The notes beneath the pieces are model-generated. The model did not search any database. It had not been told where the DNA came from and saw only the letters and a program-made list of their open reading frames with translations. Made by a program: the position numbers and the translations under genes. 64,000 nucleotides of DNA from Boletus sp. NGJ (Eukaryota > Basidiomycota > Agaricomycetes > Boletales > Boletaceae): contig JAGTXK010000055.1 of NCBI GenBank assembly GCA_019096195.1, forward strand, positions 434,001 to 498,000. Reading direction: 5' to 3'. Below are positions 1-64,000 of this stretch, in pieces. Numbering within the stretch: the stretch's first letter is position 1; every line of letters begins with the position of its first letter.

Positions 1-2544
1 CAGACTCGCTGTGTCGGAACGGTCCCGCTTGCTCCTCAGCTCCGTCATGAAACTCGTGTGCTTCGATGCGTTCGAACTCGCCCGCGACAGTCGCTTGCTC
101 CCCGTCAGATCCTCCATCGACTCGGACAGCGACTCCGTCGGGAACGTTACCGGTGGCAATAAGTGTGGCTTCACATCGATACCAGACAGCTTCTCCACAT
201 CGTCTCCTGTGAGGATCACCGAGTTCCCGTCCTCAGTCGAGATCGACACCCGCGGCGGGTCTTCGATCATACCTTCGCTCGCGACCGTCGACGCCTTGCC
301 CGTCGACATCACCGAGTTCCGCTTGGACGACAGCCCATGCGACCCTTGCGTACTTGTGCTGAACCGCGACGGCAAAGGCGGGTTCAGCGACATCGTGCTC
401 TCCTGCTGACACTGCCCCCCCACCGTCGTCGCTCGCAGCATCATGCTGTGCCTCGCCGTCCGGAGCGCCTTCTTCTCCGCGAACGGGAAGTACTCGGTCA
501 GATGTGTCGTGATCAACTCGCTTGGCGGTCGTTGCCCGAAAAAGTTGAGCAACTTGGAGGGCCTCTTGGCAGCTGCTTGTGTGGGCGAGATCGGCGCCTC
601 CAGGGCCTTTTCGGGATCGCGGACGCCGAGCCCGCTCAGAATACTGATCGTACTCGCGCGCTTGATCGATTTCATCGTTCTCTGACCATCGCTGATCGTA
701 GTGGCATACTCGGATAATGGCATGTCGGCATCGGGCTCGTCGTCGGATGCAGGCTGTCGTGGAGCAGGGAATGCAATTCGTGCAGGAGAAGTAGGACTGG
801 AAGTACGTGGTGAGGTGATGGGTGGATCTTCACCAAATATCCGCGCAAGAGCCTTGGAGCGCTTCGTCCGGCCAGTCCGACGGAGCGTTAGACCTTGCTC
901 TTTGATGGAATCTGGTGGACCATGACATACTCCCAAAAGCTCGGCCTCGCAGAGGGCTTTACCTGTCACATGCCAACGGAGTTGTGAGCGCTAGTGACGG
1001 AGAAGAGAGGTACACATACCATTATCAGGCTGGTCCTCACTCTCCAAGTAGACACACCACCCATCCACGCTCAGTCCTCCATCGTCCGTCTCGATTCGGT
1101 TCATGATGTTCGTGGCATCGTCTTTTCTCCGTGCAGCTAGCTTGTCAAACTTTCGCAAGACTTTCTCCATCACCTCAATCCCTCCTGCACAGTCTGCGAC
1201 ATCGACAACACATGAGCGGCCTTCATCGGGAAGTATAAATTTAACGAGTTTCCGGCGGAGGTCGTCTAGTGAGAGTTGTTGATTCTGAGACGATGGGTGA
1301 AACGGACCACGGCCGACGGTGAACGCAGGCGATGATGGATTAGACAATGGACTCTGAAACGCTTCGACAATGGGAGACAACGCCGCGGCGCCGAGAGGGG
1401 GCTGTGCCGAAGCGTAAGGATGTTGGGCAGTCCCTGATGTGGATGGTCGTGGGGGCAACTTGGCACTGGGAACTGAGGCCATGGGAGAACCGAGGCCACC
1501 GAAAGAGATGTTTCTCCCATGCGCAGCACCGTTGGCGGTGCGTGATGACGAGTGCGATCCGAGGGGAGAGGGAGAACGTATGGCTGGCTTGAGGGTGGAA
1601 GAAGATGTAGAACGAGGCTCAGGGGAGAGACCGTACGCGGACCAATTATTGGGTGAGTTACCAGATAAGGGAGTGAGCAGGTTTTGAGAGGGAGCGCCAG
1701 GGGCCGGGGGAAGTGGAGAGTTGGTGTAAAGGGTGGCATCCGCTTGGCTTGGTGTCCGTGAGCGGGGGCCGGAGAGGGGGTGGAGATTGCGTGGAGGGGG
1801 ACGTGCTGTGGGTGGCTGGGGAGGCTGGCCACGAGGGGCGGGGGGTAGTGGAGGGAGGGAGGGGCGGGTTGAGGCGGGAGTAGAGATTGAGGGCGTTGAT
1901 GCTGGGGACGAGCCGTTTGTTGTTGGTTGAGGCAGAGGACGTATGGGAGGGGCGCGAGCAGAATCGCCCGAGTGTGGTTCTCGTATGAGTCGTGGTAGAT
2001 CTGGTCTAGTCGAGTTTGGAGGCAAGACAAGGGGTGCAGGTCTGTTGCTATCGAGGCGTTTGTGACCTCGGGAACTGGGAGAGTGGTCTCTAGGGTTGCT
2101 CTCGCGCGAGCTGTCGCGGGAATGGGAGGGATGTAGGCCATTCGGGTGGGGTGGCTCACGGGATGAGTCGAGAGGGTGGTGAGAGCGGGGACTGGCGGTG
2201 CGGGTAGCGCATTTGAGTCGCAGAGTTTTGACGGCACTGATGATGCGCAGTCTGTCACCGACGCTGGATATGCTCATCTCCTTCAAGGTATCGTGATCGA
2301 GCTCGAGCAAGATGTCGCCTCTGATGTCGTGTTCTCTGAACGAGTCTGTGTGTGCGTTGCATTTTATGTCGGAAAGCCATCTGGCGACGTGTGCGTCGGA
2401 CCAGGCTTTGAGAAAGTCGGGAAAGGGCGTTCCGGTGGGCGGATCGAGGGCGCCGCTCATGAGGGTAGTACGAGGGAGATGGAGGAGGAGGGGATTAGCA
2501 GGCGCTGTCGGCGAAGTGGCGGGGCCAAGCGATACGACCATCAA
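1..2544 (-). CDS. STE11: Ste11/Byr2-type MAP kinase kinase kinase, N-terminal part (runs off the left edge)
   Basis: Regulatory half of a MAPKKK of the fungal pheromone/filamentation cascade. Exon 1 (1020-2544) encodes a SAM domain at about residues 45-105 and, near its end, a Ras-binding-like domain containing SLDDLRRKLVKFILPDEG. A 57-nt GT-AG intron (963-1019) joins it to exon 2 (962-1), which keeps one open frame to the window edge and carries the family motif LNFFGQRPPSELI. Ser/Pro-rich linkers lie between the domains. The kinase domain must lie to the left of the window. An in-frame ATG at 2460 (MSGALDPP) starts just before the SAM domain and could be the true start. The gene is head-to-head with the alpha-glucan synthase. 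The order SAM, RBD-like, FFGQRPPSELI is known from Ste11, Byr2 and Ubc4/Kpp4 proteins; I did not see the catalytic residues. Confidence 0.85.
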
Positions 2545-2775
2545 AATAATTAACTTGATGTGGGAATAAAAAACAATGACCAGAATCGTTCCTTGTCATT
2601 ACGGATGATAAGCAAACTCAGGGGGCCACTTGGTCTAGACTTGAGAATGAGGCGGTGCCTGCAAAAGCATCGACCTTCCTTGATCATTTCCACTTTGCCC
2701 TTCTTCCTTCGCTCCCCCCACCATCATCTCCCCCCCCCTGGACACTGGACACGCTATTTATCAGCGGTACCCGTC
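2545..2775. promoter_or_regulatory. Shared promoter of STE11 and the alpha-glucan synthase
   Basis: About 230 bp separates the two divergent starts (315 bp if the MAPKKK starts at 2460). The glucan synthase side is pyrimidine-rich (CCCTTCTTCC, CCCCCCCC) and has a TATA-like ctatttat at about 2754. No specific factor site is claimed. Confidence 0.5.
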
Positions 2776-5700
2776 ATGATCATCCACTTCCTCCTCCTCC
2801 TCCTCCCCCTCGTCCTCGCCTCTCCTTACAACCCCAACCTCGTCCAGTACAACCTCAACCAAAATCAAAATGCCCAGGACCCATCCCAGTATTACACCAA
2901 CAGGTCAAACACAACCTACACCCCCTCCCCCACCAACTGGCGCGCAGTCCCCGTCTACACCCTCCTCATGGACAAGTTTGCAGACGGCGACCCTAGCAAT
3001 AACCAGTACTTTGATTCCATGTTCGAGTGGGACTGGAGAGAAACACAGCTCCGCTTCGGCGGCGATCTCAAAGGTCTCACAACTAAAACTCGACTACATC
3101 CAGGGCATGGGCACAAAGTGCATCTACCTCTCTGGCACTATATTCCTCAACATGATTTGGCAAGCTGACAGTCCGTCCCTTATCTTCGTTCCCACACCCT
3201 TGCCCACTCACCCACCCCTCTCAATAGGTTATTCCCCCCTCGACTTCAGCGTACTCGACCCCCACTGGGGAACCGTCGCCGACTGGGTCCAATTTATTGA
3301 CACCGTACACGCTAGGGGAATGTACATCATGCTCGATTTCACTGTCGGCACATTGTCCGACCTCATCGGGTTTCAAGGGTACGCCCTCTTTCATTTCGCA
3401 CCGCCTCTTTCCCTCATCGGTCATCGTTGCCCAGATATCTAAATAAAAGCGCTCCATTCACCCTCAACCAGTATCAGGCCGTCTACAAGAACCCCAACTT
3501 CATGCCATGGAACTTTACCCAATATGCCGATTTTCAGGTCCGCCCTATTTTCGTTCTCTCTCACCATGTTCTTCTAATTCCGCCTCCCATCCCACCAGTC
3601 CATCAATGACTGGAACTCCTCCTGTCAGCTACCTGTCTTCTGGCAGGATGATGCCGTCGTCCAACCCGTCACCGGCAGTGGTTGCTACACTTCCGATTTC
3701 GATCAATTTGGTGACATGGAGGCCTTTGGTGTTCACCCCGACTGGCAGCGTCAGTTGTGCAAGTTCGCTTCCGTCCAGGATCGTCTCCGCGATTGGAAAC
3801 CTGAAGTCATGACCAAGCTTCAGGTCTTTTCCTGCATGGTGATCACTGCCCTCGATGTCGATGCTATTCGTGTAGATAAAGCCACACAACTCACTGTCGA
3901 CGGTATGACGCAATGGGCTTCAGCAACACGTGCATGTGCCACTAATCTCGGCAAAACTAATTTTTTAATCGCTGGCGAGGTCACCGGAGGTGACACGTTT
4001 GGCTCTCTCTACTTGTGCGCTCGAAATTTTTTTTGTCCGTCTCCCACCGCTCCTAAAATAGCTCCACAGGGGTCGTGGCCGCACTCCGACGGAATACCCA
4101 TCTGGCTTCGTCCAGGCGGCAAATGTGACCGAGGCAGACAATCAGTACTTCCTCCGTGCGCAAGGGCAAAGTGGCCTCGATGGTTATGCGTTCCACTACT
4201 CAACCTACCGTGCCCTCACTCGATTTCTTGGCATGGATGGAAACCTCGAGGTTGCATATGATCTCGACAACAATTTCATCACAGCATGGAATCAAATGTT
4301 TGTCTACAATGACCTCTTAAATCCCAACACTGGTCTCTTCGATCCGAGACACATGTTCGGGTCAAGCAATTTTGACGTGTTTCGATGGCCTAGCATGCAA
4401 AATGGCACCATGAGATCCGCATTGAGTCTATTCATTACAAACTTGGTAATGCCCGGAATCCCTATGGTGCGTCCCTTTTGCATAGTCTAGATCAAAACTA
4501 TGACTTATTCCCGACTTTAGTGGTACTATGGCGAAGAGCAGGGCTTTTACCTTTTCGACTCCACCGCATCCAACTATCTCTTCGGGTATGCTTTACTCTG
4601 AACCAGGATCGGGCTCGCGCTTATGGGTACGCACAGACGTCAAGCCATGATGAGTAACAAGGCGTGGCAGCGCCACGGTTGTTATAAACTTGGATCAGCC
4701 CAGTATTTCAACTGGCCCATCGAATCTGCCTTGCTCGGGTGCAACGACGACTGGAATTCGCTCGACCACTTCGATCCTACCAGCAACATGCGTCGCCTGA
4801 TGAAACAGTTCCTATACCTCCGCAACACGTACAGCGTCCTCCAAGACGGTTTCGATCTCGTGCAGCGTGGTAACTGGACGTTCGACATTCAACGCCTTGG
4901 TTCAAACAACACCATAACAGAGATGGGTCTATGGTCTGTATCCCGGGCCGGCATCTCAGGTGTACAGAACCTCACGGGGAATCACACTGATCAAGTATGG
5001 ATGCTGTATACGAACATGAATGTGTCGACGGCCTGGTCGTACGACTGCCAAGGCGCTTTGTGGATCTCGTCGCCTTACCAATCTAACACCACCGTCCAGA
5101 ATTTACTGGCTCCCTTTGAGCAGTATACTCTCCAGGATTCGTTGTCGTCGTACTACAATACCGGTTCTGCCCCTTGGTACGGATGTTTGAACAATGTCAC
5201 CTTGCATCCATACGGGATGAAAGTCCTCGTGCCAAGCAGCGAATGGGTCCCTCCTCCTCCCATGCTAACGGGCTTCCTCCCAGGCCATGACGCCCGCATT
5301 ACTGCTACCCCTGGGGACCCGAACGCGACGACAATCAACATCGTTCTCGAGTTTAGCTCCATCATGTCGTGCGCCGGCGTCACGAACAGTATCACTCTCA
5401 ACATGTCGTCTTCGGGTATTGGGGGTCCGCCGACGTTGGACCCGAATTCCGTAGTGTGTGATACGCTCGCGAACCCAGTGATCACAAATGTCGTCGGGGT
5501 AGCCCCCTCCGCCTTCTCGTGGTCTGCGACGTTGAACAACGTTCCCGACGGGATTTTGGAAATCATTGTGAATAATCCCAGCACCAGTGATGGGACTGAG
5601 TCTACTCAGGTAAGTCTATGTTTTGGACCTGGGGATTGACACAATTCTGAATGTGGTCTTGACAGGCCGTCGATCACTTGCTTTTGCGCAAGGGCAATGC

Positions 5701-8700
5701 CGATAACATTATCGTTTTCCCTGACTCGGACTACGACAGCAGCGCGTTCCAATACTCGGATGGCCAGTACACGTTTTACACACAAAGCATACGGAGCGGA
5801 TATGTTTAGATACTCTGGCAATTTCGGACAGAGCTGGTCGAATTGGATGAACTGGGAAAACGTAACGACTATTCCTTCCGACACCGTCAGCAATGCAAAC
5901 ACTTGGTGGACTGGGCAACACATCATGGTTCAATGTATGCTACATGTTATTCCGCTTCTGGAGCTTGGACTGACGTTTGACAGATTGGAGCCAAATAGCT
6001 GCGAGTGCAAGCGTGGTCCTACACTCTGACCTGGACTATACCAATCAGCGCCGCGTTCCCCAGTTTCTTGCGCGTGGTCCGTTTAATGCCTGGGGCTACG
6101 ACCAAGGTATTTCGGCCGTCATGACCCAGGCCAGCGATAGCACCTGGGAGCTCGAAATCATGGCATCTTGGCCAACATACATTCAGATCAACGTGTTTGG
6201 ATACGACGATTATTACTATGGTGACCTCGACATGGACGGCATTATGGATCGCCTTCCACCGAACACCATTGCGCAAAACTACTTGAACATGTCTGCTCCG
6301 CCATATCCAGCACTAGCTTGGACGCTGGTGATCGATGACCAAACACTCAAGTGGTCGTTGCAACCCCGCGGTCAAGCCTCCGTTGGCGCCATCATGTACG
6401 CGCTCTTGTTATCGATTCCACTCATCACCGGTACGCTTGCGGTGGTGGCCTTCATGTGGTCCTTTTATGGCATCCGTCACAACCGCTACGGAGTCCGGCC
6501 CAAAGGCGCCAGCAAATATATTCCCATCCTCGGGACTCTAGGCAGTAACAAGTCGACGACAGATTTCAAGGACAGTACGCCGATCACCGAGAAGATCTTC
6601 CGTCCAAAAGCATCCGATGGAGGTCATTGGATGGCCAGAGGACAAGGACAAGCGTCGCAAGGTGCTCATCGCAACGCTCGAGTATGAGATCATAGACTGG
6701 AAGGTCAAGGTCAAGATTGGTGGGCTGGGTGTCATGTCGTCGCTCATGGGCAAGGCCATGACGGATGTCGATCTCATCTGGGTCGTCCCCAAGGTCAAGG
6801 ACCTTGATTACCCCGCCGGCGAGCCTGCAGAACCCATCGAGGTCATCATCTTTGGCGAACCCTACCTCATCGAAGTGGAGACACACGTCCTCGACAACAT
6901 CACCTACGTGCTCCTCGACAGCCCCGTTTTCCGCGCACAGACCAAGTCGGACCCATACCCCGCTCGTATGGATGATCTCAGTTCAGCAATATTTTATTCC
7001 ACATGGAATCAGGCGATCGCAACCACCATTCGCAGATTCCCCGTGATTGACATCTACCACATCAACGACTATCATGGTGCGCTTGCTCCCATCTATCTTT
7101 TCCCCAAGATCGTCCCGGTGTGTCTCTCCTTGCACAATGCCGAGTTCCAAGGGTTGTGGCCGCTTCGTACCAAGGAAGAGATGAAGGAAGTCTGTTCCGC
7201 GTTCAACATCAGCAAGGAAAACTGTACGAAATACGTCCAATTTGGAAACACGTTCAACCTCCTCCATGCTGGTGCGTCGTATATCAGCGTCCATCAAAAG
7301 AGTATCGGTGTCGCTGGTGTCTCTGACAAGTACGGAAAACGAAGTTGGGCACGGTATCCTGCGCTGTGGACGCTGAAGCACGTCGATTCGTTGCCCAATC
7401 CTGATCCGACGGACATCGCCGCGCTAGATGAAAACCCGGTCCCCATTCGGGATGTCAAGGTTGATGAGGCTGCAGAAGCTCAGCGGCCTGAGTTGAAACG
7501 ACAGGCTCAGGAATGGGCGGGTATCAAACAGGATCCGAATGCCGACTTGTTCGTGTTCGTCGGCCGTTGGTCAAAGCAAAAAGGCGTCGACCTTATCGCT
7601 GACGTTATGCCGTCACTGTACGTAAAGATAGGCCACTTGTTTTGTTGTGATGATGGTTGACATTGTTTCAGGCTAGACAAACGCGCATCGATCCAGATCA
7701 TTTGTGTTGGTCCCGTCATCGATTTGTATGGCCGTTTCGCCGCCGAGAAACTTGCGCGTTTGATGGAGATGTACCCCGATCGCGTTTACTCGAAGCCCGA
7801 GTTTACGGCTTTACCACCGTATCTGTTTAGCGGGGCTGATTTTGCGCTGATCCCTTCTCGCGATGAGCCTTTTGGGTTGGTTGCTGTCGAGTTTGGGAGA
7901 AAGGGTGCGTTGGGTGTGGGTAGTCGACTCGGAGGTCTCGGTTTGATGCCAGGATGGGTGAGTAGACGGTGCGTCTGCGGCGGTGGCACGTGCTAACGGT
8001 CCTTTGTAGTGGTTCCCTGTCGAATCCACCTCGACGTCGCATATGTTGTCGCAATTATCAAAAACAATCAAGATGGCGCTCAAGTCGTCGCAGGAAGAAC
8101 GTGCGATTCTCCGCGCGCGTTCCGCGGTCCAACGGTTCCCAGTCGTCGAATGGCGTCAACGCATGGAAGACATGCATCGCCGGAGCATCCAGACGAGTCG
8201 TCGGATGGCAGGGCCGAATGCATGGCGGGAGTCGGATTGCGGTATCGCAGGAGGTCAATTGATGGATGACACGGACGATTGGAACCCTGTTCATCAAGGG
8301 GTTCCTTCTCAGCCAGATTGGGATTCATCTAGTGGAGTGTCGTCTTCACCCAGACATCGACCCATATCCCCCTCGCAGTCGCAGATATCGACCCCGAATG
8401 ACGAGTCGTTCCTCGTTGCACCACCTCGCCTTTATCCTGGTCCCGGATCGTTGTCGATGCATTCAGACCAGTCAGACGACGATTATTTCTCGCGGGGAAG
8501 TGTGGCGACGGGGAGCAGACAAGACTTTGGCGATTTCTTGGAGAGGGCGAATAAGGTGATCGCGCAGGGGCAAGGACACGTCCCTGATCCGTTCCTTCAA
8601 CCAGAGACGCCTCAACGGCCGTTTGGTCTGCACTCTCGGAGGGCATCAAGCGAGTCGATCGCATCTCTCGCTGAGGAGAAGATCAACTCGCCGCTCAACA

Positions 8701-11031
8701 AGACGACCAGTGCGGTGCGTTTTTTCTTTTTTTGGCGTGAAGTAGGTTCGTTCCAGGAATTGACGTTTTGTAAAGTTCACCGATGCCGACGGTGGGGTCG
8801 CACAAGAGTTTGTGCAAAAGCTCCAGTCGTTGAGCGCTCGGAACTCCAAGGGAGAGTTGTCGATCGAGAGGTTCTTGGTCAAATCCGAGGAGGCGTACTT
8901 TGACAGGGTGCGCAGGGACAAGCTGTCGAGTGCCGCGAGTTATATCTCGTCGCACCGAGATTCGGTGTGGAGTTCGCCTGGTACGTTGTCGATGGCAGAC
9001 GGCTCTCGCCCAGCTAGTACGTGCTTTTTGTTCTTGATTTTATCGGAATGGAGTGCTCATGTGATGTACAGCACCCGGCACGCCGAGCTCGCATCCGTTC
9101 GCGAGCGGGAGTGGATTGATGCCGTATGGTGGCGACTTTGTGATTATGAACAGGGTTCAGATTGTGATGGCTCGCAAAATTTTCGGTTGGCCTTTGTACA
9201 CCATCGTCATCGCCCTTGGGCAGGAAAGTGTTTCCGCGAGTTCTTTGACGAGCGCGGGTGCTGACGTACATTGCAGATGTTGGCTGCCAACAGCTACCAA
9301 ATGACGCTGTTCACAGGACAAAACTATCAGGATAACCTTCAGCTATACGTCCTTGGTAGTGTATTCCTAGCTGCCTCGTTTGTGTGGTATACTCTGTTCT
9401 GGTGGAGACCATCCGTCTACGTGCTCTCCGGTCCTTGGTTATTCTTTGGTATTGCTTTCTTCTTGATCGCCATTCCTTCGTTATCCCCATCGCTTGCGAG
9501 TTCCCACACTGTCATCGCGGATATCGCCACCTGGTGTTATGCTGTTTCGTCGGCTGCTTCGTTTGCCTTCTTCGGGTTAAACTTTGGAGAGGAAGCGGTG
9601 GGCATTCTCCCTCTCTGCTGACCCCTGACATATCTGACGCGTTTGGTTTGATAGGGCGCTGCCACCGAGGTTTGGGCGTTGCGTGCGTGTGTCGTACAGG
9701 GCTCTCAACTAATCTGGATCGCGGCCTTGTGGTACTGGGGAAGCACGCTCAACGCGTCGCAGCCTGGCAGCGGGTCACCCTGGTGGATCGTGTTCATCCT
9801 CTGGCCATTGTCGTTGATGTCCTTTACCTTTGGGTACCTCATGCTCTATGGTCTCCCAGGTGTGTATGATTAAAGGTGGAAGGGCCTGTTTGTTGATGAC
9901 CGGTTTCAGATTATTATCGCCAGACGCCACCAAAGGTGCCCAACTTTTTCAGGACGCTGTTCCGGAGAAAATTGGTTTTATGGTACGGCTGCTTTTTTAG
10001 CCGGTCCCTTTCGAATCTCATTGACGGTTCCCTAGGTTCCTCGCATCTGAAGTTCTTCGAGACTATTGGCTGAGTGGGGTATGTACCCCGACGTCTTTCA
10101 CATAGCGTTATCCCAGAGGCTGACTACGTTGGATCTAGCCCTATGGCCGAAACTGGGGTTTCCTCTGGAGCGTGCCCATTCCAGCGTGGCGGATCCTGTT
10201 ACTCGTCATCCTGTTCTTTATAGGTGTCTGGGGCTTGATGATGTTCGTTTTGACGCAGTTTAGCAAGACGCACACGTGGCTCCTCCCCGTGTTTGCGGTG
10301 GGTTTGGGTGCTCCGCTATGGTGTCAGGTGCGTTCCGTTGCATTGGTTTGACGTATCTATGCGGGATATTGATGGTGTTTGGATAGACCCTGTGGGGAAC
10401 GTCTTCGCTTGCACTCTATATTCCTTGGGCGGGATCTGCGGGCCCCTATCTCGGTCTGTCGTTGTGGCTCTGGCTTGGCGTCTTGGGTGCCGTGCAGGGT
10501 GTCGGTCTTGGAATGATCCTGCTTCAGGTACGAGAGATTTCTGAACGATGACGAAATTCGATGTTCATGTATACCCCGTCAGACACTGTCCCGCCTACAC
10601 GTGTGTGTCACGCTCGTCCTCGCTCAAATCATCGGTGCGGTCTGTGTCATGGTGGCCCGGGCGACTGCGCCGAACGCCATCGGGCCTGGCTCGGTGTTCC
10701 CCAACATCGGCACCTGGGATTTCTCGCAGGGCATTGCGGGCAGTCCGATGGCCTCCGCACCGTTTTGGCTTGCGCTCATCTGCCAGCTCGTCATCGTGCT
10801 TGGATATTTCTGGTTCTATCGCAAAGAACAACTTGGTACGTCCCATGTCGTGTTTCGTGTGCGACGGCGGTCATTGATGTGTACCTTTTCAAGCTCGGCC
10901 ATAATACAATCGTCATCCACATTTCTTTTTTTATATTTCCATGTCTCTCTTCCGCCACTCACAATGTCTCGATAGACGTCTTGCATCCCCTCGCACCGTC
11001 AATACACATCATTGGACAATCGTACATATAA
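2776..11031 (+). CDS. AGS1: Cell-wall alpha-1,3-glucan synthase, 21 exons
   Basis: Membrane synthase of cell-wall alpha-1,3-glucan. Domain order matches Ags1/Mok1: signal peptide ([16 protein letters not shown]), extracellular amylase-like GH13 domain ([31 protein letters not shown]), a single TM near 6.4 kb, cytosolic GT5 glucan/starch synthase domain ([36 protein letters not shown]), then a multi-pass C-terminus (9.1-10.8 kb). Predicted exons: 2776-3170, 3228-3378, 3435-3537, 3599-4014, 4070-4466, 4521-4585, 4637-5609, 5666-5934, 5984-7617, 7672-7957, 8010-8714, 8776-9016, 9072-9223, 9277-9597, 9655-9859, 9910-9983, 10036-10078, 10139-10327, 10387-10527, 10583-10835, 10976-11031. Oddities: the frame slips by one base at 3085-3088 (AAAA), 5774-5777 (TTTT) and 6606-6609 (AAAA), and intron 9224-9276 begins GA instead of GT. 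The last exon, and so the C-terminus, is the least certain part. Confidence 0.93.
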
Positions 11032-12679
11032 CATCTCCCCTGCTGGACTCTCTTGGTTTCATCCTTTTTTTTCTTCTTTTTGATCGTATTCCGCATGTCG
11101 CGTTTTTGACAAATCGCTTTCTTGTTCATCCCTACGGACATTTTATCTTTTTTATCTTTTTCTTCTTCCTTTTCCCATGTGGAACTGGATGGCGATGCTT
11201 TGCTGTGGAACGGATTCTCTAACGACCAAGAAAAAAAAACACGAACAGGAAGACGGGAGGGAGTGAGGGAAGAGGTTATAGTGGATAAAAATGTGCTCAC
11301 ATATAGACTTTTTCATTTAGATACAAAGGTGTTACGAGTTACTATGTTGTGGTAATCTAGTGTCTCACTACTTTCAGGTGAACGTGCGAGCACATTTTAG
11401 ATGGAAGACGCGCTGCGAGTGCATTTTGAGCCGACAAAGGTCAACGAGTCCATCAGCTTCATCATCGATTCCATCACTTGTAAGCAGCCATCTGTGTACC
11501 ACGTCGCCGAGCAATGCTCACGTCAAATGGTTGTCAGATCCGAAGCTTGACGCAGATAGTAGTGACTCCGCTCCCCTTCAAAAACCAACTTGCCACGATG
11601 GATCGTGGAAGACGTTAAGGAAGCATACCATACCAGACTATCATTGCACGACCAGCATCATCATCTGAGCTAGAAGAGAGTCAATATCACATCCCGACAG
11701 ATTCTAGCCACGCATGTCTGCAAGAAGCCACTCGAGCATCTGCGCACCTGCCAGCAACAAACGTCAGTGTCCAGCGTCGGGTTGAATTAATAGCGGGAGA
11801 GATCTGAGAGTGAGTACCTTGCAGTGAAACTTCTCGTTATGAACCCATGGCAGACGACCGCACAGCATCAACAATCAGGTGGGTCTTGAATTCAGCACTT
11901 TAAGTTCTCCCCCCGTGTGGGCCCAAAGCGAGTGCGTTTAGCAAACCTTTCCATTTGGTCTATAATATGATGAACTCAAAGTTCCGCGGCTTCAGTAGGC
12001 TCGGCGTCGGGAATGACACCAAACGGAAGTGGGCAGACCTCGAACGAAGATGATTCCGAGGAATACCTTGCAGTCGATGACGCTCATCTAGAAGCCCCGT
12101 ACACCCGAGCTTTAGAGCATGTCGAAAGAGCTTCAAGGTGGAGCTCAAATTCGGTCGGTGCGGATGTGGATGTGGGGTTGGGGCTCGGGGTTGTCACTAT
12201 GGCGACTCGCGGCGGGGAACGTGGATCGTTACTTGGTACTTGGCAGTACCAGATCGTGGGTCTCAGGGGTCCCTGCGCGATCGTATTCTCGAGACTAAAA
12301 CTGAGGATTTCGATGGGTCTGAGAGCCTATGTAGGACGAGTGCCAGATACCGAGAGCAGGGCGGGAGAGTCGTGGCCGTCAGCAGGGTAAAGACGGGCAT
12401 CCGTCACTGAGTCCGTGATCAGTGGCCAATAAAGTTGGATCTTTTTATGAGCAAAGCTGAGCAAGTACCCACGGCCTACTAGTCAACGAGCATGATGCAT
12501 GACGATTGTGGTGGTGGGAAGCCGCCATTCCACGTAGGCAAGCAGATCTGAACAATTCTTCTGACATGCAGTAAGACAGGCATCGAGGATTGCACTGGCA
12601 CTCAAGGGTGAGGAAAGGTGTCTCGAATAAAGGCAGAGTACAATAACGACATAGCGATACATCACAAGATATATAAAAT
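11032..12679. other. Gene-poor stretch between AGS1 3' end and histone H2B 3' end
   Basis: Apart from the weak candidate at 11401-11668 I can support no gene. The AGS 3' UTR region is T-rich (11,050-11,170). On the minus strand between 12,390 and 11,690 there are protein-like pieces (for example AQMLEWLLADMRG just before a stop near 11,713, and PTIWYCQVPSND near 12,250) with plausible splice sites, but I could not assemble them into a coherent gene. Confidence 0.4.
11401..11668 (+). CDS. Possible small two-exon protein, unrecognised
   Basis: Weak candidate. ATG at 11401 follows directly on an in-frame TAG. Exon 11401-11479 (MEDALRVHFEPTKVNES...) joins through a GTAAGC...TCAG intron (11480-11537) to 11538-11668, giving about 69 residues that end in HCTTSIII. 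No domain is recognised. It could instead be a chance open frame in a gene-poor stretch. Confidence 0.2.
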
Positions 12680-13337
12680 TTACTTTGACCCGGTGGAGAA
12701 TTCTAATGGAAAATGCATAAGCTCCAGGCCAAAGGACAATAACACAGGGACTCTTACTGGTGACAGACTTTGTACCCTCAGAGATGGCATGCTTGGCGAG
12801 CTCACCAGGAAGAATCAACCGGACAGAAGTTTGGATCTCACGAGACGAGATAGTGGATTTCTTGGAGTAGGCGGCGAGTTCTGGGTAAACGTATCGTATT
12901 GAGACCAGGACGACATCTAGAACAATGTGGCACATACTGGATGCCTCGGTTGCGATCCGCTCAAAGATGTCATTCACAAACGAGTTCAAGATGGCCATGG
13001 CCTTGTTTGAGATACCCGTATCAGGGTGTACTTGTTTCAAGACTGTAACAGGAACCGATAAGTAACAAGCGCCACCAAGCAAGCGCGAGCACTCACCCTT
13101 GTAAATGTAGGAGCTGTATGTCTCCTTACGGACCTTTCGGCGCTTCTTCTTTTCACCATCAGCAGCGGGCTGAGATTTGCTCGCCGTCTTCTTTGCAGCC
13201 TTTGCGCCAGCATCTGCCTTGGCAGGTGCCTTGGATGCAGTAGAGGCAGGGGCTTTGCCGGCGGTGGATGCTGGCTACGGTGCTCATCAGCACACGATAA
13301 GTGATAAGAATAAAATCCAACCTACTTTTGGTGCCAT
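12680..13337 (-). CDS. HTB1: Histone H2B, five exons
   Basis: Core nucleosomal histone. Exons in coding order: 13337-13326, 13274-13097, 13042-12938, 12880-12758, 12702-12680. The basic N-tail ([16 protein letters not shown]..., [12 protein letters not shown]) leads into the H2B fold: [85 protein letters not shown]. It ends KFSTGSK. The lysine in SVTKF corresponds to the monoubiquitinated K123 of yeast H2B, and its codon is split by the last intron. All four introns have GT-AG ends and are 51-57 nt. No H2A gene adjoins it, although fungal H2A and H2B are often divergently paired. Start and stop follow from the full match to the family. Confidence 0.96.
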
Positions 13338-13775
13338 TTAGAAAGTTACAGAATGTACAAGGTATGCGACTGTAAAGATCAGGTATGAGCGTCGTTTATG
13401 CACGAGCAAGGCGGTGAACACACACCAGAGGTTATCTGTACGAGCGGGCCTTGGTGGGGCGAGTTGGTGGTGGTGGAGGGAAAAGTGTCTGGGTAGACGC
13501 GACAGGCATGACCTCAGCTTTTATGAATGGGCACGAACCCCATTTCAAGGTCCGCTGCGAAGCGGACATCACGTGATTCAACAGACCGCGCTCGTCACGC
13601 GTCCGTCACGGTCACGCTTTATATGAGTCCTTGGGAGGATCACTTTGCAGTCACCAGAAGATCAAACATGCAGCATCTAAACATGACAGACGAACGAATG
13701 CTATGACGACCTCGGATACACGAAAGTAATTCCTACCCATCCCACCACGAAATCGACAACTTTCCCCGTGGCTGA
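13338..13775. promoter_or_regulatory. Intergenic region upstream of H2B and downstream of the sphingosine kinase
   Basis: About 440 bp without a supported gene, holding the H2B promoter (minus strand). A TATA-like ctttatatgag lies at about 13,616, roughly 280 bp upstream of the H2B ATG. That is far for a TATA box, so its role is uncertain. The sphingosine kinase 3' end adjoins on the right. Confidence 0.4.
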
Positions 13776-15704
13776 TCATGTTGTTTCTCGCCGGGTACCC
13801 TTTGCATCGATCACGTTGAAGTCTGCGGCGTAGTATGGATTCGGGCTGAGCAGTGTCCCGAGACGGTGCAGAACTTCGATTTGGAACTCCTCGAATGGAA
13901 ACGCTTCACCGTCGACCATCAGCACGCCACTAGCCGTGAGGGGTTTGGCACGGTATGCAGACGCTTTGAAATATCGATTCTGTTCAACAGGATCAGTAAG
14001 TCGTCTCCAATACATAGCTCATATACACACAGAAGTGAACCAGTAAGAGCGGCCAACCTCGGCGCCCTCCATCGCGTCAAGCAAGAATTTCCTACCGACC
14101 TAAGGATACTCGTGTAAAAAGAGACGACAGACAACGTACAAACAAACGTACAATTTCTTGTATCGAAATGTCGATCAACCCATCATCAGGATGGGAAACA
14201 GGAAACTGCATTAGTGACCTGAGGACATGTCAGAGTAAGCATCAAGGAACGTGCAAGAGGATGATCTCAAACGCACCGGCTAACGTACGGACCCTTTCCA
14301 GCGAACATGTACAAAATTGGTTTGTCAAACCTGACCCAGTCGTCCGATCTGACCGTCCCATCCGCCTGCTTATCGTCACTTGGGGTAATGTCAGACGCTG
14401 GCAAAGCAGGAGGTACACCTTTCGCTGCGCTCTTTCGACGCGCATACAATGCATCTACCATCTGTGACTTGTCCTGTTCGACGACTTTCATCGATAACTC
14501 CATCTTACAAGTCTTGCGTGTTACAACTGGCAAAGAAGACAAGGTTATAGTTATATTCCTGGTTAGAAACAGAGAATTTTCTTACCTCCACGAAGGAATC
14601 CCCAGATGAAGCGGAGATCGCCCATCCATCTGAGGTGTTCAGTTTCAATGTCGACGTCGGCCATGAGACCAACGGTCTGTGACATGAACGATATACGCTT
14701 CTGATTGCCTTGGGTGAAAGAAAACAGGTCGACTTTCATCGGTCGACCTGGAGAAACACTGAGACATGCGCCTCGCGTCTTTCAAGGCGATGAACACGTG
14801 CCTTTGAGGACGTTGAGAGCGGCTACGCAAGGATCTAGTCCGTCATGTATACCCAAAATGTTTAACGAAAGACCGTTTCCAGAGCCTGCGGGTATTGGGG
14901 CTATAGGAATACTGAATGCTTTCTCCGGCGTCGCATGCTTTGCAAGGCCATTCACGACCTCGTGAACGAGACCGTCTCCGGAAACGACGACTAATGCATC
15001 AAAGGTGAGTTCCATGTTCTGTGCGATTTCGGTGGCATGGCCAGCTCTCGTCGTAACTACGGCGGGGCGTCAACACAACGCGGGCCACAATAAAATGATG
15101 GATTGGACCAACGCGTCACGTCGAGGGTGCACCCAGCGGCCCGCAGTATCGGCTCTACCTTTTGGGCAAAAATATATGGGGCTTTCCCCTGCAAATCGTC
15201 CATTTGAGGGTGTCATTCGATAAACGCGAGGAACCTACGGGGCCACCGTGGGGATTAATGAGCACTTTCAAGGCTTTCGAAGGATTACCGCCTTGGTCGA
15301 GGAAGAAGAGAAGGAGAAGATGATGAGCATATAGGAGAGCACAACACTGAATCGGCGATCGGCGAACCTTGGTACGCAACCTGAGTAATCGAACTAGACC
15401 ATTCCTTGGCCAAAGGAACGTTTTTCTCCGTCACCTCACCTCGGACCTGTTTCATATGGCATTGCTTCCCAGTATGCGCCAAGTACGACACCTCGACGGT
15501 GGAACCAGATACGGTGGCAGCGATGACATTGCGAATGGGAATTTCGTAATGACTGGGCTTGGTGGAGGAAGAGAAGATGAATGAATGCTGTTTGGGGGTA
15601 TCGGCGGTGGTGGACGCAGAACGGACGGTGAGTGATGATTCAGTAAAAGTGAGAGTAGTGACTGCGCCATTGGAAGGCTCGAAGACGAGCTCTCGAGCGG
15701 ACAT
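13776..15704 (-). CDS. LCB4: Sphingoid long-chain base kinase (diacylglycerol kinase catalytic fold)
   Basis: Phosphorylates sphingosine-type bases with ATP to make signalling phosphates, normally at internal membranes. Predicted exons in coding order: 15704-15368, 15291-15239, 15188-15111, 15056-14802, 14747-14586, 14526-14289, 14218-14152, 14099-14058, 13979-13776. Catalytic motifs: KVLINPHGGPGKA, VVVSGDGLVHEVVNG (the SGDG nucleotide loop), PIPAGSGNGLS, then the C-terminal lobe KVDLFSFTQGNQKRISFMSQ, ILYMFAGKGP, SHPDDGLIDISIQE and GVLMVDGEAFPFEEFQ. The intron between KG and RPMKVDL begins GC (14748-14801), a GC-AG intron. It is head-to-head with the methyltransferase, with about 240 bp between the starts. 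Whether it is the LCB4 or LCB5 counterpart cannot be told. Confidence 0.93.
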
Positions 15705-15943
15705 TGTATGGCTGGTGATAGGAAGAGGAGGAGCGACTGGTCTGGTCTATATCTGGCCTCGAATCGAGCAAAAGCGACTCCGTTACTCGCTGCCATCGTT
15801 TCTCCTTTTTTTGGTATAGCACTGCAGGGGCACCTCAACACATGACTTGTCAAAGTTGATCCCAACTCCTCCCTGTGACCTCGGTTCCGCATGCGTCTAT
15901 AATAACGTTTCACCACAGCATGTGGCTCGTCGCACGCAGGACC

Positions 15944-16966
15944 ATGTCCACAAAGGTACATACCATCGCCCAGGCCGGATTTGCTGTAGGAACAAATGAA
16001 CTGTACGACAGGTGAGGCGCATCATATCTGATAGGTATATTCGTTGCCGATGTCAATCATGTCAGAGCTCGGCCATCTTACCCTCCGGAGAGCATCCGCT
16101 TCATCAAGAGGTCCGTTGGTATCGCAACACCGCTCAATATCGTCGAGTAAGTAACACCCGCTCATCTCCCGCAGCCAAACCAACTCCGCTGCAGGATTGG
16201 CGCCGGAACGGGATTGTTTACCCGTGCATTGTTAGCGGATGACACGACGATCGCCACATTAAAGGCGATCGAACCGAGCGCTGGAATGAGAGAGGTCTTC
16301 AAACAAAGAGTCAGTTATGCGTCGGTGACCCTCAGCGATGGCACGTTCGATTATGTCCCAACCGTCGAAAATGGTTGGGCGGATCTGATCATCATCGCGC
16401 AGGTCTGTCAACTCTACCGGACCATTTCGATTCATGCCTTGATTGTCTCGCTCAGGCTTTCCACTGGTGTCCCGATTATAGCAAGGCATGTGCCGAGTTC
16501 GCTCGGATCCTAAAGCCAAGCGGAACGGTAGCTTTCATCTGGAACTTGGAGGACAGGTGACCAATTTTCTCCTATGTGACGACCTTATTTCGATCAGACG
16601 TTCAGAGACGGCGCTGGCTGGGTCGCTCAGATTCGTGACCGTATCGAAATCCACGAGAACGGCACACCCCAATTCCGTTTGGGTCTTTGGCGTCAGGTCT
16701 TCTCTACAGAGTCCTACAACAAGAACTTCAAGCCTCCCGAAGAGAAGGAATGGGTGTACCACCTTGACGCATCGGAGAAGATCTGTATCGACCGCGCGTT
16801 CAGCAAGAGTTACATCTCCATCCTTCCGTCTGACGAGAAGGAAAGGGTCTTGGAGGATATCAAAGCCATTGTGGCCAAGGGTGACGGAAGAGTTTGGATT
16901 GACGAGAGCAAGGGTGTGTTTGAGTACCCGTACAAGACCCTGGTGGTTCTGTCCAGAAAGAAGTAA
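15944..16966 (+). CDS. Class I SAM-dependent methyltransferase, unknown substrate
   Basis: Soluble methyltransferase of the methyltransferase-11/25 type, similar to fungal trans-aconitate methyltransferase-like proteins. Exons: 15944-16011, 16066-16146, 16195-16402, 16456-16556, 16606-16966. SAM-binding motif I is EIGAGTGLFTRAL, the acidic loop follows at KAIEPSAGMREVF, and motifs ADLIIIAQAFHWCPD and EFARILKPSGTVAFIWNLED follow in the usual order. The C-terminal part contains GTPQFRLGLWRQVF. A second in-frame ATG lies 24 nt upstream at 15920. The start at 15944 gives the usual N-terminus (MSTKVHTIAQAGF). The substrate cannot be read from the sequence. Confidence 0.87.
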
Positions 16967-17074
16967 CAATGGACTTGTTTAAATACCAACCTGCTGTAGA
17001 CCATCTTATTCATCCCCGTCTTGTTCAAAGACTCGGCGAACAGCACGTGGAATCCTAGTACATCCTACATGCAA

Positions 17075-18459
17075 TCACGCCGGAGGAAGAAAGACAGCCC
17101 ACAACACACAGTTCACTGCACCCCACACGACACTCCACGCAACCCACGCCCTACCCCACCCCGGACGCTCGACGACCAACCGCGCCGCCGCCCAATACAC
17201 CACAGGGAGCGACGGCAACACCCGGAGCGCGATTTGCACGTGTGCGTTGAATGTAAGCAAGAGAGTGAGCGCGAGCGCGTGGAGGACGTGTGGGAGGAGC
17301 GAAGGGACGAAAAAGAGCGAAGGCGGGTGCGGATCGGTGGGGGACGTCCCTTTGCGTCTCTCGTCCGCCCCCGCCTGGATGAACGAGAGAGGATACACGC
17401 GGGCCATTCGAACGAGATAAAACGCGCAAAAAGCATAGACGTTCATCAGCGCTGGCAGCGCGAGGAGGAAATTGGGCACGTTGGACACCGTCCAGTACCG
17501 CATGAACCCGACGTTCCAATACTGGCGTTGGACGTGCGTGTAGATCGAGGGGAACATGCCCCGGTCGCACCACCCCGGACGTCCTACGGTGCCCGGCGGG
17601 GCGGACGTACAAAAGCGGAGGTAGCCTGTATAGTTGTGGTGCACGAACGGGACGAGCGGGATCGCGACGAGGACGATGCAATACAGTATCCGAGCTGGCG
17701 TGAGCTACAACGCAGGGGTTAAGCCTACGCTCCCCCCCCAAAAAAAAAAAAAACGCAGCGTGCCCACACACTCACGAGATCTCTCCGAGCACACAACCAC
17801 GGCGAAACGAGCATCCCCCACACAACGAACCCAGTAAGAAAGACCCCATTGGACCGGAACGCGCTCGCGAGCGCGAACCATACCGCCGCTGAGAACCACC
17901 GCGACCGCGCACAGGCCCACATCCCCCGGTATGAACAGTACGTAAAGAACGGCTCGCTGTATGGTGCGAAACGCAGGGTCGCGGGGCTGCTCGATAGCAG
18001 GGAGAGTGCGGTAGCCAGGAACGCGGCCGACGACGAACGGAGATGGTGGAGCGAGAGTCGGTAGAGGACCCGCGTGGAATCGGAAGCCGCAGCGAGCATG
18101 GCGCCGCCGAGGAGCGGTGCGGTTATATCTGCGGAGCTAAGCCCCACGCGCGAGAGTATGTGCCCGGAGACGCGCATGATGAATGGAAGGGCTGGAAAGA
18201 ATGCCCACGCGTGTTCGTACGCATGTCCTTCTTGCGCGACGTGTGCAAAGTGAAACGCATCCCAGCGAAGCAACGATGAGATCCATGGGGGTGCTGAGCT
18301 GTTCAAGATGAGTCGTGGGGAGCTGTCGAACAGGGTTAGCACGTATGATGACGATATAATGAGCGTTGCGATGAGGACCCGACTGAGAAGCGAAAGGAGG
18401 GTCAAAGTTCGTAGGTGGGCTTGAGCCTCCGGGAACGAAGGAACCAAGTCAGAGGCCAT
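17075..18459 (-). CDS. GPI18: GPI mannosyltransferase 2 (Gpi18/PIG-V)
   Basis: ER multi-pass enzyme that adds the second mannose to the GPI anchor. Exon 1 (18459-17776) and exon 2 (17704-17075) are joined by a 71-nt intron containing a C run followed by a 13-A run. The family motif of a luminal loop, RWDAFHFAHVAQEGHAYEHAWAFFP (shown here only as RWDAFHF and YEHAWAFFP), is near residues 65-90. PYSEPFFTYCSYRGMW follows, then many hydrophobic helices and the C-terminal RQYWNVGFMRYWTVSNVPNF. The length of about 437 residues fits the family. The C-terminal half is GC-rich, with Arg/Pro-rich shadow frames on the other strand that are not genes. Confidence 0.93.
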
Positions 18460-18831
18460 TGTGTGTAGTGAACTTGGAACGAGAGAGCATCTCAGCAGGC
18501 CGCGTGGACTACGAAATCAAACGAGTCCCAACAACGATAATGCACGTTCAATAACGAGTGTAATGCGTGCAAACTACAAGAAGAACATGCAACGCACATA
18601 TATACATACTAGCGCTACACACGCAACAACGCCAACGATTAGTCTATGAAATGACACACGTTCCGCGAGTGACTGTACTGTATAAACAGGTATTATTGCG
18701 GTGAACCGTCCCAAGGCTGTTGTTGGTCACAAAACAAATGTCCAATAAAAGGAATGAATAAACAAAAAAAAAAAAACACACCGTGCAGTATAGTCCCTTG
18801 AACGTCGAGCAAAAATACTTCGCTAGCAACA
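18460..18831. other. Intergenic, no gene seen
   Basis: About 370 bp between the Gpi18 start and the ferric reductase stop. It holds the Gpi18 promoter and a 12-A run near 18,765. No coding signal is supported. Confidence 0.4.
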
Positions 18832-21800
18832 TCAATACTCAAACTCTTCGGATACGAGCGTGATAGATCCACGCATGTCGCCTCTCCATATCCGCCCAGG
18901 ATCGATCTGCGTGGCAACAATCTTGCGTACCATCGCATTCAGAGACGTAGGCCCGCAACCTAGCAAGGTACCCCGTCAGCTTCACGACCACCTCCCGGGA
19001 TTAAAAAAAATGGAGTCAACCGACATGCGACGACAATAGTCCCCCTTGGATGCCTGCACCTCGTCCGCGATCACCTTGTCCAACTTGGGCTTCCCAGGCC
19101 TCGCATGCTCACAAACGAAACTGACATCAGTCACTTCCTGTTCGTCCATCTCGAACGGGAGTCGGGAGTCCGAGGTACCCGAATTCGAGAGAGGGGACAA
19201 ACGGGACTCTTGAGAGTGCTCGTTTGGCATCAAAGGCGGCATTTGAACCACCTGCGACTTTCCAGGTTCTGACTTGACATCATAGTAGCTCTTTGCAGGA
19301 TATGTGGGTGATCTCGAGTCGTCATGGGTGGCGACCAGTGGGACAGTCGACAGGGAGTCGGAGGACAGAGGCATCGATTTCAACGGCGAATATGGATGGA
19401 GTGATGACTCTGAGTGGTGAGAGAACGGTAAGTGCGAATCCATCTCGGACGAAGACGAGGTCGATCGTTCGGAGAGGGGTGAGATAGCAAGGAGCCTATC
19501 GGCGGACTGAGTGGACAACGTCAGAATCTTCCGCGGTCGAGGTACACGTGACGGTTGCGAAGGTGGTGCTGTATACTGGTCAGGGTAGGCTTGACGCGGA
19601 TCTCGGGCATGTCGAGGATTCTGAGCATCACCATACACCAGAGTGTGTGGTGACCGAGCATCTTGATCCATCCTCTCCGTGGTAGAGAGTTTACGAGACT
19701 TTATTCGCCGAAACTTTCCCTCGTTCTTCAGCCTGCGGCTAAAATAAGCCTCTCCAGGTGACGCCATGTCGACATCGCCATCAAAATTAGTGAGATCTAG
19801 TATATTTGTCTCGTGTGCAATATGGATATCATCCGCGGGAGGCTCGTCACCGGGGGATTCGCCGAGATAAAAGGTGAGATCGACGTCGCTCCCGTAGCTT
19901 TCGTGAGTCTCGACAGAATCTGTGGATCCGGAGCGAGAATGTAGGGAATTCTTGCGCATGAAATTCGGATGAGGGGGTTGAAGTGTTTCGTCAGATTTGG
20001 CAAATTCGCGGTTGAAATGCGCGCGTGGGGGGACCAGGGGAGGAGGGTGGCTTAGAGGGATAGGTTTGAAATTTGTGACATAGATGTCAATCTGAAGAAC
20101 CGACGGAGGAACGATGGACATGCAGTGGCGTATGATGGATGCACCCCACTGAACGTGGCCTGATGCAAATCGACTTAGTTGAATTTGCTCTTGCGCAGCC
20201 GACTAAACTTACTGTATTCGCGGACAAGCCAAATAAACCGCACACGCTTTAGTTTTGCACCCTTGCAACCCCCAGCCGCCGGGTCTTCCTCCAAGACGTC
20301 TCCCGTCCTTCCCCGCCAAGCACATACACATGTACTGCAAGAGAGACAAACCAAAACTCACGCCTGAACCGCCAGTGACGATGACCCCGGTCGAATAACT
20401 CCCCCATCTCGTACGTTTTGCACTCCCGAGTGGTCCGTCGACGTACGCGCGCAAGAGAACCCCATTCTTTGGTAAACTGCCCGATGTAAATCCAGGAGGT
20501 ACATCTCCGCTAGATCGTTCCGCTGTCATTCGCGACACGAGATTCCAAAGATCTCGCGTCCAACCGCGTTTCGTGCGCACAAGGAATAGCATTATGCGAC
20601 CTGCATCTGTCGAGGCTTCTTCGTCGCAAACAGTGGCACATGTAAACGGGTGAGAGGTGAACCGTGAGACAGATGGAATATTCAGGAGGAAGTGTTGACC
20701 TGGTGACCATGACAAGAAGCCCGGTGTGATGAGGCGTAGGCGCACTGTGTGTCCTGACAACAGTTCAGCATGGGCATAACCAGAAGGTGGGATATAAGTG
20801 AACGGTGCATAAGAGATTGGCATTTTGGAAAGATACTGTTCGGCTGAATGCGGAAGGGATGCGGGAGATCGAGGTTTAGATGTAGGTGTGTCGCAACCGG
20901 CAGAGATGAGAGTCTTATCAAAGTAAGCGTCGAGCGGGCTAGGAGACCGTTCATCGATAAGTCCGAGATGCGAAAGGGGAGACTCGACATTGAAACTATG
21001 AACATCGTCCATTTCCCAGGTATCCCGTGGCGAACTCTTGAAATTGGGTGGGGAAGGGTATGGTCTGAGGGTTATTCCGCGCACGATACCATTGGCGTAC
21101 AACCACCAGGTTCCTCGCCAGAAGCGTTCACCGACCCAGACAAAAAGAGCTGCCCAACACCACCACGCAACGGTCGAGTGGTGCAACCCCGCGGTAACCA
21201 GCATGCAGGGGACAAGAAGAACGTGCGAGATATAAAAGTATTCATAGAAACGCCTCCGGATGGGATGTAGAGAGAGAAGGATGATTAGTGTGAGGAGCAC
21301 GAAGGCCTGTGGTAGGGGATAAGCACGCTGGGTGGAAAAGGAGAACAGGTTTGCGTACGATCCAGCCGCATATAAAGGGAGTATAGGACCAGGCATAGAC
21401 GTATGCTACGCGACCAGTGGATGGATTGACGTCCTTGGCCAGCTGGATGCTCCAGAGGATGACATGGATGAAAGCGAGAAACCAAATGAGCCTTCCAGCC
21501 CATCTGTGTAACCATGCGAGCTTGTCGAAGTATAGCTGTATCATGAAGGGAAAGGCGAATATAGCGAATGGAGGTGCTTTGAGGGCGAGGAGGACGCAGA
21601 GGGGGAAAAGGGCGAATGCGATCTGGCCAACCCTGGCAGATGAGGACCAGAGAGATTTTGAGATTGTATACTGGGGCATGTATGGTACGAACGTCGACGT
21701 GTCGTACAACTGGGACGGAGGTGAAGAACGAGCCATCTGCCAGACCTTTAAACTCGGGTCCAGGTAATCTGGACCCACGAAAGCGAGTGCAAGGGACGCC

Positions 21801-22123
21801 AATGTGAGCACGGTCAAAGAGAGGAGTTGGGCATTCGATGGAAGCGATATGGGTTGGCGATGGGGACGGTTCGTCTTCTGGGCAGGACCCAAGGTATGCT
21901 TATTCTGCCAAGTTCGACGGCGTAGGGACCATTTTGACCAGATGGCACCACAAAACCCACCTCTACAACCAGTCCAGTGAAGGACTGCGAAGGCGAGGAA
22001 TATGAAAACGACTGCTAGCCAGAGAAGGAATGAATAACGGCGACTCGGGACGCTGAGAGAATGTATGGTAACATAGGCCGTAATCCATTGCAGACTGTCC
22101 TGGTACGGTGGAGTGGAGGCCAT
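18832..22123 (-). CDS. Ferric reductase transmembrane component (FRE family)
   Basis: Plasma-membrane flavocytochrome that passes electrons from NADPH to extracellular Fe(III) or Cu(II). Exons in coding order: 22123-21359, 21306-20213, 20159-19035, 18959-18832. N-terminal helices include the haem-coordinating stretch FDKLAWLHRWAGRLIWF followed by FIHVILWSIQ, and EYFYISHVLLVPCMLV with a further His. The FAD-binding domain shows SWSPGQHFLLNIPS and SHPFTCATV (HPFT motif). The NAD-binding domain shows VTGGSGVSFGLSLLQYM and RFIWLVREYSHVQW, and the C-terminus reads CGPTSLNAMVRKIV...LVSEEFEY. A long Ser/Pro-rich insert (about residues 630-950) interrupts the NAD domain. The frame slips by one base in the tttt at 20253-20256; one base fewer restores the family match. 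The copper chaperone is the next gene upstream on the same strand. Confidence 0.9.
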
Positions 22124-22327
22124 GAGAGGAGAAAAAGTAAAGCTAGTGCGACATTTAAGAAAATATTGTGCGCGGTGCTGCGGGGGAGAACATCGAGCAT
22201 CTTCTCACGTGCAGAAGAGTCCCGTCCAATATTCCATCTTAACTCAACTTGTCTACACCTCTTGGATCTCTCGGCCAGACAGCACCTGTGTACAAAGATC
22301 AGCAACAACAAGACTCGAGCGACGACA

Positions 22328-22702
22328 TTAATCCACCTCCTTCCCCGTCTTCTTGATCTTCTCAAACACGGTCGCGTACGGGACATCTCCCTTCACCACC
22401 ACCTTCTGTTTCTCAAGACTGACATCGTACGTGATCCCTGCACGCCACCGTCAATGCGCGCTTCACTATCATCACAACGACCACCCCTACCTTCTACTTT
22501 CGAGAGTGCCCGTTCCACGGCCGTGGAGCACCCTCCACAAGTCATCTAAAGACGGTCGCGTCCCGAGCAGTCAGCATCCTCACCCTGTTCCTGCTGGGGC
22601 TGGTATGCCGTACCTTGACGTCAAACTCGTATTCGCCCTAGTATGTACCAAACGTGTCAGCGTCCCGATCTCGATTAGACCGCGTAGTAGTTCACGCACC
22701 AT
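22328..22702 (-). CDS. ATX1: Atx1-type cytosolic copper chaperone
   Basis: Delivers Cu(I) to secretory-pathway copper ATPases. The predicted 62-63 residue protein has one HMA domain: MGEYEFDVKMTCGGCSTAVE carries the copper-binding MTCGGC, and the fold closes with VVVKGDVPYATVFEKIKKTGKE, including the KTGK of loop 5. Predicted exons in coding order: 22702-22700 (ATG only), 22637-22614, 22545-22491, 22437-22328. The ATG-only first exon is inferred because GTGCGT follows it directly and an AG ends just before GGC-GAA-TAC. MTCGGC itself begins with an ATG, so translation from 22545 is possible but would lose the first beta strand. The length matches Atx1 proteins. Confidence 0.88.
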
Positions 22703-23025
22703 CGTACCAGAAGGATAGATTGCAAGTTGGATTCTGTCGACGAACCAGTTCAAGCTTTATAGCGCGGCACACGTCAGCCTCCGACCTCCGGCCAGCGACC
22801 AAACAGCGGATTGCGTGATCAATGATAACAACATCCGCTCGTCATTAATATTGATCACTGCTCTGCGTCCAAAATCTCACGCATCTCTTCCGAGTCCAAT
22901 GCTGACATAGTGACCCCTTCATTAGCGTGTCATATATGTACCTTTGACGTTAACGTATATCCAAGCAGTGTGGTATTAAGGCCGATCAACGGCTCCCGCT
23001 CGTCCACGGAGATCCCTGAACATCG
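22703..23025. other. Intergenic: ATX1 promoter and permease 3' flank
   Basis: About 320 bp upstream of ATX1 and downstream of the amino-acid permease stop. No further gene is supported. A small inverted motif, gatcaatga...tcattaatattgatca, lies at 22,819-22,857; its role is unknown. Confidence 0.35.
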
Positions 23026-25495
23026 TTATCTACTGCTCGCGCGCATCTCAACTTCGTCAGATTCCGTAGATACCGCTTGCCATCCAGCACCTGCATTTGG
23101 CCGTCCTCGCATTCGATCGAAAATAGATCCTAGGAAACCTATTGATGCAAGTTCCTTCCTCAGCAGGTGGTCCGCGATCAGGGTGACTCACCTGGCAGCC
23201 CGGACTGTTCTTTGTTCGTCAGGTAGTACACTGGCACACCAGCAAGTATAAAGCCTATCGACGACACCAATTACCCGAGTGCTCGCACACCTCCCGAGAC
23301 AAGAGATAGGTTACGCACCAAGGACAGACGCGGCTTCAAGCGGTGCTGCAATAATTGGCATGCACAACAAAAATATCGCAACAGCGCAGAACGTGAAAGG
23401 TGTAATGATCCATGTCTTGTATGGTCTGGTGTCGTGTCATGTCGTCAACATCGTTAGGAGCAACTCGGCGAAACCGCACCTGTCGAGATTTGGCTCTTTT
23501 ACCCGCAATATAACTAGCCCAAGCACCTTGTTCATGTCGACACTCAGCCCTACAGGGTATGCCAGAAAGCAGCCACCACGTACAGTTAAAAAGTAAAACG
23601 ACCAGGATGCCACTACCAAAAAGTTGACCAGAGTTCGGAACCCACCCCCAATGATGATGAATGCAATCGTCAGTGCCGTTTGTAACATGATGGCATTAAT
23701 CGGTGTCCTTCGCGATTTGTTCAGCTTGCCAAACACAGCGGGGAGGAATCCTTCTCGTCCTGCCGCTCGGATTAGCCGTGCAGACGTGAATGTCGATCCT
23801 TTTCATCTCGAATAAGTGATGGAATGGTTGGCTTGGGGAAAATAGTACCATTGAGAGCACCAAAACAGGACACTGCCACAAAGACCGCAAACACGACCCC
23901 ACCGATCGGTCCCAAAAGTGTACGACCGAAATCGAGCGCGACAGCGTTACTACTACCCACGATTGCCTTGTCGAGTACCACAAGATACGAAACGTTCGCA
24001 AGGAAGAACAATGTCTTTTGTATGCATTAGTCATAATTATCCATACATCTCAAAGCCTTTGCAGCAAAATCACTTACGAAGACGATCGCCATGCTGAGAT
24101 GGATTGTTCTGGGTATGTTTTTCTCCGGGTTATACATTTCCCCGCCAACGTAGTTTGCTTGATCCCATCCATCGAAAGCAAATAGGCCAGAATACAGTGC
24201 AAGAGAATATGCGGACGGGCTTTTGCTTGAGTCGTCGAATAGAGGCTCCTTGAACGATTCTGATGCCCGACCTCTAGCCAATTGTACAAGACCCAAAATG
24301 ATGATTAATATCTATAATGCCGGTAGCCTTGCCTCGTACTCTTCGTGCAAAGAGAAAGGAACACGACACACCAATGAACAAACCTATTATCGTCGAGTCA
24401 TCCATCAGTTGCACACCTTCACCATTTCAAAACTTGCACACCTTGATAGTAGTAAACAAGACCGAAGCTCTCGTCCCCATGTTCCGTGTCGCTGCACATA
24501 TGACACCGACGAGAACCACTGCTATAATCGCAGTGAGTTTAATAGACCATTGTGGGATGGTGTCAGGTGACACCTGGTCACGAGTAATGTGCCACATGAG
24601 TCGGTTGATGTATTCAGCAAAGATGAGACTGATGGCTGCGTTACCACCTGTGCATCGAAAAAAAATGGGTATTCGAGTGAAAAAAAAGGGGGATCAGACC
24701 GCTCCCACGAACCAGGTTTTAGTGCAGAGATGGCTGTCCAAGCAAAGAGATACGATATGAGAGGCCCATAAGCATATGACAAATAGGCCTGGGCACCGCC
24801 GTCCAAGGGTATACTTGACCTGAGAACGAATGAGTGAAGATCGCTTGAGCAAGAGTTATCATACCCAAGCTCCGCGAAGCTGCTTGCACCCGTCCAGGCG
24901 AGCAGCCCAGAAGCAATCCATACCATTAAACTTGCCCCGACGCTGTGCGTGTTTGCAACAACGATACCTGGCGAGGAACTGCGCGTGCTGTCAGCTTTCA
25001 AGGGAAGGTATAACGAAAGCCAATCATACAATATTCCAGAGCCAATCTAGTACGACGATCACTCCCATGAATCAAATCGGACCAACCACGAAGCAGAACA
25101 CACCTGTAATCCAACGACCAATCCAATGCCTGACACTTGACCGTCCAACACTAAAACACAAAGGACCATAAAAGACGCGTACCATGTACCAAACTGATGC
25201 TCTTCTCTGCCCCGGGGGTTTCTTTGAACGAGATATCGGTTTCGCTGACGGTCGCGGTGAGTGGAAGTAAATCTGCCGGGAAATTGAACCCGGAGAGAGA
25301 AAAAGATCGTGGTCGGACGTTTGTGGGTGCTAACATAGGCCCATCGGTGAGCTCGAGGTTTCGTAGGGATTCTGTGGAGTCATTGAATGACGGATGAGAG
25401 TGGCGGGTTTCGCGAGGGGATGTGAGGGGAGCATGTTCGCCGGCAGTTGATACGGGGGAGGTTGAGCTACTACGGGAATGAGCTGACAGCGGCAT
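23026..25495 (-). CDS. APC-superfamily amino-acid permease, LAT type
   Basis: Multi-pass plasma-membrane amino-acid transporter related to LAT/b0,+ and fungal Mup1 permeases. A cytosolic Ser/Thr-rich N-tail (about 110 residues) precedes TM1 with the APC signature GLVVGLQIGSGIFSSPGIV, split over very short exons near 25,140-25,000. Then come GASLMVWIASGLLAWTGASS, PLDGGAQAYLSYAYGP, NAAISLIFAEYINRLM, AFDGWDQANYVGGEMYNPEK (the TM6 region), ALNGTIF, SARLIRAAGREGFLPAVFGK, VLGLVILRVKEPNLDRPYKTW and a C-tail ending EVEMRASSR. More than ten exons. Substrate specificity cannot be read from the sequence. Shr3, the ER chaperone for such permeases, is encoded 12 kb away. Confidence 0.88.
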
Positions 25496-25985
25496 TCAAC
25501 ATGCAATGTAGCAAAAAATTGTTTGCGAGTTCGTATGGGTATGAATTGTCAGAGTTGATAGTGCTGGTGTTGGTCACTCTTGCACTGGTCGAGGATGTGA
25601 AACTTTGCACGAGCCGAAGAGCATGCTCGGGCGGCTCGCCGGCTAAATTACTTCGGAGTCGGGACGGCTTCAATACCAGTTATCTCCATGTAGTTCCAGT
25701 TTGCTCAATATCCACACACGTTTCTTCCTACACAACTCAGCTTAATCGATTGCCGTGACGAGAAGTCATGGATGCTTGGACATACTTTCATCTCTACCCA
25801 GGACGATTCATCATCGCTCTCTTCGAGAGCGAGCGTTCATAATCCCACGTGTATTCTCATCCTGCACACACTGTGTTCACAAGGTTGACACTGACATCCA
25901 GTGCCTTTGTAGGGCTCTTCGTCCCCTCCTCACCACCACCTGAATCCTATCCTGGGCTACCTCACCGTTGTACTGGTACCAAGGC

Positions 25986-28606
25986 ATGTCCAACAATCCT
26001 TCCGCTTCGCAAGAGATTCTTGCTTCAACGCTCTATGTGTCAAGTACGTACGTTTCTGCTGAGTAGACACCACGTCCGACTCATCTCCTCTAGATATTGA
26101 CATCAGCCTTGCGAGGGATTCCCGTAAAACAATCGGATCCATCAAATTGGGGACCAAGAACGTCGAGTTAGTGAAGGATGTGCAGAAAGTCATACGTGCA
26201 GGTGGAATGCACCGGGTAGAATTCGATCCGCCTCTGTAAGGCGTTCCATGTAACTGCATTCCTGCGCGATGGATTGACTACCCTTCAGTCTCCTCGACCC
26301 CGACGATCACGTTTCCGTCTCACTCAGCTGTAGTTTGCGAATGCGCAAGCGAGTAGATGTCGCCATTAACATCAATCTACGTGATGTCGAATGCATGCGT
26401 GGTGAACAAGGCGTAAGATGTTGGTCATTTCAGAACACTTTCACATGGCGTCTTGTCATTCCTTTGTCAATAGCGTATCGGAAAAAGTTAAGGAACATCG
26501 AAGTCGTGGTCACCGGGGTCCTCGACCAGCAGTCGGTATGTAGTTTACAAACTGTTTATACTCGTCCTTCATGCGCTTGTCCAGTTGGTTGCGACTACAA
26601 CTCAAATCATCCAGTCTTGTTCACAGTGAGTTGCGGCTCTTGTAGGTCTCCCTCGTGTACTAAGGCTCGCCTTTAGATTCCGACTTTTGATTATCGGGAA
26701 TGTAATTGTCAATCTTCTTTGGGGTGGAAATTAACTCACCTCGTTCTAGTCAGGCGTCGGTAAATCCTCGTTAATTCGTAGAGTGTTTGGCGTCAAAGAT
26801 GTTGTGAGCGACTCGACCATGTCACACGCTGTATCCTCAACCCACTCTTTCCTTGAAGCACACCTCCGACACCATTCGTGGTAGTGCTGACATTGATCGG
26901 GAGTTTGTCTCTCCGACGAACGAGCGATTCGTGGTTCATGACAGCCTCGGGTTTGAGGCTGGTGATGAAGAAAACATGGACATAGTGAAGGAATTTGTTG
27001 CCAGAAGAAAGGCCATGGCTCGGCTCAAGGATCAGCTTCACGCGGTTTGGTGAGAAGATTCGCTTTATCGATCAGTTCCGCTGACGAAGAGATCCAGGCT
27101 CTGCCTCGAGATACCCTATTCTGGTGGTCGTCTGCTCGAGGCAGGCGTGGAAAAGTTCCTACAACGCAGAAACGAAATTTTGGGCAAGAGTGCGCTGCTT
27201 GTTCTGCGTTGTAACCGCATAACTTACCGACGCTTTGCAGTCCCCCTTGTTGTGGTACTCACGAAAGTGGATTTGCTAGATACGCAGCTGGAGCTTGACC
27301 TGCCGGCAAACGAGGATCCAGAGCACTACAAGTCAAGGTACTTGGACGAACATTGCATCACGCCCCTCCGCAAGGTGGCGGGAAGTGACGTCACGCACGT
27401 CACCGTTTCTTGTACGTCAGAGTGGTGACACGGATTCTTGATGAATCGTTTCTGATAGTACTTTAGCCCAAGATGGTTACTCCGAGTCTCTTTCCTGCCT
27501 TTACAAGGTCACGGACGAGAACATGGCAAAGTATCATGTCGACGAAGCACCGCGGGTCGTCGCCACCATTGCTCAGCGTATCAGCATCAAGGAGAAGCTC
27601 GAATTATCGATTGCGTACGTGTCTTTTGGTACCCGTCTGTTCTAACTTCTCTCAACGTGTTCCGTCATAGCCTTGGGAAGAAAAGTGCGTCGACACTCAA
27701 GAAATCTGTCCAGCGTCTGACGATGCTTATAGGATACTGGAAAACGCTCTGGAAGAGCGCGTTCTTTCGGGGTCACACGTTAAAGGAATGCTTGCAGGTC
27801 ATCCGTAGGGACATTATCACTGTCTGGAACTTCAATGACCCAGATGAGGTACGTTTCCCCTCCCTTGGCATCACCTACTGGAGTGGACCATGTCTCGAAT
27901 ACATCGCAGTGTTTGCTAGACGATAACATCACCGAAGCCTTGCTTCGCATCGACAATCTAGGAGACACCCCCAGTGCACAGTCAAATATGTAAGTGGTCT
28001 GGATCCAACAGGAGCAAATATTTCCCTTCTTTTCTTTCGGGCAGTGCTTGACGAGAGAAATTACCTTTTCAGAGCCTCGTTCGCCGATTTGCTCGTCTCG
28101 GGCTTTGAACTGTTCAAAAACCTCTCGGAATCCGGGGATGTCACACTGATAGCTCTAGCCCCTGCCTTGAGTGCCGTAATATCCGTCGTACAGACGACGT
28201 ACGAAACATACCAAGAGGCGTGCGTAGACTATTGTCAATTCCTTCCCAATGCTCATAAAAATGCTCATTCATTCACTCTAGCAAAAGGGACGTAAAGATC
28301 CTCATGGCGTACATCGTAGACTTGATCTGCGTCATGCAAGCCATCTTCCTCATCGCGTCGGGCGATCGCGTAACCTCGGAGACGGCCGCACTCGCTGTAC
28401 GGGCATACGAGAAACCGAGAAAAATCGTGCACTTGATGGTCGATGCGTTCGATGGGAAATTGGGCGTACTTCCCGGCGGATGGGATCATGTGTTGGAGAA
28501 GATCGAGGCGCTGATATGGCGTCATAGCATCGCAGACCACGAGATTGAAGAGTTGAGGTGGAAGATTGGTGTTGGCCGGGTGGTGTTGCCATCGGATTCC
28601 TCTTGA
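25986..28606 (+). CDS. Lineage-specific P-loop GTPase (G-domain protein), unknown role
   Basis: GTPase-like protein of a type often expanded in Agaricomycetes; I do not know its function. The predicted start MSNNPSASQEILAST leads through a beta-rich N-terminal part (SLARDSRKTIGSIKLGTKNV, RVDVAININLRDVE) to a G domain assembled over short exons: G1 LLIIGNSGVGKSSLIRRVFG (26,690-26,800), G3 VVHDSLGFEAGDEEN, G4 VVLTKVDLLD. A helical C-terminal region follows, including FADLLVSGFELFKNL and the last exon MAYIVDLICVMQAIFL...GKLGVLPGGWDHVLEKIEAL, ending PSDSS. About a dozen exons with GT-AG ends. Parts of the same gene recur as fragments near 35.2 and 40.4 kb, so this is the parental or best-preserved copy here. 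The start is the least certain part. Confidence 0.78.
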
Positions 28607-29055
28607 CTAGCTACTCTACCTACACCGATGATTTGAATCTCAACGAACGTTTTATTTGATGCTATCAACTGATAGATATTTGATCAAGCTGGTCCTGGGA
28701 CGAGTCTAGTCACTTTGCTCTCAGACATATTCGTGCTGCAAGAAGTTCACAAAGAATTCGAAAATGTGCCCGTGAGGTTTCTACACAGGAATACGCCATA
28801 TTCAAGTACTCGTGACATCGTGACCACCGTTCTGGTGCATCGAAAAAGTGGGAACTGCACTGGGAGAGCTGCGGATCCTGATTATCCCGTTTGTGAACCA
28901 AGGGGTTTAAGCCAAAGACAAGTCCCCAGCGCGTGCTCTTCATAAATTCGCAACAATCCCTTGCACAAGCTGTCTTTCCCTGAGGAAAAAAAAACTATGC
29001 TGGAGGGGTATGCAACGAGAAAACAAAAGCTCTGCAGGATGCTCTCAAGATTTGA
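28310..29055 (+). repeat. Segmental duplication, copy 1 (GTPase last exon plus 3' flank)
   Basis: This stretch recurs in the same orientation at 35,150-35,772. Shared runs include gatcatgtgttggaga, gcgctgatatggcgtcatag, ttcgaaaatgtgc, gacatcgtgaccaccgtt, gcgtgctcttcataaattcg and aaaggggttcaagcc-like text. Similarity ends just after ctcaagattt. The second copy lacks about 130 bp corresponding to 28,600-28,730, with the breakpoint at a short shared attc. Confidence 0.85.
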
Positions 29056-30127
29056 GTAAGCACAGTGAATTCAGCAACGATCCTCGAGCTGACAATGTCT
29101 ACATGTCGTTACTCACGATGCGTTCGGTGCTCCGCTCTTGGTCCGGTGCGCACCACGAGCATGAATTATGACGATGCGCGGAAAACAGTGAACGATCATG
29201 AATTTCCTCCGATTCTTCACTGAAGAAGTAGAATGACCTAACGCACCCGTTCACATATGTCTTTAGGCCCGCCACAGACCGATGCAAGACGTTAAACAAG
29301 AGTAAGAGACCGGATTGCAGGCTGCTTTTGTGCTTGGCTCGAACGAAGTGGCTGAAGTCGAGTCACAAAGCGTCGTGGATGCTCATGCTCACACATCCGG
29401 ACCTAAACAAACTGGTTGCCAACAGCAGTGAGAAAACACTAATATAGATCGGTATCACCTTGGACAGCGTGTCTCAAGATAGATGAGGTTCGAGGTACAT
29501 CGATCGGCCTTCCAGAACGCGAGACGTTAACGGAATCTGTCCGAGTCGAGCAACGCAGACTCTTGTCGCCCCCTCGATCGAGGTCGCCAACATGGCCGTT
29601 GAACACATACACCCCTCCACCACCAGGGTTTCCTAGGATTGTGTGAGTGATCCGAGGCCACCGCTAGATTTGGTCAAAAAACATTTGATTGCGCGGGTGT
29701 ACAATTGAGGTACAAGGTCCTCCCCCGCTTCAAGTGCTCCCCTGAAGGGATCGCCAACGTCATCAAATACACTGTGCAGCGCGCACAAACGCGGTTCAAT
29801 CATCCTGCTCGATGACGACGATTCGGGATGAGCTCGGAGAGTAATCATTACTGACCGAGATATGTCAGTGGACAACGAAAACATTCTTGAGGCTTTGTAG
29901 TGAAGTGGCGTTTCGTTCTCCAGCTGGCGGAAGCAAATATCAATTCTCGTTGTCGGGGTAGTGAATTGAGATGATGTACTAGATGATGTAACTTACCAGC
30001 TGCAGTGCTGTAGCCTGTTGGCTTTCGACACGTCACGATCAAGCACAGGGAATCTGACTAAATCCGAGTCGGTCTCCATCGAAGAGTCGCCTACCTCCCT
30101 CTTCTCATCTTCCCGACAGCAGCCAAC
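28607..30127. other. About 1.5 kb without a supported gene
   Basis: Contains the duplicated GTPase 3' flank (to about 29,055) and then 1 kb of unassigned sequence with only short frames. It ends with the pyrimidine-rich promoter of the membrane-protein locus (ccctcttctcatcttccc, 30,096-30,114). The stretch 29,640-29,900 (minus) has a short open frame with no recognisable feature. Confidence 0.4.
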
Positions 30128-32616
30128 ATGGCTGACTTCTATCCTTCAGGTCGTCACAGTAGTGATCGCAGATCAACGTCGTCAAACGAAAATATAACGT
30201 CTACGGTGTGGGAACCAGACCCTTCCAGCGAAAGTGAATAGTAACTCGACATTTTACATCCCGTTAAAATGATGCTAATCATGTGTTTGTCACAGCGCTT
30301 CTCTACAACGATACTCAGGATCACTCCCCAACTGGGGGCGATCGTACTCTTCGCTATCTGTGCTATGGTCTTCATGCTTTCCTCGTCGCCGTCCACATTG
30401 TGCTTGTGGGAATGTTGTTCACCCACCCGGAGCATTCGTTCTCGACCTCAATCAACAACACGGGCGCGAGTATTGCCTTAAGGGTATTTCTCCATGCATT
30501 TTACTTGGTACGTTTGCGCGACCTTTCTGGGTGGATGATGGCGTGACGGCCGTATCGAAAGATATACACTGCAGTTCTGGTGCTCTTGACACAACAACTT
30601 GCGTTGTCCGCTGTCATGGTGCAGTGGCAAAAACTCACAGCCGTACACGATATATCTGGTGCGTGGAACGGAATCGGGGCTGCGATCAATGCTCTATGGC
30701 AGCAAACCAAGATCACATCCTCGCCATCAGCATTGGTCTTGGTCTTCATATACTTGAGCTGCATCTCGAGCTTGCATATCATCTCGTCATCTGTCATCCA
30801 ATTCGAAGCCTTCAACAATACTGTCACAAGTGTCGTTCCATCATCATTAGCATGGACTTCCTCAACTGCCAATCTTTCCACCCTTGATGGGAATAATGTT
30901 GCTCCATTTATGGCATTGTGGCCATTACTGCCGACTGCCAAGGGCCTGTCTGGAAGCACTCTATTTGATGTGCCATCACCTGATTATGCGTACACTGGAG
31001 CTGTTGTGGATGCAACCACCATTAGTGCTGAGTGTGGTCTGCTTTCAAATCTTTCAGTTGGCACATGGAACTCCACTGAGGGGATTTATTATGTTGATGT
31101 AAATGGGCTTGGTGAGGTTGGTTTGCCAGTGGAAGGTATAGAGCATTCCCTAAATCCTATCCCCTTACTAAACATATAAAAACAGAGCTAGTGAACATGG
31201 TAATGTTCATGGGTGAATATTTTGATTATGGGACTTCTGTGAGTGGTTCTCAAAGTTGATCACTACATTATACTGTAAATATTTATGAATGTGATCTAGG
31301 CCTGTTCAATGTGTAACAACTATGTTATCTATCAGGTCACTACTACAATAGAATTGGGCAATCAGACTGGTGAAGTCATTCAAGTCGATCTTGAGGGCCC
31401 AGTTGGGGGTACATGTGAGTTTTGGGTGAACCTTAGATAGGACTTAACTCACTTTCATTAGCAAGTGGTCAACCTGCTAATTTTAATGTTTCAACCACAT
31501 CACATTTTGTTGCATGTACCTTGAATGCAACAACAACTCCTCTTTACCTTTCCATTCAGGATGGAAAGGTGACCAATACTGAATTACTGCCTAACAACAG
31601 TAAAGAAGCTGAACCTTGGACTGTTTGGTCTCCAGGTAACACCACAGAGTTGGTTCATATGGTATGTAGATGTGTTCTGCCTATATTGTCTATTGGCTTA
31701 ATGTTATAATTTAGTTTAATAATGCCCACACCAATATGATGGGTTTGTCATGTCAAGGCCTACAATCCCCTGCAGGAAGTAAGGAATGTACCTTTATGAC
31801 TAATGCCAACCTGTAAGCATTCCTCTTGATATACAACTTCTCTTGAATCAACTGGCAACTTGGTGCTTTCAAACAGTTATACAAATTCACTATTGGGTAT
31901 TCCATGGATTTCTTGGAATTCAACCATAGAAACACCAGCATCACCAATAATTCTTGAGAAAACTAACATGGAGAATGCAATTGCACAAACTGCAGCAGCA
32001 TATATATGGTTGGGTATGTGATAAGCTCACTTTTGATGCTATTGCTACCAACTACTTTTAATCATGATTGCATAATCAATAGCAGGTGCAATTGGAGTTG
32101 ATAATGGGGGTTTCCAGCAAGATCAAGGGGAGAGTTTAATAAGCTATGACAATCTTGAATTCAGGTTGAATGTATGTATATATTTTATTTCTTTGCAAGT
32201 TGATTCCTTGACCTTTCCACAGGTAACCACTACACCTGTAAGCATCATCCAATGTTATGTGCAGAGCATGATATAACCACTTGAAGGTTGTCATTGGCTT
32301 GTTTGCTTCATCCATGCTCTTGGCTACTGTGGTTTGGATGTTTCATCATTCACAACCAACACATTTCAAGGCATCAATAACCTTGAATACCCTGGGATTG
32401 ATCTATACATCTGGCCACTCCACTAGCTTGCAAGAATTCATGAAGACTGGCAATTCTCTGCCAGACCAATTGAGGCTAATGGGGATGAAAGCTGAAGTTT
32501 GTCTTGCTAACATGAAATCTGAACCAATCAGACTTCTTGGAAGTACAGATTATAATCTTCAGATGGATGCAAATTCCCATGCCCCTAGTGGGCATATTTC
32601 AGAAGGTTCATCTTAG
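30128..32616 (+). CDS. N-glycosylated multi-pass membrane protein, module A (unrecognised)
   Basis: No known family recognised. Predicted exons begin 30128-30233, 30296-30507, 30562-31135, followed by short exons to 32616. Features: a cytosolic head (MADFYPSGRHSSDRRSTSS), TM1 LCYGLHAFLVAVHIVLVGML, TM2 IYTAVLVLLTQQLALSAVMV, then WNGIGAAINALWQQTK, TM3 SALVLVFIYLSCISSLHII, a large ectodomain with many N-x-S/T sites (NNT, NLS, NST, NQT, NVS, NAT), a late TM VIGLFASSMLLATVVWMF and a short tail. Module B repeats the plan. The first 0.75 kb has normal CpG content; the rest is almost CpG-free. The tail may not be a true end: see module B. Confidence 0.65.
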
Positions 32617-33555
32617 TTCATTCCTGTATGCAACCATAATCTACTTTTTCTTGCAGAACAATTCTTCATGCATTGGCTATGCTATGGCCTTCATGCCATT
32701 CTTCTTGCATTCCATGTGGTTTTAGTTCTCCTTCTCATACAACATCCAGAACACCATGTCATAATGGCATCTGACAATCCTTGGGTGACAACAGTTTTGA
32801 GTGTATCACTTCAAGCATTCTATGTGGTAGGTCATTCACTATGCTTGTTCCACCCAAAAGTATCAACCTTGCCCTTGAATTCAGCTATATACTGCTGGGC
32901 TGGTGTTTATTACACAGCAACTAGCAATATCAGCTATTATTGCACAAAGGCATTATTTGACAACAGTAAATGATATTGCTCAGGCATGGACTGGCATTGG
33001 AGCTGCTGTTTATGCTTTTTGGCAACAAACCAAAGTAGCATCATCTACTTGGACCATACTTGGTGTGGTGTCCTACCTGGCATGTGTCTTCACTCTTCAG
33101 ACAGCCTCCACTACCATCATGCAGTTCACAGCTTTCAACAGTAGTTCCATAATCACTATCCAGTCAGCAATAGCCTTGCCAAATGCCACTGTTCTTGTAA
33201 ATGGAACCTGGCCAGGGACATTTCAAGGTATACCACCCAGCAATTTGCTTTCCAATGTCCAGACCACTGGTCTACTCAACAATACACTCTATGATATCTT
33301 AACCACCACTGATTCCAGCTTTACAAATGCCACTGTAAATGCCACTGCCCTCCAAGCCAATTGTGGGCTGTTGTCAAATGTCACCTATAACTCTTTCAAC
33401 TTTTCTGCCAATGGCTTTGGTTCTGGGACATTTGAACTTTATGTGAATAGTGAGTTTTTCAAATAGAGCATGAAATATTGTGAATTATACTTGCCTCTTC
33501 ACAATCCAGACAGCCCCCTAACAGGACAAGTTGTAAGAAATCAGATTGACTTTAT
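31388..33555. other. CpG void (no CG dinucleotide in about 2.17 kb)
   Basis: I read every line of this interval and found no CG, although GC content is roughly 40% and flanking genes are full of CG. The wider interval 31,388-35,020 holds only about five (near 33,557, 34,117, 34,379, 34,814 and 34,891). TG and CA are abundant, as expected if methylated CpG decayed to TpG/CpA. The void covers coding exons that still read as protein. Confidence 0.9.
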
Positions 33556-34832
33556 GCGAGTTGATTATACTTTCAATGTAACTACTAATTTCCCCCTCTG
33601 AAATAGCATTTCAAAAGGATAACTTACTTCCCACTAGTTTTCTCCTGGATGCTCATCATGTTCATCACCCCTCCTTTTTCTAATCACAACTGGCATTGTG
33701 TTGGATGAATCAATTTCTAATAGTGCAGTCAGTGTTAATATTGCACAAGGTAAGATTTACTGAATACTAAAATATTTAATTTTGTGAGAATTTCATCTAT
33801 TTGCTATAGATGATAATGATCCAATTATGGCATATATTGCTGCCTGCACTTTGACATCACAAACCACAAATGCCACCCTGGATCTTCAGACTGACACTCT
33901 CATTCCAAGTTCAACTCAAGGAAGTTCACAACCTTGGCAGCTGTGGACCCCAGGCACAGAAGGATCTTCAGATCTTTCATTTCTTGTAAGATAAATGTTG
34001 GTTCAAAGTATAAAAATAGTCTGCTGACATGGATGGTTAGGCTAGTGCAATATTCTTTAATGATGGATTTGGAGTCTGCCCACAAAATAATTTTACAGCA
34101 TGCCTAATGAATGGAACGTATGTTTCAATCTGACCATTCTTTATTACTCAGACCTGTCTGACTGCTGTGAGCAGTGCATCACTCTCAGTAGCAAATAGCT
34201 CCCTTTATACACTTACTCCAAACCAGTTGCAGCAGGCTATTGAAAACTCTATAGCTGCAATAATTTGGACAGGTAAGTATGTACTAGCACATTTAATCTA
34301 TCTCATTACTTTTTATTTGTTATTCTTAATTGGTACTGGATAGCTGGTCAATTGGGATCAAACCAAGGAGAATTTGATCGCATGACTGGTGAAAGTCAAG
34401 TCACACAGGTGATTACTGAATGGAGATTGAATGTGAGTGCAACAATTGCTCAAATGAAGTGTCCTTTGCTAAAGTAGCATGACAGATCAATGTGGTTCCA
34501 GTTAGAGTTGCATCTATATCTCCCTTCACAAAGATCTTATTTTCTTTTAGGTTGTATTTGCTTCAACAGCATCACTAATTCTCTTCATATTGGTATTTTT
34601 TTTGATCAGAATCCCCTCAAAATTGGCACACCATGGCTCATCCATTACTGGACTGAGTGTCCTGGAAACACTCTGGATTGCAGCACATTCCCAGACTTTG
34701 TGTGAAAACATCACAGTTGTCAATGACCCATCACTGGATCATCTAAGAAGGGTGGGAATGTTCAAAGTGTGTCTTGGCAGTATAAGAGGCTCTCAATCTG
34801 ATGAAGCTGAGAGCGAGACTTTCCTGGAATGA
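32657..34832 (+). CDS. N-glycosylated multi-pass membrane protein, module B (tandem paralogue of module A)
   Basis: Same architecture as module A: TM1 LCYGLHAILLAFHVVLVLLL, TM2 LYTAGLVFITQQLAISAIIA, AWTGIGAAVYAFWQQTK, TM3 TILGVVSYLACVFTLQTAS, sequon-rich ectodomain (NSS, NAT, NGT, NNT, NVT, NFS), TM4 VVFASTASLILFILVFFLI and tail ending ESETFLE. Intron positions mirror module A, for example before (I/L)YTA. It has no counterpart of module A exon 1. Its first exon begins right after a good acceptor (ttcttgcag, to 32656), only 40 bp after module A's apparent stop. It may therefore be spliced to module A as one double-length protein, or may start at the internal ATG in FFMHWL. The whole module is nearly free of CpG. 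Confidence 0.6.
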
Positions 34833-35149
34833 AGAGGTGAGTTTTTCACACACTCTCATTCTGAGTACCAATTCATGCATGCATAACTGACGCAGAACTC
34901 AAAATTGCATTCCAATTGGCATGCAATGATACCTGATGATGTGGATATGTGATTTCTTGCCTTTGATGTCATAGAATTGAAACTGTTGTTGTTCTTCATT
35001 TTTGGTTGATCATAAATCATAATGGCCTTCCGTCAATCGAGGAGTGACTGCTGCTGAATGACAGCTCTTCAGTTAGATCCACCTGCATTTTATTGGCCAA
35101 GAGACTTAAGAATTAGATGAGCAACAGTAGTGAATAGTGACTCTCTAAC

Positions 35150-35460
35150 GGCGTGTGCACTGCGTGGGATGTCCGGCGGTGGGTGGATAAGATACACGCA
35201 GTCAATAACGAGACAGGTAACGCGAATGAACCTCAGACGGCCGCGCACGTCGTATGGGCGTACGATAAACCCAGAAGGATCGTACACTTATTGGTCAATG
35301 GGTTAGATGGGAAATTAGGCGTGCTTCCCGGCGGGCGGGATCATGTGTTGGAGACGATCTAGGCGCTGATATGGCGTCATAGCATCACAGATCATGAGAT
35401 TGAAGACTCGGAGTTGAGGCGGAAGATTGGTGTTGGTCGGGTGTTGCCATCGGATTCTTC
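35150..35460 (+). pseudogene. Dead 3' fragment of a second GTPase gene copy
   Basis: Matches the last exon of the GTPase at 25,986-28,606: RRIVHLLVNGLDGKLGVLPG here against RKIVHLMVDAFDGKLGVLPG there. The frame stops at ETI-TAG (35,360) where the intact gene reads EKIEAL, and a 4-nt insertion (ctcg near 35,408) follows before the stretch matching LRWKIGVGRV. No upstream G domain is attached. Confidence 0.8.
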
Positions 35461-35772
35461 GTGCTGCAAGAAGATCACAGAGCATTCGAAAATGTGCGAA
35501 GAATGCGCGATATTCAAGTAGTGACATCGTGACCACCGTTCCGGTGCGTCGAAAAAGTGGGAATTGCACTGGGAGAACCGTGGATCCTGATTATTTGTTT
35601 GTGAACCAAGGGGTTCAAGCCGACGACAAGTGTCCAGCGCGTGCTCTTCATAAATTCGCAATGATCCCTTTCACAAGTTGTCTTTCCCTGAGAACAAAAA
35701 AATAAAAATAAAACATGTTGCAGGGGTATGCAACGAGAACACAAAAGCGCTGACGGTCTCAAGATTTAAGCA
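35150..35772 (+). repeat. Segmental duplication, copy 2
   Basis: Diverged second copy of 28,310-29,055 in direct orientation, with an internal deletion of about 130 bp and many substitutions. It lies just right of the CpG-poor membrane locus, so the duplicated segments bracket that locus. Confidence 0.85.
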
Positions 35773-36043
35773 TTGTCTGTTTGCCAGTGATGGACATGTG
35801 CATTCTCATATGAGGGGTCGTCCGTCTATCATGTATGGACGTCTGATTGTGAAACGGAGGATAGGGAGCCCCGAAAGAAAACAAAGTCACGACCAAAGAC
35901 CTTGACGTGACGTTGTAGAGTCGTGATGACCGAGGTGTCACTGACAAATAGTGTTGTGTTGTTTCTGGAGTTTGTTACAATGCGCAGGGAGTGAGATGGT
36001 TTTGTCTAAATATCGGCGGTCGCAAGTGGAGCAAGGACAATAG
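35773..36043. other. Intergenic, no gene seen
   Basis: About 270 bp between the duplicated segment and the stop codon of the RsfS-like gene. Nothing recognisable. Confidence 0.3.
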
Positions 36044-36819
36044 TTACCACTGAGACTGGTTTAGGAAATACTTCTGGCGGGCTTCCCGGCTCAGTATATG
36101 GACTGCAAAGCCACCTGCATCAACCATTGCCCAACCGTGGTGGCCACGCCGTTTGGCATTGGGGGGCAGAGGTAGGGGCGGATGCATTTTCAGCAGCTAC
36201 TACGAATGAGAAATGTGGGTAATAGAGGCGGGACAGGTTGGACTTGCCGTTTTTCGCACTAGTCTGACGACGGCTTCGATGGAACCTCGGCCTTCCGTGC
36301 CCTCTTTGACCTTGCCAACGTTGAGCGCACGTAGGAGATGGAGTACTTCACACGCGACTATACCTGTGCGGTCATGACCCAGTTCCAGATACCAGCTTGA
36401 TCATCTGCAACGCCCTCTCCGGAGTACGTTCGCCCGCGACCCCGCCGGCCTTTGGGTATCGTCTTTGGTAACGGTGGTCCGGGAGGAATGGGGGATGGTT
36501 CCCTAACTTCGAGCGTCAAGGGCTCGAGAAAAGGCGACTGGCTGAGTGTATGGAAGAGCACCTTGACCGGAACGGGAAGGTTTGCAGGCAGATCATGAGA
36601 TTTTGGGAGGAGGTGAGGGGGGACTTGTCTGGTGTTGACCGGCTCAGGATCTACGAACCAAGGGCGTACAGGGGGTGCGACGTCGGAGAGAAAGCGGCGA
36701 CATCTGAGCGCTGTTGTGGACGGTGGATGTCGCGCGAGGTATACGAGGGTTGCTCGCTGTGCCCGATGGCGAAGAGCGAGCATGCAAGGTAGTTGAGTAA
36801 TAAGTTTGGGTTGAGCCAA
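36044..36819 (-). CDS. RsfS/Iojap-domain protein (Atp25 N-terminal type), probably mitochondrial
   Basis: Small protein with the oligomerisation domain of RsfS/Iojap/Atp25, a family that binds uL14 of the large mitoribosomal subunit. Exon 1 (36819 to about 36370) starts with an Arg-rich, probably mitochondrial targeting sequence (MAQPKLITQLPCMLALRHRA) and ends WNWVMTAQ. A following exon gives VKEGTEGRGSIEAVVRLVRK. The last exon reads KRRGHHGWAMVDAGGFAVHI then LSREARQKYF and ends SQW-TAA at 36044. The V-D-x-G-x-x-x-V-H-I-L-S core is the family signature. It is head-to-head with Shr3, with 107 bp between the starts. Only the N-terminal part of yeast Atp25 is represented. Confidence 0.78.
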
Positions 36820-36926
36820 TCAAGGGAGGTCGGACGCTGCCGATGGCGAAGTGTCTTGTGATTTTGAGTTACTATTAACAATTTAGCACGTCGCAGGCTG
36901 GCACACGAGCGCGTTGAACAACTTCC

Positions 36927-37679
36927 ATGGGTGTACGGGCCAGCATCGTCGTTTGCGTCACGTCTTTCCTCCTTGGTGACCATTTTCACCGTCTCTTCGT
37001 CTCTCTCATCTCATTTCCTGGTCTTTACAGGTTCTCTATTTACCCATTGGATCGCAGACTCATTGACGCTGTGGAAGTCGCCCGTCACCGATGAGCATCT
37101 ATGGACTGCCGCCTTGTATTACTCGATACTGACCAAAGGTCCCGTACAAGTCTTCTATGTTCTGTCCGCCATCGTTATCCTTGGTGGTACAACCATCTTC
37201 TTGAGTTTCCGAGACGGTGAAGCAGGAAACCTCATGTTTGACGGGGGAAGTATATGTGCGTATTACACTCCAAAGATCCAGACGCATGTCTAACAACTTC
37301 TTAGTCCTCTACGGTACGACTGTCATCATGTACATGTACTCCGTTCTTCCAAGTTCGTCCTTGTTCGGTCCCGCTCCAGCCTGACACATAACATGGCCAT
37401 TTCTCACCAGACCTATGCGAAAAATTCACATCTATCCCATTACACTCGGAAACGGATGTATTTCCACGTTCTCTCCGTTCACCGACGCTAGACCTCGCTT
37501 CCAATCACCTCGTTTGCAGCGTAGCGCTGACCGGCGTTTTGATTCTCCAAGCTGGACGATGGTGGGCTGAACTTTCCGACGGGGACGACGAACCCTATTT
37601 GCAGGAAAAGGAAGTCGACTCGACTGACGAAACCCAGTCAGCTGCTGCATCAGGTGCCGCGCGACCGGATCAACATTGA
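36927..37679 (+). CDS. SHR3: Shr3-type ER chaperone for amino-acid permeases
   Basis: ER membrane protein that prevents aggregation of newly made amino-acid permeases and aids their packaging into COPII vesicles. Exons: 36927-36975, 37031 to about 37256, a short middle exon (near 37,305-37,350), and a last exon ending TGA at 37679. Conserved sequence: MGVRASIVVCVTSFLLGSLF, THWIADSLTLWKSPVTDEHL, YYSILTKGPVQVFYVLSAIV, DGEAGNLMFDGGSIFLYGTT. Four hydrophobic helices, then a charged cytosolic C-tail (DGDDEPYLQEKEVDSTDE). The start is fixed by the MGVR/MGFR consensus. Its likely client class is encoded in this window (LAT permease at 23-25.5 kb). Confidence 0.93.
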
Positions 37680-38369
37680 TGCCTCGCCTGGTCATGTCCT
37701 TGTTCGTAGTCGGCACAGCGCGGAGCCCCGCCCTAGCCCAGTCACACAGATTCGTGTAAAAATCCTCACGGCCATGTTAGGAGACTATTCTTTGTCCCAT
37801 TTACGATTATCACGATTTACGCCCTTGCTGTCTTGATATCTCGCATCTCGAGCATGCTATCCTAAACACACACACCACCTTCCCCATCCCCTGACTCCAG
37901 GTGTTCATCCTTTTTTGTCAGTTCGTAGCAGGATCAGACAGGTCAGGCACCGTTACAGTGCTTTCATCTCGGTGAACTTCAGAGTGACAACTGTATATCG
38001 TATACCCAAACTTTTGTTCACCCTCTGATAGATTGAACACGACTGTCACTGGTGTTTGGGCAGACTCGTGGACCACAATGTGAATTAGTTGTTGCAATGC
38101 TACATTTGTATAAGGTGGGATTCAAAGTCTCCCCAAGCCCGACCCACTGTTGAGATCAGAAGACAGTCATTCTGATCATACTCTGAAGTCAACACGTAAA
38201 GACACCCAGGCCCTATTGAACGTTAACGGTGACGCGAACAAAAAGCCCACAACTTGAAACGAGACAAGTTGCATCGATCGCTGCTCGTACACACGACATA
38301 CCAGTGGACGCGACTTCCTTGGACTATCCAGGACACCCACAACGTGCTATACTCTCCTCACTGAACACT
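37680..38369. other. Intergenic, no gene seen
   Basis: About 690 bp between SHR3 and the SRA-domain gene. Only short frames, none with recognisable features. The right end must hold the SRA gene promoter. Confidence 0.4.
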
Positions 38370-39964
38370 ATGATGGAGTCCGTGCTCAGCTACGCCGAAG
38401 AACGTGAGCTCAACATTGCGCGCAACAAGGCAACGCTCGCATCACTCGACTTGGAGAAACTGAAGCCCAGGACCGAACCCAAGGAGATACGCCATAAGAA
38501 CTGGAAGAATCTCAAAAACTCCGCTAGTAACAAAAGAAAGGCAGACGCGGACTTGTACTCGGACTCGGATATCGATGCGGACGTGAAGCCACACGCAAAG
38601 ACCGCACGCATCGGGAACGATGAGAACGCGGTACCGCAACCTGGGCAGTCGACAGAGAGCCGGAGGCGAAGTTCGCGTCTCGCAGGCTTGTCTGCGCAGG
38701 CGACAGAGCGCGTCGAGCGATCTCGTGGCACACCGCAACCACTCTCTGTGAAAACGATCGTCGAAGATGCGTCTGGACAATCGAAACGGGAGAGGCGGTA
38801 TAACCCGTAAGCAATCATGTTCTCGTGTCGGCCGGTATCGACACTGAGCCACGTGTCGGATTTGCAGAAAAACGTACGGGTCAATTCCCGGGATTGAAGT
38901 TGGATCGTGGTGGGCGTCAAGGTATCATCTCCTCCTTTCAGGATAGATTCGAGTTTGCTGAGAATTTGGGTGTGATTCAGGGAGGAATGCTCGAAAGATG
39001 CCATTCACGCGTGAGTCGCGGGTTCTCATGCTCTCCTCGATGTTAATCTTCTGTAGTCCATGGGTAGGAGGGATTGCTCCAGGTCCGAACGGGGCTTACT
39101 CGATCGCGCTTTCGGGAGGCTACGATGATGACGTTGACGAAGGATATGCGTTGTGAGTCCAACGCTTATACCCTATTGTGCGACATTTAAGTAGTTTCGT
39201 TCCATAGCACGTATACAGGTGCAGGAAAGTTGAATCGATAGTACAAATGCTACGTTTATAACTAATGCTCACTCTTGACAGGTGGCAGAGATCTCAAAGG
39301 GACGAAGGCAGCCCCCAAAAACGTGAGTTGCACTAGCTGAACTTTACGGGGCCTAGATCCAACCATCCACAGCTCCGAACCGCTGGGCAAAGCTTTGATC
39401 AATCATTCGAACATAATCACAACAAGGCACTGAAGGTACGCTCATCCTCATTCAAAATTCTCGTGCCGGTTTCATCAACTCAACGTTATTTCTCTGAAGC
39501 GCTCCGTGGAGACAGGCAAGCCTGTACGTGTGATCAGAGGATACAAGCTTCGGTCGAAATATGGACCAAGCGAAGGGTAGGAACAAACACGCTTTCCTAC
39601 TTACGGTCTCTAATCCACCCACCGCAGATATCGCTATGACGGCTTGTACGCCGTAAGAAAGGTAAGCACTCACCCGGAATTGATGTCTGAACGAGAATTG
39701 ACTGGTACACGAGCACAGTACTGGCAAGAAAAGGGGCTCAACAAAGGGGGTTTCTTGGTGTGTAAATATGCATTCGTGGTGAGTGGGCTCGCGTTTCGCT
39801 CAACTACTTTTGGTCGTGTGGATGGTGAACCCTTCGTGTTTCAGCGCTTACCGGATCAACCAGCTATCGCTGTCAAGGGCATGGACGAAGAAGAAGCCGA
39901 CGAGGTGCAACATACATTATTTTGGGAATCTGATGCCGAGGGAGAGGCGGCTTCTGAGGAGTAA
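38370..39964 (+). CDS. Stand-alone SRA/YDG-domain protein (UHRF1-like methyl-CpG reader fold)
   Basis: SRA domains flip out and read 5-methyl- or hydroxymethyl-cytosine in CpG, as in UHRF1. Exon 1 (38370-38806) is a basic, charged tail (KRKADADLYSDSD, RRRSSRLAGLSA). The SRA domain is built from short exons (38867-38921, 38981-39010, 39057 onward): KTYGSIPGIEVGSWWASR, CSKDAIHAPWVGGIAPGPNG, AYSIALSGGYDDDVDEGYAF, TYTGGGRDLKGTK, NKALKRSVETGKPVRVIRGY, YGPSEGYRYDGLYAV (the YDG motif), YWQEKGLNKGGFLVCKYAF. It ends in an acidic tail (DEEEADEVQHTLFWESDAEG). No RING, PHD or SET domain is seen, so it is not a full UHRF1. Interesting next to CpG-depleted DNA. Confidence 0.9.
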
Positions 39965-40389
39965 GGTTTACCTCGACTCGACTTGTGTTTATTGATGCCC
40001 TCGCTTTTCTTTGTCGATATTGACCTGCATATGTAGTATATACCCAATATGTCACCATGATCTCATGTCTGATGGACCTCAAGGCGCTCGAAACGAAAAG
40101 TAGGATTACAACGCGGGATTCATAGAACGCTACTCAAAACCGCAAGTAACATCAGACCGCCGAGCGACGGGAAAGATCAACTGTCGAAACCATGGGTGGA
40201 CAAGAGATGGAATGATGTAACCACTGGTACCATTCACTCGCCGGTATGACGTGCAATCCGACTGCGATGGGCACGATGGTAATAAGGTATGAATCTATGT
40301 CGATGCATACTGTTCTGTCATATGCTAACAGCACGCGATCAGATCGATTCGCAAGTCGAGGGATCCAGAGGGGTGAGGCTTGTTACACA

Positions 40390-40640
40390 TTACATCGAGT
40401 CATTCATCTAATCATCCTCAACGTGAAATCCACAGCATCGAAAATGAACTGATTTTCCAGGGGAATGAGAAATTCGTATTTCATGATTCACAGGATTTTG
40501 AAGCTGGTCGTGAGGACGAATACCTGCAAATGAAGAAATGTATTGCGGATCGTGTCAAGACGGTCCACCCCTCTCAAGAAGTGCATTCACGCAATATGGT
40601 GAATAGCACAGTCGAGTCATAGTATTTTGATTGTGTTTCA
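40390..40640 (+). pseudogene. Degenerate G-domain fragment of the GTPase family
   Basis: Reads ENELIFQGNEKFVFHDSQDF then EAGREDEYLQMKKCIADR, matching DREFVSPTNERFVVHDSLGF-EAGDEENMDIVKEFVARR of the gene at 26 kb. The G3 glycine is replaced (DSQD for DSLG). No G1 loop is found upstream and no G4 downstream. About 60 codons are recognisable. Confidence 0.75.
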
Positions 40641-41848
40641 CGCAGGCATTGCATCCCAATGGACAAACCTGATCGAGCGATCCAACGTGCTGAGGAACTT
40701 TTTCAAAGAACGTGCCAATCGAGTGGTCACCCATGTTGACGGTTTTAGTCCCCCCTGTTCGCCCCGTGAAGCCTCCCCTTTGTCGGTCATTTACCGCAAC
40801 AGATGCAACCTGAAGCGAGAACGTTACTGGCACGTGGTCACGGAAGGGATGTGTCTCTTACCATCATAAACAATACTGTGATCCATCTGACAATTTCATG
40901 ACTGCTCTTCTTTCTACCAGGCTGGCCAGAATAGCAAGTTAAGTTGCACATTGTGTCATATAGGAGGGAGTGATCAAAGTTACTATGGATGTACAGCCAT
41001 CCTTTGTTTTATCATGGCTAGTACATCAAACTGATGATCATGTGATCACTCTTCACCCTACTTTGGATATTACAGTGAGTGAGTTGTCCATCATGATATG
41101 CATATTGGTAAGAGTGACTGAGGTAATGATTTCTTTATCCTGCTCCATCAATCATAGGTGAGTTGTACATAGCAGCATGCTGAACAGATCCAACAGAGTG
41201 ATTGTGCTGATGGTCCCCTGTCTAATCTTTATCCTGCTCTAAGAATCATAGATGGCGAGTTACCTTTTTAATTAGAAAATAATATTTTTAAATCTTACAA
41301 GATCTTGCTCTTCATGTAGTGTCAAGAGGCTTGTCTATATCTCATCACTTATTGAATTAATGATTTTACAACTTTCAGCTACTAGTCACTGGGAATAAGG
41401 CATGTGATTCTTTTTTCAATTCAGTGTTAAGTGTTAATATTTTATAAACAGACCTTTGTTACTGGAAATATGGCAAAAGCATCCCATGAGCCTCCTCAAC
41501 CATAATTCTGCAGTAGGTTATTACTTCAAGTCTTTTAAATGGAAGTTCAAAAAGGGGAGATCAACAGAAGAGTAGCAAGGAAAACCTTGGAAACAAAGAA
41601 TGGTTGAAAATACATCATGGGTGGAATCTTCATATAAATCTAGTGTTTGTCCATGCAGGAAGAAATACATTCTTGGCAACTGTCTTTCAGTCTAAATGAT
41701 AAACTCCAGAGCCAAGACCCTGTCCAATAATACCATCTGACCCTTCACAATATTACTAACATCAGGAAACTCTGAAGTATTGAGATGAGTCAAGTATATT
41801 ATATCTAGTCTATTGAATGGATGTTCACATCAAATAGAATGTCATTGA

Positions 41849-44092
<2,244 letters not shown>

Positions 44093-44219
44093 GGCAGAGA
44101 CTGCGAAAGTCGAGGACGAGGACCATAAAATGTTTCAGAAAGTGTAGCTTGGATGATGCGTTCGCTCGGCAAATTTACGCGCCGAGTGCCCGTGTGGTCG
44201 TGTTTGTAGAAACTTGAAG
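44093..44219. promoter_or_regulatory. Bidirectional promoter, LETM1/ALKBH1
   Basis: Only 127 bp separates the two divergent start codons, so core elements must be shared or abutting. No specific site is claimed. Confidence 0.6.
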
Positions 44220-45720
44220 ATGATCTCTCCGCTCTACGACAGTGCGAGCAGAGAATACAAGAAAGCCCGCAGACAACACTGGAAATCGACAAAGAACAGA
44301 CCCGTCGACGTGGACGTGGGCTGGTCACCGTTCAGAGCGACAGAGAAGAAATACAAGGCCCGATTCCCCCCACCCGACCTGTCTGCTGTGCTAGACCTCG
44401 CCTCGCTGCTGAACGCGAACCCACCAACGCTCCATCAGCCTACTCAAATCTCAGAAAAGGGATCAAACGTGTTCATCATACCCGATGTGCCAGGTGCAAG
44501 AGCTGGCTGCAAGCACTCAGTAGCACTAACATGCCCAACCTCTAGGACTCGTTCTCCTGCCCGCATTTGTCTCTCCGCAAGATCAACGTCACCTCGTCAG
44601 ATGGTCACTTCGCGACCACGCGCGTCATCCAAACGAAACGAACCTCGACACACACTACGTACTCCCATCACAAGGCATCTGGAATGCCCACCTCCAATCC
44701 CGCGCTGCAGATGCCGAATCGCCGCTCATACGAACGAGAGCTTCATCCGATTGTGAATCTCTCCCCCGATCCTTGTCTTCAGGTCCACGACGGCTCATCG
44801 CCAATGACCCTGCTTCTGTAGACAATTTCTCCTCCCTCCAATCACTTCCTAAACTTCCTCCAGAACCATCGGTGACGCTTTCGGACTGCCTTCCTTCTGA
44901 TCTCGTATCGAAACTGCGATGGGCAAATATCGGCTGGTCATATCACTGGGGTAGCAAACAATACGACTTCTCGAGGGGAAAAGGCGACATAGATTACTTT
45001 CTCCGAGATCTTTGCAAACGCGCAGTCGGTACAGTGCCCTGGGAAGGGGTCTTTGATGGAGATGACCTTGACAGGTGGGGGGATGATGACTGGAGAACGT
45101 GGAAGGACACCTACGGTTCGTACCGTAATCGCTCGCGCGATCGAGACTTACCCATCTCTCAGAGCCCGACGCTGGCATTGTCAACTTTTATCAGACAAAG
45201 GTGAGCATATTCGTGTTGTAGCATAGGTTTCGATCAACGCGCGTCATTGCAGGATACGCTCATGGCTCACGTCGACCGCTCAGAGGTCTGCGCAACTTCT
45301 CCGCTTGTATCGATCTCGTGAGTCGCGATCTACATACTGCCATTCTCCCTCTGCGCTTACATGCCCCCATCAGGTTAGGGAATGCGGCTGTATTCCTTAT
45401 CGGTGGTCTTACTCGAGACACTGAGCCGATCCCTATCATCCTCAGATCAGGCGATGTCTTGATCATGTCTGGTCCAGCTTGCAGACGTGCCTACCACGGT
45501 TGGTCATTCCATTGCCATTACTCAAAGCCAACTAAGTCAACCTCAAGGCGTTCCGAGGATACTGGAGACCACACTGCCTGATCACTTTTCACAGCCTCTC
45601 GACGGCGATAGCGATTGGGAGCCTTACAAAGACTACATGTGCAACAGTCGGATCAATATCAACGTTCGACAGGTGTTCCCAAAAGGATTTGACCCGCACG
45701 CACAAGACGCTACAAGGTGA
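44220..45720 (+). CDS. ALKBH1: AlkB homologue 1, Fe(II)/2-oxoglutarate dioxygenase
   Basis: Nucleic-acid dioxygenase of the ALKBH1 group, which acts on methylated tRNA and is reported to act on N6-methyladenine DNA. Exon 1 (44220 to about 44491) ends DVPG and continues LVLLPAFVSPQDQRHLVRWS. Core motifs: KLRWANIGWSYHWGSKQYDF, GIVNFYQTKDTLMAHVDRSE (the H-x-D metal pair), GNAAVFLIGGLTRD, IILRSGDVLIMSGP, RRAYHGVPRIL (second metal His) and NSRININVRQVFPKGF (Arg for 2-oxoglutarate). All catalytic residues are visible. The last intron lies between YHG and VPRIL. Convergent with the Brf-like gene. Confidence 0.93.
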
Positions 45721-46167
45721 CAGACACGGCGTTCTTCGTGATGGCGATCGATCATCAAGGAGATTAGGATGGACAAGTTGTTTGACACTCGGATAGTCTG
45801 ACAGAGAACGGAGGATACGTCATTCAACTAATCTTGTTATCTACTGATCCGAGACACGCACGAATTCTTGAGTTCAGTATGCTACTAGGGACGTTCAGGG
45901 GTTTTGGCTACTTGTAGCAGCTTAAATCCAAAGATTACGTTCTGACGGACCAACGACACCGCGTCATAAGAGGGGTCAGGAGATGCTTGGAAAAGGTACA
46001 TTACTGACTGGTTCCCACTCCAAGTACTCCTGGATCAACAAATCAATGATATCGTGCTTTATTCAAAAAAAAAAAAAAAAAAAACCCTCTTATTACTCAT
46101 GACGTTAATATGACTCGGGTGCCGAAGAACGCTCGGGCCTTGAGCGGATCATGAAACAGGCTAGGAT
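45721..46167. other. Convergent 3' intergenic region
   Basis: About 450 bp between two convergent stop codons. It contains a 20-A run (46,065-46,084) and no supported gene. Confidence 0.5.
46065..46084 (+). repeat. Poly(A) tract of 20
   Basis: Uninterrupted A20 in the convergent intergenic region, preceded by tttattc. It could be a simple microsatellite. No retroposed copy with target-site repeats could be recognised beside it. Confidence 0.9.
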
Positions 46168-48068
46168 TTAGAGCTCTTCTTCATACCTATCATCCGCTGC
46201 ATTATCAAACTCTCCAAATATATCGCCGTCGTCATCGTCGTCGGGAGAAGGCCTCCAATCACTGACAAGTCCATCCATGGTGGTCTGAGGTCCCGAGGAA
46301 GTGAGGGTATAACCGTCCAGGCCCCATAGATAAGCATCATTATCTGGATCTGGGAACTCAGCTGCACCATCCTCGTTGCTGCTATCACCGTCGCCATCTC
46401 CGCCCAAGAGACGAGCCAGTGCGTCCATATTGACACGCTTGGCACCTCGTTTCGTTTCGGTGGCGACTGGATTACGGTGGCACACGGCGGCTTGTTCCGT
46501 CGATATCTCTTCGCCCCAGTTTAGCTGGAATAGTGGCCGAAGCGCTTCTCGTTCTTGTTCGCTCCTTAATAACCCTTCTAGTTCCCCATTGGCAAAAAGC
46601 TCTTCGTCGGCTATATGCTCTGCGGTGCTTCCTCCGCGGGATGCTGAGAGAAATTCGAGACGAGTGGGAGGAGTACCTCGGCCCCGGGAAAGTTCGTCCG
46701 GTGAACAAGTCAGCATGTATGTCAACAAAGGTAATTCGCCATTGGACGTCGCTGCGTCAAGAGAGCCAGACGATAACGGGTCAAACAACAGCTGATAGGC
46801 GACCTGCATCGCTTTACCCTTCTTGAGCCCGCGCCGTTTGCCCGGCGCGATGATAGATTCTATAAAATTCTTGCTCGATGACGCGCCCGTCGGCGGGTTC
46901 ACATTCTCGGTATCTCCCTGAACTTCCCCTTCTTGGTTCGCGAAGGCGCCAGGGTCGGATTCCAAGTTTAATTTTACTTTCTGCTGACTTTGCATGCGAC
47001 TCAGCCATAGTTCTTCGTGAAATTGTATGACATCTTTAATTCCCTTGGCGACAATGCTTCGTTTTGGAAATTTTGAACGGGCAGTGGCGCCACGACCTTT
47101 ACCCTTGTAAGCAAATTGATCTAACCAGGGAACATGACGAATCCATTCCTCAATTAGATCGTAGAGAGTTTTGTATCGGGAAGAAACGACACCGGGGGCG
47201 AGGGCAAACCGGGCAGCTAGTGTGCGTGCGAGCTCGCCTAGATGTGGGAGCGGAGTGCGTGTTTCAGCTTCCAGACCAAGGATAAGCAGCGCACAAGCGG
47301 TTGGTGGTGTGGGAAGATTGATGAGGGGCAGAGGTGGTGAATGGTGCGATACGATCTGGGACAACGAGGTTGCTGTGCGAACGGCTGCCTGCAGTGAGAG
47401 CGGTGTGAGGACGGAAACGAGGGACTTTGGGAGCTGAGAAGGAAGCGAATGAGACAAGGTTTCGGGGTGCATGATCGACTGGAGGAAGGCGTGGAGGATG
47501 GGAAGATGTACGGCAGGATCTGTGGAAGCGAGAGAGAAATCGAGGAGGGAAACCACGGACTGAAAGGCACGCGCGAGAGAAACTGGGGAGTCATCCAGGA
47601 GGAACGCAATGTGACGGAGAGAATCTGATTTGTGTGCCTCGCGGAGGGCGATGGCGATTGAGGCGCCAGCAGTGAGTTTCGCTTTGCGTCCCCACCTGTA
47701 GCGACCCTTTGCCATGGCCTGTGAGAATATGGCTTCCGCGCGTGGGGACAGACCGGGATTGTTTAACCTTGAGAGTACGGAGTTAATGAAGGTGCGCATG
47801 GCGATCTGAAGGTGGCGTTAGCAAAGAAGATGATCAGACCCCATGATGGTCCTACCGTGTTCTTTCTGTCGCGGTCCTGCTTTGTCTGGGCTAAATACCA
47901 GCCCTTGCTGGTGCGGGGTGCGGAATACGAGGCGGTGGTCGGGTAGTCATTGTGGTCGGCGAGGACGGTCTGGGCAGGATCTGCCAGAGTACCGCAGTGG
48001 GTGCAGACGAGCGAGCCGCCGACGTCGTCGTTGACGAGCTGGGTGGCGCCGCACCCATGACAGCCCAT
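46168..48068 (-). CDS. TFIIB/Brf-like zinc-ribbon and cyclin-fold factor
   Basis: Exon 1 (48068-47856) encodes a TFIIB-type zinc ribbon (MGCHGCGATQLVNDDVGGSL, then CTHCGTLADP: C-x2-C...C-x2-C). A 50-nt intron follows. The long exon 2 (47805-46168) begins IAMRTFINSVLSRLNNPGLS, then a helical cyclin-like region (GRKAKLTAGASIAIALREAH, a TFIIB-repeat-like helix), and ends in an acidic tail (SPDDDDDGDIFGEFDNAADD). The overall plan resembles Brf1, the TFIIIB subunit for RNA polymerase III, but similarity outside the ribbon is low, so I do not assign a symbol. Head-to-head with trehalose phosphorylase. Confidence 0.7.
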
Positions 48069-48329
48069 GCTTGATGTGTTGGGTCAACGTTGGCTTACAT
48101 GTTGCACAAACATCCCGACCTTGACATCGGGGTAATAATGAGCGAGAACGAGACAGACGGTGACACGTTGCAGTTGCCCGCACAAGGACCTTCTTTATGT
48201 AACGCTTGAAACAGATCTTACCCAGGCACTTCATAACCCAAGTCAAGTCTCCTTTATGATTCCCAGATCTGTCCAGCACTTCTTCAAGGTCCTTCCCCCA
48301 GCGCCATCGCACGCACCCGAGTCCTCCTG

Positions 48330-48376
48330 GCACTTAAATAGCCCCCTTCCCTCTCTCTTTTTCACTCTATTCCCTC
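48330..48376 (+). promoter_or_regulatory. Core promoter of trehalose phosphorylase
   Basis: TATA-like cttaaata at about 48,333, then a C/T-rich tract (cccccttccctctctctttt) immediately before the ATG at 48,377. This layout is common at strongly expressed fungal genes. Confidence 0.5.
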
Positions 48377-51067
48377 ATGTCCACCTACCCAAGCGGCAAC
48401 TTAGACTTTGAATCAAAGGGTTCTGCCCACGTCAAGGGCAGGCTCTCCAGCACCACCGCTGGAGAGAAGCCCGTCGTCCCTGCCTACTCCAGTCTCACCG
48501 TAAGTCCTCGTCACACAGCTGACAACGTTATCTTGATCTGCTCTCTAGCCTATGTGGGCTGGTATCGCCGGCGCGGTCCTTACCGGCGGCAAATCCTTCG
48601 AGATTGCCATCTCCGTTCATGATTCGGTCTATAGCACCGATTTTGCCTCTGCCGTTGTCCCGTACAACTCGGCCAATCCAACAAAAAACGCAGCAGAGAT
48701 CGAAACTCATGTTCTCGAGACGCTCAAAAAGTTCTCCCAGGAACACCTTTGCAAGTTCCTTGGTGCCGGCGTCACTCTCGGCCTCCTCAAAGAGGTGCTC
48801 GTCTCCTCTTGGATCCCTCGTCGCGTGCTTACCACTCTCATCAGTCCCCCAACCTTTGCACTCGCCTGTGGTTCGCAGTCGACATTGTTCCCATCGTCTT
48901 CAACATCAAGCCTTTCCACACGGACTCCCTCACTAGCCCCAACATCAAGCACCGCATCTCCTCCACCACTGGTTCTTACGTTCCTTCTGGTACAGAAACC
49001 CCCACCGTCTACGTCGATGCTTCCCCTCTCGTAGATCAGAACAAACTTCACGCAGGCGTCGCTACAAAGTTGCCTATTCCCCGCACGCTCGATGAACAAG
49101 CCGACTCTGCCGCGCGCAAATGTCTCATGTACTATGGTCCCAACAACAACCCCCGTCTAAGCATCGGCCCCCGCAACCAAGTCACCGTCGACCAGGCTGG
49201 CAAGATCCATCTCATCGATGACCTCGATGTATATCGCAAGTCCGTCGGACAAGGTACCTGGAATGCTGTCGTCAAGCTCGCCGATGAACTCCGCGAGAAA
49301 AAGGTCAAGATCGGTTTCTTCTCCTCTACCCCTCAGGGTGGTGAGTGATCTGAATTTGATTCTGTGGCGGCCCTTCTGATTGGGACTTTTTTGATGAATT
49401 GATCTAGGTGGAGTCGCGCTTGTAAGTTACCCCACCCAAAAGGAAGTGTTTCATTGTCCCTCACCCACGGTTGTTTGCAGATGCGTCACGCTCTCATCAG
49501 GTTCTTGACGGCACTGGATGTCGATGTCGCATGGTGTGTATTGCCTTGTTTCCCTTTCTATCTCCGACTTTCATTGCGTCCCACTCGGATGTTGATTTAA
49601 CCCTTCCCTGGCATATTATCAGGTATGTCCCAAACCCATCGCCAAGCGTCTTCCGTACGACAAAGAACAACCACAACATCTTGCAAGGTGTCGCGGCCCC
49701 TGACCTTCGCCTCACGGATGAGGCCAAGGCTCAGTTCGACGCCTGGATCCTGAAGAACGGTCTAAGATGGACTGCAGACGGTGGACCCCTCGCTCCTGGT
49801 GGTGTGGATGTCGCCTTCATTGGTAACTTCCTAATCTGTTCCCTGGTACATTTGCTGACAGCAGCCATAGATGACCCGCAGATGCCTGGTCTCATTCCCC
49901 TGATCAAGAAAGTCAGGCCCGAGCTTCCCATTGTCTACCGCTCGCACATCGAGATCCGCAGCGATCTCGTTCAACAGAAAGGGTCCCCGCAGGAAGGAGT
50001 CTGGCAATACCTGTGGAATAATATTCAGCTTGCCGACTTGTTCATCAGTCACCCTGTCAACAAGTTTGTCCCCAGCACCGTGCCCACGGAGAAGTTGACC
50101 CTCCTCGGTGCTGCTACTGACTGGTGAGTAGTCGAACCTCGGTCGCGATGACCGTCCTCGTTCACACACGCGCTCGCGGCACAGGCTCGATGGATTGAAC
50201 AAGCACCTCAGCGCATGGGATTCTCAGTACTACATGGGAGAGTTCCGTAGCCTATGTGTGAAAGAGAAGATGACCGAGCTAAAGTGGCCTGTCCGCGATT
50301 ACATCGTCCAGGTTGCACGGTTCGATCCTGCCAAGGGCATTCCCAACGTCATCGACTCCTACTCTCGCCTTCGCAAGCTCTTGAAGAACGCTGGAAAGAC
50401 CTCCGAGGCAGAGACGCCCCAGCTCTTGATCTGCGGTCACGGTGCCGTCGATGACCCAGATGCTAGCATCATCTACGACCAGGTCATGAACCTGGTCAAT
50501 TCCGACAGTTACAGACAGTACGCGAAGGATATCGTTGTCATGAGGCTCCCACCGAGTGACCAGCGTACGTTTCCTTGGCCTCGTCGTTATAAACTTGCTG
50601 ATGAACTGACGACAGTCCTGAATGCCCTCATGGCGAACGCCAAAATTGCTCTCCAGCTCTCGCTGCGCGAAGGCTTTGAAGTCAAAGTATCCGAGGCGCT
50701 TCACGCTGGCATACCCCTCGTTGCGTCTCAAACTGGTGGTATACCCCTTCAAATCGAACACGGAAAATCTGGATACCTGACTGAAGTGGGCGATAACGAC
50801 GCCGTCGCAAAATACCTCTACGACCTTTACACGGATGAAGCGCTCTACACCAGGATGAGCAAGTACGCGGCGACGCATGTTTCGGACGAGGTCGGCACCG
50901 TCGGAAACGCTGCGGCATGGTTGTACCTCGCTGTCATGTATAGCCGTGGAATCAAGATTCAGCCTCAGGGAGCGTGGCTGAATGATTTGCTCAGGGAGGA
51001 AACTGGGGAGCCGTACCTGCCGGGCGAACCCAGGTTGCCTCGTGGTGCTTTGCAGTTGCAAGGATGA
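48377..51067 (+). CDS. Retaining trehalose phosphorylase (GT4 type; Neurospora CCG-9 family)
   Basis: Reversibly splits trehalose with phosphate into glucose and alpha-glucose 1-phosphate. Start MSTYPSGNLDFESKGSAHVK. Conserved blocks: MWAGIAGAVLTGGKSFEIAI, RLWFAVDIVPIVFNIKPF, DEQADSAARKCLMYYGPNNN, KIGFFSSTPQGG-GVALMRHA, GVDVAFIDDPQMPGLIPLIK, IVYRSHIEIRSDLV, and the GT4 C-terminal domain VQVARFDPAKGIPNVIDSY, LQLSLREGFEVKVSEALHAG, IPLVASQTGGIPLQIEHGKS (E-x7-E region). Ends RGALQLQG. About ten exons, one only 14 nt (49408-49421). The frame slips in the C5 run at 48846-48850, between LISP and NLCTRLWF. A TATA-like promoter suggests strong expression. Confidence 0.93.
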
Positions 51068-51706
51068 ATAGATCTTGCGAGGGAGGCGTGTCGTTTTGTA
51101 CGATTTATTGCTGTCGCCGCATTGTTTTGATCTTGTAGATCTTGTAGTCACATGGATAGAAATCATCTTCAAGTACGGAGTATACCACCTAAAAGTGTTA
51201 CCTGATCCTGAGCGATCACACCTGCAAGTCGACCGTGAGATTGAAACGAAAACAAAACGAAAACGTCCCACTCTGACCAGTTCCATGCAGTCAGAGAAAC
51301 ACTCCAGACGGTCCGGCAGCTCCGTGACAGTACCAGCTGCCACCATCGGCCGCACTGAGCAGGTACGCATTTCGCAGCCATCTAGTAATACCTCCCTGGC
51401 GTCTCACCGAATACAGGAATGGTGTCTCAAGCTTTCTGCACCGCGATATCGTAGATTACTTGGTTGAAATTATCGCGTGTTCTGGTATTGTAGCAGCTAC
51501 GGCGTGAGTCTGGCTCGGAATTGGCGAGCTCGGCGTTCGCTCGCTCATGCATGATGGATCGGGTTGGGCTGTACAACAGTGGCCGCGCCACAGAGGCGAT
51601 TCGACTCCAGTGCTCTGAGCCAAGCAAGCTGCTGTCATGAGTTTGCTTCTTGTTTCCTCATCGCAAGTCCACCCTCAAATTCAAGACAATTCTCAGACCT
51701 TTAGTG
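51068..51706. other. Intergenic, possible small ORF only
   Basis: About 640 bp. A short frame from ATG 51,286 (MQSEKHSRRSGSSVTVPAAT) ends at a GTACGC donor, and a downstream stretch (51,420-51,510) can be read FLHRDIVDYLVEIIACSG, but the phases do not join. I do not support a gene here. Confidence 0.35.
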
Positions 51707-52759
51707 ATGGAAGTCGACATGCAGTCCCCACCCTCGACTTTCCGCCCCGTCGCTTTTGCCATCAAACGACCGCGTTCGCCTAGCTCGCCCACCCAGGAGC
51801 GGCAAACTGTGCGTGCTTGAATTTTCGTCAGAGAGTTTTCGTGCGTTTGCTTATTGCGTCTGGCCGTTTTCTTCCAGAAACGTCTTTCGCTCGTCCCGGT
51901 CGGTTCAGAGGGGCAATGTGTCCGCCGTGCGTCCGTAGCACCTGACGGGGTGGCGGACGGCCGAGTGCCCAACCAAGATGACTGGGTTAGGCAGGCTAGG
52001 GAGCTTTCGATCACGAGTCCACTGTCGATCACGGTTGGTTTCCCGTCCGTGCTAGATGGTGGTGCCACTGGGGCTCTGAGCAGGGTCGACGAGCACATGG
52101 TGAGTCCTCTCTCAGACATATACATAGAATGATGTTCGTAAACCATGAACGACGCTCAAAACGAGGCTTGGTAACAGGCTGTTGATGACGAGGAGTCGCA
52201 AGTGCTTCGTGTACACGCACATCCAGGCGGCTCGCGACCATGGTCGACGACAAAATGTCATCTGCCTTCGATACATATCTCAACGACAGCCACGCAGACG
52301 TCCGTGCCCGTGCCGAGTGGACTCCATGCGCCGTCGCCTGCACCATTTAGTGTACTCACTGAGCCACCTTCGTCCTCGTCCGAGTCAGCATCCCCGACGT
52401 CATCAATATCTGTGACAGAGACGAGCGTGGGTGCGCACCAGCACCTCTGTCCCCCGGATATCTTCCTCTTGCCTGCGACCCCATCAGATACCCCGCCTCA
52501 CCAGCATCAATTCGCGTCCGAATACGGGCAGCCAGTTGGGGAAAACGAACCTGGACCCCATGCTCGGATGCAGGACCAGAACGTCTCTCAGTCTTCGTTG
52601 ACTCAGACGCCAGAACGGACACATGGGTCGCCGCGCCCGTCGAGGGCGCCTGATGTACCGACGTCTTCTGGTAGGAAACATCGCGTAACGATGGGACCGC
52701 GTGCCGATTGCACAAAATGTAGAACGGGCGTTAGAGGGCACTGGATGCATTTTGATTGA
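51707..52759 (+). CDS. Hypothetical Ser/Pro-rich basidiomycete protein with conserved C-terminal Cys motif
   Basis: Three exons: 51707 to about 51807, about 51879-52098, and about 52178-52759. Mostly low-complexity Ser/Pro/Thr sequence (MEVDMQSPPSTFRPVAFAIK; LTEPPSSSSESASPTSS). The last 25 residues, VTMGPRADCTKCRTGVRGHW-MHFD, look conserved: a C-x2-C pair in a short basic segment. No enzyme domain. The reading frame is supported by GT-AG junctions that keep one frame across three exons. Function unknown; nuclear location is possible given the KRPRSPSSP basic patch. Confidence 0.6.
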
Positions 52760-52987
52760 GAGACATTAGGACTCGAGGTTACTCTGTTGTTCGGGTCGTT
52801 GCTTGCATCCTTCTGGCTCACATACCTGTTGGTTATATTATTGCAGCATGTACATTTCATTCAATGTAATCGCTTTGCATGAGGGTGATCGCTCGAGTGC
52901 AGCTTTCGAATTTCAACAGAGCATAACAAACCGATTTAGGCTGGACGGAAAATTTGTTGTCATTTGACGAGTAGGGGGAGGGAGAAG

Positions 52988-55900
52988 ATGTCCACAACGC
53001 TGCCTTTATTCTGGAAGTTATCCTCCGCCTCGAAAAAAGATCGCGTCGACGCGTCCGTCAAGCTCATAAGCACTCTCGAACAATTCCAGGCGCTCCATGT
53101 CCGACAATCAAAGTCGGACGGCTCTGACAATGAGGGAGACGGTTTGGGCGTGTTAAACTCACAGGACGTTTCGTATTCAATACGGCGACTTGTACGAGGC
53201 CTTGCAAGTCCTCGAGAGAGCAGCAGACTCGGGTTCAGCGTAGCCCTTACCGAAGTATGTCCCTATCTCTCGACCGGAAGCACATATGCATCATCATCTC
53301 TCTCCATAGCTGCTCTCCCGGATAGACACAGTCACCTGTGCGCAAATAATCACTCTCATCGTCGACTCTACGAAAAGGCAGGGATCCATGAGTGGACAGG
53401 AAGAGAGGGACGTCCTGTTTGCACGATTGTTTGGGATCACCGCGGTCGTGCGATCCGGGTTACTCGTGCGCCAAAAACCGTTGCCCAGCACCTCCTCGTC
53501 CTCGTCGAATGCGCCCGTGTCGAGCTTGGAGACATACAAATCTGTGTTGGCGTACCTATTGGAAATCGGGGAGGCAAAATCTTGGTTGAGAGAGAGGCGC
53601 TTGGTGGACGATTGGGCTGGCTATCGATGCAGTTCAATCTTGCGCGGTGCCGTGGAGGGTCGAGGCGCTCGACGCGACGATCGACACTGTTTATGCGAAA
53701 GACGAAGGCAGTTTCTGGACGCCGGATAAAGTCGCGATCACTTTGAAACTGCAGCCCCTTACGCCGAATCATAACTGGGACAAAACGCTTGCCCCGGTGT
53801 TCAAAGGACAGAATATCTTTGCGCCCAACAATCTCTTGGCTCTTGGTAGGATAATGAAGGTCGGTCCTTGATGTTTGCGGTCACGGTAAAGTTGTTCATG
53901 TGTTACTTGTCGCATGTAGGAATCCGCTGCGGATGACGATAACGCCTCGAACCCAACCGCTGGATCGTGGAAAGCCCAGCTTCACGTTGCGTGGGATGTC
54001 ATATTCAATCGACTGCTTCCCCCATCTGGCTCAGAACATGTTCCACAGGGCTCTTTCAGTGAATTCTTCCGAATCGTCGTGGATGGTAAGTGCACGCATA
54101 TGTTCGTTTCAGTTATGGTAACGCCTCATACACGGGATAGACTCCTTGTTCTCTCCCTCGTCTTCTCCAGAGAGAAAATACTGGGGATTTCAAGTATTCA
54201 AAAAAGCTCTGGGACGGGTCAGAGCTACTGAGCTCCCCATGCTCTTTGCCAAAAATCTGATGCGGTCTTGGATCAACCATCTTTCAAACAAAGATCGTTA
54301 TCTGCACAAAATCTCGCTTGACGTGGTATGTTCCGCGGATCACTCGCTCGTTCGCGGGTTCGTTAATATGTGCTAGGCGAAGCATATCCAAACGCTTGTC
54401 CAAACCTCTCCCTCGCTTGGATTTCCACTCATTCTCCAATTAACCGGCGTCAACGGAAGTGGGCAGTTCGACAAACTGACACGTACGAAAACCATCGAGT
54501 CAATACTAACCGTCATGGACAGCGCGGGCATCAAGAGCTATGTCCTTTCCTTGCTTGAACAAGTGAACTCGCCAAAGGATGCGGAAGAGTACGGTATTCT
54601 CTCTCTCTCTCTGGCCCGTATACAAGGAGCTGAGATGCAGAGCGACAGAGAGCCTTCTGCAATCGATTCCCGGAGAACATGGATCGCAGACCAATTTGCA
54701 GCGCTCGTTCACAATGGTTCAATCCCCAAAAACGACGAATGGATGCAAATCGTACTCGATTTTTACGTCGTCAATGGCCTTTTCGTCGTACGCAAAAAGT
54801 CTGAGAACAATCCTATTCACTCGGTATGTTTGAATCCACGTGTTTCGCTAATGTGTGGCGACGCTGACGCTGACGGACCAGTTGCGTGTACTCCCTTCAC
54901 CGCCTTTCACGGAGGCTGCTCAACAACGTTGTCAAGAGAGATTGCTTAGCTGCCTCGCTACTCTCAACGTTCACCTGACGGTCGTGAAGCAAGGTTTGTC
55001 CACCTGTCGATCGTAATGCACAATTTATTCATATGCGCGACAGGTGAACACACGCATAAGGAGACGGGTGTTGCATCCGACGGAGAGTTTTGGACGTCCA
55101 AAACACTCGCTACCATTGCTTTGTTAGACAGGGACGCCAAACATGTCAAGCCACTAATAGACCTCGACGAAGAAGTCCAAGCTCTCCTCGCCAAGACAGC
55201 GAAAGTAATCGGCCAACTTAGAAAGGTATAGCCTGCTTTCTCTATCCCGTTGTTCCGGAATTTGATTTCGTTGTCGCGTTAGCCTGACGACGACAAGCGG
55301 GAGGTCGCAAGGGGGTATGAATTAATCCTCTCATCGTTCCTGCTTCAATGCCGGTGTGGCGAGGCTGACCGCCTCGAGAACCTCGAGGTCCGTATCATTC
55401 CACTGCCAACGTCATTCCTTGACTCATCAACGATACCCGCCTCGCTTAGGCCACTCTTGAAGCGACCGCCAAAATGTTCTCCAGGGAGAAGATGCCAAAG
55501 AAATCTAAATCCCAGCCCATTCCACCTTTTGAAGACGAACCGTCATCCATAGATATCCTCGTGGACGTGATCATAGGTTTCCTCGAAAATGCGAGTGCGT
55601 TTACGCGGTCAGTCGCCAATGAATCCTTTTCACGGGTCACGAATGCCGTACAAGGGAGTACCGTAGATCTGATTTTGAGCGTGAGTGATGGACTTTTTCA
55701 ACGGGCTGTCATAACGGGAATTCATTAGCAATTGGAACGCCGAGATCCAGGCGACTTGGTTGACGAAGACGAGGAGATGAGCAGTGAGGATGAACGTGAG
55801 GGTGATGATGACGGGAGCGACAAAGAGGACGAAGAGGAAGTAGAAGAGGAACAAGAGAGTTCGGGAGAAGAGGAATCTGGAGAGAGCGATTCCGAGGAAG

Positions 55901-57204
55901 TGGACGACGAGGCTGCTGAAAAAGTACGCAAGAAAATAGAGGACGCATTAAAAGCGAGCGGGGTGGACGTCGGGGAAGACAATTTAGAAGATCCCTCTGA
56001 CGAAGAGCCCGTGGACGACGAGCAAATGATGGCTCTCGACGACACCCTCGCACAAATTTTCCGCACGAGAACGAACAAACGGAAATCCAAACAAGGTCCG
56101 TTGCTTTTCTAGACACACGCTTTTTCTTTCTTTTTCTTTTGGGATGCTCAATGAATATCAAGGGGTCGATGCCCAACGAGAAGCAACGCATTTCAAGAAC
56201 AGAGTCCTCGATCTTGTGGATATCTATGTCAAGCGGGATCCTCAGAGTCCTCTCAACGTTCGGCTCGTCCTACCATTACTCGAGCTCGCAACCAAGAGTG
56301 GCATGGACGAACGCCAACTGTCCGATAAAGCAAGCGGCATCCTCAAAACTCGACTCGCCAAATCAAAGGACTTGCCTACGACCGCAGCGCGGGACGAGGT
56401 TGAGACGGTGCTCCGAGAAGTGCATCGGCGAGCACAGAGGTCGCATGCGTCCAATGCCCTGGCCGTACTCAGCCAAGCCAGTCTCTACCTCTGCCGGATT
56501 CTGGTAGCCCTGAACGAGCACGACGTGGCCATTGGGATGTATCGAGATTCTCTTGACGATTACATGTCGCGCAAGGCATCGCAGCTCGCGTTCAGCTTCT
56601 TCCAAGATTGGGCGCGCCGTTTCCCCACGCTGGGATGGAAACTGCGAGAGAGCGTCTTGGAAGCGTCTTCCAAGGCGGTCAATTTGTACCGGAGATGTCA
56701 AGCATTCCAACTCATGCACGTCATATTGAGCCAGCCAGAAAAGGTGTGTAATGCCTTTCCTTGTCTAAGGATGGTCGTCGACGGGTCGCTCACCAACCAC
56801 AGGGAGAGGAACCAGCGGCGATCGCCACGTTCCAAAAGGCGTTGCAAAAGACCATACTCGACCTGATCACGCTTTCCATCGACGATCAACGTAGCCTATC
56901 ACCGACTCAAATAAAGGACCTTTTGAAGCTCGTCCTATTGTGCATCCGTCAGACGCGCAGGACCTCGGATTCACTGACCATCGAGGTTTGGGATCCAGCC
57001 GCGTGGAAGGCGCTTCACGACCAACTGTCCTCAAGCACTCGGTTCAAATCATCAACGTCGGTGCTGGATATGTGTCGTCAGGTGGAGTCCACTGCCGCCC
57101 AGTGCAAACAGGCAGCTGGTGGGAAACGCAAGGCGGGGTCGGATGAGCAAATAGAGACTGACCCGTCGAAAAAGTCCAATCGGAAGAAACAAAAGAAAAA
57201 GTAA
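52988..57204 (+). CDS. POL5: Pol5/MYBBP1A-type nucleolar protein (DNA polymerase V family)
   Basis: Nucleolar HEAT-like protein needed for rRNA production; despite its name it is not a standard replicative polymerase. Starts MSTTLPLFWKLSSASKKDRV. Conserved stretches: QDVSYSIRRLVRGLASPRES, SRLGFSVALTE, GQEERDVLFARLFGITAVVR, SWLRESAWWTIGLAIDAVQS, FWTPDKVAITLKLQ, KYWGFQVFKKALG. An acidic run (EDEEEVEEEQESSGEEESGE) precedes DDEQMMALDDTLAQIFRTR, the usual linker. The C-terminus is Lys-rich (SKKSNRKKQKKK), a likely nucleolar signal. About nine exons. The SWLRES-AWWTIG join needs one base fewer at 53596-53597 (GG). POL5 is essential in yeast, which argues that the slip is an assembly error. Confidence 0.93.
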
Positions 57205-57441
57205 ATTATAGTATGCAATGTGATACTTCATACATCATTTCCGTCCCTCTACAAGTCAGGCAATCAGGAGGGCCACGTAAACAAGACACTCCTACCCAAA
57301 GCATGTGTACAATCTATGTTGCTTTCTGTAGCGCACAAGTGTTCCAGTCCTCGCAATCAGTTTGGAAGAAAGCGACCAACAAAGAATCCTTGACCCGACG
57401 TGGAAGCAAGACAGGCGGGGAAGCGCACACAAGTTCGCCGT

Positions 57442-60400
57442 CTACGCCAGTGGCGACGATGTAATCCTTGTGTGGAGTGCCTGGAGCGCAGTAACATCAC
57501 CCTTTGTGAGACATTGCTCAACAAGTTGGGCACATCGTCGTGCTCTGCGAAGCGAACGCCTAAGCCGACACAAAGACGTCGAGTGGTACTTGTGACTCAC
57601 TTGTTAAGCCTGCTGCGCGACTCGGTGGCAGTCCGACATGCTTCGGAACGTTCTGTGGCCACGCTGAGAATGTGCTCTGGAATTCCCGCAAGGCGGGCGC
57701 ATTCGACTCCGAAGGACTCTTCAGCAAAGCCATCGGTCAACTGGTAGAGGAATGTTACGTCTCTTCTGCCGTCAATGCGGTTATCTGTCGTATATCCCAT
57801 GTGCAAGTTCTGAACATCATCTGGGAACCGCCGTTCCAAATCAACGGCAACGAGGGGATAGTGCGTAATAAACAACGTCTTGGATCTGATATTTTCCACA
57901 AGATGTTGAAGAACTGCATCCGCAATTGCCATCTATGACTGAATTAGCGGCTCCCGGTATTATGAGCAAGGGTCAAGGTACGCACGCCATCCGCAGTTGA
58001 GGTACCTCTTCCAAGCTCGTCCAGAATTACGAGACTGTTCGAGGTTGCTGTCTTCAAAATCTCGTTCGTCTCTGCCATTTCGACCATAAATGTTGAGCGG
58101 CCACGCGCCAATTCGTCAGACGCTAATGCGGGCATTAATTAACGGATTCGAATGGAGGTGATAGGAGCCTACCGCCCATCCTAGTGATAATTGCGTCGCA
58201 CATTCCAACCTTTGCAGCCCTCGCGGGAACGTATGACCCAATTTGAGCCATAATAGCGATCAGGGCAACCATCCGGACCGCAGAGCTTTTGCCTCCCATA
58301 TTTGGACCAGTTATGATGATACTACGAGGGGAATCATCACCCATTAATAGAGAATTGGGTACGAACGGGTCGGATCTCAGTGCTTCAACCATAGGATGAC
58401 GGCCATCTATGATGTCGAGTACGTCTTCGTCTGTGAGCTCAGGTCGTACATAACCATCTTGTAAAGCAATGTGGGCAAGGCTGAGGAGACAATCCGCGAT
58501 TGCAAGTTTGTTGATGGCATCTCGTAGCAGGGAATAATGAGATTGGGCGATTTCAGACAGAAATGCGCTATACGCTTTGTTCGCCTCTGCGGCGAGCAAC
58601 TCTTTGTATCTCGCCCGCTCTTGGATCAGCTTTTTGACCTCAGGAGTATGGTATCGCCTGCAGTACTTTGTACTGTAATAGACCATGAACACATGCTTTG
58701 TCTGTATATATGGGTATTTACCTTGATACCAGATCCCAACTAACTGGATGATCTCTGTTTGCGGACTTCTTGACCTCCACAAGGAACTAGGTAATATTAG
58801 AGCCCGCACTAAGCGTGAGACTTGTAACGTACCTCAATCCCTAGTACACTGGTCCATTGGAGAGACGGCATTCTAAGAATTTTGCGGACTGGAGTTAATC
58901 AGTGCCTGAATTACACCAAGGAGGGCAGGGTACCGTACTCCGCTTCAGTTCCTCTTCGAGCTCAGTTTCAACAGTTTGAATCATCTGGACAAGTTAGAAT
59001 GCGATGTGTGAATGAGTCTCAGAGGACTCACTAATGCATGTTCTGCGAGGGCAGGAAACCGCTGCGTATCTGTCCATAAAGACTCCTTCTTCCCTTCGGC
59101 AGCACTCTTGAGGGAAATTGCGTTCAAATACTCTCGGACTGGGGACTTGAGTTTCGGTAAAGACAGGACTATCTCATTCAATAATTTGGAGTGGAAGTCC
59201 CCCAAGGAACTTTCCTCGAAGCCATCGAACGCCGTGGCAACTCTGTTCAGCGCAGGTAGCAAGATAGCAAGTTCTTGTGGGGAACACTACGAAAGTATTG
59301 AACCAGTTGACCAAGGGCCTCGATCGCGAGAAATCTGACCTTGCCATACTGAATCCGACACAACCCCTTGGCGAGGTCCGGTAGCTTCTTCAGGACTTGT
59401 CGAAGGGCAACCAGTTTCTCCGATGGACTGGTAACTATTTCCTCGATGGCATCTATCCTATCTTGGAGCAACCTCAAGGTCCGGCTGTGTTATTATAATA
59501 GAGCGGATATAAATCGAAGACTAACCGCTTGTCCGTGAGTGGTTGACCGACCCAACTCTTCAACAACCTTGCACCAAATTTGGTGGTAGTGCGATCAAGC
59601 ACCCAAATCAGAGATCCCTTGGCAGTATAATCTGTCTGGTTTTGGTATACTTCCCTGCAAGGTCCAGTTAGACTTGATTTTAGCAATGGGCAAGGCACGA
59701 ACAGATTCGCCAATGTGCTGGCATTCAGAAGCATGTGTGTTCTATTTGCGAATTTCGTGAAATACCTGGCGCCAAGGAAAGCATCTGCAATGTGAAACGA
59801 CGAAAGGTAATTGATGGTATGCGCTAGGGAAACTACAACCTGTTGGGGAAGGCTCGCAATGACCCCAAGGATGCCGTCTGCGAAGCGTTACTGACAAGTC
59901 ACTCGCCACCTGTGCGGCTAACTCACCCATTGAAAGATCCTCTGAATTGGCTTTAGTCCTGTCAGAATAAAATTCCGTCACAAAGTCGAACGCCACAGAG
60001 AATTTCATCCCATTCTTGTAGCGCTCAACACGTATTTTCTGTCCGCTGTGGACAGATCTTGAAGAACAAATTTAGCCTTTTAAGGGTGCATAATGGAAAC
60101 ACTAACCCAGCAAAGTGGCGCAGGACTTTTTCGGTGAGCTTACTCAGACCCTGTTCAGGAAGGACCAGCTCAGCTGGTCGAGTGTGCACGAGTCGGGTCT
60201 AAATCTCTTGTAAGCACGATAAATTTGTACAAACCAAGTTAGACTGACCTCGAGCTCAGAACGCATGATAGTGTCTGGCCCCTTCCGTGTGAAAAGCAAG
60301 GAAATTAGATGAGCCCGGAACTCACCCTCAAATTCATCCCAAACAACATCCCCCGTGCTGGGTGTGATAGCAATCATGCTTATCGATACGTGGTCCTCGG

Positions 60401-61584
60401 AAGTACCACCGCTTTCGGAAACCTCCGTGAAGCAGACGAGGGGCGGAGCCGCATACTTGTCTAAATCATCAGCGGATTCGAGTTCATCAACATAGCTGCG
60501 AATATTTGTCACCACACGGAAAACTGGGTGCTCCACATCGCCTTACGTCGTGGCCGTGTACAGATGAGTCAGTTTTCTTTCAAAAAGCGTGTTCCTAGCT
60601 TCACTGGCTTTTTTGAGTGCTGCGGTCTCCATCTGCTCGACAATTCCGACTTTGTGTCCTTGCGAGAGAAGCCTAATCCTGTCTAAGATTCGTTCAGAGC
60701 GAAGTAATCGAGGACTGACTTTTTGAGATGTACGCCGCGGCGGTGGACCGGGATTGTAGCTGTTAGCAGATTACGGCGACGATATGCGACGATGCCAAGT
60801 TCCTGGCTGGCAATCTGACGATGAAAATAAACAAGGTTGTTAGTTTAATGAGCAAGAATATCACACCGAAGCGCTCTCGTCGTAGAAGTAGTATTTATAT
60901 CCCGATTCGATCATCAAAACTACCCCGGGGTGATCTTTGATAAACTTCAGTGACTGGTTGAACGAGAACATTGGTAAAAATCAACATGCAAACAGTCAAC
61001 AAAGTCAAGCTTGCCTGTAATTCGGCCGGTGTATAAGGCTGCCCGCTGGGCCCAAATCCTTCCGATGTTCCCTTACATTTTGCTGAGGGTGCGAGCCGTG
61101 TTTTACCCTTCGCCTTGTTAGGCTTGCGAGAGAACATTTCCGTGAGGTTCTTGAAAGCTTCGTCCGAGACATCGGACTCGGCGGAGGCATCATCATCATT
61201 TTGACCCTGGAGAGACTCATTCTCGGATAGCTGATCTCCCTGATCTCCGTGACGTCTTTGACGTGCAAAGCTGTTGTTCCCTGCAAGCAGTACGCGTTTG
61301 AATTCCGCGTGACGCCTCTTCTTGTCGTCTTCATTCACCGCGACGGGTCTCTCGATGGACGGTTTTTGCGTGCTATCAAAACGCCACTGATCTGTGGGGG
61401 AAATCCCCTTTCCGACCTTCAACTTTTTGATAGGTGGTTGTCTGTCGACTTCTGAATCCTCGAGGGTCAAGTCGATCGGGGAGTGTGGACGCTTCTCCTG
61501 CACATGAGGTTGTTGAGAGAAAAAGGATGAAATCCGGGGTTGTTTGTCTGTACCAGAAAGCCCGATGACCGTCTTCCGTTTCAT
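57442..61584 (-). CDS. MSH3: DNA mismatch repair protein Msh3
   Basis: MutS-family partner of Msh2 in MutS-beta, which binds insertion/deletion loops. The N-terminus has a PCNA-binding motif (QPRISSFF, residues 15-22). The mismatch-binding domain follows: [56 protein letters not shown]. Lever/clamp regions include [20 protein letters not shown]. The ATPase has Walker [21 protein letters not shown], Walker B and signature [17 protein letters not shown], and the His switch FITHYPL. C-terminus [20 protein letters not shown]...SSPLA, reached through a short 41-nt intron (57560-57600). Without it the gene would stop at 57597. More than ten exons. Head-to-head with ATP12, 134 bp between the starts. 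Confidence 0.95.
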
Positions 61585-61718
61585 TGTAAGAGTACAACAT
61601 GAAATGGTGTTTCTTAGCTAGCAATTTCACTTTACCCCTACTACACGTGACGTCACATTAATGGGTCACGTGCGCATTATAAGTCTCAGTTCAGTGCCGT
61701 CCCGCGAAGTCGACCACC

Positions 61719-62870
61719 ATGTCCTACCGTGCTGTGTTTTGTCAGATTCCACCGAATCTCGTCTCTCGGGCCTCTACGCGAGCCTGTTGTCGGCCTGCAT
61801 CAAAATTCACCCTTCGAAACTATGCGACCACACACAAGGAAGACCCAGTAGTTTCGGAAACGACCCGTGCGTTATTAGTTGATATAGTACCATGTACTCA
61901 AGTCCATCCTAAGGTGCCGAGAAAACGTTGAAGCGTTTCTGGAAGACTGTTGGGATTGATACCAGGATGGATGGGATTGCCGTCACACTGGACAAGCGTG
62001 CGTTGAAGACACAATCCGGGCAAACACTGTTGTTACCGGAGAACAAGCGTTTGGTGGCTACGCTCATTGCCAATGAATGGGAAAACCAGACAGCGGTGTT
62101 GAAACCGCACGCACTACCAATGGTAGGTAATCTCGTTTAGTGCCGGAGAAGGTGTTGCGGACTTTTTAGACGTCCGTCGCATCCAGAGCTATCGACACTC
62201 TACGTGACGAGGAAACTCGTTCAGGAGTTCAGGAAGCACTGCTAAACTACCTAGATACAGACACTATTTGGTACGTTAACACAACGGGACTAAATGGTAC
62301 TTACATGCATGCTTAGTTTTTACCACGACGATCCTGAGCCATTGGTCAAGCTGCAGAAAAGGCATTGGGACCCACTTCTAGAGTGGGCTAGAAGTACCTT
62401 TGACATCGAAATACATGTTCACCGATCCGTTTTATTTCACTCGCAACCCGAGCGAACGCGACAGATTCTCGGTGATGTTTTGGCGCAGATGGACCCATGG
62501 GAGATGGCAGGTGCGTCATGGGCTACGGATATTGTACTGGCAAACTAAGCATGCTCTCCCCTGAAGCAATGGAGCGAGCCACCTATGTCACGAAATCGTT
62601 CCTCATTGCCTTGGCCCTCGTCAAGCGCCATCTGACCTCAGAGCAAGCAGCTGTTGCAGCCCAAGTCGAGGTGGCAAGTCAGATAGAGAGATGGGGGGAA
62701 GTCGAAGATTGTGAGTTCCAACTATCTTGTCGGGGCTTGAAGTTCGCCCATGTGCCCCGGATATTGGAATCTTCACTGACCAATCCCGTTCCACAGCCCA
62801 TGATGTAGATTATTATGATGTCCGCCGACAGTTAGGAAGTGCCGCCTGCTTGATCACTGATATACCCTAG
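61719..62870 (+). CDS. ATP12: Atp12, mitochondrial F1-ATPase assembly chaperone
   Basis: Matrix chaperone that binds the F1 alpha subunit during ATP synthase assembly. A presequence (MSYRAVFCQIPPNLVSRAST) is followed, after a short intron, by AEKTLKRFWKTVGIDTRMDG, IAVTLDKRALKTQSGQTLLL, LVATLIANEWENQ, KPHALPM-TSVASRAIDTLRD, LLNYLDTDTICFYHDDPEPL, HWDPLLEWARSTF and the C-terminal AMERATYVTKSFLIALALVK, ERWGEVEDSHDVDYYDVRRQ. Ends LITDIP-TAG at 62870. About six exons, all GT-AG. Length about 290 residues, as expected. Confidence 0.93.
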
Positions 62871-64000
62871 AATGCGACGATTATCATTCGGCTACGATAT
62901 TTGCACACGTTTAACATGGCAACAGCCTCTATCTCGCCTTGTTCCCCCTTGACTCTCTAAGTCAGGTTGGACTCTGAACACTGGAACCCATGAGGACGTA
63001 TGATCAATGTGTGTAAATACCCCCATTGATATCAAACCTTGTGGTAGATGTGATTGGTATCTTGCAAGGTTCACACTGCCCTGTGCGAAAGACATTCAGA
63101 CATTGATATCAATGTAGTGGCCGGTTGTGCGGATCTCCACAGCGAAGATATGGTAACGTTTTCCCTTTCCCCCTTTCACTCTTCTCATTTCAGGATTCAG
63201 AGTACTTCCACGAGGCATGGCTAGTCCATCGTAGTCTCCGATTTAACTGTCATATGATACTGAGCTCGCCGATAATTCTGTGCTTAGCATGATATTTCGG
63301 TGAACGAGTACATATGTTAGTTATATTGGTAATCTCCCACTGGCCCGCTGTGGCCTGGAATCCGTGTCAGCTTCTGAAGCACGATTGGATGAACCCTAAG
63401 TTACAGTTGTTAGTAAGTCACCAAGATCGTGGGTATTTTCGCGCCGTAACGGTGGGTCTAGGGCGTCATTACGAATCGCGTGTCCACTAAAATTTACTAG
63501 GACATTGGAAACAGCTGGGAATGGATAGGACACAGTGCGACTTCTCAGGATAACTCGAATGGTAAGTCGAGCTTGATGCAGAGTAAGAGCTTCTGGGGAA
63601 GAGAATATCGATAATTTAATCCTCCACATAGGGGTTCAAGAACTCCGGCGAGTGCCTTGACCGTAATGCAGTGTTTCTGCCCATGGCTGACGGAACATCT
63701 CGATGTTCTTGTCTCCAGAATACAGACTGAGTGAGCGGAGACGGATGAATGCATTTTCCTGTACTGCAGTAGTGACCGACTGCGATCCGCAAGAAAGCTT
63801 AGTTATTGCCTATGCACACGCCGCACATATTTAAATTGACTGCCGAACGGGATGTAATCTATTGGCAATGGAATCCGCTTCCACACTCCCCCACAACGTG
63901 TCTTACACAAGCCGTTATAGCGAAGAGAACATCTACTTGCTTATAAAACGTTTTCTAGAATCACCGGGGGGCGAGCAGCACTGGGATGTTTTTTCTGTAT
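62871..64000. other. Terminal 1.1 kb, no supported gene
   Basis: Only short open frames on either strand. No domain, tRNA-like fold or repeat recognised. A gene could begin beyond the right edge. Confidence 0.4.

Follow-up and report, generated by a model that had tools for sequence, protein, structure and literature searches.

The window analysed here, a 64,000-nucleotide stretch of the 32.8-Mb genome of Boletus sp. NGJ, lies on a contig that we call C22 and carries on its forward strand a predicted membrane-protein gene of many exons and two modules, which runs from an ATG at 30128 to a likely stop at 34832. We modelled the gene with GT-AG introns and obtained exons E1-E11 in phase and open over 844 residues. 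E1 (30128-30233), E2 (30296-30507) and the start of E3 make up the 5' part of the gene (30128-30834), where CpG is normal. E3 (30562-31135), in module 1, holds the left edge of a CpG void that overlies most of the gene. The rest of module 1 (31352-32605) lies in the void and consists of E4-E9 (31352-31414, 31462-31661, 31715-31812, 31877-32013, 32083-32171 and 32287-32605). Module 2 starts, also in the void, with E10 (32657-32826) and E11 (32885-33449), together spanning 32657-33449 and homologous to E2 and E3. Its remainder (33810-34832) includes E14 (33810-33985), E17 (34344-34432) and E18 (34551-34832), which ends with the stop at 34832; these three exons are open in all three genomic copies of the gene (see below). 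The joined model of E14-E18 is not open (4, 3 and 1 stops, the end stop counted), E15 being the part that is wrong. E12, E13, E15 and E16 are provisional.

The modules are tandem at the protein level: E2 aligns with E10 at 48% identity (54 residues) and E3 with E11 at 40% (176 residues). For the most part the exons still read open, and exons of the two paralogous modules match, as the original prediction had it. Three hydrophobic blocks open each module, one more lies ahead of the end of module 1, and the modelled part contains 21 N-glycosylation sequons. Pfam returned no family for the four exon pieces searched, Rfam no match within the window, and one scan of viral contigs no relative of the gene. 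By its exon structure and copy number the gene is not a transposon; it is nevertheless present in three copies. The donor before E10 (GTTCAT) is weak, yet donor, acceptor and frame are kept in all three, and an alternative stop at the module join of the window copy is not kept across copies. From the sequence, the two modules would belong to one transcript. A duplication of 0.5-0.65 kb, in pieces 84-93% identical, brackets the gene cassette at 28380-29034 and 35235-35752; a DNA search revealed no third place in the genome.

A CpG-free stretch had been predicted at 31388-33555, with 80-90 CpG expected at about 40% GC and about five CpG up to 35,020. Counting agreed on each point: these 2168 bp (40.2% GC) contain 0 CpG, against 86.8 expected from their own C and G counts, and exactly five CpG occur up to 35020, at 33557, 34117, 34379, 34814 and 34891. 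The window has no longer interval without CpG than the one around this stretch, from 31386 to 33557. We rejected chance as the cause, since 2000 mononucleotide shuffles of 31388-33555 contained 63-111 CpG each. The whole void is longer than predicted and spans about 30.84-31.0 to 35.03-35.15 kb. Its core at 30990-35030, without strand, contains 31388-33555 and holds 6 CpG in about 4 kb; two-state segmentation placed the void at 30835-35148, with 10 CpG against 170.5 expected. Besides exons, it takes in introns and the 3' end and flank of the gene.

In 30990-35030, CpG observed/expected was 0.04, compared with 1.03 in the 56,800 bp of normal window. This is nowhere near the average, and the original prediction stands on this check. 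TG and CA were plentiful, as had been noted, at 1.53 and 1.56 (1.10 each in the same 56,800 bp), and GpC was not depleted (1.07). CpG was therefore down, TpG and CpA were both up and GpC was undepleted, the pattern expected of a footprint of methylation and deamination. The void has about 40% GC and its flanks about 51%, a fall that exceeds what CpG loss alone would bring (to about 45% by our estimate). CpG is normal over the first 0.7-0.95 kb downstream of the ATG at 30128. The predicted sharp boundary at 30.9-31.4 kb proved fairly sharp, but the void begins at about 30.84-31.0 kb; exons 1 and 2 do have normal CpG, but the edge does not coincide with the end of exon 2 and falls within exon 3. 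The prediction missed another, smaller void without strand, which segmentation placed at 40842-41962 outside the gene (2 CpG against 38.4 expected). Parts of it match three places at C3:578-580 kb with 67-80% identity, perhaps as a decayed repeat. In total 220,130 bp were segmented, of which 164,000 were chosen around the three gene copies and are not a random genome sample.

Used as a DNA query of the genome, the void found itself, C3:56737-60773 (79%) and C56:171080-175199 (78-79%, in two pieces). We refer to the window copy as C22 and to its sister copies as C3 and C56, which are dispersed and 77-82% identical. The gene cassette common to C22 and C3 covers 30123-35044 on the forward strand (80% identity), and homology with C56 covers 30017-35194 on the same strand (77-82%, in two pieces). 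In C3 and C56 the CpG void covers the same part of the gene as in C22. In window coordinates, the change points fell at 30835 in C22 (support 30805-31015), 31030 in C56 (31030-31068) and 31085 in C3 (30921-31125), and segmentation put the left edges at 30835, 30921 (C56) and 30922 (C3). The edge therefore agrees within about 250 bp across the copies, not to the base. The footprint, which is mutational and not methylation itself, thus covers the gene body and spares the promoter-proximal end in all three copies. The spared first 0.7-0.95 kb of the cassette is CpG-normal and 82-87% identical among them. Just upstream of the C56 copy, a partial extra copy of the gene's 5' part (C56:169371-169731, about 67-69% identical) also has normal CpG.

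The void ends at most about 110 bp from the end of the cassette at C22 and C3, while the C56 void continues to 178816 across Tc1-like transposase ORFs. Beyond the end of the C22 void, five CpG of C22 at 35149-35177 correspond to TG or CA in C56 (5/5), and of two further C22 CpG aligned to C56, that at 35031 is TG and that at 35038 lies opposite a gap (all by eye). At C3 the gene is the sole void in 40 kb, so that spread from a transposon is unneeded there; at C22 the sole other void within 84 kb lies 5.7 kb off.

E1-E11 are stop-free in C22 and C3, with GT-AG splice sites apart from one GC-AG in each. In the C56 copy (C56:170-175 kb), exon 3 has changed in length, which breaks the frame, and exon 5 carries an insert with a stop. 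CpG decay without loss of coding is thus borne out for E1-E11 in two copies, the third being broken. In the void, dN/dS was 0.46 for C22-C3 (766 codons), 0.42 for C22-C56 (702) and 0.37 for C56-C3 (711); in the spared part it was 0.34, 0.26 and 0.43, respectively (223 codons each). These comparisons omitted the start of E3, codons at 30928-30990, intron-split codons, E12, E13, E15 and E16, and, wherever C56 was involved, exon 5. The values of 0.37-0.46 suggest that the gene may be in use. Void introns are 81-84% identical without gaps, and void exons are just slightly better conserved. Selection is supported for C22 and C3 but, C56 being broken, not for every copy, and dN/dS is not very low. 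The CpG loss is also seen in codon choice: CGN arginine codons number 4/223 in the spared part and 1/770 in the C22 void, NCG codons 15 and 0 among the same 223 and 770 codons, and arginine codons of all kinds 6/223 and 10/770. A comparison of NCG codons between module 1 and module 2 had too few sites.

If each copy had decayed separately, at about three-quarters of the sites a TG in one would face a CA in another. Within 31101-35030, we found 465 columns in which the three copies agree in having TG or in having CA (228 for GT/AC), and 19 mirrored TG/CA columns, compared with 5 for the GT/AC control. Barring strong gene conversion, most of the CpG loss is therefore older than the copying. Raw counts of mirrored pairs (27 vs 10, 24 vs 9 and 15 vs 0) favour some decay after copying before scaling; scaled to the pool, however, the excess is not significant (19/465 vs 5/228, P 0.27), and we rejected it as proof. 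Evidence of continued purging thus comes from CpG gains in single copies. In the void (31101-35030) these numbered 4/469, against 23/251 for GpC gains in the same stretch (Fisher P 6e-8) and against 15/97 for CpG gains in the spared 5' part at 30123-30830 (Fisher P 3e-9). GpC gains in the 5' part were 5 against 65, and CpG gains in the edge zone (30831-31100) 7 against 34. These counts, which pool the three places, show that CpG purging continued after copying in the gene body and not in the 5' part.

Voids elsewhere were often transposons; that they always are is not provable. From a longer list, 20 ORFs lying in voids were picked by hand, and 8 passed the Pfam cut-off for a transposon family while 12 did not; the classes were Tc3-type HTH (three times), tnp2, Plavaka, DDE_1, DDE_3 and gag. 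The transposon-bearing void DNA has the same CpG signature as the gene. Among 150 RVT_1 matches scored from 471 candidates, 64 contained stops. The 108 stops within them comprised 98 TGA, 7 TAG and 3 TAA, a bias that is a sign of CGA to TGA change, as expected in copies free of selection.

The genome has candidate machinery for such a process. DNA_methylase (PF00145) gave five matches above cut-off on three contigs, namely C22 (two, 1 kb apart), C45 (two) and C102, and Tet_JBP gave 23 matches, 18 of them above cut-off. Pfam was applied to three of the five methyltransferase loci: BAH was above cut-off in L026 and BAH-like sequence below cut-off in L028, and the three ORFs of L025 had no BAH. 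Overall CpG observed/expected was 0.97-1.13 in the five methyltransferase loci. Two methyltransferase-like loci, L024 (C45:227 kb) and L026 (C45:256 kb), lie about 29 kb apart and share a long stretch of identical protein sequence, and L024 has seven stops inside its methyltransferase match.

The data show the CpG loss, its common extent, its age relative to the copying (strong gene conversion aside), the later deficit of CpG gains and the open exons. Together these are probably what CpG methylation of the gene body, kept up for long in the inherited cell line, has left behind, with deamination of 5mC as the presumed cause of the loss. The original prediction had offered lasting methylation and 5mC deamination as the simplest reading, and the CpG loss, the rise in TG and CA and the spared 5' end support it. 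CpG in the body and 3' end of the gene would have been methylated in the inherited line, probably by a DNMT1-type enzyme, and each methylated CpG would have become TpG or CpA when 5mC turned to T. The promoter-proximal 0.7-0.95 kb would have stayed open and unmethylated, for which open promoter chromatin may be the reason, and selection would have weeded out protein-breaking changes, so that two of the three copies still have all modelled exons of E1-E11 open. The methylated state would predate the copying to two other places, where the cassettes would have re-formed the pattern, keeping the state and roughly its 5' edge. Because state and edge were kept, the simplest target would be the gene itself, through its sequence or chromatin, and not the DNA around it. 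More tentatively, this could be promoter-sparing gene-body CpG methylation in a basidiomycete, its extent set by the gene, with the methylated body and nearly the same edge kept at three separate places long after copying and at least two copies in use, a fuller reading that we hold to be possible but doubtful.

The main rival to gene-body methylation is a RIP-like or MIP-like process, in which duplications are sensed during the sexual cycle and the CpG within them is methylated or mutated as that of a repeat, not of a gene body. We take this to be a minority possibility. It would account for a gene with three copies and an internal duplication, for a void that closes within about 110 bp of the cassette end at C22 and C3 and for other voids with transposon ORFs, and in PMC4352252 the CpG signatures of basidiomycete transposons are put down to a proposed MIP-like process involving a Masc2-like enzyme. 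Yet the repetition extends equally to the first 0.7-0.95 kb of the cassette, which remains CpG-normal, and most of the loss is older than the three copies. The extra copy on C56 also lies in normal CpG, though it matches the spared part only. RIP itself would change C to T preferentially at CpA and hit the whole duplicated length with many stops; here CA is raised (1.56), the 5' end is spared, E1-E11 of C22 and C3 have no stop, and the damage in C56 amounts to a frame break plus a single stop, in exon 5. Speculatively, repeat sensing could have begun the state when the two modules arose. The gene could also be a silenced multicopy gene that is methylated like transposons and unused, its open exons a leftover of recent decay, which we judge somewhat unlikely. 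The broken C56 copy and exons conserved little better than introns fit such silencing, but the CpG loss is old, E1-E11 nevertheless stay open in C22 and C3, and each of the three pairs has a dN/dS below 0.5.

Methylation that spread from a neighbouring transposon would fit the C56 void, with its extension to 178816 over transposase ORFs, but it is very unlikely: the isolation of the void at C3 and the 5.7-kb distance to the nearest other void at C22 speak against it, as does a void that begins at nearly the same point of the gene in all three copies. Constraint from protein or codons, or selection against CpG in RNA, is more improbable still. Arginine is indeed scarcer in the void, but introns and the 3' flank are void as well, and transposon-bearing DNA has the same signature. 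CpG is normal in those exons of module 1 whose module 2 homologues are void, and also in a distant relative of 30% identity from this genome (0.87-1.41 per 250-bp step), which disfavours protein constraint. This relative is found at two loci, C31 and C80, in a match with two stops, perhaps introns; the 3.5-kb loci (C31:73.8 kb and C80:52.2 kb) are identical, which points to a recent duplication or an assembly double. Uptake of DNA from a CpG-poor organism, which the 40% GC against 51% in the flanks might suggest, is scarcely credible, for a single open frame runs through exon 3, where the edge lies, the 5' part is CpG-normal in every copy, and other contigs carry voids with different ORFs.

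Footprints of this kind have precedents. Methylation of transposons and multicopy paralogues is known from mushroom-forming fungi (PMC8889193). The present case is like those paralogues in its DNA_methylase and many TET/JBP genes, in the CG context and in the targeting of a low-copy paralogous gene set besides transposons; it differs in being known from the mutational footprint alone, in having E1-E11 open in two of three copies and in sparing the 5' end at the same place in all three. Three basidiomycetes are described in parts of PMC4352252 as having CpG-only signatures and a Masc2-like gene and no RID, and the CpG-only C-to-T signatures of their transposons are tied there to a Masc2-like Dnmt1. 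The decay of CpG to TpG and CpA without a CpA signature is shared with the transposon copies treated in those parts, whereas the void gene is not a transposon and is under some selection. In Rhizoctonia solani AG8, hypermutation biased towards CpG is reported for both genes and repeats (PMC4014442) and likewise reaches protein-coding genes of an Agaricomycete, but the SNPs described there are genome-wide between nuclei, and the loss here is local, nearly complete and has edges.

According to PMC7862722 and PMC13297926, 5mC in fungi lies chiefly on transposons and most fungi lack gene-body methylation, U. reesii and M. robertsii being among the exceptions; the latter paper states that it was for the most part lost in fungi, perhaps owing to the mutation of coding DNA by 5mC. 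The void resembles gene-body methylation of animals and plants in affecting the body and 3' end, in sparing the promoter-proximal end and in its CG context, and differs from it in the sister copies, in the few such genes within the sampled stretches and in being seen as a footprint alone. Our literature search found no title on a common promoter-sparing CpG void over open coding sequence, which is weak evidence of absence as most subscription journals were outside its scope. The process is thus a known one, and the variant here is the promoter-sparing footprint common to three copies, a form that merits a methylation assay. The coding sequence seems to have paid the mutational cost of 5mC nearly in full and is nevertheless open in two copies. 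Two questions follow: is the starting point of methylation in fungi dictated by the sequence of the gene, and does a fungal gene remain usable when it is heavily methylated?
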